Assembly: GCA_025936825.1 (NCBI GenBank)
Contig: JAICSO010000009.1
Location: forward strand, 124,001 to 188,000
DNA length: 64,000 nt
Direction: 5' to 3'
DNA from: Terriglobales bacterium
GTDB lineage: Bacteria > Acidobacteriota > Terriglobia > Terriglobales > Acidobacteriaceae
Position numbers and translations under genes: made by a program
Shown here: positions 1-64,000 of the stretch, one piece after another
Numbering within the stretch: position 1 is the stretch's first letter
How the letters are laid out: each line of letters begins with the position of its first letter
Notes under the pieces: model-generated
What the model saw: only the letters and a program-made list of their open reading frames with translations
What the model was told of the DNA's origin: nothing
Database searches by the model: none

Positions 1-2
1 AC

Positions 3-347
3 TTGCTTCGCATACGTGTAGACCGAGACACATGCGATCCAATATTTCTGAGCCATCAGCTACACTACAGCCGCAACGTGGAACGACAGCTCCTGCTGAT
101 AAGTGGCGGCGCGGTTATGCCTGGAATTAACGTTACTAAGCTGAAGAGTCTGACGGTGCTCGTACCTCCTCTGCAGCTCCAGCGCAAGTTCGCGCACCAG
201 GTTCGGGCTTTAGAGAAACTGAAATCGGTGCAGTATGCCTCGTCGCGCGAACTAGACATTCTCTTCGAATCTCTTCAGCACCGCGCCTTTCGAGGAGAGC
301 TGTTTACTGGGACGCGCGAATGCAGCGTGATCGGAACAACAGCTTAG
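3..347 (+). CDS. hsdS: Type I restriction specificity subunit HsdS, C-terminal fragment
   Basis: About 114 codons are visible and the frame is open at the left edge, so this is the 3' end of a longer gene. The sequence resembles the second target-recognition domain and C-terminal helix of HsdS: a segment ending in PGINVTKLKSLTVLVPPLQLQ is the usual close of an S-subunit TRD, followed by a helical conserved region with LFESLQHRAFRGELF near the end. HsdS selects the DNA target for the HsdM/HsdR complex. The restriction subunit starts 9 bp downstream, as expected for an hsdM-hsdS-hsdR operon; hsdM would lie outside the window. The family call is secure, but the recognition sequence cannot be inferred. 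Confidence 0.85.
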   Translation: MLRIRVDRDTCDPIFLSHQLHYSRNVERQLLLISGGAVMPGINVTKLKSLTVLVPPLQLQRKFAHQVRALEKLKSVQYASSRELDILFESLQHRAFRGELFTGTRECSVIGTTA

Positions 348-356
348 GGTGAGAGA

Positions 357-3300
357 GTGACGACTAACTTCGGTTTCCTTCAACCCGAATGGGCGCAGCT
401 CTGTGCAGATGCGACAAAAGCCGAAGAGCTGGTTATCCCTGACCCACGCACTGCTTGCTTCTACGCCCGTCGGGCGCTCGAGTCCGTAATTGCCTGGCTG
501 TACAGAAGCGATGCCGCACTCAAGCTCCCCTACCAGGACAATCTCAGCGCTCTGATCCATGAGCCGACGTTCAAGCAAGCTGTTGGGCCGAAGATCTTTG
601 TTAAGGCTAAGCTGATTAAGGATCTCGGCAACCTAGCCGAGCACAGCCATAAGCCATTGCAGCAGCTGGACTCGATGACTGCGATGCGTGAGCTGTTCCA
701 CATCTGCTTCTGGCTCGCACGCACTTACGGCAAGTCTGCACAGCTGGCGGACAGTCTAGCCTTTGATCCGACACTGCTGCCCAAAACCTCTCCGGTCCCG
801 CCCCAGACGCTCGCTCAGATCCAGCAGCTCGAGTCGCAGCTTGCCGAAAAAGACACTCGATTAACTGAACTATTGACCGGCAAGGCCGCTCTGGACGCCG
901 ACCTCGAGCGTCTGCGCCTGGAGATCGCCGCGACCAAGAAGCAAAACGAGGCTACACCGGACACACACAACTACTCCGAGGCGGAAACGCGGGACTACTT
1001 CATCGACCTGCTATTGAAGGAAGCTGGCTGGGCGCTCGATAAACCGCAGGATCGTGAGTATCCGGTGACTGGCATGCCCAACGAAAAGGGCGAAGGCTTC
1101 GTTGACTACGTGCTCTGGGGTGATGACGGCAAGCCGCTCGGCCTTGTCGAGGCGAAGCGCACAAAACGAGATGCGCGCGTCGGGCAGCGGCAAGCCGAAC
1201 TCTACGCTGACTGTCTGGAGAAGAAGTTCGGGCAGCGGCCGATCATTTCCTACAGCAACGGATACGAGCACTGGATCTGGGATGACCGCAACTATCCACC
1301 GCGCTCTATGCAGGGTTTCTACACGAAAGATGAGTTGGAGCGGTTGATTCAGCGGCGGAGCACCCGCACCAGCCTCGCTGATACGGATATCGACACCGCT
1401 ATCGTTGAGCGTTTCTATCAGCAGCGCGCAATCCGGCGCATTGGTGAAGCGTTTGACAAGGATCACGAGCGCAAAGCGCTGGTCGTAATGGCTACAGGCG
1501 CCGGCAAGACGCGGACTGTGATTGCGTTATGCGACCTGATGATGCGGTGCAATTGGGTAAAGCGCGTCCTATTCCTCGCCGATCGGATCGCGCTGGTTAA
1601 ACAGACCACAAACGCGTTCAAACGGCACCTGCCGTCGGCCGGTGCAGTGAATGCGCTCGACCACGCCGAACAAATTGGAGATGCGCGGGTTCTGGTTTCC
1701 ACCTACCCGACGATGCTCCGCCTGATCGATGAAACCAAAGACGGCAGGCGGCAATTTGGTCCAGGCCACTTCGATCTAGTGATCATCGACGAGGCCCACC
1801 GCTCCGTTTATCAGAAGTATCGAGCAATCTTCGAGTACTTCGATTCGTTCCTTGTTGGCCTGACAGCCACGCCCAAAGACGAAGTCGATCACAACACGTA
1901 CAGCTTGTTCGAATTGGAAGACGGCGTACCGACTGACGCTTACGGTCTTGACGAGGCGGTCAGAGACAAGTTTCTGGTTCCTCCGAAAGCAGTGTCTGTC
2001 CCGCTGAAATTTCAGCGCCAAGGCATGAAGTACGACGAATTGCCCGATGAAGAGAAAGAGCAGTGGGATGCGATTGAGTGGGACGAGGACGGCAACATAC
2101 CGCGCACTGTGGAACCGGAAGCGCTCAATCGCTGGCTGTTCAACGAGGATACGATCGACAAAGTCTTAGAGCACCTGATGACGCGTGGAATGAAGGTGGC
2201 AGACGGTGATCGGCTTGGTAAGACGATTGTCTTCGCCAAGAATCACGATCACGCGCAGTTCATCGCCGATCGCTTCGACAAGAATTATCCACACTACAAG
2301 GGCAGCTTCGCCCGAGTGATTGATTTCCAGGTGGAGTACGTGCAATCGCTCATTGACGACTTCTCAAATCCCGCGCGCGCGCCTCACCTTGCGATCTCGG
2401 TGGACATGCTCGACACTGGCATCGACATTCCGGAGATCGTGAACTTGGTGTTCTTCAAGATGGTGAGGTCGAAGACCAAGTTCTGGCAGATGGTGGGCCG
2501 TGGCACGCGCCTTCGCCCCGATCTCTTTGGAATAGGCCTGAACAAGCAATGTTTCTACGTCTTCGACTATTGTCAAAACCTCGAATTCTTCAGCGAAAAT
2601 CCGGAAACAGTCAGCGGCTCAGGAAATGAATCGTTGGGCAAGAAGCTCTTCGCCAGCCGCGTGGAACTGATTGCAGAGCTGGATAAGCAGAAGGATGCTG
2701 ACGTCAAGCAAGGATTGCGAAGTGATGTTGCCGAACGTCTCAGGCAGGAAGTCGAGCAGATGAACGTCAACAACTTCATCGTGCGGCCGAAGCGGAAGCT
2801 GGTCGAGAAATATGCGGACGCGAAGGCGTGGGAGACGCTCGGGATCGAACAGCGCGGTGAACTCGTCGACTGCGTGGCCGGTCTTCCATCCGAACTGATG
2901 GACGAAGATCGGGAAGCGAAGCAGTTCGACATGCTGATTTTGCGCCTGCAGCTTGGACTACTTCGCCACGAGAAGTCGTTCGCTCGCTGGAGCGAAGATG
3001 TGCGGGAAATCGCGGGTGCGCTCGAGGAAAAGGCGGCGATCCCGATGGTGCGAGCGGAACTCGAGCTCATCATCGAAGTGCAAACCGATGAGTATTGGCA
3101 GGACATCACGGTTGGCATGTTGGAGGACGCTCGCAAGCGGCTCCGTAGCCTCGTGAAATTTATCGAAAAGACGAAGCGTCCTACGATCTACACGGATTTC
3201 ACCGACTCGATGGGCGAGGAGCAAGAGATCGAGCTGCCAGGATTCGATTCTGGTCACGATGTGGAGCGCTTTCGAGATAAGACGCAGCAATTCCTGAAAG

Positions 3301-3725
3301 CGCACGAGAACGATCCAGTGATTCAGAAGTTGCGCTTCAATGAGCGCCTCACGGAAGAGGATCTAGACACCCTGGAGCGCGTGCTCGCCGAGGTTGGCAC
3401 CGATACGCGGGAAAAGCTGCACAGGATGCGCGTAGGTGGCGAGCTTGGCTTGTTTGTGCGCGAGCTGATCGGTCTGGACCGCGAGGCTGCGAAACGCTCC
3501 TTCGGCGGTTTTCTAGCCGGAAAAAGTCTTACGGCAAATCAGATTGAATTCGTGAACCTGATCGTCGACTGCCTCACCCAGAGCGGCTGGATGCGCGTGT
3601 CCCAACTCTACGATGCGCCGTTCACGGAATACAGCCCGAGAGGCATAGATGGTCTATTCAACCCAGAGCACGTTGGGCAACTGGTTGCAGTTTTGGATGA
3701 AATTAGAGCTAGAGCTGGCGGCTAA
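357..3725 (+). CDS. hsdR: Type I restriction endonuclease subunit R with N-terminal DUF4145 domain
   Basis: A 1122-residue restriction/translocation subunit that starts at GTG 9 bp after hsdS. In order: a DUF4145-like helical domain (about 1-135), a coiled coil (about 150-200), a PD-(D/E)xK nuclease with Asp250 and Glu265-Ala-Lys267, then an SF2 translocase. The translocase has Walker A ATGAGKT at 379-385, the DEAH box at 478-481 and a motif VI region QMVGRGTRLRP near 711-721. The remainder matches the EcoEI-type C-terminal region that binds the methylase core. With HsdM and HsdS it would translocate and cut DNA lacking the host modification. All catalytic motifs are intact, so the protein is likely active. 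It sits in an island next to an integrase, consistent with horizontal acquisition. Confidence 0.95.
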   Translation: MTTNFGFLQPEWAQLCADATKAEELVIPDPRTACFYARRALESVIAWLYRSDAALKLPYQDNLSALIHEPTFKQAVGPKIFVKAKLIKDLGNLAEHSHKPLQQLDSMTAMRELFHICFWLARTYGKSAQLADSLAFDPTLLPKTSPVPPQTLAQIQQLESQLAEKDTRLTELLTGKAALDADLERLRLEIAATKKQNEATPDTHNYSEAETRDYFIDLLLKEAGWALDKPQDREYPVTGMPNEKGEGFVDYVLWGDDGKPLGLVEAKRTKRDARVGQRQAELYADCLEKKFGQRPIISYSNGYEHWIWDDRNYPPRSMQGFYTKDELERLIQRRSTRTSLADTDIDTAIVERFYQQRAIRRIGEAFDKDHERKALVVMATGAGKTRTVIALCDLMMRCNWVKRVLFLADRIALVKQTTNAFKRHLPSAGAVNALDHAEQIGDARVLVSTYPTMLRLIDETKDGRRQFGPGHFDLVIIDEAHRSVYQKYRAIFEYFDSFLVGLTATPKDEVDHNTYSLFELEDGVPTDAYGLDEAVRDKFLVPPKAVSVPLKFQRQGMKYDELPDEEKEQWDAIEWDEDGNIPRTVEPEALNRWLFNEDTIDKVLEHLMTRGMKVADGDRLGKTIVFAKNHDHAQFIADRFDKNYPHYKGSFARVIDFQVEYVQSLIDDFSNPARAPHLAISVDMLDTGIDIPEIVNLVFFKMVRSKTKFWQMVGRGTRLRPDLFGIGLNKQCFYVFDYCQNLEFFSENPETVSGSGNESLGKKLFASRVELIAELDKQKDADVKQGLRSDVAERLRQEVEQMNVNNFIVRPKRKLVEKYADAKAWETLGIEQRGELVDCVAGLPSELMDEDREAKQFDMLILRLQLGLLRHEKSFARWSEDVREIAGALEEKAAIPMVRAELELIIEVQTDEYWQDITVGMLEDARKRLRSLVKFIEKTKRPTIYTDFTDSMGEEQEIELPGFDSGHDVERFRDKTQQFLKAHENDPVIQKLRFNERLTEEDLDTLERVLAEVGTDTREKLHRMRVGGELGLFVRELIGLDREAAKRSFGGFLAGKSLTANQIEFVNLIVDCLTQSGWMRVSQLYDAPFTEYSPRGIDGLFNPEHVGQLVAVLDEIRARAGG

Positions 3726-3778
3726 GCCGGAGTTTGCAGACCGTTTCGCTGCACAGCGACGTCTCACAGGGAGGAGAG

Positions 3779-4813
3779 ATGGCTATTTGGCTAGTCCGCG
3801 CTGGGTCGCATGGAGAGTACGAACAGAAGTTCATACAGGAGTCACGCATATATGTGACCTGGGATCACCTGTCGACCAACCTCAAGCAATTGAATGCGCG
3901 AGAGGACATCGCAGAGTTCTTGACGCTGCTGTACCCCAACGCGAAGCCCAGAACTGTTCAAAACTGGAGTTCTCAAATCTGGCCGTTCGCTCACGAGATG
4001 AAGAAGGGTGACATGGTTGTCGTCCCACTGAAGAGCCAGCCGGCGATTTACGTGGGAGAGCTGACGAGCGATTATCACTTCGAGTCGAACGGACCTGCTC
4101 CCTTCTACCACTGGCGTGCCATCAAATGGGTCGGTGAGGCGATTCCGCGTGCTCACTTTGGCAAGGACCTGCTGTTTTCTCTCGGAGCTTTCCTGACGAT
4201 ATGCCGTGTGCAAAGGAACAATGCCGAGGCACGGATTACCGCAATGCGCGCTAGCGGATGGAAACCCGAAACCATTGCAATCGCGGCTGCGGCCACACTG
4301 GTGGAAGGCACTGTATCGGGCGACGATGCTGACCTGGAGGAACTCGCGCATGATCAGATCGCTCAACTCATTTCCGCTCGATTCAAAGGCCACGGTCTTG
4401 CACGACTAGTCGAGGCGATTTTGCAGGCTCAGGGATACACAACCTACCGTAGCCCTGAGGGCTCTGATGGAGGCGCTGATATTTTGGCCGGTAACGGGCC
4501 TCTTGGGTTCGGTACGCCACGCCTCTGCGTCGAGGTAAAGTCAGAGGCGTCACCGATTGATCGGCCCACGGTTGATAAGCTGCTCGGTGCCGTTGGTAAA
4601 TTCAACGCTCAGGAAGGCTTGTTCATCTCTTGGAGCGGGTTCAAAAGCAACGTGCAGAAGGAACTGGCAGCCAGCTTTTTTCGAGTGCGGCTGTGGAGCC
4701 AAAAAGAGCTCTTGGAACAGCTCTTCGTGTATTACGAACGGCTTGACGAGGACATCAAAGCCGAACTGCCGCTGAAACGAATCTGGACAGTGGCAGCACA
4801 AGAGAAGGAATAG
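3779..4813 (+). CDS. Mrr-like restriction endonuclease with N-terminal PUA/EVE-like region
   Basis: A 344-residue protein. The start is set at ATG 3779, which has a strong GGAGGAG ribosome site directly upstream; an in-frame start further upstream has none. The C-terminal half is an Mrr-type PD-(D/E)xK nuclease: helical QGYTTYRSPEGSDGGADI supplies Asp234, followed by Glu252-Val-Lys254 in CVEVKS. The N-terminal part (MAIWLVRAG, then KKGDMVVVPLKSQPAIYVGEL near 80-100) resembles PUA/EVE-like modules, which in related proteins can read modified bases; that role is inference here. The gene follows hsdR by 53 bp on the same strand and is probably co-transcribed as a second defence nuclease. It may be a modification-dependent (type IV) enzyme, but substrate preference cannot be read from sequence. 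Confidence 0.82.
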   Translation: MAIWLVRAGSHGEYEQKFIQESRIYVTWDHLSTNLKQLNAREDIAEFLTLLYPNAKPRTVQNWSSQIWPFAHEMKKGDMVVVPLKSQPAIYVGELTSDYHFESNGPAPFYHWRAIKWVGEAIPRAHFGKDLLFSLGAFLTICRVQRNNAEARITAMRASGWKPETIAIAAAATLVEGTVSGDDADLEELAHDQIAQLISARFKGHGLARLVEAILQAQGYTTYRSPEGSDGGADILAGNGPLGFGTPRLCVEVKSEASPIDRPTVDKLLGAVGKFNAQEGLFISWSGFKSNVQKELAASFFRVRLWSQKELLEQLFVYYERLDEDIKAELPLKRIWTVAAQEKE

Positions 4814-5207
4814 CGCGTTGCGCGCCGTGCTTGATTTCAAAAGACCTGCGAAATTCCATTTGCGCGACGTGCTGATGTTCCAAAGCTCTTCCTACTCCGG
4901 TGGTTCTGGCCCTCCCCCTGGGTGTCTCCTCCAGCAGCTGTGCAGAAGTTTTCACGGACAGCCGCGCGGAAATGTCCACATTACTTCGGGCGTGTGGTAG
5001 TTATTGCCGTCGTCGCTATGTCGGCGCTCGCGCTAACGCTCGTCCACAGTACGGCGCAAATGTAGACAGAATCGGAATCGAGTTGGCACGCAAGTTGCAG
5101 CTGTTTTAGTGTCACGCATCACGAGAGCCCGTAACGGGCCAGCAAACGGCGTAGGAGACGCGCGTTGCTATAGAGCGAAAAGCTCGATGCGGCCTGAAGG
5201 AGGCAAA
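4814..5207. other. Intergenic region upstream of the HTH/integrase genes
   Basis: This 394-bp stretch has no convincing coding sequence; short open frames in it lack ribosome sites and recognisable products. It contains a GC-rich palindrome directly after the Mrr-like stop (GCGCGTTGCGCGC, about 4814-4826), a sigma-54-type promoter (5083-5099) and a small stem-loop (GAGCGAAAAGCTC, about 5173-5185) in the predicted leader of the downstream HTH gene. Confidence 0.6.
5083..5099 (+). promoter_or_regulatory. Sigma-54-type promoter (-24/-12)
   Basis: TTGGCACGCAAGTTGCA matches the sigma-54 consensus TGGCACG-N4-TTGCW exactly, with the invariant GG (5085-5086) and GC (5097-5098) separated by the required 10 bases. 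The predicted start site is near 5110, giving a leader of about 100 nt before the HTH gene at 5208. No other sequence of this quality was noticed in the window. The activator is unknown. Confidence 0.7.
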
Positions 5208-5549
5208 ATGATCTCCGCTAACCCAGCAGCTGTTCCGAGATTCAATCGTGGTCCGATAACCGTTTCCGAGTGGGAATGGAATCAACATGATCCAGACTCG
5301 CTGCGGAAAGCTCGCGCCCAGAGTACTCCGGACTCTTCTAAAGCACAGCAGCCGAGGGATCCAAAATATTTTTCGATGACTCAGCTGGCAAATCGGTGGC
5401 AGTGTTCTCGAGGCTCCGTTTACAACAGGTTGCGACGGGCCGGTGCTGAGGTGCTAGATTTCGCGCCTCGTGGCAAGCGTGGACGAAAAGCGATTTCGCT
5501 CCAAGTAGTTCAGCAAATCGAAAGTCGATACACAAAACGCCTATGGTAA
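5208..5549 (+). CDS. Small HTH DNA-binding protein, excisionase-like
   Basis: A 113-residue protein started at ATG 5208, which has a GAAGGAGG ribosome site 5 bases upstream; an upstream in-frame start at 5109 lacks one. The C-terminal half holds a probable helix-turn-helix (MTQLANRWQCSRGSVYNRLR) followed by a basic segment, as in AlpA/MerR-type excisionases or element regulators. Its end overlaps the integrase start by 7 bp, implying translational coupling. By position it could be the recombination directionality factor of the integrase; only the HTH is visible in the sequence and the role is inferred. Confidence 0.65.
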   Translation: MISANPAAVPRFNRGPITVSEWEWNQHDPDSLRKARAQSTPDSSKAQQPRDPKYFSMTQLANRWQCSRGSVYNRLRRAGAEVLDFAPRGKRGRKAISLQVVQQIESRYTKRLW

Positions 5550-6736
5550 ACATCCGCAAGCGCGGTCGAAGTTTTCACGTCGATTTCGTGATGGGCGAAG
5601 TGCGCCTGCGCGGCTCCCTCGCAACTCACAACAAAGAAGCAGCGCGCCGTGTGGCGAATAAGTTGGAGACGGCCATTTCCGAAGGCCCGTCGTCTGCCGG
5701 CTGGAACGAGCTTCGCACCGTTCTCCCGATGGGGACATTGAGCCGGTTCGCACAGTTCGTCGGCGCGAAAGAGACATATCAACCGACATGGAACGAACTC
5801 GACCACTCATTCAATGTCCACATGGGGCAGCGTATCAAGATCGGCAAACTCCAGAACTCCACGGCAGAGCGCTACAGAGTGACTCTCCGAGAATTCCAGG
5901 CGTTCCTATCGGAGCAGCAGATCACGCTTTTGTCAGAGATCACCAAGCCAGTGGTCGAGAAATTCAAGGTGTGGCGAGTTGAGCGAATCAACAAGCGAAA
6001 GTTCTCACGCGGAGCGACCAGCCTCGCTTTGGACGCCGCAATTTTGCATCGAGTGTTCGCACATGGTGTTGATGCCGAAATGATCGCCAAGAATCCAGTT
6101 CGCATGGAAGGACGACCTGGAGAAAACCCGCAGGGCGGTGCTGAGCCGTTTACGGCAAAGGCTCTTTCGCTAATGCGAGACAAAGCTGCGGAGGACGTAA
6201 TTGCATTCCTTTTGCTTCGATGGACGGGACTTCGCGGATCTGATGCCGTGGCGCTGACGTGGGCTGAAATCCACTTTGACCGAAGAGAGATTGAGAGGAT
6301 AACTCAGAAGCGTAGGAAGAAAGTGATTCTCCCGATACATCCCGAGTTGCTGTTCGTACTGGAGACGGATTTTGCAGAACGTCAACCGAAACCAGCCGAT
6401 CGGGTTTTGCTTAACCCAACCACCCGCACTCCGCTCACACGTCCGAGGCTCTACCATCGGATCCTGGCGCTTGGGAAACGTGCGGGTGTTGTCGACGCCC
6501 ATCCGCATCGATTCAGAGACACTCTAGCCGTGGATATGCTCACTCGCGGCGCAAGTCCGTACGACGTCGCAAAAATGCTAGGCGACACGATTGAAACTGT
6601 TGAAAAACATTACACACCGTTCGTGAAGGAGCTACGTGAACGAGTGCGTTCAATTCTCGAAACCGGCGTTGGTCTAGAAGAACTTGCCCAAAAGGCGTCC
6701 GAAAGATCTCAGTTCCCGATCAAGAAGCCCAATTAG
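5543..6736 (+). CDS. Tyrosine recombinase / site-specific integrase
   Basis: A 397-residue phage-type integrase. An N-terminal arm-binding region with KRGRSFHVDF and a SAM-like core-binding domain (about 80-190) precede the catalytic domain. Catalytic residues are Arg231 (TGLRGSDA), the basic hairpin near 255-261, His322-x-x-Arg325 (HPHRFRDT) and nucleophile Tyr357 (EKHYTPF). The usual second His/Trp is Asp348 (MLGDTIETV), a substitution tolerated in some phage integrases. It overlaps the HTH gene upstream. Its 3' end points at the 3' end of rnpB, 113 bp away, a common geometry for an element integrated into a structural RNA gene. It probably mobilises the restriction island to the left. Confidence 0.92.
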   Translation: MVNIRKRGRSFHVDFVMGEVRLRGSLATHNKEAARRVANKLETAISEGPSSAGWNELRTVLPMGTLSRFAQFVGAKETYQPTWNELDHSFNVHMGQRIKIGKLQNSTAERYRVTLREFQAFLSEQQITLLSEITKPVVEKFKVWRVERINKRKFSRGATSLALDAAILHRVFAHGVDAEMIAKNPVRMEGRPGENPQGGAEPFTAKALSLMRDKAAEDVIAFLLLRWTGLRGSDAVALTWAEIHFDRREIERITQKRRKKVILPIHPELLFVLETDFAERQPKPADRVLLNPTTRTPLTRPRLYHRILALGKRAGVVDAHPHRFRDTLAVDMLTRGASPYDVAKMLGDTIETVEKHYTPFVKELRERVRSILETGVGLEELAQKASERSQFPIKKPN

Positions 6737-6849
6737 CCATTCTGCACAGGTTCGACGCGCTTCGAGAGGGCCTTCCTCGGTTTCTCTGTCACACCCGCGT
6801 CACAACTTGACGTGCGAATTCACAGGTTTGTTGAAAATAAAGAGCTTGA
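6737..6849. other. Putative island/chromosome junction beside rnpB
   Basis: A short non-coding gap between the integrase stop and the 3' end of rnpB. If the integrase uses rnpB as its target, one attachment site should lie here or within the terminal rnpB helix (6850-6861). No second copy of the rnpB 3' end is visible inside the window, so the partner site would be left of position 1. On the minus strand the segment just after rnpB is T-rich and may help terminate rnpB. Confidence 0.35.
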
Positions 6850-7243
6850 GGCAGCTGGACCTGTAAGCCGAATTCTGTCCACCTTGCGGTGGGACGGCCA
6901 TTCCTCTGGGCCGCGCATCACTGCGCGGCTCTAGCGACCTACCCGGAGGTTTGGCGCACCGAGCCGGCACGCGTCCCGCCGAAGCGGGACTTCCTCCCTA
7001 TTTGGTCTTGCTCCGTGTGGGGTTTGCCCTGCCCGCGACATTACTGCCGCGGCGGTGCGCTCTTACCGCACCTTTTCACCCTTACCTCGCCGAAGCGGGG
7101 CGGTATGTTTTCTGTGGCACTTTCCGTCAACCAGCCTTGACGCTGGCTTCCCGGACGTTATCCGGCACACCGCTCTGTGGAGTTCGGACTTTCCTCCCCC
7201 GCCACTTGACGCGACGGGAGCGACCGTCCGGTCCAGCTGCCTA
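6849..7243 (-). ncRNA. rnpB: RNase P RNA, bacterial class A
   Basis: Read on the minus strand, this is the catalytic RNA that trims tRNA 5' leaders. Diagnostic pieces are GAGGAAAGTCCGAACTCC near the 5' end, GGGTAAGGGTGAAAAGGTGC-type core sequence in the middle, the conserved ACAGAATTCGGCTTAC near the 3' end, and a perfect 12-bp terminal P1 helix formed by GGCAGCTGGACC (7241-7230) and its complement (6861-6850). A TATAAT box on the minus strand at 7256-7251 places transcription start at about 7243. Total length near 395 nt is normal. Open frames crossing this locus are spurious. Confidence 0.95.
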
Positions 7244-7250
7244 CATATCG

Positions 7251-7256
7251 ATTATA
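7251..7256 (-). promoter_or_regulatory. -10 box of rnpB
   Basis: A perfect TATAAT on the minus strand, 7 bases before the predicted first base of RNase P RNA. No good -35 hexamer is seen at the standard spacing. Confidence 0.55.
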
Positions 7257-7298
7257 GAATTTGCAGAACAAGAACGGAGACCGCTCACATCAAGTCTT

Positions 7299-8315
7299 TC
7301 AATTCCTGAATTCGGCCGCCAATCTCGTCAGTTGGTGATCATCGACCTCTACAGGGTACGGCTGATAAAGCGAAATCCGGTCAAGCAATCCCGTGTATTT
7401 CTCACGAAGCTTCTTGCCGATGTTTTCGTAGGTTCCACACACGGCGACTTCATCCAGCATCTCGTCTGGAATGAGGCGCGCCATGCCTTTCCAGTCGCCA
7501 TCGAGTGAACGTTGGTGGAGTTCCGGGCTGAGTGATTCCCATCCGTGTGCTGCCAGAACCGGCGCATAGGTTCGAGTCGATGCGTAGAACGCAATCTGCT
7601 GGCGTACTGCCTCGGCGTTTTGGCTACGCTCTTGCTCTGTTTCGCCAACAACTACGAAGCATGCAGTTGCGTAGGCGAAGTCTTCGCGCGACCTGCCCGC
7701 GCCTTTCATCCCGTCCTGCACTGCCGGGTGCACGAATTCGCGCAGATACTTCGTTGTGTGAAACGGATGCACATGCAATCCATCGCAAACTTCCCCTGCC
7801 ATCCGGCACATGTACTCATTCACACCGGCGATGTAGATCGGGATTTTCGGATATTCAATCGGACCTGGATTAAAGAACGGTGTCATCAAACCGAAGTTGT
7901 AGAATTTGCCCTCGAATTTGAGCGCTGTTCCGTTCTGCCAGCAATCCCAGATGGTGCGTAGTGCGAGCACTACCTCGCGCAATTTTGGCCCCGGCGATTC
8001 AAATTTCACCGAAAACCGCCGCTGGATGTGCGCTCTCACCTGCGAGCCGAGCCCCAGAATGAATCGCCCTTTCGAAGCCTTCTGCAAGTCCCAGGCGGTT
8101 TGCGCGATGGTCATCGGGCTGCGCGCAAACGCCACCGCAATCGATGTCCCCAGTTTGATTGTCGTAGTTGCATTCGCAGCCACCGCCAACGGGAGAAAGG
8201 GATCATGCTGCGTCTCAGAGGTCCACAGACAATCGTAGCCACTACCTTCCGCTTGCCACGCCTGCTCCGGGATGGCACTCAAATCGTAATTGCGAAGAGC
8301 GACATCGAGTTTCAC
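7299..8315 (-). CDS. LLM-class F420-dependent oxidoreductase
   Basis: A 338-residue TIM-barrel protein of the luciferase-like monooxygenase superfamily, starting at GTG. Family signatures are the N-terminal strand with SAIPEQAWQAEGSGYDCLWT, the SPMTIAQTAWDLQKASKGRF segment and GLGSQVRAHIQRRF, typical of the TIGR03617 type of F420-dependent enzymes. Members perform hydride transfer with F420 (or sometimes FMN) on unknown substrates. It stands alone between rnpB and an ankyrin protein. Cofactor assignment is from family resemblance; the substrate is unknown. Confidence 0.8.
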   Translation of the reverse strand: MKLDVALRNYDLSAIPEQAWQAEGSGYDCLWTSETQHDPFLPLAVAANATTTIKLGTSIAVAFARSPMTIAQTAWDLQKASKGRFILGLGSQVRAHIQRRFSVKFESPGPKLREVVLALRTIWDCWQNGTALKFEGKFYNFGLMTPFFNPGPIEYPKIPIYIAGVNEYMCRMAGEVCDGLHVHPFHTTKYLREFVHPAVQDGMKGAGRSREDFAYATACFVVVGETEQERSQNAEAVRQQIAFYASTRTYAPVLAAHGWESLSPELHQRSLDGDWKGMARLIPDEMLDEVAVCGTYENIGKKLREKYTGLLDRISLYQPYPVEVDDHQLTRLAAEFRN

Positions 8316-8370
8316 TGAAGTTTCTCGCCTGAATTGTACGTGGAGACCCGCGTTTCAGCAGGAGTATAAA

Positions 8371-9054
8371 ATGTCAACCTCAGCTTCGGAGGATGCAATG
8401 GCAAATCAGGCAGAAATGATTTCGGCAGTTCACACGGGCGATATCGAGAAAGTGAAAGCGCTACTGCAAGGCGATCCATCGCTCTCTTCATCGAAGGACG
8501 AGCGCGGTGTCTCCGCGCTGATGCACGCCTACTACCGCGGACGCCGGGACATCGCCGACGTCATTCTGAACTCCCATCCTGACCTCGATATTTTCGAAGC
8601 CACAGCGTCCGGCCGCGCGCAACTCGTCTCCGAAATTCTCGACCGCGATCCCGCTCAAGCGAAGGACTGGTCGGCAGACGGCTTTACCGCTCTCCATTTC
8701 GCTTCCTTCTTTAACCAGCCGACGATCGCGCGCGAACTCGTCAGACGCGGCGCCGACGTGGCCGCCGTCTCCATGAACCCGATGGAAGTGACTCCGCTCC
8801 ACAGCGCCGCCGCAGCTCACGCCACTGAAATTGTCCGCATGCTGGTAGAAAGCGACGCTCCGGTGAATGCGAAGCAGCACGGAGGTTGGACCGCCTTGCA
8901 TGCTGCTGCTGACAATGGCGATGAGGAGATGATCAAAATCCTGCTGCAACACGGAGCCGATCCGCTCGCCCAGAATGATGACGGCAAAACTCCCGCGCAG
9001 ATCGCGCAACTCAAAGGCCGCGATAAAGCCCTTCAGATCCTGTCAGCCGCGTAG
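8371..9054 (+). CDS. Ankyrin-repeat protein
   Basis: About 227 residues of ankyrin repeats with no signal peptide. Clear repeat cores are DGFTALHFASFFNQPTIARE, EVTPLHSAAAAHATEIVRML, GGWTALHAAADNGDEEMIKI and a closing DGKTPAQIAQLKGRD. The first part (ISAVHTGDIEKVKALLQGDP) is a degenerate capping repeat. The start at 8371 has GGAG 6 bases upstream; ATG 8398 (MANQAEM) with GGAGG is an equally good alternative. It is divergent from the F420-type enzyme and probably acts in cytoplasmic protein-protein interaction; no partner is evident. Confidence 0.85.
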   Translation: MSTSASEDAMANQAEMISAVHTGDIEKVKALLQGDPSLSSSKDERGVSALMHAYYRGRRDIADVILNSHPDLDIFEATASGRAQLVSEILDRDPAQAKDWSADGFTALHFASFFNQPTIARELVRRGADVAAVSMNPMEVTPLHSAAAAHATEIVRMLVESDAPVNAKQHGGWTALHAAADNGDEEMIKILLQHGADPLAQNDDGKTPAQIAQLKGRDKALQILSAA

Positions 9055-9098
9055 AGCTTTGCTATCATCGAATTTCATCACGAACTCGGAGAACTCTC

Positions 9099-9314
9099 AT
9101 GCAAGAAGTACCCAGCATTACCGCGGGATCGCGCCGCGACGAAGATATCGCCCTCGACCTGATGAAGTTCGTTGCCATGACAACCGGCTACGGCCGCACA
9201 GCCAGCGGCGGCGTCGGATTTCAAGGCGGTGGCACAGTGGCGAAGCCGGAGGAATACGCCGCGCATTTGCTCGAACTCTACGGCAAGTGTCTCAGCGCGG
9301 TGGAGAAGAAGTAG
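9099..9314 (+). CDS. Small conserved hypothetical protein
   Basis: A 71-residue protein with a ribosome site (GGAGAA) before the ATG. It has no signal peptide or membrane segment. It contains DLMKFVAMTTGYG and a glycine-rich SGGVGFQGGG stretch followed by an amphipathic helix (EEYAAHLLELYGKCLSAVEK). It follows the ankyrin gene by 44 bp on the same strand and may be co-transcribed. The function is not recognised; the compact, well-composed sequence and good start support a real gene. Confidence 0.7.
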   Translation: MQEVPSITAGSRRDEDIALDLMKFVAMTTGYGRTASGGVGFQGGGTVAKPEEYAAHLLELYGKCLSAVEKK

Positions 9315-9372
9315 GCATCAGACGTCAGGCTCCAGACTGGCGACGATCAAAGACCGACAATCGACGACAGTT

Positions 9373-10668
9373 TTACGCGGCCTGCAGATCGCTAGCCTCG
9401 TCTGTCGCAGCTTTCGGAGTCACTGGTGCACTCGACAGCAATGGCCAGCCTCGCCGCAAGACGTATTCCAGCCATGCGCCCGCGATCTGTGAGGTAATTA
9501 CCGCGGCGACGACGAGTGTGGTGTAGAACTTCGGACTGATGATCCCCGCATCAAAGGCCACGCTGGCCAGCACAATCCCCGGCCCGCCACGTGCATTCGT
9601 CGTAATCGCCAGGTTCAGCAGATCAAGTCCGCGGAATCCCGCAAATCGCCCGGCTAGTGACACCGACAGAATCTTCACCACGCACGTGCCTACCAGGAAC
9701 GCCACCATCATCCACAGCGACACGCCGCGTACCAGGTCCAGCTTCAACCCGACGATCGCGAAATAAACCGGAATAAAGAATGCGAATGCCACTTTGCCGA
9801 TGGCGTCGAGGGCGTCGGCGAACAGCCTGCGCTTCTTGTGCACCACCGCGAATCCCGCCAGGAACGCCGCAAATACGAGGCTTACCTTCAAGGCTCCGGC
9901 AACCGCGCAATAGGCAAGTAGCACAGCGATGGCGTATCCCACTGGCGAATTCTTGGCGACGACATTGAAGCGGGCCTTATTAATCCGCTTCACGATCCGC
10001 GGCACGATGGTCAGTCCGAGCACAAAGAAAGCGACGGTCGCCAGCAGGTGATACGACATGGCCTTGGGATCGAGCGCGGCTTTGCCGGCTGTGGTCGTCG
10101 CGACCGCCAGCGCCAGCCAAAGAACAATGTCTTCGAGCACCGCCACTCCCAAAATCAGCCGGGCGAATCGCGTGTGCAGAATTTTCAGGTCTGCGAAAAT
10201 CTTTGAGACGACCGGAACTGACGTTACCGCCACGCCCACGGCAAGAATGATGATCAGGGAAATGCGGTTCGCGTTAGGACCGGCCAATGCGGGACGAATC
10301 AGCCAAGGGCCCAAGACGAGGCCTAGCGCGAATGGGAGTCCAGTTCCTACGATCACCAGCCATCCAACTTCACGCCGCTCCTCGCGCGTAAACAACTGCT
10401 GGGTCTCTGCGCCTGAGAGGAACATCAGCAACAGCAGTCCCATCCAGTACACAAAATCGAGGATGTTTCCCTGGTGCCTGGTGCTCTCGACCAGGTGTGA
10501 GAAGAACGGGAACCGGCCCAGCAATGCGGGACCAAGGAGAATGCCTGCCGCGATTTCCCCGACAACCTTTGGCTGACGCAGCTTGACGAAGAGATAACCC
10601 AGGAGCTGCGCGAATCCCACGAGGAGCAGGAGAATTAAGAGCAGGGACGACAAAGAGGATTCGGACAT
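9373..10668 (-). CDS. CPA2-family cation/proton antiporter (Kef/NhaS-like)
   Basis: About 431 residues and 12-13 hydrophobic segments of the Na+/H+ exchanger fold (PF00999). Signatures include KLRQPKVVGEIAAGILLGPALL near the N-terminus and FAAFLAGFAV in the middle. There is no C-terminal TrkA-N domain, so this is the short form. The start is placed at ATG 10668 (MSESSLSSLL), immediately before the first membrane helix; an upstream ATG at 10734 adds a polar extension and lies inside a palindromic repeat, so it is disfavoured. The predicted role is exchange of Na+ or K+ for H+ across the inner membrane; ion specificity is unknown. Confidence 0.85.
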   Translation of the reverse strand: MSESSLSSLLLILLLLVGFAQLLGYLFVKLRQPKVVGEIAAGILLGPALLGRFPFFSHLVESTRHQGNILDFVYWMGLLLLMFLSGAETQQLFTREERREVGWLVIVGTGLPFALGLVLGPWLIRPALAGPNANRISLIIILAVGVAVTSVPVVSKIFADLKILHTRFARLILGVAVLEDIVLWLALAVATTTAGKAALDPKAMSYHLLATVAFFVLGLTIVPRIVKRINKARFNVVAKNSPVGYAIAVLLAYCAVAGALKVSLVFAAFLAGFAVVHKKRRLFADALDAIGKVAFAFFIPVYFAIVGLKLDLVRGVSLWMMVAFLVGTCVVKILSVSLAGRFAGFRGLDLLNLAITTNARGGPGIVLASVAFDAGIISPKFYTTLVVAAVITSQIAGAWLEYVLRRGWPLLSSAPVTPKAATDEASDLQAA

Positions 10669-10725
10669 AGCGGCTGAGGCGTAAGATGCCGCGCAATCAC
10701 CCTGGTTTGCTTTGGGATTGCGTGC

Positions 10726-10745
10726 GTCGGACATTCCTGTCCGAC
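10726..10745. repeat. Palindromic intergenic repeat, copy 1
   Basis: GTCGGACATTCCTGTCCGAC: two perfect 8-bp arms around a TTCC loop. It lies between the M50-like gene and the antiporter. A near-identical palindrome occurs at 30522-30541 with GG-C/G-CC ends, so this is a dispersed element rather than a chance hairpin. Confidence 0.75.
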
Positions 10746-10746
10746 A

Positions 10747-11339
10747 CTAGCTCTTTGGGAATTTGACCTCTATTTTACGCAACCCTCGCCATGCCAGCCA
10801 TGCTACAACGCTGACCATTCCCACCCACCCGACAATCCGCACCATCGAAGCGATCTGTGTGTCATGCTGCAGCACCCCGAGGCTGCTGAACATCGCAAAC
10901 CAATCGTGCTCGACGAATTCCGGACTGCCAACCGTGATTAACGGCAACTCCTGCGCACGCGCATCTGCCATGTAGGTCGCAATGGGCAGAAACTGTTCGA
11001 AGAAACAGAACATGCAAAATGCAACCCCGGCAATTTGTCGCTGGAAGCAGAAGTACGTCGCCAGCGCGAGCGGAACCAATAATTGCAGCAATGTCCCGCC
11101 GGCCACCGTGAATCCGTGCCCCAGATACCCGAACAGCAGGTGCCCGCCTTCATGGATCGGGACGAACACAAGGTCAATCATGGGCAGAAATCCCGAGCCG
11201 CGCGCCAACTCGAACAGGAACAAGCCGTAAAAGCGAGCCAAGCACCTGCAGCCCAGCGCGGTAATGGACGCCAAGGCTCCGTCAGGCTTTCGAGCACCGG
11301 AAGGCGTTCAATCCACGATTGCGGAATGCGTCCATTCAT
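10747..11339 (-). pseudogene. M50-like membrane metalloprotease, frameshifted
   Basis: Two overlapping minus-strand frames join into one protein. The upstream frame (from ATG 11339) reads MNGRIPQSWIERLPV and runs to RWAAGAWLAF. The downstream frame continues with YGLFLFELARG, then VPIHEGGHLLF, an HExxH zinc site typical of M50-type intramembrane proteases, and several hydrophobic segments. The switch falls at an A-run (T-run in the gene) at 11229-11232, where one extra base would restore the frame; the span is 593 bp, one short of a multiple of three. The gene is either disrupted or has a homopolymer sequencing error. Translation of the second part alone (from 11274) would still contain the zinc site. 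Confidence 0.7.
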
Positions 11340-11440
11340 GGTGGCCTTACCTATGGTAAAAGCTCGCTGCTGGACGGCTGTATATCGCAAAGAGGAAGCG
11401 GAATCAGCATCGACATCAGTCGCAATGAGATTCAGATACC

Positions 11441-11474
11441 TTCACCACAGAGGACACGAAGGGACACAAAGGAA
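11441..11474. repeat. Low-complexity CACCACAGAGGACAC-type repeat
   Basis: A purine/CA-rich stretch beginning TTCACCACAGAGGACACGAA in the intergenic gap. A related sequence occurs inside the der coding region at 61640-61672, which suggests a dispersed repeat family. Confidence 0.5.
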
Positions 11475-11498
11475 CGCCGAGAGGAAGATTGCAGGGTC

Positions 11499-12584
11499 TC
11501 ATTGTGCGTTCGTAGTAGCCAGCTGCCGTTCCTGCGGAGACATCTGGCGCCACAGAACTTGCAGGTCAGCCGAAATGCGCGAGTTCTGCGGATCTTGATG
11601 CAGAGCGCGAGCGAACCAGCGATACGCCGTTGGAAGATCGCGGCCTACGCAATGTCCAGTGGCGTACATCGTCCCAAGAACCGTCTGCGCCTTGGAATTC
11701 CCGCGCGTCGCAGCGGTCTGCAGGCTGCTCTGGGCTTTCGCGCAGTTCTGCGGTGTGCCTTTAGCGCCGTAAAGGTAGCGTTCGCCCGCCGCCTCGAGAT
11801 CAGCGTCTGGCAAAATCTTCGTGGCGAGAGATGCCGACTCAGTTTTGGGCGCGGGCTTCGCCGCTGGAGTGCGGGTTGCTTTCTTTGGACGCGCCGGCGT
11901 CACGCTTGGCGGAGGTGTTGCTTTCGCTTCTTCTGCGGGTTTCTCCGGCGGAGGTTCGGTTGAAGCAGGTTGCTGGGCCGGAGTCGCATTGTTCGAAGTT
12001 GCGGCACCAGCAGCAGAGGAAGTTTGTTCTCCCTGTGGCGTGAAATCGGAAGTTTTGCCGGTATCGGCAGGCTTGTTCTCGTTTGCTTGCGCGGGTTGCG
12101 TGTCGCCAGCGCCAGTCATTGGCTTATCGATGTGGGTCTGCTGATCTTGGTTCTGCGCGGGAGCAACCTCAGATGGGGACGCTGACTGCTGCGCCGACGT
12201 AGCTCCGAATCGATTAAAGGGAAATCCGTGGTGTTTCCACTGCCAGTAGCCGGCGCCGCTGACGACAGCCAACAGAAGGATGAAGAAGATCAGTCCCGCG
12301 TAGCTGCGAGGCGGCTCGTCTTCATAAAGGTAGTGGAACTCGGTTTTCGGATCTTCCGCCAGTCCCAGGAACGACGGCCCATGAACGCTCTCCACCGAAG
12401 GGCCGGGTTTCTCATGATCCCCATTTCCGCTCGCGGGTTTTGCCGCAGGTGTGACGTCTCTCAAAGGCGTCTTGGTCTGAACTGGCGGGTGCGCGAGCGC
12501 AGCTCCGCACATTCCACAGAAGCGGTACTCTGGGCTGTTGTCGTACCCGCAATGCGTGCAGCGGACGTACATGGTCTCTAGCAT
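11499..12584 (-). CDS. Zinc-ribbon, single-TM protein with C-terminal Sel1-like repeats
   Basis: About 361 residues. The N-terminus is a zinc ribbon with two CxxC pairs (CTHCGYD and CGMCGAAL). A single membrane helix follows around 95-112 (AGLIFFILLLAVVSGAGY), then a long Pro/Ala/Gln/Lys-rich linker (about 130-250), and a C-terminal Sel1/TPR-like pair of repeats (AGERYLYGAKGTPQN, AQTVLGTMYATGHCVGRDL, AYRWFARAL). The ribbon would be cytoplasmic and the repeats probably periplasmic. MYVRCTHCGY at 12572 is a possible alternative start. The role is unknown; the architecture suggests an envelope scaffold. Confidence 0.8.
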   Translation of the reverse strand: MLETMYVRCTHCGYDNSPEYRFCGMCGAALAHPPVQTKTPLRDVTPAAKPASGNGDHEKPGPSVESVHGPSFLGLAEDPKTEFHYLYEDEPPRSYAGLIFFILLLAVVSGAGYWQWKHHGFPFNRFGATSAQQSASPSEVAPAQNQDQQTHIDKPMTGAGDTQPAQANENKPADTGKTSDFTPQGEQTSSAAGAATSNNATPAQQPASTEPPPEKPAEEAKATPPPSVTPARPKKATRTPAAKPAPKTESASLATKILPDADLEAAGERYLYGAKGTPQNCAKAQSSLQTAATRGNSKAQTVLGTMYATGHCVGRDLPTAYRWFARALHQDPQNSRISADLQVLWRQMSPQERQLATTNAQ

Positions 12585-12779
12585 ATTGTATCTGTTAGAT
12601 GGCAGAACGGCTGCTGCTGTTGGAAGCTGCCCAGAGCCGGTGGTCCAACGCTAAGTCTCTGGCCAGTAAGGGCCTACCGCCGCAGATATTTCGAAACCAG
12701 AGTTGTGGATCGCCGAGATTGCCCCTGAATGTAGAATAGGCGCCGTAATTCGTGGAAGTTTCCATCGGGGGTGGCAAGC

Positions 12780-13714
12780 ATGGCTTCGACAGAAGTGGTG
12801 TCAGTTCGTCCGCAACAGCAACATGCGGAACGCGTGTTTCAACTCGGGACTGGGTTCATCTTCACGGCGGCGCTGCAACCTGTCGTGCGCATCGGGATAC
12901 CTGATCTCCTCGCAAAAGGTCCTGCTTCAGTTTCTGAATTGGCTGCTCAGGCTGACGTCAATGCAGACGGGCTTTACCGGGTTCTGCGGCTGCTCGCGTC
13001 GGTTGACGTGGTTGAAGAATTGCCGGGAAAAAAATTCGCGGCCACACCTGTTTCAGAGTTGCTCCGCTCTGATGTGCCGGGTTCAATGCGCGACATGGTC
13101 CTGTGGATGGGCAATCCGTTCCACTTCAAGGTGTGGGGAGAACTCGGGTATTCCATTCAAACCGGCAAGCCAGCCGTCGAACACGTTTATGGGAAATCGT
13201 GTTTTGACGCGATCTTTGGCGATCCTGAAGTTGCCAGCGACTGTTGTGCGAAGTGCTCAGCCGATATCCCAAGATGAAGGGAATCTTGTTCGATATACCC
13301 AACGTGATTCAGGAGGCGACCTGCCACATCTGCAATCTGAAGATGGACGACCGCTGCCGGACCATCTCCGGAAGTTTCTTCGAGCAGGTCCCTGCGGGTG
13401 GAGATGCCTATTACATGCAGCACATCATTCACGACTGGGATGACGAACCGGCGCTGAAGATTCTCGGCAACTGCCGCCGCGCGCTTGAAGGCAATCCAAG
13501 CGGCGTGCTCCTACTTGTCGATGCCGTAGTTCCGCAGAATTCAGAGCCGCATACGAGCAAATGGCTCGATCTTGAGATGCTGCTCATGCCCGGCGGCCGC
13601 GAGCGCACCGAACCCGAATGGCATGCGCTGATGAACAAAGCTGGATTCGAGATCACCCGCATCATCCCTATGAGAGCGTCAGAGAGCGTTATCGAGGCGA
13701 GGGTCAAGCGCTAG
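12780..13714 (+). pseudogene. O-methyltransferase (COMT-like), internal deletion and frameshift
   Basis: The first frame (from ATG 12780) encodes the N-terminal dimerisation/winged-helix domain of SAM-dependent O-methyltransferases (FQLGTGFIFTAALQPVVRIG, then VNADGLYRVLRLLASVDVV and FDAIFGDPEVAS). It then runs to a stop at 13275-13277. A second frame resumes family sequence at LSRYPKMKGILFDIPNVI and continues through HIIHDWDDEPALKILGNCRR to the normal C-terminus. About 35-40 residues that should carry the glycine-rich SAM motif I (VDVGGGxG-like) are absent at about 13236-13250, and the frame changes there. A simple sequencing slip cannot explain this; the gene is probably inactive. Confidence 0.8.
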
Positions 13715-13747
13715 CGGGCAGTGCGGTGGAAGTGCCGCACACGTCCT

Positions 13748-14485
13748 TTAATGCAGAAGGAACTCGAACTTGCGAATTACGACTGACTGGTCCTGCGCGG
13801 GTGTTTGGCGGAAGCACCAAAGATTGATGCCCACCGGTGCAGCGACCTGGGGAATGTTGGTTGCGTTCGAAGTGTAGGTCTCGGTCTTGATCACGTCGGC
13901 CACGGTTCCGAGCGGCTGAGCCCCGTTCATGATCGTGAACACGATGTGATCCGGGAACCACTCCATCCTCGCCGTGGTCAGGGTGCCACCGCTGACGCGA
14001 AAGTTATCTTCCCACGCGGAAACTCCCTTGGGCTTGCGATGTCCGGTGGCGGGATAAACGGTAAAGTCGGCATTGCATCCGTGGCATGTTTTATTCCATT
14101 GGGAAAACTCGATGTCGATTTCGTCTTCTGCGTCCGTGCCGATGTGATGCGTGGGCCCATAGGTGAACAGTCCGAGCACAGTCGTCGGATCCATGGCGTA
14201 CACATTGCCCTCAACGATCCATTGATAAGTTCCGAAACCCAGATTTTCGGTGGTAAATAGTTCGCCGGCTGTCCATTTGCCATTCTGCCGGACAATGCGC
14301 AAATGCAAGTATCCGTGTTCATCAATGCTGACGTTCGCAGGATTTCCAGGCGCGACCCCAGCCATGCGCCCGTTGGTCAATTTCCACGAGTGCCCAGACC
14401 AGGTGATCGTCTGGGCGTAGATCGACGGCAGGGTACAGAGCGGCACGCAGATAAGCATCACCGAGATTATGAGCAGTTTCGACAT
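13748..14485 (-). CDS. Secreted GH16-like glycoside hydrolase
   Basis: A 245-residue protein with an N-terminal signal peptide (LLIISVMLICVPLC up to about residue 24, SIYAQ cleavage region). The concanavalin-like fold region contains DEIDIEF at 121-127, matching the GH16 active-site pattern E-x-D-x-x-E (Glu122, Asp124; the next acid is Glu126, so spacing is E-I-D-I-E). GH16 enzymes cleave beta-1,3/1,4-glucans, agars or xyloglucans outside the cell. The closing WCFRQTPAQDQSVVIRKFEF is a plausible final strand. The substrate is not predictable. The gene is convergent with the broken methyltransferase gene. Confidence 0.75.
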   Translation of the reverse strand: MSKLLIISVMLICVPLCTLPSIYAQTITWSGHSWKLTNGRMAGVAPGNPANVSIDEHGYLHLRIVRQNGKWTAGELFTTENLGFGTYQWIVEGNVYAMDPTTVLGLFTYGPTHHIGTDAEDEIDIEFSQWNKTCHGCNADFTVYPATGHRKPKGVSAWEDNFRVSGGTLTTARMEWFPDHIVFTIMNGAQPLGTVADVIKTETYTSNATNIPQVAAPVGINLWCFRQTPAQDQSVVIRKFEFLLH

Positions 14486-14819
14486 TCTCCCCTCGCCGTG
14501 GTGGGCCGCACTTTGGCTAGGTCCTTAAAATTATCACTATTCTCCTGAGCGTAGGCAGATGATTCCCTTTGCGAATGAACTGCCGAGTCTAATGACCTGC
14601 CTTCTTGCCTGCAGTGTCACTGAGTACTGAGAAATTCTCACTGTGGGGTGCCCCATGTCTCGCGGTGTTCGAGACATGGGCGCGACAACTTAAGCGTGGA
14701 AGAAAACGGAAAGCCCCGCCTAAGCATTGATCCTGCTTGCTTTACAGCTTTTGCAGGGGCATGTTAGCCTATCTGCATACCATAAACGGTTGAAAATATA
14801 GAAGGAGTGCATCAGGTTA
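14486..14819. other. Intergenic region upstream of rpsO
   Basis: A 334-bp non-coding stretch. It holds a perfect 11-bp inverted repeat at 14652-14680 and, closer to rpsO, an A/T-rich segment with GAAGGAG about 13 bases before the GTG start. No classical S15-binding leader could be recognised by eye. The promoter of the GH16 gene on the minus strand should also lie at the left end. Confidence 0.5.
14652..14680. repeat. Stem-loop repeat CCCATGTCTCG / CGAGACATGGG
   Basis: Perfect 11-bp arms with a 7-base loop. No T-tract follows on either strand, so it is more likely a dispersed palindromic repeat than a terminator. Confidence 0.55.
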
Positions 14820-15086
14820 GTGCTAGCCAGAGAGCAAAAGAAATCCCTCATTGACCAGTACGGCACGCATCCAACCGATACGGGCAGTCCAGAAGTCCAA
14901 ATCGCTCTGTTGAGCGAACGCATTGGTCAACTGACGGAGCACTTCAAATCGCACCAGAAAGACCACGGCTCGCGCCGCGGTCTTCTCATGCTGGTCAGCA
15001 AGCGTCGCAGCTTGCTCGACTACCTCAAAAAATACGACTCCGAGCGCTACAAAACGGTTGTTCAGAGACTCGGCCTCCGCAAGTAG
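14820..15086 (+). CDS. rpsO: Small ribosomal subunit protein uS15
   Basis: An 88-residue protein of normal length starting at GTG. It contains the signature segments [39 protein letters not shown] and [16 protein letters not shown] of S15, which binds 16S rRNA and organises the central domain of the 30S subunit. It precedes pnp, the conserved rpsO-pnp arrangement. A terminator hairpin overlaps its stop codon, so pnp expression may be partly independent. The start is the only one giving the conserved [12 protein letters not shown]-terminus. Confidence 0.97.
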
Positions 15087-15096
15087 GAGGCTTTTT
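15073..15096 (+). terminator. Intrinsic terminator overlapping the rpsO stop
   Basis: A 6-bp GC-rich stem (GCCTCC at 15073-15078 with GGAGGC at 15086-15091), a 7-base loop containing the first two bases of the TAG stop, and a T5 tract at 15092-15096. Ribosomes finishing rpsO would cover the stem, so translation could modulate read-through into pnp. Confidence 0.7.
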
Positions 15097-15199
15097 CTCT
15101 TTGGGCTGTTTGTTCCAGGCTTTCGGGACAGCGCAGAAGTGTGTTTGCTGGATTGAGGTTTGAAGGACAATCCATCCTCTCCGTGCCAGTACAAAATTC

Positions 15200-15271
15200 G
15201 TTTCGAGTTTCAAGTTTCCAGTTTCAAAACCCAGGTGCCTTTCTCGAGACTTGAAACCTGAAACTCGAAAC
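15200..15271 (+). promoter_or_regulatory. Long hairpin in the pnp leader
   Basis: GTTTCGAGTTTCAAGTTTC (15200-15218) pairs with GAAACCTGAAACTCGAAAC (15253-15271): 18 of 19 pairs, 34-base loop, ending 39 bases before the pnp start. In enterobacteria, pnp mRNA has an RNase III-cut leader hairpin used for autoregulation. A comparable role here is inference; it may also simply be a dispersed repeat. Confidence 0.45.
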
Positions 15272-15310
15272 TTATCCTCGTGATCCTCCTCCACAATTTA
15301 AGGAAAAACC

Positions 15311-17752
15311 ATGAAACAAGAACTCTCCATCGATCTCGCAGGCGGCAAGCGGATCTCTTTTGAAACAGGAAAACTGGCCAAGCAGGCTCACGGCTCCGTC
15401 GTCGTTCGCATGGGCGATAACGTCGTTCTCGCCACTGCCACCTCGAACGCGGACCCGCGCGAGGGAATTGACTTCTTTCCGCTGACGGTTGACTACCGCG
15501 AATACACCTACGCCGGCGGACGCATCCCCGGCGGTTTCATCAAGCGCGAAGGGCGTCCGAGCGAGCGCGAGATTCTCACCAGCCGCCAGATCGATCGTCC
15601 CATTCGCCCGCTGTTCCCCGACGGCTTCAAGTGCGAAACCCAGGTGATTGCATTCGTCCTTTCGGCCGACACCGAGAACGACCCTGACGTCGCAGGCATC
15701 AACGGCGCCTCTGCTGCACTCACGATTTCTGACATCCCGTTCAATGGCCCGGTTGGCGCGGTGCGAGTGGGCTTGATCGATGGCCAGTTCGTCATCAATC
15801 CCACCTACAGCGAGATGCGCGACAGCCTCGTAAACATCATGGTGGTCGGGACCTCCGAAGGCATCGTGATGATCGAGTCGGGCGCAAAAGAAGTGAAAGA
15901 AGAGACCGTCGTGGACGCGATCGAGTTCGCGCACGCCGAAATCAAGAAGATTTGTGCGGGTATCAACGAGCTGCGCGAGAAGGCCGGCAAGCCGAAGCGC
16001 ACGGTGACGCCGCCGGAGTTCGATCAGGCTTATTACGACGATCTGAAGAAAAAGATCGGGAGCGACCTTGCCGATCGCCTGGATACGCAGAAGCACCCGA
16101 AAGCCGAGAGCTACACCCTCGTCCGGGAACTGAAGAAGAGCTTGCAAGCAGCCCTTCCGGAAGATGACGAAGAAGGGCAGGCGAAGCTCAAGACCTACTA
16201 CGAGATTCTGCGCGAGCGGCTGTTCCGTGAAGCGGTGATCAACCAGAAACGACGTCCGGATGGTCGCGCCTTCGACCAGATTCGCGACATTTGGATCGAA
16301 GTTGGCGTGCTGCCGCGTACGCACGGTTCCGCGATCTTCACCCGCGGCGAAACGCAAGCCTTGGTCACAACAACTCTCGGCACCAGCGACGACATGCAGC
16401 GCCTTGAAGTTTTCGAAGGCGAAGCCAAAAAGCGCTTCATGCTGCACTACAACTTCCCGCCGTTCTCGGTTGGCGAAGTGGCCTTCCTTCGTGGCGCAGG
16501 ACGCCGCGAGATCGGCCACGGTGCGCTGGCAGAGCGCGCAGTTTCTGCCGTTCTTCCCACGGAAGAGAACTGGCCCTACGCGATGCGCGTCGTGTCCGAC
16601 ATTCTCGAATCGAACGGTTCGTCGTCAATGGCCACCGTTTGCGGCGCAGCGCTCTCGCTGATGGACGCGGGCGTTCCGCTTAAGGCTCCAGTAGCGGGTA
16701 TTGCGATGGGGTTGGTGAAAGAAGGCAATGATTACGCAATTCTCACCGACATCGCAGGCGCCGAAGATCATTACGGCGACATGGATTTCAAAGTTGCCGG
16801 TACGAAGGATGGCATCACCGCTCTCCAGATGGACATCAAGGTCGGCGGCATCACGGCGCAGATCATGCGCGAAGCGCTGACTCAGGCACAGCGCGGACGA
16901 CTATTCATCCTCGGCAAGATGGATGAAGTGATCTCGACCCATCGCGAGAAGGTCTCGGCGTACGCGCCGCGTATTTACACCCTGCAGATTCCTGTCGACA
17001 AGATTCGCGACGTGATTGGGCCCGGAGGCAAGATGATTCGTTCGATCATTGAGCAGACCGGCGTGAAGATCGACGTCGAAGACACCGGCAAGGTCAACGT
17101 CGCTTCGAACGACGAAGCGTCGGCCAACAAGGCCATTCAGATCATTCGCGACCTGACCGCGACCGCCGAAGTAGGGAAGACCTATCTCGGCAAAGTCACG
17201 CGTCTGGCTGATTTCGGAGCATTCGTCGAAATCATCCCTGGAACCGAAGGTCTGCTGCACATCAGCGAAGTCGCAGAGCATCGCATTAAAGATGTTCGCG
17301 ACGAGTTGAAGGAAGGCGATCAGGTCCTGGTGAAAGTGCTCGCCGTCGAAGGCAACCGCATTCGTCTTTCGCGCAAAGCGATTCTCAAAGAGCAGCGCGC
17401 GAAAATGGGCGGCAGCGCTCCGGCGCCGGCTGCTCCGGTTGAGGGCGAGGCGGAGTCAGAAGCGCAGACGGTTCCGGCGGGCGCTCCGGCATTGACGCTC
17501 GAAGGCGGCGCGGAGTTCGAGGAAGGCGACGAACCAAATTTCAACCGCATCGACGCGCCGACGTCGGGAGACCGTGGCGGTGACCGCGGTGGAGACCGAG
17601 GCGGAGATCGTGGTGGCGACCGCGGGGGACGCGGTGGTCGTCCGGGTGGAGGCGGTGGTGGACGTGGTCGTCGTCGCCGCGGCGGACACGGCGGAGGTCA
17701 TGGCGGTCACGGTGGCCATGGCGGCCACGGTGGTGGCGGCGGACGCCGCTAG
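15311..17752 (+). CDS. pnp: Polyribonucleotide nucleotidyltransferase (PNPase) with RGG/GH-rich tail
   Basis: An 813-residue 3'-5' phosphorolytic exoribonuclease. Two RNase PH domains (about 10-145 and 325-465) flank a helical domain. A KH domain with IRDVIGPGGKMIRSI (about 566-580) and an S1 domain (about 621-692, GKVTRLADFGAFVEIIPG) follow. After an acidic Ala/Pro/Glu linker, the last 60 residues are repeats of GGDR, then RGG, then GGH units. Such tails bind RNA or drive self-association in other proteins; here that is inference. It forms the degradosome core in many bacteria. It follows rpsO, with a terminator and hairpin between them, and has its own terminator downstream. Confidence 0.97.
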   Translation: MKQELSIDLAGGKRISFETGKLAKQAHGSVVVRMGDNVVLATATSNADPREGIDFFPLTVDYREYTYAGGRIPGGFIKREGRPSEREILTSRQIDRPIRPLFPDGFKCETQVIAFVLSADTENDPDVAGINGASAALTISDIPFNGPVGAVRVGLIDGQFVINPTYSEMRDSLVNIMVVGTSEGIVMIESGAKEVKEETVVDAIEFAHAEIKKICAGINELREKAGKPKRTVTPPEFDQAYYDDLKKKIGSDLADRLDTQKHPKAESYTLVRELKKSLQAALPEDDEEGQAKLKTYYEILRERLFREAVINQKRRPDGRAFDQIRDIWIEVGVLPRTHGSAIFTRGETQALVTTTLGTSDDMQRLEVFEGEAKKRFMLHYNFPPFSVGEVAFLRGAGRREIGHGALAERAVSAVLPTEENWPYAMRVVSDILESNGSSSMATVCGAALSLMDAGVPLKAPVAGIAMGLVKEGNDYAILTDIAGAEDHYGDMDFKVAGTKDGITALQMDIKVGGITAQIMREALTQAQRGRLFILGKMDEVISTHREKVSAYAPRIYTLQIPVDKIRDVIGPGGKMIRSIIEQTGVKIDVEDTGKVNVASNDEASANKAIQIIRDLTATAEVGKTYLGKVTRLADFGAFVEIIPGTEGLLHISEVAEHRIKDVRDELKEGDQVLVKVLAVEGNRIRLSRKAILKEQRAKMGGSAPAPAAPVEGEAESEAQTVPAGAPALTLEGGAEFEEGDEPNFNRIDAPTSGDRGGDRGGDRGGDRGGDRGGRGGRPGGGGGGRGRRRRGGHGGGHGGHGGHGGHGGGGGRR

Positions 17753-17790
17753 GACCATTCACCACACAGGCACAGAATTCAAATTCGTGC

Positions 17791-17820
17791 GACAAGGCCG
17801 CGAGTAATCGCGGCCTTGTC
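17791..17820 (+). terminator. Intrinsic terminator of pnp
   Basis: Perfect 13-bp stem GACAAGGCCGCGA / TCGCGGCCTTGTC with a 4-base loop (GTAA), 38 bases after the pnp stop. Only a short T-tract (ATTT) follows, so termination efficiency may be moderate. Confidence 0.75.
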
Positions 17821-17866
17821 ATTTCCGGAGTCATCCAATCCAGCAAGGTCTCCGAGGAGAAGGCGA

Positions 17867-18225
17867 ATGTACGAGGTCATACTGAAGAGATTTGAAATCC
17901 CGACGAAGTTCGCACCTTTGATAAGGGCAAATTCGAAATTGTGCATTTGGGCGGAATGACGATTGGACGTGCAACCTATGAGCCTGGTTGGAAATGGTCG
18001 GTACACGTCGGCAAAGCGGCAGGGCAGAAAAGTTGCTCCGTCGAGCACGTGGGCATGGTCGTCTCCGGCCGCGCTACCGCTGCCATGGACGACGGCCGCA
18101 TTATCGAAATGCGCGCGGGCGATGTTTTCTACATTGCGCCTGGGCACGATAGCTGGGTGTTGGGCGAGGAACCGTACGTCTCTTTGCATTTCATGGGAGC
18201 AGGGGAATACGCCAAACATAAGTAA
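17867..18225 (+). pseudogene. Cupin-domain protein, frameshifted near its N-terminus
   Basis: From ATG 17867 (GGAGAAGG upstream) the frame reads MYEVILKRFE and soon stops. A second frame supplies DEVRTFDKGKFEIVHLGGM and the whole cupin barrel: MTIGRATYEPGWKWSVHVGK, VEHVGMVVSGRATAAMDDGR and MRAGDVFYIAPGHDSWVLG. One missing base in the A-run at 17895-17897 would join them (the span is 359 bp, one short of a multiple of three). Translation from GTG 17941 would still give a 94-residue cupin core, but without its first strands. Cupins of this type are small metal-binding stress or sensor proteins; the ligand is unknown. Confidence 0.7.
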
Positions 18226-18299
18226 GAGCTAATTGCCTCAGGTGACAGGCTCACGCGGCGCGCGAGTTTTGCTATCTTCAATGAGGATCTCTAAAGCAC

Positions 18300-18397
18300 G
18301 GAAGCGCATGCGGTCCGGTGATCGTCCCGGTCTTCAAAACCGGCGGGTGGCATCTAGCGGTGTCACCGGTGGGTTCGACCCCCACTCGCTTCCGCCA
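18300..18397 (+). tRNA. selC: tRNA-Sec (anticodon TCA)
   Basis: A 98-nt tRNA with encoded CCA. Features specific to selenocysteine tRNA are anticodon TCA at 18334-18336 in loop CTTCAAA, a 6-bp D-stem closed by the CGGT loop, a long variable arm (about 18343-18366), T-loop TTCGACC, and discriminator G before CCA. The acceptor stem pairs GGAAGCG with CGCTTCC; the eighth pair is a C-T mismatch. It implies SelA/SelB/SelD elsewhere in the genome and at least one selenoprotein. No selenoprotein gene was recognised in this window. Confidence 0.95.
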
Positions 18398-18413
18398 TTG
18401 CCCACACAATTCC

Positions 18414-19658
18414 ATGAGCACTCGTCGGCAGTTCGTTAAATCGGCCGTAGTTGCGACGAGCGTTATCGCTGGTTCAGACAGTCCTGCAAAGGTAACTACG
18501 CTTCAGTCATCGCCCTCGCCTTTGGGGGCAGAGGACCGCAAATACTGGGTAGGAATTGCGGCTCGCCTTGCGTCGCCCGTTCTCGACGCACTCGCACATC
18601 GTAGGCTGAAAGCTGAGATGCCCGTCGAACAGCGTCGTGGCGCTGAACGAACTTCTTATACGTATCTCGAGGCGTTTGCGAGATTACTGTGCGGCATCGC
18701 ACCGTGGCTCGAAAATTCCGCGCATGTGACGGACGATGAGGGCGCACAACGGTTTGCGGAACTGGCGCGCGAGGGATTGAACGCTGCTAGCGATTTTTCA
18801 TCTCCTGATCGGATGAACTTCTCAGAGGGCGCACAGCCACTCGTCGACGCCGCTTTCCTTGCAGAAGCCATTCTGCGTGCTCCTGTTGAGCTATGGCACA
18901 AAGTTGCCGCACGTGTTCAGCGAAATCTGATAGAGGCGATAAAGCAGACTCGCAGCATTCAACCGCCGGAAAGCAATTGGCAGTTGTTTGCCACCATGAT
19001 CGAAATGTTCTTTCAATTCGCCGGCGAACAGGTTGACCGCACGCGGCTTGAGACTGGCCTTCAAAAGTATCGCAATTGGTATCTCGGAGATGGTGTATAC
19101 GGGGACGGTCCCGAGTTTCACTGGGACTACTACAACTCCTTCGTGATCCATCCCATGTTGGTCGACGCGCTGAGCGCTCTCAGCGAGAGTCAATGGACTG
19201 AGTTTCGCGAACGAGAGCTATTGCGGCTAACCCGCTGGGCTGCAATTCAAGAACGCTTGATTGCGCCGGATGGCAGCTACCCGGCAATTGGGCGGTCCAT
19301 CACTTATCGTTGTGGAGCGTTTCATGGCCTCGCGCTTGCCGCGCTGAAACACGCTCTTCCGGCGGAAGTGAAGCCTGGCCAGGCAAGAAGGGCCTTGACC
19401 GCCGTCATTCGCCGCACTCTGGAGTCTCCGAATACCTGGGATGCGAAAGGATGGTTGCTGACGGGTCTAGCTGGTCATCAACCTTCTCTCGGCGAGCGTT
19501 ATATCTCGACTGGCAACTTGTACCTTTGCAGCGCCGCATTGCTGCCGCTAGGGCTACCCTCGACCGATGCCTTCTGGAGCGAATCGAGCGGCGTAACAAC
19601 TTGGGAAACAGCATGGAGCGGACGAGATCTTCCCGCAGACCACGCCCTTGATACCTAG
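18414..19658 (+). CDS. TAT-exported DUF2264 protein
   Basis: A 414-residue protein beginning at ATG 18414, 16 bases after tRNA-Sec; upstream frame extension would run through the tRNA and is wrong. The N-terminus STRRQFVKSAVVATSVIAG is a twin-arginine signal. The rest matches DUF2264: YWVGIAARLASPVLDALAHR, then TSYTYLEAFARLLCGIAPWL, and YGDGPEFHWDYYNSFVIHPM. It is an alpha/alpha-barrel family often found with polysaccharide-degrading enzymes, and a glycan-active role is possible but unproven. It may share a transcript with selC. Confidence 0.85.
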   Translation: MSTRRQFVKSAVVATSVIAGSDSPAKVTTLQSSPSPLGAEDRKYWVGIAARLASPVLDALAHRRLKAEMPVEQRRGAERTSYTYLEAFARLLCGIAPWLENSAHVTDDEGAQRFAELAREGLNAASDFSSPDRMNFSEGAQPLVDAAFLAEAILRAPVELWHKVAARVQRNLIEAIKQTRSIQPPESNWQLFATMIEMFFQFAGEQVDRTRLETGLQKYRNWYLGDGVYGDGPEFHWDYYNSFVIHPMLVDALSALSESQWTEFRERELLRLTRWAAIQERLIAPDGSYPAIGRSITYRCGAFHGLALAALKHALPAEVKPGQARRALTAVIRRTLESPNTWDAKGWLLTGLAGHQPSLGERYISTGNLYLCSAALLPLGLPSTDAFWSESSGVTTWETAWSGRDLPADHALDT

Positions 19659-19663
19659 TAGAT

Positions 19664-20782
19664 TTACCGCGCGAATGCAGACAGCGTCTGTTTGCGCTTT
19701 GGGATTCCCCGTTGATGGCAGTCGAGGCACTTCACGGAATGAATGTTGTGCTTGCTAGCGTTGTCCTTGAAGGTGGTGTCCATCTTCTCGACATCAAGCC
19801 TGCAGTCGAGATGCTGGGTATGGCAGTTGTCGCAGGAGGCGCGAGTTTGCTGGCCGTGTTGTTGATGGCACGAGAAGCAACTCAGGCCTTCGTGGACGCC
19901 GATGGGCGTGCGGTCATCGCCTGAGTACACTTCGCGTGTGGCCACCGGTGCGTGGCATTGATAGCAGAGTGCCTGCCGCTGGTCGTGACTCATCGCTACG
20001 ATACGAGAACGATCAAGCATTACGGGGAGCGGCAAGTCGGCAACCGCGATGTAGTCAAACTCTCGGCGATCGAGGAAGGCCAGCGATGGGCGTGTGATCT
20101 CCTGCTGCGGGCCAGTTGACGCTCCGTTTGGTTCAGATTTCTGCAGTGGCACGCCTTCGTGGTGGAGTTGATGGCAGGCGAGGCAGGGCACCACGGCCTG
20201 TTGTGTGAGTTCAGCGTTCTTCAGCCGCCAAGGGCCGTGAATATCAACAGGCGTGACAAGGTCGCGAATGCCTCCCTCGAAGTGCATCGCGTGGCAGCGC
20301 AGGCAGTCGTCGTTTATTTGCTGCTTCTGGTTTTGCGCGGTGTTGAGGAAGATGTCGGAATAAGTCGTGCTGTGGCGACTGGAGCGCCACGCTGCGAACT
20401 CCTGCTGGTGACAACTTTGGCATCGCGTAGTCATAGCGAGTACGTCAGCGTTTTTGAGTTTCGGCTTCTCCGGGGTTTTGCCGCGCAGGTGCGTTATCAC
20501 CCGACCCATGTTCTTCAGGTGGAAGCCTGCGTTCAACGTGAGCACATCGCCATGGCAGCTTGAGCAGGCAACGTTGCGGTGTGTCGAGGAGTGCCAGTCT
20601 GTGTAGGGCTGCCAGATCTCGTGACAACTGGCGCAAGCATGGCCAGATCGTTCGTAATAAATGCTGGGTGTCGCAAAAGCCACGGCGATGATCACGAGTA
20701 CTGTCGCTGTTCCAGCCAGCCAACTGCCGAACAGACGCCTAGTGATGCGCTTACGCAACGGCCTGTTGGGCTCGTGCGTCAT
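19664..20782 (-). CDS. Nine-haem membrane-anchored cytochrome c (NapC/NrfH- or NrfA-like)
   Basis: A 372-residue protein. One N-terminal membrane helix (about 19-40) is followed by nine CxxCH haem sites beginning at residues 50, 73, 121, 160, 200, 273, 302, 317 and 352. The first pair (CASCHEIWQPYTDWHSSTH, CSSCHG) resembles NapC/NirT quinol dehydrogenases. The protein would sit on the periplasmic face and pass electrons between a membrane carrier and its partner. Its start overlaps the stop of the GMC gene by 4 bp (ATGA), strongly suggesting that the two products work together as dehydrogenase and electron acceptor. Confidence 0.88.
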   Translation of the reverse strand: MTHEPNRPLRKRITRRLFGSWLAGTATVLVIIAVAFATPSIYYERSGHACASCHEIWQPYTDWHSSTHRNVACSSCHGDVLTLNAGFHLKNMGRVITHLRGKTPEKPKLKNADVLAMTTRCQSCHQQEFAAWRSSRHSTTYSDIFLNTAQNQKQQINDDCLRCHAMHFEGGIRDLVTPVDIHGPWRLKNAELTQQAVVPCLACHQLHHEGVPLQKSEPNGASTGPQQEITRPSLAFLDRREFDYIAVADLPLPVMLDRSRIVAMSHDQRQALCYQCHAPVATREVYSGDDRTPIGVHEGLSCFSCHQQHGQQTRASCDNCHTQHLDCRLDVEKMDTTFKDNASKHNIHSVKCLDCHQRGIPKRKQTLSAFAR

Positions 20783-22417
20783 ACGGATTTCCAGTTCTGC
20801 GCGATGTGCTCGCCCACGCGGTACGCATTTGCCATGATTGTCAGTACAGGATTAAATCCGCCGTTGGTCACATGTACGCTTCCATCCGCGATGAAAAGAT
20901 TTTCGACATCGTGAACGCGGCAGTTGCGGTCCACAACTGAGGTATGCGGATCGTTTCCCATGCGGCAAGTGCCCGCTTGATGCTGACCGCCGCTTAACTC
21001 GGAGCCGGGAAGACGCGGCCACGTTCGAATCGCTCCTGCTTCTTTGAGCCACCGCTCGGCCTTGTCAGCAATGTATTTCGCGGTGACGATGTCGGAAGGA
21101 TGACGATGGCCGGAAAGGCGCGCCACCGGAATGCCCCAGAAATCCCCCACTGTGGGATCAACCTGCACACGCGCCTCGAATACTGGCAATTCCTGCACCG
21201 GCCCCATCACAACGCTGGAGCGCCGGTAGTACTTGCGCATGTAATCCTTGTGCTCGTTGCCCCAACGCGGCAGTCCCGGTGGACTCATGCCGGCGAAATG
21301 AATTGGAAGGCGAATAAATTCATTGCACAGCAGCGCACCGCCAACCAATCCCGGATTGCCGTGGTTATAGTCGCAGATCGCAATCGAAGCTCCGGGCCCG
21401 AGATCGTCGAAGACTTCGAAGTTGAACAGACCCATCGCTCCGGTATAGGCATGCCCTTGCAGATTGCGCCCGACCCAGTCATAGCGATTGCCGATGCCGT
21501 TCGGAAACAAGAGGCTCCTGGAATTCAGCAACAGGCGAGCCGATTCGACGGCAGATCCTGCAATGACGACAACATCGGCAGGTTGCTCCCGCAGATGATT
21601 ATGCTGATCAAAATACGCAACTCCAGTAGCACGACCTTTTCCATTGGTCAGGACTTCTTTAACTACGCAGTTGGTGCGCAGTTCGCAGTTGCCGGTAGCG
21701 AGAGCTCTGGGGATGACGGTGTTGTGCGTGCCATTCTTGGCATCCACCTCGCATGCGAAACCAACACACCAACGGCAACGCATGCATCCGCCGCGGCCGT
21801 TGTAGGGAACGCTGTTACGCAACATGGGAATGTGAAACGGATGCAGGCCGAGGCGCTTAGCGGCGGCACCGAGCAGTACGTGCTCTTTGCTGTCGGGCAA
21901 AGGCGGCATTGGTAGAGGCTTCTTGCGCGGCGGCTTTTGCGGTGGTTCGGGGCCCCCTGAAACTCCGATTTCCCATTCCGCTTTTTCATAATATGGTTCG
22001 AGGTCCTCGTAGCTGATCGGCCAGTCGTCGAGCGTGCTAGCCTCGACTGTTCCGTAAGTCGAGCGCATGCGGAAATCCTGCGGCATGAAGCGCCACGCCA
22101 TTTGCGCCGTAGCTGAATGTGCCGCCGCCAACACAGGCCGCATTGTTGGAGTAGGCCCAGTGATTGGGCTTTATGACACGCGGCCGTCCATCGTCGCTGA
22201 TTGCGACTCGGGGATTACGTTCATCAGGGCCGAAGCCGCAACCGAGAAATGATGTTCGCTGATTCCGCAGGTCGTCTTTACGGCAATCGAAAGCGGTGTG
22301 CCATTTGCCCCGCTCCAGCAGCACAACGCTCATGCCGGCGCAGGCAAGTTCCTTGGCGACGACACCGCCGCCAGCGCCTGCCCCCACCACAACCGCGTTG
22401 AGCTTCTTCAGTGGCAT
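20779..22417 (-). pseudogene. GMC-family flavin dehydrogenase, frameshifted
   Basis: The first frame (from ATG 22417) carries the FAD-binding Rossmann motif VVVGAGAGGGVVAKELA and runs to CVGGGTFSYGA. The second frame picks up AWRFMPQDFRMRSTYG and continues to the GMC C-terminal domain (QAGTCRMGNDPHTSVVD, LFIADGSVHVTNGGFNP). The frames meet at a T-run on the plus strand (22101-22103) where removing one base restores a protein of about 545 residues; the span is 1639 bp, one more than a multiple of three. It is otherwise intact, so this may be a sequencing slip or a recent mutation. It resembles the large subunit of gluconate/sorbitol-type membrane dehydrogenases and lies between its small subunit and a cytochrome. 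Confidence 0.82.
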
Positions 22418-22433
22418 TGCAATGCTTGTGCCG

Positions 22434-22994
22434 TCACGTGGCGCGCGGGTCGTATTTCAAGCGGCCGCGTACCTGAGGATAAGCGAGTCCGACCATCTTC
22501 CAACTTACGCGTGCTCGGTTGCCGCCGTGTCGCGGATCTCCGTAGAAGCCCTGCATCGTATGCGACAGCACCGTCTCAAAGAACTGTCGTGAGTCGACGG
22601 TTTCCCAGATGTTCTTCGAAACCGTACCTCGCTCGGTAGCGTCGAGAATTTCGACTTGTTGTTTTCCATCTAGTTCGGCGAAACGCTTCCCGAACCAGGA
22701 GCGGGCGGTCGCATCGGTGTAGCCGAGGCCGTCGCGGTACAAATCCTGCGCATCGGCAAATGGACCACACAGCTGAATGTCGATGAAGTTGACGGCCTGG
22801 GCCCACTCGGCGCCGGGATCCTGATCTGGCGGAACAAGTTGGCCGCAAATGGCCGCGAGAACGCGGGCTTCACACAGGCGGAGAAAGCGCCAGGGGGTTG
22901 GTGATCCGGAGCACGTCGTCATTCCGCTAGCCGCCGCTGCTGCGGCAGCAAGCTCAATGAATTCGCGACGGGTGAGGTTCTTGTACCAGCTCAC
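22434..22994 (-). CDS. Gluconate 2-dehydrogenase subunit 3-like protein
   Basis: A 186-residue protein, starting at GTG, with a twin-arginine signal (LTRREFIELAAAAAAASG) and a family core resembling PF13618: RVLAAICGQLVPPDQDPGAE, VNFIDIQLCGPFADA and FFETVLSHTMQGFYGDP. In known enzymes this small subunit is exported together with the GMC flavoprotein, for which it provides the TAT signal. The GMC gene follows after 16 bp. The trio suggests a periplasmic sugar or alcohol dehydrogenase feeding the respiratory chain; the substrate is not deducible. Confidence 0.85.
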   Translation of the reverse strand: MSWYKNLTRREFIELAAAAAAASGMTTCSGSPTPWRFLRLCEARVLAAICGQLVPPDQDPGAEWAQAVNFIDIQLCGPFADAQDLYRDGLGYTDATARSWFGKRFAELDGKQQVEILDATERGTVSKNIWETVDSRQFFETVLSHTMQGFYGDPRHGGNRARVSWKMVGLAYPQVRGRLKYDPRAT

Positions 22995-23110
22995 AGCAAT
23001 GCGCAGACCTAGTGGGCCTGCTTAACGCATTGTGAAATAAGCAAGAACGCGGGGAAGTGATGGAGGTCACAGACCCTGGTATCCGGGTACACCGGGCACT
23101 TGCGACAGAA

Positions 23111-25018
23111 CTACTCGCCCCGCACCAGGCGCAGCGTGTCAGCGACAGCATCCTCGCGCGACTTCGGCTTTCCGTTGCCGTTGGGCGGCACATCCTCAGT
23201 CGTGTCACCCTCGCCGGGAGCGAGGAACAGGTTGTTTACCAGTCCTTGCTGCTTGGTATAGAGCTCGTAATAGCGACCTTGGGCCGCATAGAGTTTATCG
23301 TGGTTGCCACGCTCAACAATGCGCCCTTGCTCAACCACGAGAATCTGATCGGCACGCCGGATAGTGGAGAGGCGATGGGCGATCACGAAGGTAGTGCGCC
23401 CGCGCATGAGATAAGAGAGGCCTTCCTGGATCATCTGCTCCGATTCGGAGTCGAGGCTGGAGGTGGCTTCGTCGAGAATCAGAATGCGAGGTTCCGCAAG
23501 GATTGCACGAGCGATAGAGATGCGCTGGCGCTGGCCTCCGGAAAGCTTAACGCCGCGTTCGCCCACAATGGTGTCGTACTTATCCGCAAAGCTCTCGGCG
23601 AATTCGTCGACGCGAGCGATGCGGCAGGCGCGCAATACCTCTGCCGCGCTCGCATCAGGACGCGAGAAAGCGACATTCTCGCGAATGCTCCCATCGAACA
23701 GAAAAGAATCCTGCAGCACAACCCCGAGCTGGGTACGGTAGGAGTCGAGCCGGACGGTGCTGAGGTCAACTCCATCGACCAGCACTGCGCCTTGTTTTGG
23801 AGTGTAGAAGGCGGAGATCAGGCCGATGATGGTGGACTTGCCTGAACCAGACGATCCGACCAACGCAGTGACTGTGCCTGGGGCGGCATGAAACGAAATG
23901 CCGTCAATTACGGTACGCACACCGTCATAGCTGAAGCTGACGTGGTCGAAATCGACATTGCCGTCAATTTCGGGTAGAGCTATGGTTCGGCGAGGATCAC
24001 GATCTTCGGCAGATTCTTTCAGGATCTCGTGAGTGCGTTCCAAGCCGGCGACGGCCTCAGTAAGCTGCGTACCGATTTGGACAATCTGCATCACCGGAGC
24101 GATCAGGAACCCCATAAAGAGCGTGTAGGTGAAGAAGCCGCCGATGGTCAGCGAGCCCGCTAGGATCTGTCGTGCACCGACGTACATAATGACCGCACCG
24201 ACAACACCGAGCAGCATGCTGGCGGAAAGGCCCATGATCGAAGTTGCGGTGAGAGTCTTGAGCACATTATCGAGCAGCCGCTTCACGCCTGCGGAGAAGA
24301 CATTTTCTTCTCGGGTCTCGGCATGATAACCCTTTACGACGCGAATTCCGCCCAGTGATTCCGCGAGACGTCCCGTGACTTCGGCATTAATTTTGCCGCG
24401 CTCGCGGAAGATTGGCCTGATTGTCTGAAAGGCTTTTTTCAGAGCAAGAGCGAAGGCCGCCAGAAATCCGAAGGCCAGCAGCGTCATGACGCTGCTGATC
24501 CGGAAAAGCACCACCAGCGCAATGCTGGCGGTCAGCAGGCCGCCAACAAGGTCCACCAGGCCGGTTCCAATCAGGTTTCGAACGCCTTCCACGTCGCTCA
24601 TGATGCGCGAGACAAGAACGCCGCTCTTTGTTGAGTCGTGAAACGAAACCGGAAGTCGGCCGACATGCGCCTGCACTTTTTGCCGAAGTTCATTGATTAG
24701 CCGCTGAGCAGCTTTCGACAGCAACTGGGTCAGCGAAAACGACGTGACGCCTTGGACGAAGGTTGCGGCCAGAACGCCGAAAACGATCGGCTTCAATAAG
24801 CCGATCTGGTGCTTGGTGATGACATTATCGATCAGAAATCGCGTCGAGTATGGGAGAACGAGCGAAGCGACGCGATTGATGGCCATCAACACGAAGCCAA
24901 AGGCGAGCAGTCCTCGGCGCGGGCGGACGAGTTCCCAAACCAGCGGGAGCACCGCTCGTAACTTGGGGCGGGATGCTCCGGCGCCAGATGCACGAAAGTG
25001 ATGGGGAACTGTTTGCAT
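23111..25018 (-). CDS. ABC exporter, fused permease/ATPase (MsbA/BmrA-like)
   Basis: A 635-residue half-transporter. The N-terminal part has six predicted membrane helices (about 20-310, ABC_membrane type with EVTGRLAESLGGIRVVKGY). The nucleotide-binding domain has Walker A GSSGSGKST (about 387-395), the signature KLSGGQRQRISIARA, Walker B ILILDEATSSLD and the H-loop VIAHRLSTIRRAD. It works as a homodimer exporting lipids, drugs or peptides. The C-terminal tail beyond the ATPase (about 40 residues) is polar and unusual in composition. No partner gene is adjacent, so the substrate is unknown. Confidence 0.92.
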   Translation of the reverse strand: MQTVPHHFRASGAGASRPKLRAVLPLVWELVRPRRGLLAFGFVLMAINRVASLVLPYSTRFLIDNVITKHQIGLLKPIVFGVLAATFVQGVTSFSLTQLLSKAAQRLINELRQKVQAHVGRLPVSFHDSTKSGVLVSRIMSDVEGVRNLIGTGLVDLVGGLLTASIALVVLFRISSVMTLLAFGFLAAFALALKKAFQTIRPIFRERGKINAEVTGRLAESLGGIRVVKGYHAETREENVFSAGVKRLLDNVLKTLTATSIMGLSASMLLGVVGAVIMYVGARQILAGSLTIGGFFTYTLFMGFLIAPVMQIVQIGTQLTEAVAGLERTHEILKESAEDRDPRRTIALPEIDGNVDFDHVSFSYDGVRTVIDGISFHAAPGTVTALVGSSGSGKSTIIGLISAFYTPKQGAVLVDGVDLSTVRLDSYRTQLGVVLQDSFLFDGSIRENVAFSRPDASAAEVLRACRIARVDEFAESFADKYDTIVGERGVKLSGGQRQRISIARAILAEPRILILDEATSSLDSESEQMIQEGLSYLMRGRTTFVIAHRLSTIRRADQILVVEQGRIVERGNHDKLYAAQGRYYELYTKQQGLVNNLFLAPGEGDTTEDVPPNGNGKPKSREDAVADTLRLVRGE

Positions 25019-25086
25019 TGTTGATTGGATACCTTTTACTTGCTAGCTGCTTCAAAATGTGAGCGAAACGTCTTTGCTGAGCTCTT

Positions 25087-25641
25087 TTATGCGGACGGAT
25101 CCAGCCGCAGACGGTATAGGACATGCTTGCGCAACGGGTGCCCAGGAGGGAGCTGGGGATGATCGAAGTCGTCGGCCGCATCGTGCGACATTCCGAGTTT
25201 CTCCATCACCCGGCGAGACCGCACATTGGCAGGGACCGTGAAGCTTACGAGCTCGTGCAGTCCCAGAACGTCGCGGGAATACTGCAAGACCGCCAATGCT
25301 CCCTCGGTTGCCAAGCCCCGTCCCCACACGCCTGGTGAAAGACGCCAGCCGATTTCTACGCACGGGGTGAAATGGGCCCGGAGCGAGGGGACGTTCAGCC
25401 CGATGAAGCCGATGAAGGTGTGGTTCGACTTAAGCTCCGCCGCATACATGCCAAATCCGTGTTTGCGGAAATGCGTTTCGATCATCGCAACCAGTGCATC
25501 ACTTTGAGCACGCGTGAGATGAGCCGGGAAGAACTCCATCACCTTAGCATCGCAGTTGATGCGCGCGAACTGCTTCTTGTCCGCCTGTTTCCACTGACGA
25601 AGGATCAGGCGAGGCGTCTCAATCACTGCTTGTCCGTGCAT
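25087..25641 (-). CDS. GNAT-family N-acetyltransferase (RimJ/RimL-like)
   Basis: A 184-residue acetyltransferase. It has the start ETPRLILRQWKQADKKQFAR typical of RimJ/RimL-type GNATs, an acetyl-CoA binding region GWRLSPGVWGRGLATEGALA and the closing VSFTVPANVRSRRVMEKLGM. It transfers an acetyl group from acetyl-CoA to an amine, either a protein N-terminus or a small molecule. It is separated from neighbours by short gaps on the same strand. The substrate is not evident. Confidence 0.88.
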   Translation of the reverse strand: MHGQAVIETPRLILRQWKQADKKQFARINCDAKVMEFFPAHLTRAQSDALVAMIETHFRKHGFGMYAAELKSNHTFIGFIGLNVPSLRAHFTPCVEIGWRLSPGVWGRGLATEGALAVLQYSRDVLGLHELVSFTVPANVRSRRVMEKLGMSHDAADDFDHPQLPPGHPLRKHVLYRLRLDPSA

Positions 25642-25665
25642 GCAAGTTACGCAACTTGGTGCCCT

Positions 25666-26715
25666 TTACTTGCCTGTCGCAGCAGAATATTTCTTCGTCT
25701 GCTTGGTTCGCGAATTAAAGACATCGAAGCTGCCGTCTTTATGCGCGGTCAGTAAGAGGTAGTGGCCAGCATCCGGCCCTTGCGGATTAGCGATGAACTC
25801 CGCAGCCACATTGTGCGTGCTTCCGCCTTCCTCCGAGTAGTGCAATTGCCAGAGGGTCTCTAATCGCGGAGATTTTTCAATGACCTCCCACGGACCAGGC
25901 GAACCGCCCTTCTTGGCACCATTGTCCATGATCGCCACTCGTGGAGCGAGGCCATCTACGAGTTGCGGACTCCCGCTTTGCTCCCATCCGTGATGCGAGA
26001 CGACGTAAATATCAACCTTGCCAAGTTTGTTCTCCGGACACATCAGACCCCACTCCTTGTCTTTCGTAAGATCGCCGAGATCCAGGATGCGAAGTTTACC
26101 GAAGGTTGCCAGGAAACCGAGTGAACGGGAATTCTCGGTGGTATCGGCAGTGGATTGTTCTGCCCCCTTGCATGAAGGATTTTCTCCACCGGCACCGGGC
26201 AGCGGCTTCGATATCAAGTTGCCGTCGGCACTAACGACAACGGCATCAATTCCGGTGATAGGCAGTTTGTCTCCCGGTTTGGCAACGATGTGCTTGTACT
26301 TTCCACTTTGCAGCAGTTTCTGGTACGCCTGCCAGACCTGCATGGTGGGCTGATCGGTAGTCTCGCGGTTCTCGCCATGATCGATGAATGTGCCGATCGG
26401 GAAGCGCTCGGCAAGTTGGGGCACACCACCGACGTGATCCATATGGAAATGGGTGATCAACACATAATCGATCTTGCTGAGGCCGGCATCCTTCGCTGCA
26501 GCAACAATGCGATCGGCGTCGCGGCCGTTGAACCCCGGCCAGCCAGTGTCCACCAGCAGCGATTGCCCAGTAGGTGTCACAAACAACGTTGATTGACCGC
26601 CTTCGACATCGACGAAGTAGATCTTCAAAGGTGTTGAAGATGCAGCAGTGGCCCAAGGCAAACACAAAAACGGCACTAATAAAGAGGTCGCCATCCATAG
26701 GAACCCACGATTCAT
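25666..26715 (-). CDS. Secreted MBL-fold hydrolase (ComEC-like metallo-beta-lactamase domain)
   Basis: About 349 residues from ATG 26715, which is preceded by GGAGG; an in-frame ATG 18 bases earlier lacks this. A signal peptide covers about residues 1-24. The MBL core starts with LKIYFVDVEGGQSTLFVTP and has the metal site HFHMDHVGG, a second-metal region GDLTKDKEWG and VVSHHGWEQSG. The arrangement resembles the soluble ComEC/Rec2-type lactamase domain, which acts on nucleic acid in some proteins, but this is a free secreted enzyme and its substrate is unknown. Confidence 0.85.
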   Translation of the reverse strand: MNRGFLWMATSLLVPFLCLPWATAASSTPLKIYFVDVEGGQSTLFVTPTGQSLLVDTGWPGFNGRDADRIVAAAKDAGLSKIDYVLITHFHMDHVGGVPQLAERFPIGTFIDHGENRETTDQPTMQVWQAYQKLLQSGKYKHIVAKPGDKLPITGIDAVVVSADGNLISKPLPGAGGENPSCKGAEQSTADTTENSRSLGFLATFGKLRILDLGDLTKDKEWGLMCPENKLGKVDIYVVSHHGWEQSGSPQLVDGLAPRVAIMDNGAKKGGSPGPWEVIEKSPRLETLWQLHYSEEGGSTHNVAAEFIANPQGPDAGHYLLLTAHKDGSFDVFNSRTKQTKKYSAATGK

Positions 26716-26768
26716 TCTTATCCTCCAAGCCACAATTTGCGATTACGAGATGATCAAGACGATGTGAA

Positions 26769-27482
26769 TCACAGGGGTGAAAGTTCGTCTTCATGGTCGT
26801 GCTGCTCTTCTGCAGGTTCACTTCCAAAGCGCTTCTCTAAGTATCGTCGTGCCAAGTCTTTCCCGCCAAGTCCGAACGCCAGCGCCAGACCAAACATCAA
26901 GGCGCCGAAGGTCATGCCAAAAGCCACGACCACCGTCCGTGAGCTGATGCTCAACTCCTCGAATGCCATCGACACCACGAAAAGAATAATCATCGTCCGC
27001 ACGGCCCAGCTGATGATCCTTGGCGATGACAAATTCGCATTCACTGCGCCGAGCAACACCGCGCGGGAAAAAAAGCTTGCGGCGAGGAGGCCAAAAAACA
27101 GAATGAAGAGCGAGACCACCAGTCGCGGCAGGAATTCGATGAAAGTTGCGACGTGTTCGTCGAACCCGGCTACCCCAAGCACGCTGATGCCGAGCAGGAT
27201 GAACCCGAGCCACGCGATCCAGAAGACAAATCGGCTCGTGAGCTCGGTCAGCGAAGGTAGCGCAGCGCCGCGCAGAAGTTGAGTGGCGCCTGTGTGCTCC
27301 GACAGCTTGTCGAATCGGGCAATCTTCAGGATGCTGCGGGCGATCGCACGAAGCAGGATCGCGATCACCCAGCCCACGAGCACAATCACCAGCATTTCGA
27401 GAATACGAGGAAGAAATCGCGCGAAACCTTTCAGGATTTCATCCGCCGCTCGTGTCATTTCGCCTACAAAATTACTCCACAT
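26769..27482 (-). CDS. Small MscS-like / TM-helix-repeat membrane protein
   Basis: A 237-residue integral membrane protein with about five hydrophobic segments. Paired repeats of the form ILEMLVIVLVGWVIAILLRA and FLPRLVVSLFILFFGLLAAS match the conserved TM-helix repeat (PF05552) of CmpX/MscS-related proteins. A GLALAFGLGGKDLARRYLEK segment resembles the pore-lining helix and hinge of MscS. It lacks the large cytoplasmic cage. The gene starts only 6 bp after the glycosyltransferase stop, so it is probably coupled with compatible-solute genes and may help with osmotic downshock. Confidence 0.8.
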   Translation of the reverse strand: MWSNFVGEMTRAADEILKGFARFLPRILEMLVIVLVGWVIAILLRAIARSILKIARFDKLSEHTGATQLLRGAALPSLTELTSRFVFWIAWLGFILLGISVLGVAGFDEHVATFIEFLPRLVVSLFILFFGLLAASFFSRAVLLGAVNANLSSPRIISWAVRTMIILFVVSMAFEELSISSRTVVVAFGMTFGALMFGLALAFGLGGKDLARRYLEKRFGSEPAEEQHDHEDELSPL

Positions 27483-27488
27483 AGGACC

Positions 27489-28754
27489 TCACTTCCCGCC
27501 GTCCCAGACTTGCAGCAGGTACGGCTTTTCGGCCTCAAACGCGTGGCAGACCTTATCAATGTTGCTTTCGATCTCCGATTCTTTGGCTTCACGGTTTTCC
27601 GTCAGAAATGTAAGTGCGCGTCCGCGGAATAACGGCACCAGCGCCTGGACTACATGATCACGCCCGATTACCGCACGATGGTAGGCCGCGGCGAATTCGT
27701 ATACAGTTCGCGCCCAAAGCGGTTCCGGCAGCTCAAATTCATTCTCGGGCAAGGTTGCGAGCCGTTTCAATTCCTCGTGAGTTGGAGTCGATAGGATGGA
27801 TGAGAACACCGGCTCCAGTTGTGAGATTCCGAACGTGAACATCTGATGCAGCCGCTTGCGGTTCACGCGCATGGGCTCGAGACTGACCGCAGGTTGACAC
27901 CCGCCGCATGGCGCCGGCAAAGGCTCTCGCGAGTCCTTCCATGCTGCGGGATAACAGTCCATTGAGCAGAAGAGTAGGCCCGCAGTTTCGCGCATGGCCT
28001 TCACCAGATCAGATGGTGGCGACTCCAATCGGCCTCGAGTTCCTAAGAAAGACTGGTAAATCCTGTAGCGTCCAATGATTGCCGCCAGCGTCAACCACAA
28101 TTCTGTCCCGTGACGTCCTTGCTCCTGCGTCCACAGATCCTGGTTGAGAAAGTTGCTGCCTAGATTGCTTGAAAAAGCGTAATCCGACGGATAGGGTTCC
28201 TGCACTGTGCAACCATAGACCGCGCGCGTCACCGGATAAACCAAATTGCGGATCAACATGCCATCGAACTTGTGGCGACGGTAAACCGGGAGAACAAGGT
28301 CAACCCCCTCGCGAATCACTGGACGCAAAAGGCGTTCGACCCACTCCGGTTCCAGGCTGGTCGACTCCGGCGAAATGACAGCGCACGCTTTGGCTTGCAG
28401 AAGATCGGCGGCCGCAAGAATGGTGTGAAGCGCGGTTCCGCTAGCAGGCGGTCCTTCATACTGTGTGCTGATGCTGTGCAGCGTGCGCAAGGCCGGCAGA
28501 TTTGACCCAACTGTATCGTTGATTGATGCGGCACACACCAGATCACGTGTGCCGTCGCGGGAGCCGCCGTCAGCGTTGATGATCACGGACCTGGCGCGTG
28601 GGAAATACTTCAGCAGGCCAGCGCGAACAGCTTGGACGACCTGGCCGACCGTGCGCGCATCATTGTGCGTTGGCACGCCGACAAGGATGTCCACTTCGCC
28701 AACATTTATCAGTTCGCGAATGAACTCGTCCGAAAGTATGCTCTCGTCGGGCAA
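27489..28754 (-). CDS. GT-A glycosyltransferase (mannosylglycerate/glucosylglycerate synthase-like)
   Basis: A 421-residue cytoplasmic enzyme starting at TTG with AGGAGC upstream. The N-terminal GT-A fold has VDILVGVPTHNDARTV, then VIINADGGSRDGTRD as the nucleotide-sugar/metal region, and PVYRRHKFDGMLIRNLVYPV. These resemble family GT78/GT81 enzymes that make mannosyl- or glucosyl-glycerate compatible solutes; this is a family-level resemblance, not proof. The location, 98 bp downstream of trehalose synthase and immediately before an MscS-like channel, supports a role in osmolyte synthesis. A dispersed inverted repeat lies in the gap to treS. Confidence 0.72.
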   Translation of the reverse strand: MPDESILSDEFIRELINVGEVDILVGVPTHNDARTVGQVVQAVRAGLLKYFPRARSVIINADGGSRDGTRDLVCAASINDTVGSNLPALRTLHSISTQYEGPPASGTALHTILAAADLLQAKACAVISPESTSLEPEWVERLLRPVIREGVDLVLPVYRRHKFDGMLIRNLVYPVTRAVYGCTVQEPYPSDYAFSSNLGSNFLNQDLWTQEQGRHGTELWLTLAAIIGRYRIYQSFLGTRGRLESPPSDLVKAMRETAGLLFCSMDCYPAAWKDSREPLPAPCGGCQPAVSLEPMRVNRKRLHQMFTFGISQLEPVFSSILSTPTHEELKRLATLPENEFELPEPLWARTVYEFAAAYHRAVIGRDHVVQALVPLFRGRALTFLTENREAKESEIESNIDKVCHAFEAEKPYLLQVWDGGK

Positions 28755-28772
28755 GAAAGCTCCTAGCGTCTG

Positions 28773-28833
28773 GCTGTGAGCGGCGAGCCGGGAGTCGCGA
28801 GCAAACCAGCGCCCTCGGACTCTGGCTCACAGC
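28773..28833. repeat. Inverted repeat GCTGTGAGC / GCTCACAGC
   Basis: Arms at 28773-28781 and 28825-28833 in the treS-glycosyltransferase gap, followed by further GGCTCACTGCTCTGGCT copies of the same word. It looks like a decayed low-complexity repeat and not a terminator, because no T-tract follows. Confidence 0.45.
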
Positions 28834-28852
28834 TTATGGCTCACTGCTCTGG

Positions 28853-30493
28853 CTACACTCTTCTAATCTTGAACCAATAAAACTGATACGGCCCCATGGT
28901 CAACAGGTATGGTAAGTCTCCAATGCGCGGGAACACGTTTCGTCCGAACATCTCAACGAGAATATTCCCCTTGTAAGGCTTCAAATCGAGTTCCACCGCC
29001 TGCGCCGAACTCGAAAGATTGTTGACCACAAGAATCGTCTCGTTTCCCAGTTTTCTGACGTAGGCCAGCACTCTGTGATTTGCTGGATACAAGAACTGAA
29101 TGGAACCGCGTCCGAACACCGCTGTCGATTTGCGAATCTTGATTAGCCGCTTCATCCAGGCTAGAAGTGAGTGATCGAAGCGCTTTTGCGATTGCACATT
29201 GACTGCCTGGAATCCATACACCGGATTCAGCATCAGCGGAGAATAGAGCGTCTCGGGATCTGCGGTCGAGAATCCTCCATTCCACCCGCCATCCCACTGC
29301 ATGGGAGTGCGAACCCCGTTCCGGTCACCCAGATTGATGTTGTCACCCATGCCAATCTCATCGCCGTAGTAAACAATCGGGGTACCAGGCATAGACATCA
29401 GCATGCCGTTCATCAACTCAATGCGGCGGCGATCATTGTCGAGCAGCGGGGCAAGGCGCCGGCGTATGCCTAAATTCAGCCGCATCGCCTTCTCTTTCGC
29501 GTACTCGTCGTACATGTAGTCGCGCTCCAGGTCGGTGACCATTTCGAGCGTAAGCTCGTCGTGGTTGCGCAGGAACAGGCACCACTGACAGGTCTCAGGA
29601 ATTTCCGGGGTCTGTTTCAAAATCTCGGTAATGGGCTTCCGGTCTTCCAGCTTCACGCCCATGAACATGCGGGGCATGAGCGGGAAATGAAATGCCATGT
29701 GGAACTCGTCACCGGTGGAGAAATACGCCCGCAGGTCCGAAGGCCACTGGTTGGCTTCCGCCAGCAACATGCGACCGGGATACTCGCGATCCAGGCGGGT
29801 ACGCAGATCTTTGATTACACCATGAGTCTCCGGCAGGTTCTCGCAGTTCGTGCCTTCCCGCTCGACCAGGTAAGGCACTGCATCCAAGCGGAAGGCATCT
29901 ACGCCCATATCCAGCCAGAACCTCATCACGTCCCACATCTCTTCGCGCACCGCTGGATTGTCCCAGTTCAAGTCTGGCTGATGACTGAAGAAGCGATGCC
30001 AGTAGTACTGCTTGGAAACTGGGTCCCAAGCCCAGTTCGAAAGCTCCGTGTCGAGGAAGATGATTCGTGTGCCTTTGTACTTGGTGTCGGTGTCGCTCCA
30101 CACGTACCAGTCGCGACGCGGATTGCTGCGCGAGCTGCGTGATTCCTGGAACCACGGGTGCTGGTCCGAAGTATGGTTCAGCACCATCTCGATGATCACG
30201 CGAATGCCCCGCTTGTGCGCGACTTCGAGGAAATTCTTGAAGTCGTCGAGCGTGCCGTAAAGAGGATTAACAGTACGGTAGTCGGAGATGTCGTAGCCAT
30301 CGTCGCGCAAGGGCGACGGAAAGAACGGCATCAGCCATAGTGTGTTGATGCCGAGGTCTTGCAAGTAGTCCAGCTTTTGTGCCAGACCACGAAAGTCGCC
30401 GTTTCCGTCCCCGCTGCTGTCGAGAAACGAGCGGACGTGGACCTGGTAGATTACGGCGTCCTTGTACCAAAGCGCGTCTTGCTGGACTGGCAA
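28853..30493 (-). CDS. treS: Trehalose synthase / maltose alpha-D-glucosyltransferase (GH13)
   Basis: A 546-residue GH13 enzyme that interconverts maltose and trehalose. It starts at TTG with a GGGGA ribosome site. The N-terminus DALWYKDAVIYQVHVRSF is characteristic of TreS. Catalytic residues are nucleophile Asp204 (FRLDAVPY), acid/base Glu246 (LLAEANQW) and Asp312 (RNHDEL). The length fits TreS without the fused maltokinase found in some bacteria. It heads a run with a glycosyltransferase and an MscS-like channel, pointing to osmotic or desiccation tolerance. A palindromic repeat lies 29 bases upstream of the start. Confidence 0.93.
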   Translation of the reverse strand: MPVQQDALWYKDAVIYQVHVRSFLDSSGDGNGDFRGLAQKLDYLQDLGINTLWLMPFFPSPLRDDGYDISDYRTVNPLYGTLDDFKNFLEVAHKRGIRVIIEMVLNHTSDQHPWFQESRSSRSNPRRDWYVWSDTDTKYKGTRIIFLDTELSNWAWDPVSKQYYWHRFFSHQPDLNWDNPAVREEMWDVMRFWLDMGVDAFRLDAVPYLVEREGTNCENLPETHGVIKDLRTRLDREYPGRMLLAEANQWPSDLRAYFSTGDEFHMAFHFPLMPRMFMGVKLEDRKPITEILKQTPEIPETCQWCLFLRNHDELTLEMVTDLERDYMYDEYAKEKAMRLNLGIRRRLAPLLDNDRRRIELMNGMLMSMPGTPIVYYGDEIGMGDNINLGDRNGVRTPMQWDGGWNGGFSTADPETLYSPLMLNPVYGFQAVNVQSQKRFDHSLLAWMKRLIKIRKSTAVFGRGSIQFLYPANHRVLAYVRKLGNETILVVNNLSSSAQAVELDLKPYKGNILVEMFGRNVFPRIGDLPYLLTMGPYQFYWFKIRRV

Positions 30494-30801
30494 CTGTCGT
30501 TCCCCGAATTCTTTTGTGTGGGGCGGACATTCCTGTCCGCCAAATGTTCTGAGAAGCTGTGTGACTGACCTTGAAAGCTACGGCAGACCAGCTTGGATGC
30601 GAATCACACCCCATCGGTCGGCCAACTCAAATCCTAAGCTAGCTCGCTGAGGAAATCCTGCAACGGCAGTTCCGGCCGTAGCCGAGCGCCCACACTGTGT
30701 CCTGCCGACCACAAGAGTCTCTCACATAAGCAGCTTATTTTCAGCAATATGCATTTGGATCGAGCCTTGCACTTTTCCTGTCCGAACGTGGGAGAACGCA
30801 T
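30494..30801. other. Intergenic region between treS and the SPFH operon
   Basis: About 308 bp between divergent transcription units. It holds palindromic repeat copy 2 at 30522-30541 and no convincing coding sequence. Promoters for both directions must lie here, but no strong -35/-10 pair stood out. Confidence 0.5.
30522..30541. repeat. Palindromic intergenic repeat, copy 2
   Basis: GGCGGACATTCCTGTCCGCC: perfect 8-bp arms around TTCC, differing from copy 1 (10726-10745) only at compensating positions in the second base pair. The compensatory change keeps the hairpin, which suggests the folded form matters or that the elements derive from one mobile palindrome family. Confidence 0.75.
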
Positions 30802-30981
30802 ATGCAACTGGTAATCACATTCATGTCGGTAGTCGCAGGGTTGGCCTTCTCAATCGCGGTAGCGCTAGTGGTCGAGGAATGGATCTTCGGCCAAGTCTTC
30901 CGGGTCTTCTTCACCCACCCGGCCAAAGTGCCTACTGGTCTGGCCCTTCAACCTGTACGGGTGAAGTCACAGCAACGCTGA
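30802..30981 (+). CDS. Small single-TM membrane protein
   Basis: A 59-residue open frame beginning at ATG 30802 with GGGAGA 6 bases upstream and ending 17 bp before the SPFH gene. Residues about 4-24 (VITFMSVVAGLAFSIAVALV) form a membrane helix, followed by EEWIFGQVFRVFF and a basic tail. Its size, ribosome site and tight spacing suggest a real gene co-expressed with the flotillin-like protein, possibly as a membrane partner. It resembles nothing I can name. Confidence 0.6.
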   Translation: MQLVITFMSVVAGLAFSIAVALVVEEWIFGQVFRVFFTHPAKVPTGLALQPVRVKSQQR

Positions 30982-30998
30982 AGAACGGAGAAATCCCA

Positions 30999-32348
30999 AT
31001 GGTTCTTTTCAAATATTTGATGCTACTTGGCGGAGCGGGAATGATCGCAGCAGCCATCGCCCTGCTCTCGCGCGACGTCTACTTCCTCTCACAACATAAA
31101 CGCTCGTCGGCGAACTCGGATACTCCGGCTCAACCTGCCCCGACAACGCACTGGCGCGGTGCCTTTGCACTTGCTCTTCTCGCCTGGGGTCCAATGTTGA
31201 TAGCGATGGGGATTGTCGTGGTCCCAAGCGGCATGGCAGGTGTTCGCGTCAGTCAGACCAGCGGCACGGAGCCTGGGACTTTGTATCCCGGCGCGCACTT
31301 TGTCACGCCTGTTGCGGAAAGCGTCGTTCTCTTCGACACGCGCGACCAACTCTTCACAACCGGTGCTGTCGAGGATGGCAAGGCAGCTTCCACCAAGCCG
31401 TCCACGAAAAATGAACTTTTAAACGTGCAGTCGAAAGAAGGCCTTTCGCTCGGCCTGGCAATCACCATCCGCTATCGTCTGGATGCCAAACATCTCGCCT
31501 ACATTCAGGCTAACCTGCCGCAACCGATCGAGCGTGAAATTGTTCCGCCGGTCGTCGCTAGCGCCTGGCGCGAACTGGTGCCGAACTATACCGTCCGCGA
31601 AGTTTTTGCGACGCGTCGTGAAGAGATACGTCAGAAGGCGGCCAACGTCATCACGCAGAAGCTTGCCGCGGACGGAATCATCGTGAAGGAAGTCATGCTG
31701 CGCGACATTCAGCTTCCTCCCGAGTACGCGAAAGGCTTGGAAGACCTGCTGTTGAAGGAGCAGCAGAATGACCAAATGAGCGTAGACACGGAGATCCAGC
31801 AAAAACAGGTTCGCATTGCCGAACTGCAAGCCGAAGCAACCAAGGCTCAGCAGGTAAAGCAGGCGGAGGGCGAGGCGCAGGTGCGCGTCCTGCAAGCAAA
31901 GGGCGAGGCCGATGCCATGCAATACACGTTGCCCCTGAAGCAAAAGCAGATTGAGGAAACCAAGCTAGAAGCTGAGGCCCGCAAAGAAGCCACAGTGCAG
32001 AGTGCCGAAGCGAATGCGACCGCTACGGTCAAAAATGCGGAGGCTATGGCGCAGGCCAAGGTCATCGACAGCAAGGCAGAGATGGAAAGGCGCAAACTGC
32101 TGGCTGAGGCCGAGGCTGAGCGTATCCGTCTGACCTCAGCCGCGGATGCAGAGCGCATGCGCAACGAGGGCGCGATTCTGAAACAGAATCCGCTGCTCAT
32201 CAACAAAATTGTCGCGGAGAAGCTTTCCGACAAACTGCAGATCATGATGGTTCCGGCCGACGGCAAGTTCTTCTTCGCCAATGACGTGCTCAAAAGCATG
32301 AACATGGCGAACCGCGGGAGTGAAGCGGAGCAGGCAGAGGAGAAGTAG
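30999..32348 (+). CDS. SPFH/band-7 (flotillin-like) membrane protein
   Basis: About 449 residues from ATG 30999 (GGAGAA upstream); longer in-frame extension lacks a ribosome site. Two N-terminal membrane segments (about 3-25 and 55-80) precede a band-7/SPFH domain (VPSGMAGVRVSQTSG, then GLSLGLAITIRYRLDAKHL, VREVFATRREEIRQKAANVI and LRDIQLPPEYAKGLEDLLL). A long Ala/Glu/Lys-rich coiled coil follows (about 280-410). Such proteins form large membrane-associated rings that organise microdomains and proteases. It is preceded by a small TM protein; no NfeD partner is visible. Confidence 0.88.
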   Translation: MVLFKYLMLLGGAGMIAAAIALLSRDVYFLSQHKRSSANSDTPAQPAPTTHWRGAFALALLAWGPMLIAMGIVVVPSGMAGVRVSQTSGTEPGTLYPGAHFVTPVAESVVLFDTRDQLFTTGAVEDGKAASTKPSTKNELLNVQSKEGLSLGLAITIRYRLDAKHLAYIQANLPQPIEREIVPPVVASAWRELVPNYTVREVFATRREEIRQKAANVITQKLAADGIIVKEVMLRDIQLPPEYAKGLEDLLLKEQQNDQMSVDTEIQQKQVRIAELQAEATKAQQVKQAEGEAQVRVLQAKGEADAMQYTLPLKQKQIEETKLEAEARKEATVQSAEANATATVKNAEAMAQAKVIDSKAEMERRKLLAEAEAERIRLTSAADAERMRNEGAILKQNPLLINKIVAEKLSDKLQIMMVPADGKFFFANDVLKSMNMANRGSEAEQAEEK

Positions 32349-32379
32349 GGAGATGCGAGCACTCGGCATTCAACAGTCA

Positions 32380-32428
32380 GCATTCAGTCCATGAGCGCAA
32401 CCGCAGATTTCCTGTCGGGCTGAATGCT
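32380..32428. repeat. Inverted repeat GCATTCAGTCC / GGGCTGAATGC
   Basis: Arms at 32380-32390 and 32418-32428 match with one G-T wobble, in the gap after the SPFH gene. Related words (GGCATTCAAC, GTCAGCATTC) sit just before it, giving the low-complexity appearance seen at several intergenic sites in this window. Confidence 0.45.
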
Positions 32429-32510
32429 GAGGGCTTTGGAGCACACGATGCGTGACCACAGTCATCAATACGAGCGAGTCCGCGCGAGTTATAATTCGCG
32501 CATCCTTCCA

Positions 32511-33713
32511 ATGCTCCCTTCGCGCGCGCGCTGGCTTGGTTGTGCCCTTCTGTTGATTGGCCAGCTCTGTTTTGCTTCCGACTGGCATTCTCCCGCGGCT
32601 CAACTCGCAGGCAAGATTTCAGCCGCTACTGGCCCCGGTGTTATTGCTCTGGAGATCAACAATCGCTCGTCGATCTCTGCCGCGGATGTTGAGCAGATTC
32701 GGGGCTTCTTCATCTCGGAGCTTGCTACCGGCGGTGTCCGCGTCTGGCAACCCGATCAAGCTGCGGCAGTTGCGAAGGTCACCCTTTCCGAAAACTTGAA
32801 CAGCTATATCTGGATCGCTGAGGTTCAGCAGGGCACTGGCGAACCGAAGATCGCCATGATCTCCATGGACCGCCCTCCTTCATCGCTCTCGGCGCAAAAT
32901 GCGCCGTTGCTCACTTTGCATGCAACGCAGCTGATTTCTCAATCGCAGCCAATTCTCGACCTAGCCGTGCTGGAAGGAAATCCTCGCCGCGCTGTGGTGT
33001 TATCTGATTCCGCCGTCTCCGTCTTCGACTTTAAGGACGGTCACTGGCTCCAAACCCAGTCGCTGCCGATTGCTCATGCCACGTCTTTCCCTCGAGATAT
33101 ACGCGGCCGGCTTGTACTCCGCAAAGATCATCTGTTCGATGCCTACTTGCCCGGCGTCATCTGCCACAGCTCCGAAGCGGGATCGCTTAGCCTCAACTGC
33201 TCACGTAGCGATGATCCGTGGCCGCTAGCCATCGCAGAGTTCGGTGTCTCCGGATTCTTTGCGCCTGCGCGTAACTTCTTCACCGGAGTGCTTACTCCCG
33301 GCATCGGAAAACAGAGATCAGCGCCGGCGTTTTATTCCGCCTCTGCCATTCCAAAAGACAAATATGTGCTCTGGATCTTCGGAGGCGTCGACGGCCAGGT
33401 GCATCTGCTCGACGGCATTAATCAGCAGACCTCAAGCCGGCTTCGTTGGGGCAGCGACATCGCCGGAATTCGCGCTGCCTGCCGGCCTGACTGGCTTGTG
33501 CTCGCAACTGCGCAGGGCGATGAAGAGGATTCAATACAAGCGTTTGAGATCCCGGATCGTGAGCCGGTGGCTGCCAGCCAGAAATTGCCAATCCATGGCC
33601 GGGTTACCGCGCTTTGGACGCAGCAGAATGGCGAGGCTGCGACGGCGGTGTATCGAAATGCTGACACAGGAAACTATGAGGCGCTTCAACTTACTCTTGC
33701 TTGTGGCCAGTAG
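32511..33713 (+). CDS. Secreted protein of unknown function with possible beta-propeller
   Basis: About 400 residues from ATG 32511; a TATAAT word at 32490-32495 just upstream supports this start over longer in-frame extensions. A signal peptide (LGCALLLIGQLCFASDW) is followed by a segment like an anti-sigma/TolB-type N-domain (ISAADVEQIRGFFISELATG). Later stretches such as VFDFKDGHWLQTQSLPI and YVLWIFGGVDGQVHLLDGI resemble WD/PQQ-type blades. It overlaps the next gene by 38 bp, so the two are coupled. No known family could be named with confidence. Confidence 0.65.
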   Translation: MLPSRARWLGCALLLIGQLCFASDWHSPAAQLAGKISAATGPGVIALEINNRSSISAADVEQIRGFFISELATGGVRVWQPDQAAAVAKVTLSENLNSYIWIAEVQQGTGEPKIAMISMDRPPSSLSAQNAPLLTLHATQLISQSQPILDLAVLEGNPRRAVVLSDSAVSVFDFKDGHWLQTQSLPIAHATSFPRDIRGRLVLRKDHLFDAYLPGVICHSSEAGSLSLNCSRSDDPWPLAIAEFGVSGFFAPARNFFTGVLTPGIGKQRSAPAFYSASAIPKDKYVLWIFGGVDGQVHLLDGINQQTSSRLRWGSDIAGIRAACRPDWLVLATAQGDEEDSIQAFEIPDREPVAASQKLPIHGRVTALWTQQNGEAATAVYRNADTGNYEALQLTLACGQ

Positions 33714-35031
33714 CGTGATCTGGTCGGTTCCGGCCAATGCTGCAACTCGCCCGCACTATGGCGGCACTGTGCGCGTCGCCATGCATGAGACCCCGCAGTC
33801 TCTCGATCCGCTCAGCCTGGCTCAAGTCGGCGTTCCGAATATTTCTCGTCTCTTATTTGATACGTTGGTCGTCCTTGATGATCGCGGGTTTGCTCAACCT
33901 GCTTTGGCCACGACATGGCAGGCTGAGCCTGGAAATCAGCGCTGGCGCCTCACACTGCGCAGCGGTGTCTCATTTAATGACGGTGCAAACCTGGAGCCGA
34001 CAGCGGTTGCTGCGTCCCTGCGCGCCGCAAACCCAGATTGGAAAGTGCTGCCCGTCAGCGACATGATTATTGTGCAAACTGGAGAACCGCATCCGAACCT
34101 TCCCGCCGAGTTGGCGCTGCCGCGCAACGGAATTGTGCACGGAAATCCGCAAGTGAGCGGGACCGGTCCATTCGCAGTGTCGCAGTACGTTGCGGGCAAG
34201 CACCTGAGCCTCGTCGCGAACGATCAGTATTGGGGTGGGCGTCCGTTCGTGGATTCAATGGAAATAGATTTCGGCCAAACCGGTCAAGACCAAATGACTT
34301 CGCTAGATCTCGGCAGGATCGATCTCGCCGAGGTAGCTCCGGAGAACATACGCCGCGCTCGCGCCGAGGGGCATACTGTTCAAAGTTCGAGCCCCGCAGA
34401 ACTCATGGCGCTGGCTTTTGCCATGCCTCCGCGAAACGACGAAGAAATTCACCTGCGAAATGCCCTGGCCCTGAGCATCGACATGCCCGCGATCAACAAC
34501 GTTGTTTTGCAAGGTGGCGGTGAAGCGACCGGGGCTCTTTTGCCAAACTGGCTCTCAGGTTACGGATTTCTTTTTGCCCGGGTGCAAAATACCGAATTCG
34601 CACGCACAGAGCGGACGTTAGGGAAGCAGAGCGGTCCACTGGTGCTCGCTTACGATTCTCAGGATCTCGTTGCGCGCACAGTTGCAGAGCGCGTTATGTT
34701 GAATGCTCGTGACGCCGGCATCACCGTGCAACTCACAACCAACGGGCATGGCGATATGGCTCTCACGCGAGTTCCGCTTCCATCTTTGAACACTCAGACT
34801 GCCCTAACCGGGGTCGCGCTGGCGCTGCAACTCCCGATGCCGAGTTTCGGTAATGGATCTGCAAATGATCTTTACTCGGCTGAGAAGACTCTGCTGCAAT
34901 CTCACCGAGTCATACCTCTGGGTTACCTGCGGAGCGGTGTCGCACTGCAACCGGGGATTCGCAATTTCAACATGTCTCCTGATGGTGCCTGGCAGATGAG
35001 CAATGTCTGGTTGGGGTCAGACAAGCCATGA
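33676..35031 (+). CDS. Orphan extracellular solute-binding protein, family 5
   Basis: A 451-residue periplasmic binding protein started at ATG 33676 (AGGAAA upstream), with a signal peptide NLLLLVASSVIWSVPANA. The family 5 (oligopeptide/nickel type) core is seen in HYGGTVRVAMHETPQSLDPL, WRLTLRSGVSFNDGA and SGTGPFAVSQYVAGKHLSLV. No ABC permease or ATPase gene is adjacent. It starts inside the preceding gene and its stop overlaps the histidine-kinase start (ATGA), so it is translationally tied to a two-component system. This suggests a sensing role in place of transport. The binding site looks shortened compared with the 500-530 residue family norm. Confidence 0.82.
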   Translation: MRRFNLLLLVASSVIWSVPANAATRPHYGGTVRVAMHETPQSLDPLSLAQVGVPNISRLLFDTLVVLDDRGFAQPALATTWQAEPGNQRWRLTLRSGVSFNDGANLEPTAVAASLRAANPDWKVLPVSDMIIVQTGEPHPNLPAELALPRNGIVHGNPQVSGTGPFAVSQYVAGKHLSLVANDQYWGGRPFVDSMEIDFGQTGQDQMTSLDLGRIDLAEVAPENIRRARAEGHTVQSSSPAELMALAFAMPPRNDEEIHLRNALALSIDMPAINNVVLQGGGEATGALLPNWLSGYGFLFARVQNTEFARTERTLGKQSGPLVLAYDSQDLVARTVAERVMLNARDAGITVQLTTNGHGDMALTRVPLPSLNTQTALTGVALALQLPMPSFGNGSANDLYSAEKTLLQSHRVIPLGYLRSGVALQPGIRNFNMSPDGAWQMSNVWLGSDKP

Positions 35032-36809
35032 GCTTCCGGCGCAGACTGCTCCTGCTGTTTGCGCTGACAGTGCTTGTGTCGGTTGCGGCAGTAACCGGAA
35101 TTGTTTCGGCCATGGCGCGCCGCGCCTTCGATCGCGCCAACGATGAACGCACCGCCGCGCTGGTCTCTCAGTTCCGCCGCGAGTTTACGCGTAGAGGCGA
35201 CGATGTCCGCCGCAGAGTGCAAGCCGCATCCGCCAGTGCTGCAGCTGGCCAAATTGCTGTTGCTGCCGCGCAGAGCTCTCCGGATTACAGCAGCTTCCTT
35301 GACGCGGCGCAAACGCTTGCAGAAGCGCAACGGCTCGACTTTCTGGAGTTTGCCGACGACCGCGGCACGATCATTTCGTCAGCCCAGTGGCCAGCTAAGT
35401 TCGGATACCAGGAGCGACTTGCCAAAACCACGCTACCCGCCTATGCGTTTCTTCGAGACGAAGAGACGCCATCCGGCACGGTTCTCGGTTTGTTCGCGGT
35501 TCATGCTATTTCTGCTGGAGATCACAAGGTATACGCGATCGGTGGCACGCGTCTCGATCGCACCTTCCTCTCCTCGCTCGATCTTCCCGCAGGAATGCGT
35601 GTCATGCTGTACCCGAACCTGGCCGGTCCCATTGCACCTGAACGGCTGCTCACCACCGGTGATCCGATTGCGAACCCGCAAGCTCTAGCGCAACTCGTTC
35701 AGAAGGTCCATATAACCGATCACGATGAAAGCGCCGTCATTCATTGGGATTCCGGCAATGACGAGACTGTGAACGCGTTTCCGCTTATGGGAGCGAACGA
35801 CAAGACTTTGGCCATCCTTCTGGTGGGCAGTTCACGGCAGATTTACACCGAGCTGCGCAGCGAGATCCGTTCTGCCGCCTTGTTTGCCTCGGGTGCGGGG
35901 CTTCTGCTGGCAGTGCTTCTTAGCAGCATCGCTGCTGTTCGTGTAACGAAGCCTGTTGAAGAACTGGCGAACGCCGCACGCGAAGTTGCCGCGGGGAACC
36001 TCGACGCCCAGGTCACCGCGCATACGAATGACGAGCTTGGCGTTCTCGCCGACGCCTTCAATCGCATGACACGCGATCTGATTGAACACCGCGAGCGTCT
36101 CGTCCAGGCTGAGCGCGTTGCGGCGTGGCGCGAACTGGCTCGGCGTTTGGCGCATGAATTGAAGAATCCCCTCTTCCCTCTTCAGCTCACGGTTGAAAAC
36201 CTGATGCGATCGCGTGAACAAAGTCCGCAAGACTTCGAGGATACATTTCGCGAGAGCGCATCCACCTTACTTTCCGAAATTGCGAACCTCAAGTCCATCA
36301 TCAACCGTTTTAGCGAGTTCTCAAAGATGCCGCAGCCGCATTTGCAAGAGGTCTTGCTGCGCGACCTGGTCGCGGGTGTCATCCACGTTTATGAGGCACA
36401 GTTTGAGAAGATGAAGATCCGTAATGAGACGGAGTTCACAGATTCACAGCCTGTTTCTGCTGATCCAGACCTGCTTCACCGCGCAATATCAAATCTGGTG
36501 TTGAATGCGATCGATGCCATGCCGGAAGGCGGGAAGCTTGTGCTCCGGACATCGAGAAATGGCAATACGGCGATCATCGAAGTCGGCGACACTGGCACCG
36601 GCCTCACGTCTGAAGAGTGTGCACGGCTGTTCACGCCGTATTACACCAGCAAATCGCATGGGACAGGCTTGGGACTGGCAATTGTGCAGTCGATTGTCAG
36701 CGACCACGGTGGCCGTATCAGCGTGAAAAGTCAGCCAGGGAAAGGGACCACGTTTATTATCGAACTACCGGTGGCGCGGCAGATACTCGCGGATGGCACG
36801 TCCGCTTAG
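35028..36809 (+). CDS. NtrY-like sensor histidine kinase
   Basis: A 593-residue membrane kinase. A first membrane helix (about 5-27), a large periplasmic sensor region (about 28-285) and a second helix (about 287-307) are followed by a HAMP domain (VTKPVEELANAAREVAAGNL) and the phospho-acceptor motif RLAHELKNPLFP with His376. The ATPase domain has ISNLVLNAIDAMPEGG (N box), VGDTGTGL and HGTGLGLAIV. This layout resembles NtrY/ZraS-type kinases that partner sigma-54 activators. Its start overlaps the solute-binding gene; its likely partner is the next gene. Confidence 0.92.
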   Translation: MSFRRRLLLLFALTVLVSVAAVTGIVSAMARRAFDRANDERTAALVSQFRREFTRRGDDVRRRVQAASASAAAGQIAVAAAQSSPDYSSFLDAAQTLAEAQRLDFLEFADDRGTIISSAQWPAKFGYQERLAKTTLPAYAFLRDEETPSGTVLGLFAVHAISAGDHKVYAIGGTRLDRTFLSSLDLPAGMRVMLYPNLAGPIAPERLLTTGDPIANPQALAQLVQKVHITDHDESAVIHWDSGNDETVNAFPLMGANDKTLAILLVGSSRQIYTELRSEIRSAALFASGAGLLLAVLLSSIAAVRVTKPVEELANAAREVAAGNLDAQVTAHTNDELGVLADAFNRMTRDLIEHRERLVQAERVAAWRELARRLAHELKNPLFPLQLTVENLMRSREQSPQDFEDTFRESASTLLSEIANLKSIINRFSEFSKMPQPHLQEVLLRDLVAGVIHVYEAQFEKMKIRNETEFTDSQPVSADPDLLHRAISNLVLNAIDAMPEGGKLVLRTSRNGNTAIIEVGDTGTGLTSEECARLFTPYYTSKSHGTGLGLAIVQSIVSDHGGRISVKSQPGKGTTFIIELPVARQILADGTSA

Positions 36810-36818
36810 GAGAATGTT

Positions 36819-38204
36819 TTGGCAAGAAAAGCCAACCTGTTGATCCTTGATGACGAGCCCAGCACTCTCGCCTCGCTCTCGCGCGCTTTCCGCCTCGCCG
36901 GTCACGATGCGACGGTTTGCGACAATGCGAACAAGGCGCTCGAAATCGCGAAAGCCGACGGCTTCGACCTGATCTTCTCGGATGTTGTGATGCCCGGAAA
37001 GGACGGGCTCGCATTCCTGGAGGAACTGCGCGGGAGTGGCGTCGTGACACCGGTTGTAATGATGTCGGGTCAGGCACACATCGAGATGGCAGTGCGGGCC
37101 ACGAAGCTCGGTGCCCTGGACTTTCTGGAGAAACCAATTTCGACAGAGAAGCTTCTGCTTACGGTCGAGAATGCCCTTCGCCTGCAGCGGCTCGAATCGG
37201 AAAACAAGCAACTGCGTCAACGCCTCGGCGATCATGAGATCGTCTTCACCGGCGAGGCCATGAAAAAGGTGATGGCGCAGGTCGATCGGGTTGCGCCAAC
37301 CGAAACCAGGGTGTGCATTCTCGGCGAAACGGGCACGGGCAAGGAACTCGTGGCGCGCGCTTTGCATGAAAAAAGCCCGAGAAAATCCGGGCCATTCGTA
37401 GCAATCAATTGTGCAGCGGTACCAGCTGAGCTGATCGAGTCAGAACTGTTTGGACACGAAAAAGGATCGTTCACCGGCGCGACCGCTCGTCACGTCGGAA
37501 AATTCGAGCAGGCGGACCATGGGACCCTGGTCCTCGACGAGATCGGAGACATGCCGCTGGCTATGCAAGCCAAACTCCTCCGCGTACTGGAAGAAGGCGA
37601 GATCGAACGAATCGGTACGAGCAAACCTACCCCGGTCGATGTCCGGGTTGTTGTGGCTACACATCGCAACCTCGAGGCCCAAGTTCACGATGGCAAGTTC
37701 CGCCAGGATCTTTTCCATCGCATTTATGTTTTTCCAATCATTCTGTCGCCGTTGCGGGAGCGCCGCGAAGACATTCCTGCGTTGATAACGCACTTCGCCG
37801 CTCAGGTGTGCGCTCAGAATGCCTGGAAGCCGGTGGCGTTCACTCCGACCGCGGTGGAATGCCTGCAGCAGTACTCTTGGCCAGGCAACGTGCGCGAATT
37901 ACGCAACATGGTCGAGCGAATCATGTTGTTGGCTTCCAGCAATGAGGTTGACGCCGGTACTGTCGAGTCGGTGCTGACACCTTCGACTACGCAGACGAGG
38001 ACCTCCGTGGGCTCAGGTCCCTTGGCAAACCGGGTGGAGAATTTCGAACGAGAAGTGATTCTGGCGGAACTGAGGCGGGCGAACTACCACATCACTAACG
38101 CGGCGAAGTCACTCGGCCTGGAGCGCAGTCACCTCTACAAAAAGGCTGAGCAACTTGGAATTGATATTCGCCAGAAAAGACGGGAAGAGGAGAGTCTGGA
38201 ATAA
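36819..38204 (+). CDS. NtrC-family sigma-54 response regulator
   Basis: A 461-residue activator starting at TTG with AGGAGA 5 bases upstream; an ATG 5 bases earlier is out of frame. The receiver domain has phosphoacceptor Asp55 (FSDVVMPGKDG). The AAA+ domain has Walker A GETGTGKE (169-176), the sigma-54-contacting loop GSFTGA (216-221, the GAFTGA variant) and Walker B LVLDEIGDMP (237-246). The C-terminus is a Fis-type HTH (ITNAAKSLGLERSHLYKKA). It would drive transcription from sigma-54 promoters after phosphorylation by the kinase 9 bp upstream. Its targets are unknown; the island promoter at 5083 is one candidate site type in this window. Confidence 0.94.
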   Translation: MARKANLLILDDEPSTLASLSRAFRLAGHDATVCDNANKALEIAKADGFDLIFSDVVMPGKDGLAFLEELRGSGVVTPVVMMSGQAHIEMAVRATKLGALDFLEKPISTEKLLLTVENALRLQRLESENKQLRQRLGDHEIVFTGEAMKKVMAQVDRVAPTETRVCILGETGTGKELVARALHEKSPRKSGPFVAINCAAVPAELIESELFGHEKGSFTGATARHVGKFEQADHGTLVLDEIGDMPLAMQAKLLRVLEEGEIERIGTSKPTPVDVRVVVATHRNLEAQVHDGKFRQDLFHRIYVFPIILSPLRERREDIPALITHFAAQVCAQNAWKPVAFTPTAVECLQQYSWPGNVRELRNMVERIMLLASSNEVDAGTVESVLTPSTTQTRTSVGSGPLANRVENFEREVILAELRRANYHITNAAKSLGLERSHLYKKAEQLGIDIRQKRREEESLE

Positions 38205-38207
38205 CGC

Positions 38208-39188
38208 TCAGGCGGCTGCGACCACCTGCCCTCGCTTCCATTCCCACGCGCTTTGGACGATGCCCCTCAAATCTGACGAGCTTGGCTGCCAGCCAAGCTC
38301 CCGTTTCAACTTTTCTGGACTTGCGCAGAGAATCGCTGGGTCGCCCGGCCTTCTGCTGGCTATTCGCGGGCGAATCTTCTGTCCCGTGATCTCCTCGACC
38401 GCGCCGATCACTTGGCGCACTGAGTACGCGGTGCCCGTTCCAATGTTGTAGGCCTGCATGCCCGCTGCTTCAGGCATCTCTAGCGCCAGCAGATGCGCCG
38501 CTGCGATGTCGGAGACGTGCACGTAGTCGCGGACGCAGGTTCCATCGATGGTTTCGTAGTCATCGCCGTAAATTTCAAAATGTTCCCGCTCTCCAGCCGC
38601 GACTTCGAGCAGTAAGGGGATAACGTGGGTCTCGGGCCGATGGCTTTCTCCCGCTTCTGTGGTCGCTCCGGATGCATTGAAATACCGGAATGTGGCCACA
38701 GTCCAACCATACGCCAATGCGTACCAGCGAAGCACTCGCTCGAACATCAGTTTGGTTTCACCGTAAGAGTTCACCGGCTCTTTGGGATCGTCCTCTTTGA
38801 TCGGCAGCGATCGGGGATTGCCGTACACGGCTGCCGATGACGAAAACACGAATCGCTTAACTCCAAAATCCCGTAACGTTTCGAGGAATCCGATACCCGA
38901 CGCGACGTTCACGTCGAAGAACCATCCCGGATTCGAGACCGACTCTGGTATCAACGCCTTCGCTGCGAAATGAAAAACCGCATCGATCCGGTGCTGCCGG
39001 AGCACACACGCCACCGCCGCTCGATCGCCGTAGTCGATCTGATGGAACTCTGCCCTGCTGGGAACAGCTTCGGGATGTCCAGTCGACAGATCATCAATGA
39101 TTACTACCGCGTGCCCTGAATCCAGCAGTTGTCGGCTACAAACCGATCCCACATATCCCGCCCCACCCGTGACCAACACTCTCGCCAT
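38208..39188 (-). CDS. galE: UDP-glucose 4-epimerase
   Basis: A 326-residue extended SDR enzyme started at ATG 39188; a much longer in-frame extension runs antisense through the sugar-transferase gene and is spurious. The N-terminal Rossmann motif VLVTGGAGYVGSVC, the catalytic YxxxK (SYGETKLM), and substrate-site FRYFNASGA and GTCVRDYVHVSDIA are as in GalE. It interconverts UDP-glucose and UDP-galactose for polysaccharide synthesis. The start overlaps the stop of the priming transferase by one base (TGATG). It is the last gene of the exopolysaccharide cluster and ends 3 bp from the convergent NtrC-like gene. Confidence 0.95.
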   Translation of the reverse strand: MARVLVTGGAGYVGSVCSRQLLDSGHAVVIIDDLSTGHPEAVPSRAEFHQIDYGDRAAVACVLRQHRIDAVFHFAAKALIPESVSNPGWFFDVNVASGIGFLETLRDFGVKRFVFSSSAAVYGNPRSLPIKEDDPKEPVNSYGETKLMFERVLRWYALAYGWTVATFRYFNASGATTEAGESHRPETHVIPLLLEVAAGEREHFEIYGDDYETIDGTCVRDYVHVSDIAAAHLLALEMPEAAGMQAYNIGTGTAYSVRQVIGAVEEITGQKIRPRIASRRPGDPAILCASPEKLKRELGWQPSSSDLRGIVQSAWEWKRGQVVAAA

Positions 39189-39787
39189 CAATACGCTCCC
39201 ACGCCGCGCAGCACTGCCAGCGGTGTACGCACCAAAATGTTGCAGTCCAGCCCTAGTGACCAGTTCTGCACGTAAAACAGATCCATTTGGATTCGCTTTT
39301 CGAAAGAGACTTCCTGACGGCCCTGGACCTGCCAGACTCCTGTGATTCCGGGCTTTGTCACGCGAAAGATCCACCCGGCATCGCCGTAGCGTTTGAGTTC
39401 CTCTGGCGTAATCATCCGGGGGCCGACCAGGCTCATCTCGCCGCGAAGGACATTCCACAGTTGCGGCAATTCGTCCAAACTCAATTTGCGCAACAGCGCT
39501 CCCACCGGAGTCACCCGCGGATCCGTCCTCAACTTTGAATTTCGCTCGAACTCGCGGCGCAAGCCAGGATTCTGCTCCAAAATCGCATCGGCATTCGGAC
39601 ACATGCTGCGCAATTTGAATGCGTCAAATTCACCTGAGGGCCCGACAACTCGGCGACGGTGAAATACGGGACCGCGATCCTGTAATTTGATAAGCAGGGC
39701 GCACAGCAAAATCACCGGCGCGAACAGCACCAGCAGCACAGAAGCGCCCGCTATATCGAACAGTCTCTTGATCCTCGCCGCGGTCAT
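39188..39787 (-). CDS. Undecaprenyl-phosphate sugar phosphotransferase (priming glycosyltransferase)
   Basis: A 199-residue bacterial sugar transferase (PF02397, RfbP/WcaJ catalytic part). It begins with one membrane helix (RLFDIAGASVLLVLFAPVIL), followed by the conserved KLRSM, then FLRRTSLDELPQLWNVLRG-like sequence LSLDELPQLWNVLRGEMSLV, VGPR and the terminal QMDLFYVQNWSLGLD. It transfers the first sugar phosphate onto undecaprenyl phosphate. It lacks the long N-terminal membrane domain of WcaJ, which is normal for the short PglC-like class. It overlaps both neighbours (ATGA with the upstream glycosyltransferase, TGATG with galE). Confidence 0.93.
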   Translation of the reverse strand: MTAARIKRLFDIAGASVLLVLFAPVILLCALLIKLQDRGPVFHRRRVVGPSGEFDAFKLRSMCPNADAILEQNPGLRREFERNSKLRTDPRVTPVGALLRKLSLDELPQLWNVLRGEMSLVGPRMITPEELKRYGDAGWIFRVTKPGITGVWQVQGRQEVSFEKRIQMDLFYVQNWSLGLDCNILVRTPLAVLRGVGAY

Positions 39788-40917
39788 GCTTGTAGGCAAG
39801 ATTCAGCTTTGGATGCACCGGACGCGTGACATATCCGCCTATAAACGCCCAACGTCTGCTCCGCCGCCCGAGTCCAGGAGAACTGAGCGGCGCGACGAAG
39901 GGCGCATTCACGCCAGTGATTCCGCACCTTTTCACTTTCCAGCAATAATGCGAGTGCCGCACTCATGCCTTCAACATCGAAAACATCCAACACCTGAGCT
40001 CCATCGCCCGCAATTTCGCAAAGCGATCCGCCTTTCGCAGTCACCACAGGGCATCCACACGACATCGCTTCTAGCAGCGGCAATCCAAATCCTTCGTACA
40101 GCGACGTAAGCAGGAACGCATGTGCGTGACGGAATAACATTCCCAGCTCCTCGGCAGAAATGAACCCCGTTCGCAGCAAGCTCCCATTCAAAATATTCGC
40201 CTCAGCAATTGTGTTCAATCCGTCTCCGGGCCCGTAGGCAACAATTTGAAAGCCTTGTTCAACTCGAGTCTGCATGACCGCAAGCGCCTTCAATGCAGTG
40301 GCCAGGTTCTTTGTCCGCCAGTTCCGCGGGGTTGAGATGACAACATAGCGGGACAATATCCCAAACTTTCTCTGGAGGTACCGCAATTCGCTTTGTGTCG
40401 CATGCGAATGGAACTGACTCGGCGAGACTGCGTTATATACCACCGAGATGTTTTCCGGCGGTACATTTAAGACCAGCTGGATGTCCCGCGAGGTCGTTTC
40501 CGACACGGCAATGATGTGGGCCGCCCGTACCGTTGCGGCGCGGTATGCCATTTTGATCAGCAACTGTTTCGGGTAGGAATAGATGCGGAACAAAAACGGG
40601 ATCAGGTCGTGAATTGTAATGACTACTGGGCACGGCGCAGCGTAGGGCGCAACGAAGAACGGACAGTGCAACAGGTCGAGTCTGTCGCGGCTGCAACGTC
40701 GGGCTAGCTCCCATTGTTCGCCAATGGAATATTTTCTCGACTGCACCGGGATTCGAGCCACCGAAAACCCTTCCAGGCCCGGCACGGGATTTTCGGGATT
40801 CTCATATACAACCAACTCGCAGTCCCGACCGCATTCCGCCAGCGCAGCTAACAACCCGGCAACATACGTTCCTACTCCAGAATCGTTGTACCAGCGGGCA
40901 TCGAATCCGATACGCAT
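39784..40917 (-). CDS. GT4-like glycosyltransferase (paralogue A)
   Basis: About 377 residues from ATG 40917 (MRIGFDARWYND). GT-B enzyme of the glycosyltransferase family 4/1 type: N-terminal GVGTYVAGLLAAL, DLIPFLFR near 115, a nucleotide-sugar domain with NWRTKNLATALKALA, and the EGFGLPLLEAMSCGCPV motif that carries the catalytic Glu pair. It builds the repeating unit on the lipid carrier. It is closely related to the gene immediately upstream (40929-42134), indicating tandem duplication. The sugar specificity is not readable. Confidence 0.9.
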   Translation of the reverse strand: MRIGFDARWYNDSGVGTYVAGLLAALAECGRDCELVVYENPENPVPGLEGFSVARIPVQSRKYSIGEQWELARRCSRDRLDLLHCPFFVAPYAAPCPVVITIHDLIPFLFRIYSYPKQLLIKMAYRAATVRAAHIIAVSETTSRDIQLVLNVPPENISVVYNAVSPSQFHSHATQSELRYLQRKFGILSRYVVISTPRNWRTKNLATALKALAVMQTRVEQGFQIVAYGPGDGLNTIAEANILNGSLLRTGFISAEELGMLFRHAHAFLLTSLYEGFGLPLLEAMSCGCPVVTAKGGSLCEIAGDGAQVLDVFDVEGMSAALALLLESEKVRNHWRECALRRAAQFSWTRAAEQTLGVYRRICHASGASKAESCLQA

Positions 40918-40928
40918 CTGAAGCTCTA

Positions 40929-42134
40929 CTAAGCGGAACGACGACCTTCCGGCATACCTGCGCTTTGCCATGTAACTGCGCGGCTGTCTGCCGCAAGCGG
41001 ATCAAGAACCTGCCGATAGGCTGCGATGGTTTGTTCGGCAGCTTTCCGCCAGGAGAAGTCCGCAGCCCGCGCCAAGGCGCGCTTACGCCAGCGTTCCCGC
41101 TCTTCCGGGTTCGTCAGGAGTAGTGCGATGGCTTGAGACATGCCTCGCGAATCCTTAGGATCGAAGATCAACGCGCCATCACCCGCCACTTCGGCGAGTG
41201 ATCCGCCGCTTGAAGTAATCACCGGGCAGGCGCACGACATGGCTTCCAGGATGGGCAATCCGAATCCTTCATACAACGAAGTCATTAGAAACAGCTCCGC
41301 ATTCCGCAGCAACGCCCCGATGTCCTCGACCGGCATATATCCCAGGTAGCGGACGTCGACCTGCGACAGCACGGCAGGATTCTTGAGATTCTCGATCGCA
41401 GTTCTAGGCCCATAGATGGCGAGTTGAATTCGTCGGCCGAGGGCGCGCGATGCCGAGGCCACAGCTTCTATGGCCGTGTCCAGGTTTTTCGTTCGCCAAT
41501 TGCAGCCCGCACTGCCAACCACGGCGTACGGCGGACACACTCGATAGGTTTGCTCCAACCTTTCCGTTTCGCGCTGCGACCCGTTACTGTGAAACGCGTC
41601 GTGGGATGCAGCGAGGTGAACGGTCGTGATTCTGGTGGCGGGCACACCTAAGATCTTTTCGACGTCATGTGCTGTGTTGAGGGAATCAGTGATGATATGC
41701 CGAGTGCGTAGCGCGGCCACGCGGCACCCCAGCTTTACCCAGGGCACCGCAGCCAGTTGCTTATACCAGTCTCGCGTGCGGAACAGAAAAGGGATCAGGT
41801 CGTGCACTGTGATGACTAAGGGGCACGGCAAGAATAACGGCACTCCATATTGGAAAGGGCTGTGAAACAAATCAATATGTAGGGCCCTGCACAGGGTTCT
41901 TAGTTCGTATTGCGAGCCCAGTGACAATTTGCTTGAGCGTACCGCGACGCGCGAGAGGCGGGCAGCGGGACAAAAGGGAACAGGCTTGCCGGCCTCTTCA
42001 AACACGTACAGCTGCAACTCCGAATCAGCGGCACAGATTGCGTTCAGCAATTGCCTTATATAAGTTCCTACGCCTGACTGGTTATACCAACGGGCGTCGA
42101 ATGCAATGCGCATATCTGATCCGAGCGGCCGCAT
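40929..42134 (-). CDS. GT4-like glycosyltransferase (paralogue B)
   Basis: A 401-residue GT-B glycosyltransferase. ATG 42134 overlaps the stop of the polymerase gene by one base (TGATG), whereas ATG 42113 gives the family-like MRIAFDARWYNQSG; the former is favoured by coupling and the latter by homology. It shares with its neighbour GVGTY near the N-terminus, DLIPFLFRTRDWYKQL, NWRTKNLDTAIEAV and LYEGFGLPILEAMSCACPVI. These two clearly derive from one ancestor. They probably add successive, possibly similar, sugars to the repeat unit. Confidence 0.9.
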   Translation of the reverse strand: MRPLGSDMRIAFDARWYNQSGVGTYIRQLLNAICAADSELQLYVFEEAGKPVPFCPAARLSRVAVRSSKLSLGSQYELRTLCRALHIDLFHSPFQYGVPLFLPCPLVITVHDLIPFLFRTRDWYKQLAAVPWVKLGCRVAALRTRHIITDSLNTAHDVEKILGVPATRITTVHLAASHDAFHSNGSQRETERLEQTYRVCPPYAVVGSAGCNWRTKNLDTAIEAVASASRALGRRIQLAIYGPRTAIENLKNPAVLSQVDVRYLGYMPVEDIGALLRNAELFLMTSLYEGFGLPILEAMSCACPVITSSGGSLAEVAGDGALIFDPKDSRGMSQAIALLLTNPEERERWRKRALARAADFSWRKAAEQTIAAYRQVLDPLAADSRAVTWQSAGMPEGRRSA

Positions 42135-43513
42135 CAGACTGCTGTATCAGCCGTGGTGTGCAGCCTTTCCATCCTTGATCGAACGGCCAGCCCTACAGGG
42201 AACCAGAGCCAGCATGCCAGAGGGAAAACGTCGTGCAGCGCAGCAAAGGTCATCACCGCGGAAAACCCAACGACCACTCCAAGAGCCACAAGGTCCAGCT
42301 TTGTCGGCTCGGGCCGTAGATACCGCACCAGGGATACGAGAAATGCTATGAAGCAAATTACGGTGCCGATGCCATATTCGGCGGCGAAAGTCAGATACGT
42401 ATCCTCGACGGAGAAGGCGGTTCCCTCGGTCTTAACCGCAAGTTTGCCCGCGTTTCCCGGACCAACGCCGAAAGGGTGTTGCGCAATGAACTGAATCCCC
42501 TCAATGATCGACTCGCGATGGCCCTGGGCGGAGGGATCTTCGCCGGATTTCGTTGATTTGAGATAGTCTGTCAAGCCCAGCACTGGAATTGCAGCGATAA
42601 ACAAGGCGAGCATCACTGCCCCAGCTTTTAATAGCCGCCGAGTTTCTCCTAATTGGACGGACACAAAACCCAGTGCAACCGCAGTCCCCACCCACGCGGA
42701 ACGCGTTACGGTGCAGATAAGACCGGCCGCGAGCATTAGGCCTGGGATCGTCTTACGGGAATAAATCCACCATATGACCAGCGCCGCCATACACAGAGGT
42801 GCAAACTGAAGGGGACCAAACATCGTCGATGATTCGCGCAGACCTAAGTACCCTTGCGCGTGGAAGGCCGCATCAAGCGCATTTCCGTCAGTACCACCTC
42901 TGCTGACGGCAAGGTACAGAACCGTTCTCGGGCCTTCGCCAATAATGAATACCTCTACCATACCGAGAACTGCCAAAAGCGACACAATCCAAACAGCTCG
43001 GGTCGCCCAGTATTGCTCTCGGTCGCCGTCCAGCGTCGTGAGGCGGCCGGCGGCGTACGCGATCACAAAGTTAAAGTCCGACAGCAGCGCCAGCAGAGAT
43101 CCTCCGAAGATGAAATGTGCCGTCGCCAAACCGAAGCACGCCAGCAAGAGCCAATCCGGTCTCGTAAGGTGAATGCCATTCTTGCACCAGAGACCAAACG
43201 CGATTAACAACAGCGCGCCCCGGTCTGCCCCCTCAAGCGCACCGATGTATGGGGGGCCAAAAAATTTGGCAAGCAGAAAAAGCAAGGTGTACGTGGGAAT
43301 GAAAGCCAAAAACAAACCCAAACCCTGAGTTGGATATTTGAAAGTCGCCCAAAGCACCAATACGCTCGCCGTGGCCACAGTCACCAGCAGCAACGACATG
43401 CCGATCACGCCCAGGAGGGCAATGAACACTACTGCACATCCCGCAGAACTGATTGCCAGCAGCTTGCGCAGGCCGCTTCGCGGCCCTTCAACTGTTTGAA
43501 ACGTCGTCCCCAT
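42134..43513 (-). CDS. O-antigen ligase/polymerase family (Wzy-like) membrane protein
   Basis: A 459-residue protein with 11-13 predicted membrane helices and the periplasmic O-antigen ligase (PF04932) region: LICTVTRSAWVGTAVALGFV, then a loop with HRESIIEGIQFIAQHPFGVG ending in GNAGKLAV. It probably polymerises or ligates repeat units at the outer face of the inner membrane. It has a short AT-rich leader (AATTAATAATTAATG on the minus strand), different from the compact junctions elsewhere in the cluster; an internal promoter is possible there. The gene symbol is withheld since Wzy and WaaL cannot be told apart by eye. Confidence 0.82.
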   Translation of the reverse strand: MGTTFQTVEGPRSGLRKLLAISSAGCAVVFIALLGVIGMSLLLVTVATASVLVLWATFKYPTQGLGLFLAFIPTYTLLFLLAKFFGPPYIGALEGADRGALLLIAFGLWCKNGIHLTRPDWLLLACFGLATAHFIFGGSLLALLSDFNFVIAYAAGRLTTLDGDREQYWATRAVWIVSLLAVLGMVEVFIIGEGPRTVLYLAVSRGGTDGNALDAAFHAQGYLGLRESSTMFGPLQFAPLCMAALVIWWIYSRKTIPGLMLAAGLICTVTRSAWVGTAVALGFVSVQLGETRRLLKAGAVMLALFIAAIPVLGLTDYLKSTKSGEDPSAQGHRESIIEGIQFIAQHPFGVGPGNAGKLAVKTEGTAFSVEDTYLTFAAEYGIGTVICFIAFLVSLVRYLRPEPTKLDLVALGVVVGFSAVMTFAALHDVFPLACWLWFPVGLAVRSRMERLHTTADTAV

Positions 43514-43545
43514 TAATTATTAATTTAAGAGAGCATTGCTGAGTG

Positions 43546-44754
43546 TCAGCTGGCCGTTGCCGATCGAAGTACCTGGAGTGTTTGTTCCGCGCATCTTTGC
43601 CAACTAAACGTGCTGGCACGCGCCTTGCCGGCGGACGCAAGACGCTGTCGCACATCATCGTGCTCCAGCACTTCCTCGATCCTTGCGGCCATGTCTTCTA
43701 CCGAGTAGGGATCGAAGTACAAAAGTTCGCCACCAGATACTTCAGGCAGGCACGATGAATTGGAGCAGATTACTGGTGCCCCGCACGCCATTGCTTCCAG
43801 CAGGGGCAGGCAGAACCCCTCGTACAAAGAAGGAATAACGACTAGGGTCGCACATTTGAGCAGAATCGCTAGCTCAGGATCACTTAAAGGGCCGGTGAAT
43901 ACCACACGCTCAGGTGGCTGACAGTGGCTCGCGGCTGCAACAATACGCTCGTGTCCCCAGCCGTTTTCCCCTACCAGCACCAAAGCGGTATCTAGATTCT
44001 TGTTGTTGCCGACGAGTGCGCGGTAGGCGTTGATCAGTCGTTCAAGATTCTTTCGCTCCTGGATCCTGCCGTGGTGCAGTATGAATGGTTGCCTGATTCC
44101 CAACTTGTTTAATAGTGGGTCGCGCTCCGAAGGATCTACCGGGTCGTTGTTAAATATTTTGTTGTCACACGCCAGGTACACCACATGCACTTTCGATTCT
44201 GGTAAGCGGAACACGTTAACCAGGTCCTGCTTGGAATGCTGTGAATCCGTGATGACGGCGCGAGACAGTCTGGCGCACATTGCAAACTCGCGCTTCAGTG
44301 CCTGTGCTCTTGGAACATTTGGAAAGACCACCGGGATGATGTCGTGAATCGTGGTGACTGCGGGAATTAGGCCACCGATGGGAATTGTGTTGGCTGACGG
44401 GCAAAACAGCACATCAGCCTTGCTCTTGCGAGCGGACCAGCAGGCGCCTCCATATCTCCAGAGCCGTCCGATGCGCAGCAAAGTTGTGTTGTAAGGCCTA
44501 AATCCGTCAGTAGCTGTGAACTGGTTTGCATCACTAGCTACCGTGGAAGACACCAGCGGCCTGAAATGCATTTCTCCTTCCTGCGCAACCTCCCTGAAAT
44601 ACGAGAGAAGATTTCGAGCATAGACGTAGATGCCGTTATTCCGAAACCGACTTAGCAATGGCCACGTGTCGAAGGCAATGGTGCAGTGACGGCCATTGCC
44701 GTTTCGTGGTTGAACGAGATTGCTGCTGATATGGTTCACTGGCAACTCAGGCAT
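43546..44754 (-). CDS. GT4-family glycosyltransferase
   Basis: A 402-residue GT-B enzyme. An N-terminal extension of about 25 residues precedes IAFDTWPLLSRFRNNGIYVY; then TIHDIIPVVFPNVPRA, LHHGRIQERKNLERLINAY and the catalytic LYEGFCLPLLEAMACGAPVI. It resembles mannosyl- or rhamnosyl-transferases of capsule clusters. Its start overlaps the flippase stop by 8 bp. It likely acts on lipid-linked intermediates in the cytoplasm; the donor might be the GDP-6-deoxyhexose made by gmd/rmd, but this is inference. Confidence 0.9.
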   Translation of the reverse strand: MPELPVNHISSNLVQPRNGNGRHCTIAFDTWPLLSRFRNNGIYVYARNLLSYFREVAQEGEMHFRPLVSSTVASDANQFTATDGFRPYNTTLLRIGRLWRYGGACWSARKSKADVLFCPSANTIPIGGLIPAVTTIHDIIPVVFPNVPRAQALKREFAMCARLSRAVITDSQHSKQDLVNVFRLPESKVHVVYLACDNKIFNNDPVDPSERDPLLNKLGIRQPFILHHGRIQERKNLERLINAYRALVGNNKNLDTALVLVGENGWGHERIVAAASHCQPPERVVFTGPLSDPELAILLKCATLVVIPSLYEGFCLPLLEAMACGAPVICSNSSCLPEVSGGELLYFDPYSVEDMAARIEEVLEHDDVRQRLASAGKARASTFSWQRCAEQTLQVLRSATAS

Positions 44755-46270
44755 TTGCCTTGGGCAAGATTGGAACGGCTTTCAGCAAAGTGCGCATCCT
44801 CGTGCGCGACGGAGCGTCGAGTGCCCAGTGCCAGGTGATCGCGGTAAAGAGGCCAACGATGGCGACGAAGAACAAGATTTTCAAACCTAGCCCACTTACG
44901 AGGGTGGCCAGTAACAGTGCTGCTGCTCCCGCGCCCATTGTCATCCACAAGCGCGGTGCAAGCACGGCTCTGAGAAAAAAGAATAGAACAACCGCTTCTG
45001 CGCTCAGTCGAATCGTCCACGCCAGCGCAGCCCCTTCAATACCGCGCATCCGCACTCCCCAGTAGAGCAGCGCCAGATAGCAGGGCACTTCAATCAGGTG
45101 CAGTTTGGCCGTGAGGTCGGGCCGACCAGACGCCTGCAGCAGCGCATATGGCATATTCGCAAGGCTGTTCGTGAACACTCCGATTGCCAATATCTGCAAG
45201 ACGACTGTACTGCGACCTGCGAAATCTGCGCCTAGCCAGAGAGTCAGTCCCTCACGGGCGCCCAACACAATTCCGAGAATGCTTGGGAACAAGATCGCGA
45301 AGGTGCTCGTAAGGCTTCGTTCATAAAGTGATGTGGTGCGCGGATGATCTTCAACTGCGAGCGCCTCCGAGAACGCGGGAAACAAAACTCCCGATAACGC
45401 AGCAGGGACAAGCCATAGCTTTGTGACCGCGTCAAAGGGCGCTGCGTAATAGGCGACCGCGGAAATCGAAACCACTGACCCAATCACAAAGCGGTCGAGA
45501 TATACCATTACCGGCCCGACGATATTGCTCACGGTCAGCCAACTACCGAAGCCGATGAGGGCTCGAAATGCCGCTTTGTCCCATGTGACATCGAACGAGA
45601 ACCCGGTCACGCAACGCCGGCAGACCGCGAAGTGTAGCGCGCAGTTCGCAAGACGCGCGACCGCCAGGGTCAAAACGATGGGGTAAAGGCTGCGTGAGAA
45701 CGGCAGCACCGCGAGGGGCGCAAGATAGCTGATGAATCCGAAGGCTACGCGTAAGGCGTTCACGGCGGCAAAATTCTGCTGCGCCTCCAGCATTCCTCGC
45801 AAACCAGAGGTTAGCGTGACAAACGGCACGGCGACAGCCAGCCATAGCAAGCTGCGCAAAACTTCCGACTGCAATGCGGCCGGGATTTTTAGCGCGGAGT
45901 GCGTGAGCCATGGTGCCAAAGCAAACAGCACCCCGCCGAAGCACACGCCGAGCAAGAGCATGCAGGCTATGGCTGTCCACACCAGGTTTGCCGCGCCTTC
46001 GCTGTCACGTAAGGCAATTTTTTCCGCCAGCAGTTTGGTTACGGCGCGCCCAATTCCAAAATCGAAGAGGCTGAAGTAACCGACCAGAATCCAAACGAGC
46101 GTAAGGACGCCAAATCTATCTACACCCAGGTGGTGTATTAGAACCGGAATTGCGACCGCTGCAAGCGCTAGCGGCAACAATTGTCCGGCAAAATTCCACA
46201 GACTGTTGCGAACAACACTGGGCCGACGAGTACTTGTCGGTGGTGGCGCGACGTTTGCTGGCTGATTCAC
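44747..46270 (-). CDS. wzx: Wzx-type flippase (MOP superfamily)
   Basis: A 507-residue polytopic protein with about 14 hydrophobic segments, starting at GTG with a GTGA overlap to the methyltransferase. The N-terminus SVVRNSLWNFAGQLLPLALA and FGVLTLVWILVGYFSLFDFG are characteristic of polysaccharide flippases (PST family). It moves the lipid-linked repeat unit across the inner membrane for polymerisation. It is translationally coupled with genes on both sides. Function as a lipid-glycan flippase is strongly supported by context. Confidence 0.9.
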   Translation of the reverse strand: MNQPANVAPPPTSTRRPSVVRNSLWNFAGQLLPLALAAVAIPVLIHHLGVDRFGVLTLVWILVGYFSLFDFGIGRAVTKLLAEKIALRDSEGAANLVWTAIACMLLLGVCFGGVLFALAPWLTHSALKIPAALQSEVLRSLLWLAVAVPFVTLTSGLRGMLEAQQNFAAVNALRVAFGFISYLAPLAVLPFSRSLYPIVLTLAVARLANCALHFAVCRRCVTGFSFDVTWDKAAFRALIGFGSWLTVSNIVGPVMVYLDRFVIGSVVSISAVAYYAAPFDAVTKLWLVPAALSGVLFPAFSEALAVEDHPRTTSLYERSLTSTFAILFPSILGIVLGAREGLTLWLGADFAGRSTVVLQILAIGVFTNSLANMPYALLQASGRPDLTAKLHLIEVPCYLALLYWGVRMRGIEGAALAWTIRLSAEAVVLFFFLRAVLAPRLWMTMGAGAAALLLATLVSGLGLKILFFVAIVGLFTAITWHWALDAPSRTRMRTLLKAVPILPKANA

Positions 46271-47085
46271 TTAGCCAACTCCAGGCAGACGACTGCTTCC
46301 GCCGCCGCCAACTCCGTTAATGAGCCATCCTGTTGCGATGAATCGAAGTATCGTGCTTCGCTGCATTCATCAGCCGAAGCCGTGTTCCATCCAGCCGAGG
46401 TGTATCGGAAATACTGGGTGCGGCACGCCTCGGGACGAAACGCATCCAGCAGCATCTGCACCCGGGTGGCGTCAAATACCTGTAGCCATCCATGATCGGC
46501 CGCCCGACCGAACGGCACCGTCAGATACAGGACTCCTCCAGGTTTCAAAACACGATGTAACTCGGCAAGTGCCTGAAGCTGCGATTCTGGGCTGTGCTCG
46601 TTCTTCGTGGCGTCCGCCGTATAAAACTGGGTATTGTCCATGCCCACGTGCTCCAACGTCGAAATGCAGGCTATCCAGTCGAAGTAGTTGTCGCGGAAAC
46701 AACAGTCGCGAATGTCTCCATAGACGTACGAAATGCCGCGTCGCCAATAGCAATCTGCTTCAGGGGCGAGAGTGAGAATAGAGATTGCCTTGTTCTTCAG
46801 CTTGGGATGAGAGAGTACGAAGTCGTAATTGAGAACGGATCCGGCATCGAGCAATCTGCCCTCAGCAGTCGGCAATCGTGAAAAGAACCAAGGATACTCA
46901 ACTGCGCGCTCATCCAACCACAATCCCCAGCCTTCTGGAAGCACGTCTGGCGGAAGCGAGGCAGTTACGTATTGCGGCAACTGGGTCTGGCGGTAAGAAA
47001 GATATCCGCGTCCAAAAGGTCGTCGCGTGTACCTTTGGAACACGCCCGATTTAAAGCGCCGCATCGAGGAGGACAATTTGCTCAT
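46267..47085 (-). CDS. Class I SAM-dependent methyltransferase
   Basis: About 272 residues; the start at ATG 47085 forms an ATGA overlap with the upstream glycosyltransferase, while an earlier in-frame start would overlap that gene by 94 bp. The methyltransferase core begins with LLDAGSVLNYDFVL (SAM motif I variant with Ser in place of Gly), followed by DIRDCCFRDNYFDWIACISTL and the LHRVLKPGGVLYLTVPFG strand typical of Methyltransf_11 proteins. It may O-methylate the polysaccharide or its precursor. Motif I is atypical for the usual DxGxGxG. Confidence 0.78.
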   Translation of the reverse strand: MSKLSSSMRRFKSGVFQRYTRRPFGRGYLSYRQTQLPQYVTASLPPDVLPEGWGLWLDERAVEYPWFFSRLPTAEGRLLDAGSVLNYDFVLSHPKLKNKAISILTLAPEADCYWRRGISYVYGDIRDCCFRDNYFDWIACISTLEHVGMDNTQFYTADATKNEHSPESQLQALAELHRVLKPGGVLYLTVPFGRAADHGWLQVFDATRVQMLLDAFRPEACRTQYFRYTSAGWNTASADECSEARYFDSSQQDGSLTELAAAEAVVCLELAK

Positions 47086-48227
47086 CCGAAGTTCGTCGAT
47101 GGGAGCGCGCTTGGAGCCGTACTCGCGAGAACTTGCTCGTATATTTCCGTACAACTTTTTGCAGTTCTCGACCAAGTGAAGCGCAGAAGATTTTCGAAAC
47201 CACGGCGCACCATCTCCTCGCGAAGAGTGTTGTCAGTGAATGCGCGGTACATGGCTTCACCAAAGGCCTGGGCGTTGCGGGCGTCTGCATACAACGCGGC
47301 TTCCCCTCCAACTTCCGGCAGCGATGCGGCATTCGAGGAGACCACCGGCACACCGCAAGCCATGGCTTCGAGAACTGTGAACCCAAATCCTTCGTATAAA
47401 GACGGACAGGCGTAGACTCGCGCACACGAATAGAGTGCCGACAGCTCGGGATCCTCGACGAAGCCCGTGAGCACTAGATGGCTGGAGATGCCCAACTCCA
47501 TGGCAAGATTCCTCAATTCGCGCTCGCCCTCTCCAATCGGGCCTGTAATTACCAGTTGTGCATCCCCGCCCTTCTCCAAAAATGCCTTGAACGAGCGCAA
47601 AAGTCCGGCATGATTCTTTCGCTGCTTATAGATCCCGGTATAGAAGATGTATTCCCCTCGGACGCCGTATTTCGCGAGAACGCGCTCTGCAACCGCAGGT
47701 TCCGCAGCTCTCCCCAGCGTGTTGTCAGCTGCCGGGTACACAACAAACACCTTTTCGGGATCAATGCCTAGGTAGCGCACAATCTCATTTTTCGAAAATA
47801 CCGAGTCGGTAATGATTCTTTTGCTCAGCCGAACGGACGCTCGCATCATCAAGCTGTAATACATTCTTCCCAATCGCGAATCCAGGTCTTCGGGGCACGC
47901 AAGGTAAATCACATCGTGAATAGTAACCACTGACGGACAAACTTGAAAAAGGGGAATCATGAAATGCGGCGAATGCAACAGGTCGACCTTTTCTTCGCGA
48001 AGAATGCGCGGAAGCTCGATCTGCTCGCCAACTGAGTAATAACCTGACCGGGGAACGAGTACCTTCACATTGGAACCTTGCCAGCAGGGAATGCCCTTTG
48101 CGTCAGACGGCAGCAAGAGCACGAACTCGTGATTGCTCTCCTCTTTGAGCATGGTGTCGACCAAGCACTTCATGTATCGTCCGATTCCAGGATTCCCGAT
48201 TCGCCGCAAGTCGAAGGCAATTTTCAT
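47082..48227 (-). CDS. GT4-family glycosyltransferase
   Basis: A 381-residue GT-B enzyme beginning MKIAFDLRRIGNPGIGRYMK. It has VVTIHDVIYLACPEDL, a nucleotide-binding domain starting IFYTGIYKQRKNHAGLLRSF and the catalytic region LYEGFGFTVLEAMACGVPVV. It is related to mannosyltransferases of the GT4 family. The gene lies between rmd and the methyltransferase and is translationally coupled to the latter. It probably contributes one glycosidic bond of the repeat unit. Confidence 0.9.
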   Translation of the reverse strand: MKIAFDLRRIGNPGIGRYMKCLVDTMLKEESNHEFVLLLPSDAKGIPCWQGSNVKVLVPRSGYYSVGEQIELPRILREEKVDLLHSPHFMIPLFQVCPSVVTIHDVIYLACPEDLDSRLGRMYYSLMMRASVRLSKRIITDSVFSKNEIVRYLGIDPEKVFVVYPAADNTLGRAAEPAVAERVLAKYGVRGEYIFYTGIYKQRKNHAGLLRSFKAFLEKGGDAQLVITGPIGEGERELRNLAMELGISSHLVLTGFVEDPELSALYSCARVYACPSLYEGFGFTVLEAMACGVPVVSSNAASLPEVGGEAALYADARNAQAFGEAMYRAFTDNTLREEMVRRGFENLLRFTWSRTAKSCTEIYEQVLASTAPSALPSTNFG

Positions 48228-48254
48228 TGGAGGAGGGTTGATGAGGTGTGGGCG

Positions 48255-49259
48255 CTACTGCTTGGTTTGCGACATCGCGGGAAGTGGATCGGCTTCTATC
48301 GCAGGCTGGCACGACGTGGGTTTGTCTTCCGCGATCTTCTCTCGCCAGTAGTCAAGAAGGTCCTTAAGAGTCTGCCGAAGTGGGATCTTAGGCCTCCAAT
48401 CAATCGTGGAACGGATCTTCTCCGGGCTTCCGCAGACCACTTCCACTTCTCCGGCGCGGCGGCGCGCTTCCTGTGACTCTATTCTTATCTTTAGCCCTGA
48501 AATACTGACGAGTTCGTCGATCAACTCCCGGATCGATTGCGCCCTGCCGCTGCAGACGTTATAGATGTCGCCAGGGGTTCCCTTGATGAGAAGTTCAAAA
48601 TATGCTTCGACAACGTCTCGCACGTCGGTAAAGTCGCGCCGGACGTGAGTGTTCCCTACTATCAGCGTCGGCTCGCGCATGCCGGCTTCCATCTCCGCAA
48701 ACTGTTTCGCGATGGAGGACAGCACGTAGTCCGGTGTTTGTCTTGGTCCCGCATGATTGAACGATCGCGCTGTAATAACTCCACCTTCGGCAGCTTTTCG
48801 ATATTGCACTGCAAGCAATTCGGCCATCGCCTTGCTCGCGGCGTAGGGGTTCTCCGGTCCAAGAGAGCTGGTTTCGCTCAGCGGCTGTGAACTGGCGGCA
48901 TATACCTGCGCAGTGCTGATGTTCAGAACTCTCGCCGGTTGCGGCAGGGTCATGGCCGCTTCAAGCACGTTGAAGGTACCCAGAACATTCACTTCATAGG
49001 CCAGCCGCGGTTGCCGCCACGATTCTGCGACAGACGAAATCGCCGCCAGATGACATACGTGGGTAGGCCGGAACTCCTGGACTGCTGCACGTACCGCTTC
49101 CGAATCCCTGACATCCACCCGATAACCGATGACGTCAGCGCTGCGCGCGAACACGCCAGTTCCAAGTACGGCGACGTTCGCGGAGCGGCCACTGAGGTGC
49201 GCAACCAGATGCGTGCCGACAAAACCCGAGCCGCCGGTGATTAAGAATCGAGGGGACAA
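48255..49259 (-). CDS. rmd: GDP-4-dehydro-6-deoxy-D-mannose reductase (SDR)
   Basis: A 334-residue extended SDR enzyme starting at TTG with AAGAAGG upstream. It has the Rossmann motif FLITGGSGFVGTHLVAHL, catalytic YAASKAMAE, and HAGPRQTPDYVLSSIAKQ typical of Rmd/GMER-like reductases that make GDP-D-rhamnose (or a related sugar) from the Gmd product. It sits 23 bp downstream of gmd, giving the two-step pathway from GDP-mannose. Epimerase alternatives (GDP-fucose synthase) are possible but less likely on motif grounds. Confidence 0.83.
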   Translation of the reverse strand: MSPRFLITGGSGFVGTHLVAHLSGRSANVAVLGTGVFARSADVIGYRVDVRDSEAVRAAVQEFRPTHVCHLAAISSVAESWRQPRLAYEVNVLGTFNVLEAAMTLPQPARVLNISTAQVYAASSQPLSETSSLGPENPYAASKAMAELLAVQYRKAAEGGVITARSFNHAGPRQTPDYVLSSIAKQFAEMEAGMREPTLIVGNTHVRRDFTDVRDVVEAYFELLIKGTPGDIYNVCSGRAQSIRELIDELVSISGLKIRIESQEARRRAGEVEVVCGSPEKIRSTIDWRPKIPLRQTLKDLLDYWREKIAEDKPTSCQPAIEADPLPAMSQTKQ

Positions 49260-49282
49260 GAGAACCTTCTTACGGCAGAGTG

Positions 49283-51693
<2,411 letters not shown>

Positions 51694-51945
51694 CTAAGCT
51701 GAATCCGCATTCTTTCGACCGGCGCTAGCGTGCATAGCTTCGCCCTCTCACTTACATCGCGGAGATGCGAGCAAGCCATAAACCAGCTCCCGGACTCAAT
51801 CCCAAAACTCTGGCGACCAGCTGCAGTCGCACATTTCTCCTGGATTGAATGAGTTTGGATGGTTTACGGCGGGAACTCAGTTGTACGGACTTGAGGTAAG
51901 TGCCGTCGATTTCACGCCTTGACCGCAAAACGCAGGGCCACACAG

Positions 51946-53313
51946 CTAGCTGTTGATAGCCTTTGCCTGCTCATCCCAGTACACCGCGCTTTTGCGGAAG
52001 TAAGATTCGTTGGCCATGTGGCAGGCGAGCGCGGCGTGGTGTCCAAATACAGCGTTTTCAACGACGGGCTGGCGACTCTTGACAGATTGGAAGAAGTTCC
52101 AGAGGTGCGGCTTTACATCGTTGTAATTCGCTCCCTTGTAGGTTGTTGCCTCAATCGTTTTTTCGCGTTCGAGTGGCATGTCATGCTCCTCGTGCCACTG
52201 CTTGTAATAGGCGTCGCGCAGCGCCTTTGGGAAGCTGCCTGCATACCAACTCGGAGCTTCGTCTTTTCCCAACTGCGACGTGAACGTGATCTGGTCAGAA
52301 GTGACGTCGAGTATCCCCTTCGACCCCATGAAGCGGTAGCCTTCGGGGATGTCTGTACCAAGGTTCAGCCGCATCACAACGGAGATGTTGGTGCCTTGGG
52401 TAGTCGCATACTCAAAAATGGTGTTGTGAACGTCAGGCATGTTGCGGCCGTCTTTCCAACGCAGAATTCCACCCATCGCCATCGCACGTTTCGGCGGTTC
52501 ATTTACGCCGAGGACGTACAGGGCGCCGCTCATCAGGTGCACTAGCAGATCGCCGGCAACACCGGTGCCGTATTCTTTCCAGCAGCGCCAACGGGCGAAG
52601 ATGTTGGGATTGAAGGGAACCTTAGGCACGGTGCCTTGCCATGTATTCCAATCCAGATTTTCGGGCGAGAGATCCGGTGGTGGAGGGTACTCCCATGCGC
52701 CGTTTGGATCATTACGTCCCAACACGCCTTCGACCATCATCAGATCGCCGAGCGCCCCCTCGTGCACAAGTTCACGGGCTTTTGTGAGCAAGGCCGAACT
52801 GACGCGCTGCGAGCCGACCTGCACGATTCGTCCAGTTTTCTTCTCCGCCGCGACCATGTCCACTCCATCTGCGGGGCTGTGGGACATTGGTTTTTCACAG
52901 TAAACATCTTTTCCGGCGCTCAGGGTGTCCACGACGATCTGCTTGTGCCAGTGATCGGGCACAGCCGCGATAATGCAATCGATGTCCTTGTTGTTCAGCA
53001 AGTCCTGATAGCGGCGAGTCACCGGCAAAGTCGGCGAATTGGCAATTTCGCGCGCCAAGGTGTGCCGCCCGTCATAGAGGTCGCAAGCTGCGGCACATTC
53101 AATGCCGGGGAGCTGAAGGGAATTAGCCATCAAGCCATTGCCTTGCATGCCAATGCCAATAATTCCGAAGCGAACCCGGTCACTGGGCGCGACGGTTTGG
53201 GGGGTTGCCCAAATAGGAGTGGGGTCGAGCACGATGGCCTTGGTTGCGATAGTGGCTCCGGCAGCGGACGCGCTCAGGGAAATAAAATCACGACGGGAAA
53301 CATGGCGGCTCAT
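51946..53313 (-). CDS. TAT-exported Gfo/Idh/MocA-family oxidoreductase
   Basis: A 455-residue protein started at ATG 53313 with GGAGG 7 bases upstream. The twin-arginine signal VSRRDFISLSASAAGATIAT is followed by an N-terminal NAD(P) Rossmann fold (VRFGIIGIGMQGNGLMANSL, then VYCEKPMSHSPADGVDMV, the EKP motif) and the C-terminal dehydrogenase barrel. This family acts on sugars and inositols, often as glycoside-processing enzymes with a bound cofactor when exported. It sits between the polysaccharide cluster and a PilT-like gene and may process glycans. Confidence 0.9.
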   Translation of the reverse strand: MSRHVSRRDFISLSASAAGATIATKAIVLDPTPIWATPQTVAPSDRVRFGIIGIGMQGNGLMANSLQLPGIECAAACDLYDGRHTLAREIANSPTLPVTRRYQDLLNNKDIDCIIAAVPDHWHKQIVVDTLSAGKDVYCEKPMSHSPADGVDMVAAEKKTGRIVQVGSQRVSSALLTKARELVHEGALGDLMMVEGVLGRNDPNGAWEYPPPPDLSPENLDWNTWQGTVPKVPFNPNIFARWRCWKEYGTGVAGDLLVHLMSGALYVLGVNEPPKRAMAMGGILRWKDGRNMPDVHNTIFEYATTQGTNISVVMRLNLGTDIPEGYRFMGSKGILDVTSDQITFTSQLGKDEAPSWYAGSFPKALRDAYYKQWHEEHDMPLEREKTIEATTYKGANYNDVKPHLWNFFQSVKSRQPVVENAVFGHHAALACHMANESYFRKSAVYWDEQAKAINS

Positions 53314-53346
53314 TAGAGATCCTCCGGTTACAAAAACCAGAGAAGT

Positions 53347-54534
53347 TTATCGCAAGCGGGGCTTAGTAGTTGTGGAGAGTTTGCTGGAAAGGGAAGCGCG
53401 ATCGACGGCGTGACTTAATGCGACATCTTGCGCAAGATTTCCGCTTCGAACTAAGCGCTCGAGCTGGGCGTCGATTTGGACTGAGTTTTTGCGCGTAGAG
53501 CGATGGGTTCTGTTTTCTGGATGGAGCCCAAGTTCTTCGGAGTCTCCGTCCACCAGTTCGAAAATCGCGGTCCGTTCTCCATCCGCACAAGGAATCAATC
53601 GCTGGCAGACGATGAGCCGCAACATTCGGGCGAGGCGCTCCTTTGCGTTGTCTTGCTCCATCGCCGAAAATGCGCCCAGGATCCTTTCAACGGCCTTCGG
53701 TGCAGTCATCGTAGTCAATGTGGACAAGATTAAGTGCCCGGTTTCGGCAGCCTCGAGCGCGAGTTCGATCGTATCGCGATCCTCGAGTTCGCCGACCGCG
53801 ATTACATTTGGTGCCTGCCGCAATGCCGCGCGCATGGCTTGTGCAATGCTCGGAGTATCGCTGTGCAGTTCCCGCTGATGCACGGTCGAGCGTTTATGCA
53901 GATGAAGGAATTCAATCGGATCTTCGATGGTAATGATGTGCGACGCGGTACTTTCATTGATTTCATTGATCAGGGCCGCGAGCGTAGAGGACTTGCCTGA
54001 ACCACGCGGACCAGTCACGAGTAGCAGGCCATCACGGAGCCCCGAAATATCCCGCAATTCCGCAGGCGCGCCCGTCGAGCTCAGCGTCGGGATCACCGTC
54101 GGAATGACTCGCATAACCACTGCGCAACTGCCGCGCTGGATAAAGACATTCACGCGGAATCGAGCGACACCGGGCAGCGCGTACGAAATGTCGCAGTATC
54201 CTTGCTCGCGCAGCATGGTGATGGCTGCTTTGTTGTTGCCAATCAGCTGCGAAGCAATACGGCGGGTATCGTCTGCCGTAAGGTGAGCGATTCCAGGGCC
54301 TTCGAGAGCAATGAGCTGCCCATTCATCTGGACTTGCAGGCAGCGACCCGGAGAAAAGATTAAGTCACTGATACGCGGGTTGGCGCGCAGCATGGCAGTG
54401 AGCAGTTCGTCCGTACCGGCTGCCGCCGATGCGGGATCGAGGAAAACTTGAATTGGTGCGGTGCCAGTCGCAGCCACGTGCGCCTCAATGCGAAGACGTT
54501 CTTCTTCAACTCTAGCCAATCGGGGGCGGGACAT
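53347..54534 (-). CDS. Divergent PilT-like type IV pilus ATPase
   Basis: About 395 residues from ATG 54534; a longer frame begins at TTG 54585 within a terminator and is unlikely. It has the GspE/PilT fold: an N-terminal PAS-like domain, Walker A GPRGSGKS (175-182), the Asp box ITIEDPIEFLH and AETGHLI. Departures from PilT are GELEDRDT where PilT has GEMRDLET, and TLTT where PilT has the His box TLHT. These changes may reduce or alter retraction ATPase activity. No pilin or pilus assembly genes are near. It may be a PilU-like accessory or a regulatory ATPase. Confidence 0.75.
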   Translation of the reverse strand: MSRPRLARVEEERLRIEAHVAATGTAPIQVFLDPASAAAGTDELLTAMLRANPRISDLIFSPGRCLQVQMNGQLIALEGPGIAHLTADDTRRIASQLIGNNKAAITMLREQGYCDISYALPGVARFRVNVFIQRGSCAVVMRVIPTVIPTLSSTGAPAELRDISGLRDGLLLVTGPRGSGKSSTLAALINEINESTASHIITIEDPIEFLHLHKRSTVHQRELHSDTPSIAQAMRAALRQAPNVIAVGELEDRDTIELALEAAETGHLILSTLTTMTAPKAVERILGAFSAMEQDNAKERLARMLRLIVCQRLIPCADGERTAIFELVDGDSEELGLHPENRTHRSTRKNSVQIDAQLERLVRSGNLAQDVALSHAVDRASLSSKLSTTTKPRLR

Positions 54535-54583
54535 TCTAGAAAGAACGACTTGTGCATAGACCTTCGTAACTGCCGGTTTTTCC

Positions 54584-54619
54584 AAAAAAGAAAGGGCGGC
54601 CGAGGCCGCCCTTTCTTTT
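54584..54619 (-). terminator. Intrinsic terminator of the TPR-protein gene
   Basis: On the minus strand, a 14-bp stem (AAAGAAAGGGCGGC / GCCGCCCTTTCTTT) with a 4-base loop followed by a T6 tract, 12 bases after the stop of the upstream TPR gene. One of the clearest terminators in the window; it separates this gene from the PilT-like gene. Confidence 0.9.
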
Positions 54620-54631
54620 CAAGCGCCAAGA

Positions 54632-55834
54632 CTACTTCTTCTTTGTCGATGGTTTTGTCGTACCGTAGCTGCTCTCGATCTTCTGGTTGAGAGCTTGCAA
54701 CATGCCCTTGGCTTGCTCGGCATACCCTCCGGTGGGATCGAGCGCTAGATACTTTTGGAGTGACTCGGTAGTGCCTTCGGGCGGGGAGAGTGTTCCGTCA
54801 CTCTTTTGCGTGGACATGGCGAACAACGTGGCGCCCTTCAGGTAATAGGCATCGGCTTTGTTGGGATCAGCCGCGATGACCTTGTCCATAGCGGCAATGG
54901 TCTTCTTCCGGGTGTCTTCATCCCCGGCCATGTTGTACAGAGTGATCCCCTCATGAAGATAGAACTGGCTGGCGGACGGGGGATCGAGTTGCGCAGCTTG
55001 CTCAAAATCAGCCACCGCCTCATCGGTTTTGCCGACGCGAGCGGCTGCGCTGCCCAAATTGTCGTAGTAGGTGGCCAAGTCAGACTTAGCTTTCTGGGCT
55101 GCGGCGGCATCCGGTGCCTGGCCTTGTTTTTCCTGCGCGGCCTTCTTTAGATCGACGGCCTTCTGAAGGTCGTTGTAAGCCTCGGTGTACTGCTGCTTCT
55201 TGTCATTCGGATCGGTTTGAGCTCGCGCCGACTGCAGGTACGCATTACCCAGACGGTACCAGACGACGTCCTGGTCCGGCATCATGTCTTTTGCTTCCTG
55301 GAAGTTCTGGAGAGCGCCCTTGTAGTCAGGAGGAGTGGCTTTCATCATGGCCGCGCCCGCGTTCAACTTGTCGTTTACGGCTTTTACATTCGCGTTGAAT
55401 GCCTGCGCCTTGTTGAGCTCTTCCTGTTGCTTTTGTTGTGCTTCTTTGACCTGTTCCGCGGACATGCCTTGTTTCTTGGCCGTCTGCTGAATACTTTGCT
55501 GTTGCGCCTGCTTCAAATCGATGTTGTAGACGAGTTCGTCTAAACCAACGTGGACGCCCTTAGATTCGTCGACCACTTTCCCATCTTGCGTCACCGTGAC
55601 GGTGTAGTCGCCAGGATCAATGCCGAGGGAGAAGAACTCTCCTTTCTTGTTGGTCTTCAGGTTGTAGGTGCGCCCATTATTCTGGTTCTTCCAGGTAACT
55701 TGCGCGCCCCCGATGGTATTACCTTGCATGTCAACAACTTTGCCGCGCACGCTTCCGTATTGCGCCGCCGCGAGACCGCCCAGCGATACGCAGACGACTG
55801 CTAAGAGAACTACCTTGCTTATTAGTCCTTTCAT
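54632..55834 (-). CDS. Exported TPR protein with N-terminal carboxypeptidase-regulatory-like domain
   Basis: A 400-residue protein with a GGAGG ribosome site before the ATG. A signal peptide (about 1-24, ending LAAAQ) is followed by a beta-sandwich of the carboxypeptidase-regulatory type (YGSVRGKVVDMQGNTIGGAQ, then GDYTVTVTQDGKVVDE). A Gln/Lys-rich coiled segment (about 110-150) leads to TPR repeats (AKDMMPDQDVVWYRLGNAYL, then YYDNLGSAAARVGKTDEAVA and ADPNKADAYYLKGATLF). The architecture is common in Acidobacteria and suggests an envelope binding/scaffold role. The partner is unknown. It is monocistronic by position. Confidence 0.86.
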   Translation of the reverse strand: MKGLISKVVLLAVVCVSLGGLAAAQYGSVRGKVVDMQGNTIGGAQVTWKNQNNGRTYNLKTNKKGEFFSLGIDPGDYTVTVTQDGKVVDESKGVHVGLDELVYNIDLKQAQQQSIQQTAKKQGMSAEQVKEAQQKQQEELNKAQAFNANVKAVNDKLNAGAAMMKATPPDYKGALQNFQEAKDMMPDQDVVWYRLGNAYLQSARAQTDPNDKKQQYTEAYNDLQKAVDLKKAAQEKQGQAPDAAAAQKAKSDLATYYDNLGSAAARVGKTDEAVADFEQAAQLDPPSASQFYLHEGITLYNMAGDEDTRKKTIAAMDKVIAADPNKADAYYLKGATLFAMSTQKSDGTLSPPEGTTESLQKYLALDPTGGYAEQAKGMLQALNQKIESSYGTTKPSTKKK

Positions 55835-55873
55835 TCGACCTCCTGAGTTCCGTCAACAGAGACGGTATAAACC

Positions 55874-56566
55874 CTAGACGACTTGCGGCACCGCGGCATA
55901 GGGAAGCGGGTCGACAGCGCCGGCTTCCTGAAAGGCGCGCAGCCGGAGCACACAGCTGTCACAGACTCCGCAGGCGCGGTCCTCGCGGCTGTAGCATGAC
56001 CACGTTAAATCGAAGGGCGCTCCCAATTCAAGGCCGAGCCGGACGATCTGGGACTTCCGCATCGCGATCAGCGGCGTGACCACTTCGATGCTGCCCTCCT
56101 TGGTTCCGGCTGCAATTACCCGGTTGAAGGCCTCGTAGTACGCGGGCCGACAATCGGGATAACCGGAGCTGTCCTGCTCTACCGCGCCAATCAATATTCT
56201 AGACGCGCCGATAACCTCTGCCCAACTCACGGCTACCGCCAGGAAATGTGCATTGCGAAACGGCACGTAGGTGACTGGAATCTCGTGGCCGATGTTGTGC
56301 GCCTCAGGCACCGAGATGTTTTCATCGGTGAGAGCAGAGCCGCCGATAGCGCGAAGCGCCTCGTTGCGAACCGCCAGCCGGTTCTGGATGCCGAGCCGGT
56401 CGCAGATGGCGAAGAAGGAACGGCGTTCCCGTTCTTCAGTCCGCTGGCCGTAGCTGATATGGAGCGCGGAAGCCTCATAGTCTCGGACCGCTAATGCCGC
56501 GCACACGCTAGAATCCATTCCTCCGCTGAGGAGAACGATGGCACGAGGCTTTGAAAATTGAATCAT
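55874..56566 (-). CDS. queC: 7-cyano-7-deazaguanine (preQ0) synthase
   Basis: About 230 residues starting at ATG 56566 (MIQFSKPRAIVLLSGG); an in-frame start at 56590 lies in a repeat. The PP-loop LLSGGMDSSVCAALA binds ATP, and the C-terminal zinc site is formed by Cys residues of CYSREDRACGVCDSCVLR. It converts 7-carboxy-7-deazaguanine to preQ0, the step before queuosine. It is the last gene of queD-queE-queC. The queE gap carries an inverted repeat. Assignment is very secure. Confidence 0.95.
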   Translation of the reverse strand: MIQFSKPRAIVLLSGGMDSSVCAALAVRDYEASALHISYGQRTEERERRSFFAICDRLGIQNRLAVRNEALRAIGGSALTDENISVPEAHNIGHEIPVTYVPFRNAHFLAVAVSWAEVIGASRILIGAVEQDSSGYPDCRPAYYEAFNRVIAAGTKEGSIEVVTPLIAMRKSQIVRLGLELGAPFDLTWSCYSREDRACGVCDSCVLRLRAFQEAGAVDPLPYAAVPQVV

Positions 56567-56651
56567 TGAATCATTGAGACATTGAATCATTTAGACGACG
56601 CCGGTGAGCGGTTTGCAATGATTCGATGACTCAATCGCTCAATGATTCAAT
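56557..56651. repeat. Inverted repeat of ATTGAATCATTG words
   Basis: Left arm 56557-56590 contains three copies of the word ATTGAATCATTG or a close variant; right arm 56616-56651 contains the reverse complement (CAATGATTCGATGACTCAAT and CTCAATGATTCAAT). The spacer is 25 bases. It covers the queE-queC gap and the first bases of queC. This kind of low-complexity palindrome appears elsewhere in the window with different sequence. Confidence 0.65.
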
Positions 56652-56653
56652 CC

Positions 56654-57337
56654 CTAAACTCCTTTCAGTGCCGGGTCCCAGATCAGCTTATGAATTTGCA
56701 ACCCAAGCCGGACCCGAAGGTTGTCCTCCAGGATCCATTCTGCCAGCTGCTGAGGATCGAGCAAACAATTGGATGCATTTCGCGCGCCGGCAGCGTCCTT
56801 GCGAAAGGCTGGCGAAAACAGTACCGCATTGACCCGCTCCGGGAGATTGTGCCTACGCGTAAACTCGCGGGCAAACTCGTAGTCCGCGCGGTCGCTGATG
56901 ACGAACTTGACCTCATCTTGATTGGTCAAATTCTCCAGGTTCTCGGGATGGAAGCTATCGCCCTCATCCGACGCGGGGCATTTGATATCGACAATTTTCA
57001 CCACAGCGTGCGGGACCCGGTCCAACTCGCGTTCGCCGCTGGTCTCAAGCAGTACCTTGTAACCTGAGTCTACGAGCCGCTGCATCAGGGGGACGAGTTC
57101 TCGCTCCTGGAGCATGGGTTCGCCACCCGTGATCTCAACCAATCCGCCGTCCGGGCTGAGGTCCACTATCTCCTCGAACACCTGTTCCGGAGACATCTTT
57201 TTTCCGCCGTAAAAGCTGTACTCGGTGTCGCACCAGGAGCACCGCAGGTTGCAGCCCGTCAAACGCACAAATACGCAGGGAAGACCCGCGTAGGTCGATT
57301 CGCCCTGCAGCGATTTGTAGATTTCGGTTATCTGCAT
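56654..57337 (-). CDS. queE: 7-carboxy-7-deazaguanine synthase (radical SAM)
   Basis: A 227-residue radical SAM enzyme with the 4Fe-4S motif Cys29-x3-Cys33-x2-Cys36 in GCNLRCSWCDTEYSF, the glycine motif ITGGEPML, and the N-terminus ITEIYKSLQGESTYAGLPCV typical of QueE. It turns 6-carboxytetrahydropterin into CDG. It lies between queD and queC on one strand with short gaps, consistent with an operon for queuosine precursor synthesis. Confidence 0.95.
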   Translation of the reverse strand: MQITEIYKSLQGESTYAGLPCVFVRLTGCNLRCSWCDTEYSFYGGKKMSPEQVFEEIVDLSPDGGLVEITGGEPMLQERELVPLMQRLVDSGYKVLLETSGERELDRVPHAVVKIVDIKCPASDEGDSFHPENLENLTNQDEVKFVISDRADYEFAREFTRRHNLPERVNAVLFSPAFRKDAAGARNASNCLLDPQQLAEWILEDNLRVRLGLQIHKLIWDPALKGV

Positions 57338-57353
57338 CAGCTACTCGCTGCTA

Positions 57354-57404
57354 GCTTCTAGCAAGCCAAGGATGGCTCGTGGCTAGGAGCTGGTGGCTAG
57401 AAGC
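57354..57404. repeat. Inverted repeat GCTTCTAGC / GCTAGAAGC
   Basis: Perfect 9-bp arms at 57354-57362 and 57396-57404 in the queD-queE gap, with GCTAGGAGC between them as a degenerate third copy. No T-tract follows, so it is probably a dispersed repeat. Confidence 0.5.
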
Positions 57405-57782
57405 TCACTCCGAGTATTTGGCTGTCGTCGTATCAGTCTCAAACACGGTCACATCCTTTACGTGCACGCGGCCGCTGGTCACGGTTCGGAGGCGCCCGTT
57501 CGTCTCATCGAAGAAATATTTCGCCAGGTTCTCGGCGGAAGGGTTCAGCTCGGTGAAAGGCGCAACATCGTTGATCATCTGGTGGTCCAGTCGCTCAATG
57601 ACGTGCTTCATCACCTCGCGCAAGTCCTTGAAATCGAGCAGCAAGCCTGCCTTATCGAGTTCCTTGCCGGCAAGCGTGACCCGCACCTTGTAGTTGTGGC
57701 CGTGCGGATTCTCACACTTGCCTTTGTAGTTGCGCAGGTAGTGACCTGCGGCAAACGTATCTTCAACTGTGACCTCGTACAT
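57405..57782 (-). CDS. queD: 6-carboxytetrahydropterin synthase
   Basis: About 125 residues from ATG 57782 (MYEVTVEDTFAAGHYL). Zinc ligands His14, His27 and His29 (HGHNY) and catalytic Cys23 (KCENPHGHN) are present, with the closing LDHQMINDVAPFTELNPSAE segment. It converts dihydroneopterin triphosphate to 6-carboxytetrahydropterin, the first dedicated step toward queuosine. No preQ1 riboswitch could be recognised in its leader. It is the first gene of the operon. Confidence 0.94.
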   Translation of the reverse strand: MYEVTVEDTFAAGHYLRNYKGKCENPHGHNYKVRVTLAGKELDKAGLLLDFKDLREVMKHVIERLDHQMINDVAPFTELNPSAENLAKYFFDETNGRLRTVTSGRVHVKDVTVFETDTTTAKYSE

Positions 57783-57881
57783 GAGCCCCCAAATAGACCG
57801 CAAGCGACACATTTATTGTATCGCTTGAAAGGGGCGGGGCAGGAAAGTGCGAGGACCACTCTGGAGATCAGCCTAGCTCGG

Positions 57882-58577
57882 CTATGCGATAGGTCGCGGC
57901 ATATCGCTAGCGCCGCGATTTTCTCCGCGTATTCTTCCGAGAACAGCGAGAGCCCCCAGGAGCGAGGGAACACCAGGAACAATGGTCCAGGCGAGCAACG
58001 CCAGACCGAAGGGTCGAAGATGGTGAATGACATAGGTATTGCGCTCGATAAAGATCGCAATCGGTAGAACCACGCAAAACACGCCAAGCATGGTCATCGA
58101 CGGGAACAAGCTTGCGAGGATCGAGTTCCATCGCGTGCCGCCTGCACGGCAGGACATGTACGCACCCAATGCCCCGCAGGGCACAAGGGAGAGGAGCCAC
58201 AAGACACCGACCTCAACATTCACTCCATCAACCCAATAAACTCGCGGCCGAGAGAACGTGAACAACTGCATGACCGCTAGGGAAACAGAAGCCAAGGTTA
58301 GAGTGATCAATCCCGGCAACCATAAAGTTCGGCTTCGTTGATTCATAAAATCCTCCCAGATTTGAGACCGACTAGCGGCGGCTGCGATTTGCTGCACATC
58401 ATCTATTTGTTCAAGGCACTGTGCTGAGGCTTCCGGTTCTTCAACGCCGGAAGCAAGAAGTTCGGCGTGGAGGTCGTCGAGGTGGTTTGAGAGTTCAGAA
58501 ATGAGTTCCTCGCGGCGCCTGCGAGACACCGCAGCGCCAGCCAGCTTTTCCCTGACCATCTCTTGCCAATCAGGCAT
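57882..58577 (-). CDS. Permease-prefix-domain membrane protein
   Basis: A 231-residue protein. The N-terminal ~75 residues (MPDWQEMVREKLAGAAVSRR, then ELISELSNHLDDLHAELLAS) form the helical permease-prefix domain 1 that usually precedes large acidobacterial permeases. It is followed by four to five hydrophobic segments (about 85-220) in place of an ABC-type permease. It is translationally coupled (8-bp overlap) with a PadR regulator, the usual partner of such proteins in Acidobacteria. A transport or stress role is likely but unspecified. It may be a truncated or independent relative of the permease family. Confidence 0.8.
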   Translation of the reverse strand: MPDWQEMVREKLAGAAVSRRRREELISELSNHLDDLHAELLASGVEEPEASAQCLEQIDDVQQIAAAASRSQIWEDFMNQRSRTLWLPGLITLTLASVSLAVMQLFTFSRPRVYWVDGVNVEVGVLWLLSLVPCGALGAYMSCRAGGTRWNSILASLFPSMTMLGVFCVVLPIAIFIERNTYVIHHLRPFGLALLAWTIVPGVPSLLGALAVLGRIRGENRGASDMPRPIA

Positions 58578-58905
58578 GGTTGAACCCCGTCAGCTGATCG
58601 AGGGCAACGAAGAATGCCTTCCACTCGCGGCGCAAAGGCTGGAGTTCTTTGCGTCCCTTCCCCGTGAGCGAATAGTAACGGCGATCTCGGCCCGCTGGAT
58701 TAGCTTCCCATTGTGCTTTCACCGATCCGCGCTTTTCGAGTTCGTAGAGCATCGGATAGAGCGAGGCCATGGTGAAGCGCAGAGAGCCGCCGGTGCGCTC
58801 TTCGATCTGTTTAGCTATTTCGAAGCCGTAAAGGGAACGCTCTTCGAGCAACGCCAGCACAGCTAACTCTGCACTGCCACGTGCGATTTTGGACTGAATA
58901 GTCAT
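58570..58905 (-). CDS. PadR-family transcriptional regulator
   Basis: About 111 residues from ATG 58905 (MTIQSKIARGSAELAVLALL). The winged helix includes YGFEIAKQIEERTGGSLRFT, then ASLYPMLYELEKRGSVKAQW and RRYYSLTGKGRKEL, all as in PadR. It probably represses its own operon, including the permease-prefix protein downstream. The inducer is unknown. Alternative start at 58929 adds eight residues. Confidence 0.92.
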   Translation of the reverse strand: MTIQSKIARGSAELAVLALLEERSLYGFEIAKQIEERTGGSLRFTMASLYPMLYELEKRGSVKAQWEANPAGRDRRYYSLTGKGRKELQPLRREWKAFFVALDQLTGFNHA

Positions 58906-59034
58906 GCTATGCAGGAATCCTATATTCACGTGGAGTTGAAGTCAACAACACGAAAGTACAGTATGGCAGTCCCGGATTCGTTAGCGTCGCTAGTTGCTTT
59001 TAGTAGACGGAAGCGATAGGTACTCGGACGGCAA

Positions 59035-61029
59035 TTACAGGCCAAACCACTGCTCGACCACGTTCAAATCGGTTGAGCGACGATAATTCGGGAGGCTGTC
59101 GACGAATATCCGGCCGTATTGTTTTTTAAGAATTCTGTTATCGAGTAGGGCGACCAAACCGCGGTCGTGTAGCGAGCGGATGAGCCGACCGAAGCCTTGT
59201 TTCAATGTAATGACTGCCGCCGGCACCTGATAGTCGAAGAAGGCGTTCCCGCCGTTGGAGTCGATTGCCTTAACTCGTGCCGCAACCACGGGGTCAGACG
59301 GCACCGCAAACGGCAGTCGGTCGATGATGACGCAGCTGAGTTGCTCGCCTTGCACGTCCACCCCTTGCCAGAACGATGAAGTCGCAAACAGGACGCAGTG
59401 CGGCGTGGCGCGGAATTCCTCGAGCAGCGCGCTTTTCGGGGCGTCACCCTGGAGGAGCATCGGAAACTCGATCTCGCCGAGCAATCGCTGGTAGATGTCC
59501 CGCATTTGCGCGTAGCTGGTGAACAGGACGAACGCGCGACCACGAGTTATCTCCAGGAGTTTGCGAATGCGTTCTGCAGCCTTCGATGCAAACTGGGGAG
59601 TACGAGGATCGGGAAGGTCTGGCGGAACGTAAAACAGTGCCTGATTTTGATAATCAAAGTGCGAGGGAAGAACTACGTCCCGAGCATGATCCACGCCCAG
59701 CCGGCTGCGGATGTAGTCGAAGGCGCCTCCCACCGCCAGTGTCGCGGAAGTCAGAATGGCGGTATCAAGCTTGGACCACAGAGCCTCGCGCAGTACGGGC
59801 CCAACATCGATCGGCGTAGCTTGCAATGAGACGTGCTGCTTTTCGCGACCTGCACGACGGCGCTCAATCCAGAAAACGGTGTTGGGATCCTCGTGCTCGA
59901 GAACCAAGCCGAGTTGGCCGTGCAATTCCTGGGCGCGGCGCGCGAACGAGAAGGCCTCTTCTGGTTTCGAAGGCATGTTTTCGATCTCTGACGCAATACG
60001 CACCAGCGACTGCTGTACCGCGAGGAACTCGTCTCCGTTTTCTTCCAGGAACTCGTGGCGATTCTCGAAAGCGAAACGACTATCGCCTTCGGGCAGCAGG
60101 GAAAAGAAAAACGCTGAACGCTCGCGCAGAGTCTTAATCGCGCCAGAAAATGAAGCTGTGTAGTTGTGATTTCGCTGAAGGAAGTTTTCGATATCGCGGC
60201 AAAGTTCTTCAAACCGCGCGGCGCTGACCGAAATCCCGAAGTAGCTCCCGGCAACATCTTCGAGTTCATGTGCTTCATCGAAAATTACGACCGCAGCGTC
60301 GGGGAGAATACCGGCATCAGGCGCGCCTTCGGCCTGTTGCTTGATTCCGAGATCGGCAAAGAACAAATGGTGATTGACAATGACGATGTCACTCTCGAGC
60401 GCGCGGCGGCGCATTTCGGTAATGAAGCACTTGTCCCATGAACTGCACTTCTGGCCGGTGCAGGTGTCGGCGCGTGCGTCCAACTTGTGCCAAAGGGCAC
60501 TTGCTTCCGGCAGATCGGCAAGTTCGGCGCGGTCTCCGGTTTGTGTGGTTTGTTCCCAGGCAGCGATAGCACGATACTGCTCAATCTCATCCAGGCCATT
60601 CAGAACTGGCTGCTCCGTGAGTTCGTAAAGTTTCCTGCGGCAGAGATAGTTGTTGCGTCCTTTCATGTAGCAGACGCTGAGAGCGCGATTGCCATCGGGG
60701 AACAGTGCCTTCTCAAGAAAAGGGACATCTTTGTAAAACAGTTGCTCCTGCAGGTTCTTGGTGCCGGTAGAAATGATCACGCGCTTGCCGGAGCGAATCG
60801 CCGGCATCAGATAAGCGAGAGTTTTGCCGGTACCGGTGCCCGCTTCCACGATCAAGTGGCGCCGTTCTTCGATGGCTTGCCCCACCGCCTGCGCCATCTG
60901 CAACTGTCCACGGCGGAATTCGTAGGCGGGATGCGTTTGCGAGAGCAGTCCGCCGGGAGAGAAGAAGTTATAAAGCGAAATCGTGCCACCCGGTGCGGCG
61001 GAACTGGCGGGCTGAAAACTCGAGGACAC
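59035..61029 (-). CDS. DinG/YoaA-like ATP-dependent DNA helicase
   Basis: An XPD-type SF2 helicase of about 664 residues. I favour GTG 61029 as start because it precedes the family N-terminus ISLYNFFSPGGLLSQTHPAY; an in-frame ATG at 61131 would overlap the der start. Walker A GTGTGKT, the DEAH box FDEAHELEDVAG and the C-terminal QGFGRLIRSLHDRG motif are present. Cysteines in GRNNYLCRR, ADTCTGQKC and WDKCFI are the probable 4Fe-4S ligands of this family. It unwinds 5'-tailed or R-loop structures in DNA repair. It is divergent from der. Confidence 0.88.
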   Translation of the reverse strand: MSSSFQPASSAAPGGTISLYNFFSPGGLLSQTHPAYEFRRGQLQMAQAVGQAIEERRHLIVEAGTGTGKTLAYLMPAIRSGKRVIISTGTKNLQEQLFYKDVPFLEKALFPDGNRALSVCYMKGRNNYLCRRKLYELTEQPVLNGLDEIEQYRAIAAWEQTTQTGDRAELADLPEASALWHKLDARADTCTGQKCSSWDKCFITEMRRRALESDIVIVNHHLFFADLGIKQQAEGAPDAGILPDAAVVIFDEAHELEDVAGSYFGISVSAARFEELCRDIENFLQRNHNYTASFSGAIKTLRERSAFFFSLLPEGDSRFAFENRHEFLEENGDEFLAVQQSLVRIASEIENMPSKPEEAFSFARRAQELHGQLGLVLEHEDPNTVFWIERRRAGREKQHVSLQATPIDVGPVLREALWSKLDTAILTSATLAVGGAFDYIRSRLGVDHARDVVLPSHFDYQNQALFYVPPDLPDPRTPQFASKAAERIRKLLEITRGRAFVLFTSYAQMRDIYQRLLGEIEFPMLLQGDAPKSALLEEFRATPHCVLFATSSFWQGVDVQGEQLSCVIIDRLPFAVPSDPVVAARVKAIDSNGGNAFFDYQVPAAVITLKQGFGRLIRSLHDRGLVALLDNRILKKQYGRIFVDSLPNYRRSTDLNVVEQWFGL

Positions 61030-61129
61030 AGAGTCTCTATAGTAATCTGAGAGGTTGAAGTAGCACAGACCATCGGCGGACGTGCCGCCTTCACCCGTCC
61101 CATCGAGCAAAGCTCGACGTGTAAGATTC

Positions 61130-62728
61130 ATGCCCAAACTTCCGCTCATCGCAATTGTTGGCCGGCCGAATGTCGGCAAATCCACGCTGTTCAATCGGCT
61201 GGTCGGATCGCGGCGCGCCATTGTGGGCGACGAACCAGGTATCACGCGCGACCGCCTCTACGGTGAGGCGCATTGGGCAGGATACGACTTCCGCGTGGTC
61301 GACACTGGGGGAATCATTCCTGAAGAAAAAGATCTGATTCCCTCTGAAATCTTTCGCCAGGCACGCGTAGCTCTGGATGAGGCCGCGCTTATCGCAATGG
61401 TTGTTGATGGACGGACTGAACTAGCCGGCCCCGATATCGAACTGGCCCGACTGCTGCGGAAGGCAGGGAAGCCGCTGTTCCTGGCCGTGAACAAAGTTGA
61501 TTCCGTGAAACAGGAAGGGATAGCCGACGACTTTCATCGTCTGGGAATTCGCGACATCTTCCCGGTCTCCGCCGAACATGGGCGCGGCGTGGATGAATTA
61601 CTGGACGCGGTGATTGCTGAACTGAAGGCAAGAAAGATTCTCACCACGGAGGCCAGAGGGGCCACAGAGGAACTCGCGACGACTGAGGAGGCGCAGGTCA
61701 ACTCAACATTGAAATCAAAATTTCCACCCTCCCGCAGAGGACGCGGGAAGGGTGGGGCACCCTCAAATTCTTTTTCGACCAACGACCAATCACCAACGGC
61801 GGATGACGATTTTGCGCACGACGCACAACGTGCGACGCACGACGATTTCGCCGACTACGAACCACCAACGACGAACGACGAGGATGTCTCCGAAATCCGA
61901 GTCGCCATCATCGGCCATCCGAATGTGGGGAAGTCGACCCTCTTAAATCAGCTGACCGGCTCCGAGCGCGCAATTGTTTCTCCAATTCCTGGCACGACAC
62001 GCGATGCCGTAGACGAGATCGTCGAGCGTGGCGGCAAAACATTCCGCTTCATCGACACGGCCGGCATTCGGCGCAAGGGCAAGACGCACCTTATGGCGGA
62101 GAAGCTCTCGGTGGTGATGTCGCGCAAGCATCTCGAGTCCGCAGACATCGCGTTGCTGACGATCGACGCCACCGAAGGCGTGAGCGCGCTCGATGCCGCG
62201 ATTGCCGGTTACGCGCACGAGAGCGGAAGGTCGGTCATCATCGTGGTGAACAAGTGGGACCTGGTGATCCGCGGAGAAAAAAGGGCAATCAGCCAGTCCC
62301 GAGCGGCACGAATTCAGGAGTACAAGCGAGCTGGCGATCGGGCTGCTTATGAGCAACGCCTGCGCTATGCGCTCAAGTTTCTGAGTTACGCTCCGGTTGT
62401 TTTTATCTCAGCAGCCACCGGAAAAGGTGTAGAAAAGATATTTCCTTTGTTAGAGGAAGTCGCATCTGAGCGGCGCAAGCGCATCACCACCGGCGAGATG
62501 AACCGTTTCTTGAAGCATGTTGATTTTGATCGCGCAGCGGTACCAGTCCGCCAGCGGGTAAAAATTTTGTATCTGACGCAAGCCGCTGTTGCTCCGCCAA
62601 CGTTCGTGTTGTTCACAGACCGGCAGGTCAAACTGCACTTTTCCTACGAAAGGTTTTTGGAGAATCAGATTCGCCGCGCGTTTGGCTTCGTGGGCACGCC
62701 GATTTGGATTAAGGTGCGGGCAAGGTAA
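61130..62728 (+). CDS. der: Ribosome-assembly GTPase Der/EngA with enlarged linker
   Basis: About 532 residues from ATG 61130 (MPKLPLIAIVGRPNVGKSTL). It has two GTPase domains: the first with GRPNVGKS and NKVD near 125, the second with GHPNVGKS (about 262-269) and NKWD, then a KH-like C-terminal domain. The link between G domains (about 168-253) is 86 residues, roughly twice or more the usual length, and rich in Asp/Thr/Asn. The DNA encoding it contains low-complexity repeats. Der is essential for 50S assembly. The gene is divergent from the helicase. Confidence 0.95.
   Translation: MPKLPLIAIVGRPNVGKSTLFNRLVGSRRAIVGDEPGITRDRLYGEAHWAGYDFRVVDTGGIIPEEKDLIPSEIFRQARVALDEAALIAMVVDGRTELAGPDIELARLLRKAGKPLFLAVNKVDSVKQEGIADDFHRLGIRDIFPVSAEHGRGVDELLDAVIAELKARKILTTEARGATEELATTEEAQVNSTLKSKFPPSRRGRGKGGAPSNSFSTNDQSPTADDDFAHDAQRATHDDFADYEPPTTNDEDVSEIRVAIIGHPNVGKSTLLNQLTGSERAIVSPIPGTTRDAVDEIVERGGKTFRFIDTAGIRRKGKTHLMAEKLSVVMSRKHLESADIALLTIDATEGVSALDAAIAGYAHESGRSVIIVVNKWDLVIRGEKRAISQSRAARIQEYKRAGDRAAYEQRLRYALKFLSYAPVVFISAATGKGVEKIFPLLEEVASERRKRITTGEMNRFLKHVDFDRAAVPVRQRVKILYLTQAAVAPPTFVLFTDRQVKLHFSYERFLENQIRRAFGFVGTPIWIKVRAR
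61640..61672 (+). repeat. CACCACGGAGG-type repeat inside the der linker
   Basis: The stretch beginning CTCACCACGGAGGCCAGAGG resembles the intergenic repeat at 11441-11474 (about three-quarters identical with a 2-base gap by eye). Further downstream, 61724-61755 is a hairpin (CCACCCTCCCGC with GCGGGAAGGGTGG, one bulge). Both are translated in frame as linker residues. Confidence 0.55.
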
Positions 62729-62788
62729 ATCACCCATATTCAGAACAGAGGGCTTGTTCTTGCATCCAACAGAAATGTAAAAGAGGGT

Positions 62789-63502
62789 ATGTTTTTGCCA
62801 TTCCGCAGCGTTATCAGCAAAGTATTTGTTCTCGTCTTGTTCCTAGGCTACTTAGGTATCTCATGCGCCCAGAATCCCCAGCTTCAACTGAAGACCTCCG
62901 GCCAGTTCCCCACTGTAATTTTTAGCGCGGTACGTTGGAATGCCGATCCGTCGTACTATTCGATTGCTATTGATGCAACCGGAACGGCGACTTACTTGTC
63001 TGCACCTGAAGGCCTCGCCAAGACTGGGATTCCGTACACGACAGAGTTTCAGGTCAGTGATCGAACGCGGCGCATCGTCTTCAATTTGTCGCAAAAACTG
63101 GGTTATTTCGCGGGAAGTTACGGCGAACTGCAAAGCTCGCCAGAAACGCACAACGTCTACACGCTGGCATATCGCTACGGGAGCGTCAATAACCAGTACA
63201 CATACAGCACCTCGTCCGATGCTGATCTCGAGGAGTTGACGTCGGTATTCGAGGAGCTTTCGCAAACCTTCGAGTTTGGGCGCAAGCTCAGCGAATTCGA
63301 ACTTCGCAACCGGAAGGCAATTGGGCCACAGTTGGACGTGATGAAGACCAAAGCTGATCGCCGTGCCTTGCGGGATTTGCCGGCACTGGTCCCGATCCTA
63401 CGCGATTTGGCTGCCGATACGAGCGTTGATGCTGCCGCACGCAAACAGGCGAGTTCGTTGATCAAGCTGGCCCAAAGCAATGCCCAGCTTGCGAGTCCCT
63501 GA
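62789..63502 (+). CDS. Secreted protein of unknown function
   Basis: A 237-residue protein with a signal peptide (VFVLVLFLGYLGISCAQN, cleavage about residue 27) and no membrane segment after it. The middle contains FSAVRWNADPSYYSIAIDAT and SDRTRRIVFNLSQKLGYFAG, alternating strand-like sequence. The C-terminal third is helical and charged (TKADRRALRDLPALVPILRD). No known family recognised. It follows der by 60 bp on the same strand and is convergent with exbD. Confidence 0.7.
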   Translation: MFLPFRSVISKVFVLVLFLGYLGISCAQNPQLQLKTSGQFPTVIFSAVRWNADPSYYSIAIDATGTATYLSAPEGLAKTGIPYTTEFQVSDRTRRIVFNLSQKLGYFAGSYGELQSSPETHNVYTLAYRYGSVNNQYTYSTSSDADLEELTSVFEELSQTFEFGRKLSEFELRNRKAIGPQLDVMKTKADRRALRDLPALVPILRDLAADTSVDAAARKQASSLIKLAQSNAQLASP

Positions 63503-63508
63503 GCAGCG

Positions 63509-63937
63509 CTACCGGCTCCCAGCGATACGTGGCAACAAACCAACCCTATCCACGCCTGAACTGCGCGCGATAGAAATCGCATCCGCAATGTACTGATAGT
63601 CAACGCCGTCATCTCCCTGAATAAAGGCAACCCGTTCTGCACGCCATTTGAAAATGTTGAACAGTCGATTCTGTAGATCTCTCCAACTTACTTTTTCGTC
63701 GTTGACCTTGAGCGTGGGAAGTTGCTGCTCCCCAGCCGCACGAACTTGAATGACGATGGTGCGAACCTGCGGACCGGGTTTATCGGTTGGTTGGGGGATT
63801 TCGGTAGCCAAACTCTTTTTCTGAACGGACGAGACCGCGACCATGAAGATGATGATGAGTACAAGGAGTACATCAATCATGGGCGTGAGATTCATTTCAG
63901 CTCTAAACGGACCAGTGCCTGCTGTTGAGAAAGCCAT
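63509..63937 (-). CDS. exbD: ExbD/TolR-family biopolymer transport protein
   Basis: A 142-residue protein of typical ExbD length. One N-terminal membrane helix (about 17-38) with NLTPMIDVLLVLIIIFMV contains the conserved Asp22 that supports proton flow in the ExbB/ExbD motor. A periplasmic domain follows (about 60-135, VNDEKVSWRDLQNRLFNIFK and GVDYQYIADAISIARSSGVD). With ExbB/TolQ it energises TonB or Tol-Pal across the envelope. Its likely exbB neighbour would be just right of the window. Confidence 0.92.
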   Translation of the reverse strand: MAFSTAGTGPFRAEMNLTPMIDVLLVLIIIFMVAVSSVQKKSLATEIPQPTDKPGPQVRTIVIQVRAAGEQQLPTLKVNDEKVSWRDLQNRLFNIFKWRAERVAFIQGDDGVDYQYIADAISIARSSGVDRVGLLPRIAGSR

Positions 63938-64000
63938 AACCCACTCCTCTCAGCACGCGCGTGTCTGTGGGATTGGACAACAGAAACTCAAGACTGGTTC

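Follow-up and report, generated by a model that had tools for sequence, protein, structure and literature searches.

The DNA studied here is a window of 64,000 nt from a Terriglobales bacterium (Acidobacteriaceae; assembly GCA_025936825.1, contig JAICSO010000009.1, positions 124,001-188,000 of the forward strand), to which all window coordinates below refer. On its minus strand, between 19664 and 22994, three genes follow each other in the order of transcription: subunit 3, a GMC dehydrogenase and a nine-haem cytochrome (Table 1). The GMC_oxred_N/C (20779-22143) and Gluconate_2-dh3 (22434-22994) matches both exceed their Pfam cut-offs. An earlier note on this DNA had described a dehydrogenase trio with a nine-haem cytochrome that has a NapC-like anchor. 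Its content and coordinates are right and the trio is indeed conserved, but the split of the GMC gene over two frames had been overlooked. A DUF2264 protein (358 bits) is encoded at 18318-19658, convergent with the cytochrome gene, and O-antigen ligase-like and polysaccharide flippase-like genes lie at 42134-46270, apparently within a long minus-strand polysaccharide cluster.

Table 1. Genes and features of the dehydrogenase trio in the window.
Feature	Position	Strand	Basis
Subunit 3 (Gluconate_2-dh3, PF13618), 186 aa, GTG start	22434..22994	-	98.6 bits in Pfam (cut-off 23.4); related loci have an orthologue upstream of GMC
Tat signal (RR = residues 9-10) ending in lipobox-like Cys28; predicted lipoprotein anchor	22911..22994	-	TIGR01409 17.5 bits vs 16.7
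GMC FAD-dependent dehydrogenase, one frameshift; 545 aa when read across	20779..22417	-	ORFs 22037-22417 + 20779-22143
One-base excess (AAA on minus strand) breaking the GMC frame	22101..22103	-	Comparison with orthologues
Cys cluster CMRCRWCVGFAC, predicted Fe-S cluster ligands	21751..21786	-	All four Cys invariant among aligned sequences
Nine-haem c-type cytochrome, 372 aa; start codon overlaps GMC stop (ATGA)	19664..20782	-	Translation; orthologues
Predicted N-terminal transmembrane helix of cytochrome, about residues 18-40	20663..20731	-	Hydrophobic run ahead of first CxxCH in orthologues
Haem-binding region of cytochrome: residues 24-165 NrfH-like (haems 1-4), 200-357 NrfB/DmsE-like matches (haems 5-9)	19715..20635	-	TIGR03153, TIGR03508, TIGR03146

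The GMC dehydrogenase of the window is 63-73% identical to intact orthologues. The GMC profile aligns end to end with the catalytic subunits of Burkholderia cepacia FAD-GDH (BcGDH; 6a2u_B, E 3e-89) and of fructose dehydrogenase (FDH; E 3e-82). An intact orthologue was modelled with AF2 (pLDDT 80.6), and the nine best PDB matches of its model are FDH and FAD-GDH (Foldseek, TM 0.79-0.81). These best-matching structures belong to sugar dehydrogenases, which makes a sugar, a polyol or a sugar acid the likely substrate; no hint on the substrate was found among the genes neighbouring the trio. The catalytic His (QHQAGT) and Asn (NGGFNP) are kept throughout the cytochrome-linked GMC clade, and the four Cys of a CxxCxxCx4C loop are invariant in 21 aligned sequences. 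Three of them align with Cys212, Cys218 and Cys222 of BcGDH, and one further Cys is present. In BcGDH these residues hold a 3Fe-4S cluster, through which electrons pass from FAD to the multihaem subunit (PMC6719666). The four-Cys loop is a predicted site for an Fe-S cluster, which may be of the 3Fe-4S or 4Fe-4S type. Further GMC genes in the window's own genome (L039, L040; about 30% identical) lie near Gluconate_2-dh3 matches, with no multihaem gene nearby. A Paenibacillus plasmid has a CDS (L182, 3449-5581) whose product joins a subunit-3-like region to a GMC domain (50% identical).

The Tat motif of the window's subunit 3 scores above the TIGR01409 cut-off. In every cytochrome-linked subunit 3 examined, as well as in the orthologous pair L079 discussed below, the Tat signal ends in a lipobox-like Cys preceded by a small residue, and none of the unlinked subunit 3 homologues examined has such a Cys at that position. 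The lipobox is weak in the window's protein (MTTC). Since the co-occurrence of this Cys and the cytochrome marks one clade, it counts as one evolutionary event. Subunit 3 is probably a Tat-exported lipoprotein that would tether the GMC subunit to the membrane, next to the cytochrome with its own anchor. A profile search of the PDB with subunit 3 returned no homologue.

The nine haem motifs of the window's cytochrome are all CxxCH. Shuffled sequences of the same composition contain 0.06 such motifs on average and at most three in 20,000 shuffles, so nine of them are not due to chance. All nine are invariant in 31 aligned cytochromes, save one contig-truncated row. Six His residues outside the motifs (68, 98, 137, 207, 297 and 309) are likewise invariant in the 31 sequences, His348 is kept wherever present and His345 in nearly all, while His88, conserved in the window's group, is found in nearly all rows in which its column is filled. 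A first count of exactly nine invariant non-motif His was softened to eight near-universal ones plus His88 once the 31 sequences were aligned. These eight or nine strongly conserved residues are possible axial ligands, and their number would suffice for mostly bis-His haems.

In its N-terminal half (residues 24-165), the cytochrome aligns with almost all of the NrfH model TIGR03153, at 42.1 bits compared to an equivalog cut-off of 134.2. The C-terminal half is matched by TIGR03508 (DmsE) on residues 263-357 and by TIGR03146 (NrfB) on residues 265-314, and such matches are present in all 12 orthologues. The sole PDB match of the cytochrome profile is NrfH. Based on these model matches, the protein is best described as an NrfH-like tetrahaem head that appears fused to an NrfB/DmsE-like pentahaem tail. 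The NapC-like anchor of the earlier note thus stands as a remote kinship (TIGR03153 in 12/12 orthologues, PF03264 NapC/NirT in 6/12). The cytochrome was also considered as the nitrite reductase NrfA and this was rejected: PF02335 is absent from the window's protein and the first haem motif is CxxCH like all others, not CxxCK. Among the orthologues PF02335 gives one marginal match (E 0.019; 1/12). No full alignment with a nitrite reductase was found; such an alignment is what the earlier note had named as speaking against its reading. An AF2 prediction from 12 orthologues (pLDDT 42.5) was too poor for a fold search or haem geometry. The cytochrome was not found in plasmids.

The distribution of the trio was followed by a GTDB-wide scan with the cytochrome, a GMC-first survey of 299 genomes of the window's class and a cytochrome-first survey of 399 genomes. 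The scan returned 13 relatives, all from Acidobacteriota, each of them preceded by GMC and subunit 3 genes wherever the contig reaches far enough. All searches together, 44 other loci, all in Acidobacteriota, have the subunit 3, GMC and cytochrome genes in this order. The earlier note had proposed such a survey and named missing linkage in neighbouring genomes as a refutation of its reading, which is not borne out. Eleven of the 44 loci were reached from the cytochrome alone in the 399-genome sample, where 11 out of 11 further genomes examined were linked. In that sample a cytochrome match occurs in 39 genomes and in 23 of 135 genera. The unlinked matches are a fragment in L179 and a paralogue in L038. 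The latter (3254-4306) also has nine haems, is 33% identical and carries CxxCHxM at haem 1; no GMC gene lies nearby, and its genome has a linked copy as well.

When the neighbourhoods of GMC genes were fetched, those encoding proteins at least 63% identical to the window's over the whole protein had the nine-haem gene directly downstream, with L079 as one exception. The GMC relatives examined at 34-62% identity are mostly accompanied by subunit 3, with no multihaem gene nearby. The stop codon of the GMC gene and the start codon of the cytochrome gene often overlap or nearly do so, frequently by four bases as in the window. Clustering of the neighbours across loci revealed no other gene that recurs around the trio, and therefore the trio itself is the unit. 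Its linkage is far beyond chance.

Cytochrome presence coincides with one clade of the GMC tree. The two changes of the cytochrome label on this tree are read as one gain and one loss, a direction that depends on midpoint rooting. In the orthologous pair L079 (1-4633) there is no cytochrome within 1.6 kb, nor elsewhere in the genome by profile, and small unrelated ORFs lie downstream. The earlier note held that the nine-haem cytochrome replaces a three-haem partner. This claim is not supported, since in the class the most closely related GMC/subunit-3 pairs lack any cytochrome gene in their vicinity. A three-haem cytochrome gene was found neither near the window's trio nor in related loci. The nine-haem cytochrome thus looks added in this lineage, not swapped for a three-haem one, and the ancestral state in this lineage appears to be one with no linked cytochrome.

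Taken singly, the dehydrogenase, its export partner and the two cytochrome halves belong to known kinds; what is new is their conserved combination. A literature search for multihaem partners of GMC/subunit 3, which covered few subscription papers, found no description of this arrangement. Like BcGDH (gamma-alpha-beta; 6a2u) and the Gluconobacter FDH (8jej, 7w2j), the trio has a GMC subunit that matches end to end, the His/Asn pair, a surface Cys cluster, an exported small subunit and a c-type cytochrome partner. Unlike their three-haem subunit, this partner has nine haems, an N-terminal anchor and an NrfH/NrfB-type sequence; subunit 3 belongs to PF13618, and the Cys loop is spaced CxxCxxCx4C. 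The pairing of GMC and small subunit is also seen in membrane gluconate 2-dehydrogenase (GADH) and in the Campylobacter GADH cj0414-cj0415, a precedent for a two-component enzyme (PMC4178425), but the trio has an added nine-haem cytochrome, in contrast to both the Campylobacter pair and GADH with its three-haem subunit. Like the tetrahaem quinol dehydrogenases NrfH, NapC and CymA, the cytochrome has a helix at its N-terminus and then four CxxCH within the head. In contrast to them, it has five extra haems, stays below the NrfH equivalog cut-off, keeps the quinol-site Met/Asp only partly and would have to work in reverse, in the quinone-reducing direction. Its C-terminal five-haem half is similar to the pentahaem NrfB and the decahaem relays of DmsE/MtrA type (TIGR03146, TIGR03508), yet here a membrane-anchored NrfH-like head precedes it in the same protein, and the linked enzyme is a GMC dehydrogenase, not NrfA or DMSO reductase.

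We propose, with good confidence, that the three proteins form a membrane-bound FAD dehydrogenase that works in the periplasm on a sugar, a polyol or a sugar acid and is wired to the respiratory chain via its own nine-haem cytochrome. The genes and their fixed order, the haem sites, the export signals and the conserved residues are read from the sequence itself, whereas complex formation, cluster type, the order of electron transfer, its endpoint and the substrate are inferred. Subunit 3, which has a Tat signal and probably a lipid anchor, would take the folded FAD-GMC subunit along as a hitchhiker during export. The GMC subunit would oxidise the substrate by the His/Asn pair and pass the electrons from FAD to the Fe-S cluster in the four-Cys loop, from where they would enter the nine-haem cytochrome with its four-haem membrane head and five-haem tail; this order is drawn from the analogy with BcGDH. 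The electrons would then proceed to the respiratory chain, where the NrfH-like head most likely hands them to the quinone pool. If the trio does form one complex, we lean towards the quinone pool as endpoint, in line with the NrfH-like membrane head of the cytochrome and with the ubiquinone reduction by classical three-haem complexes. In NrfH, Met49 and Asp89 are called essential for menaquinol oxidation (PMC10654088). Among the 31 cytochromes, about half have Met at the position of Met49 (CxxCHxM) and those of the window's group have Ile, whereas the Asp89 position is variable, with the invariant His98 close by. An invariant Ile replacing the haem-1 Met, true of the 12 closest sequences, was dropped when 31 were aligned. 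With Met49 and Asp89 only partly kept, the quinone pool is still a plausible endpoint. The earlier note took the cytochrome to imply a different electron route, for example by direct exchange with the quinone pool. Classical three-haem complexes are, however, ubiquinone oxidoreductases themselves (PMC9171043), so quinone reduction here would lead to the same destination and would not be a new route.

Alternatively, the cytochrome of the same dehydrogenase may bypass the quinone pool and deliver electrons to other periplasmic cytochromes and on to a terminal oxidase, with the helix serving as an anchor only. We give this tentative weight, in view of the poorly conserved NrfH quinol-site residues and the likeness of the C-terminal half to the electron-relay cytochromes NrfB and DmsE. 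The NrfD-like membrane proteins and several haem-copper oxidases encoded in the window's genome could serve such a chain, and with them either endpoint has an onward route. Yet the head of the cytochrome keeps the NrfH/NapC-type architecture with its membrane helix, the known complexes of this enzyme class reduce ubiquinone and no acceptor gene is linked to the trio. Outward transfer to an extracellular acceptor, as a variant of the bypass, is less likely. We regard it as very improbable that the genes are merely co-located, with the cytochrome serving another oxidoreductase while GMC and subunit 3 use a diffusible carrier like their cytochrome-less relatives. In its favour, sister GMC/subunit-3 pairs evidently get by with no cytochrome gene beside them, the orthologous pair L079 lacks one and the distant paralogue in L038 sits without GMC. 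Such a reading is hard to reconcile with 44 conserved linkages and overlapping genes in surroundings that are otherwise unrelated, and with a cytochrome presence that matches one GMC clade.

The state of the window's own copy is a separate matter. Its GMC gene lies in two overlapping frames, 22037-22417 and 20779-22143, separated by one extra base in an AAA tract; the site reads GGCGCAAATGGCG in the window vs, e.g., GGCGCCATGGCC in in-frame orthologues. Intact GMC relatives read YGAMAWRF without interruption at this site, and the extra base is absent from the intact orthologues examined. The frame is broken, whether by mutation or by sequencing error, and this copy of the unit may therefore be dead. 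That the frameshift is a true mutation and the locus a decaying pseudogene falls just short of probable in our judgement; such decay would concern this one copy and does not conflict with the dehydrogenase proposed for the family. Besides the base in excess of intact orthologues, the absence of the full-length cytochrome from all seven sampled genomes of the same genus points to decay. On the other hand, the three genes have no other stop or frameshift, conservation is normal on either side of the break, and an error of one base in a short homopolymer, in a draft of 141 contigs, has about the same likelihood. In same-genus genomes both flanks of the trio are conserved (up to about 18.2 kb and from about 23.2 kb; window 18225-23201), and the trio was not found beside either of them. 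A clean empty site was sought there and none could be demonstrated, as the best-assembled congener has the two flanks on different contigs.

Acidobacteriota are abundant in soil and peat, and about a tenth of the sampled genomes of the class carry the cytochrome. If the proposed dehydrogenase is correct, it would couple sugar oxidation in the periplasm to respiration in a new manner, with an NrfH/NapC scaffold recruited to an oxidative enzyme. With its long haem wire it may be a natural direct-electron-transfer enzyme and as such of interest for biosensors. In the most far-reaching case, which we consider unlikely at present, the trio would represent a separate class of respiratory sugar dehydrogenases, seen to date in Acidobacteriota only. 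Its built-in nine-haem wire of fused NrfH-like and NrfB-like modules would either run the NrfH-type quinone module backwards or pass by the quinones and feed the electrons directly into a network in the periplasm or outside the cell.
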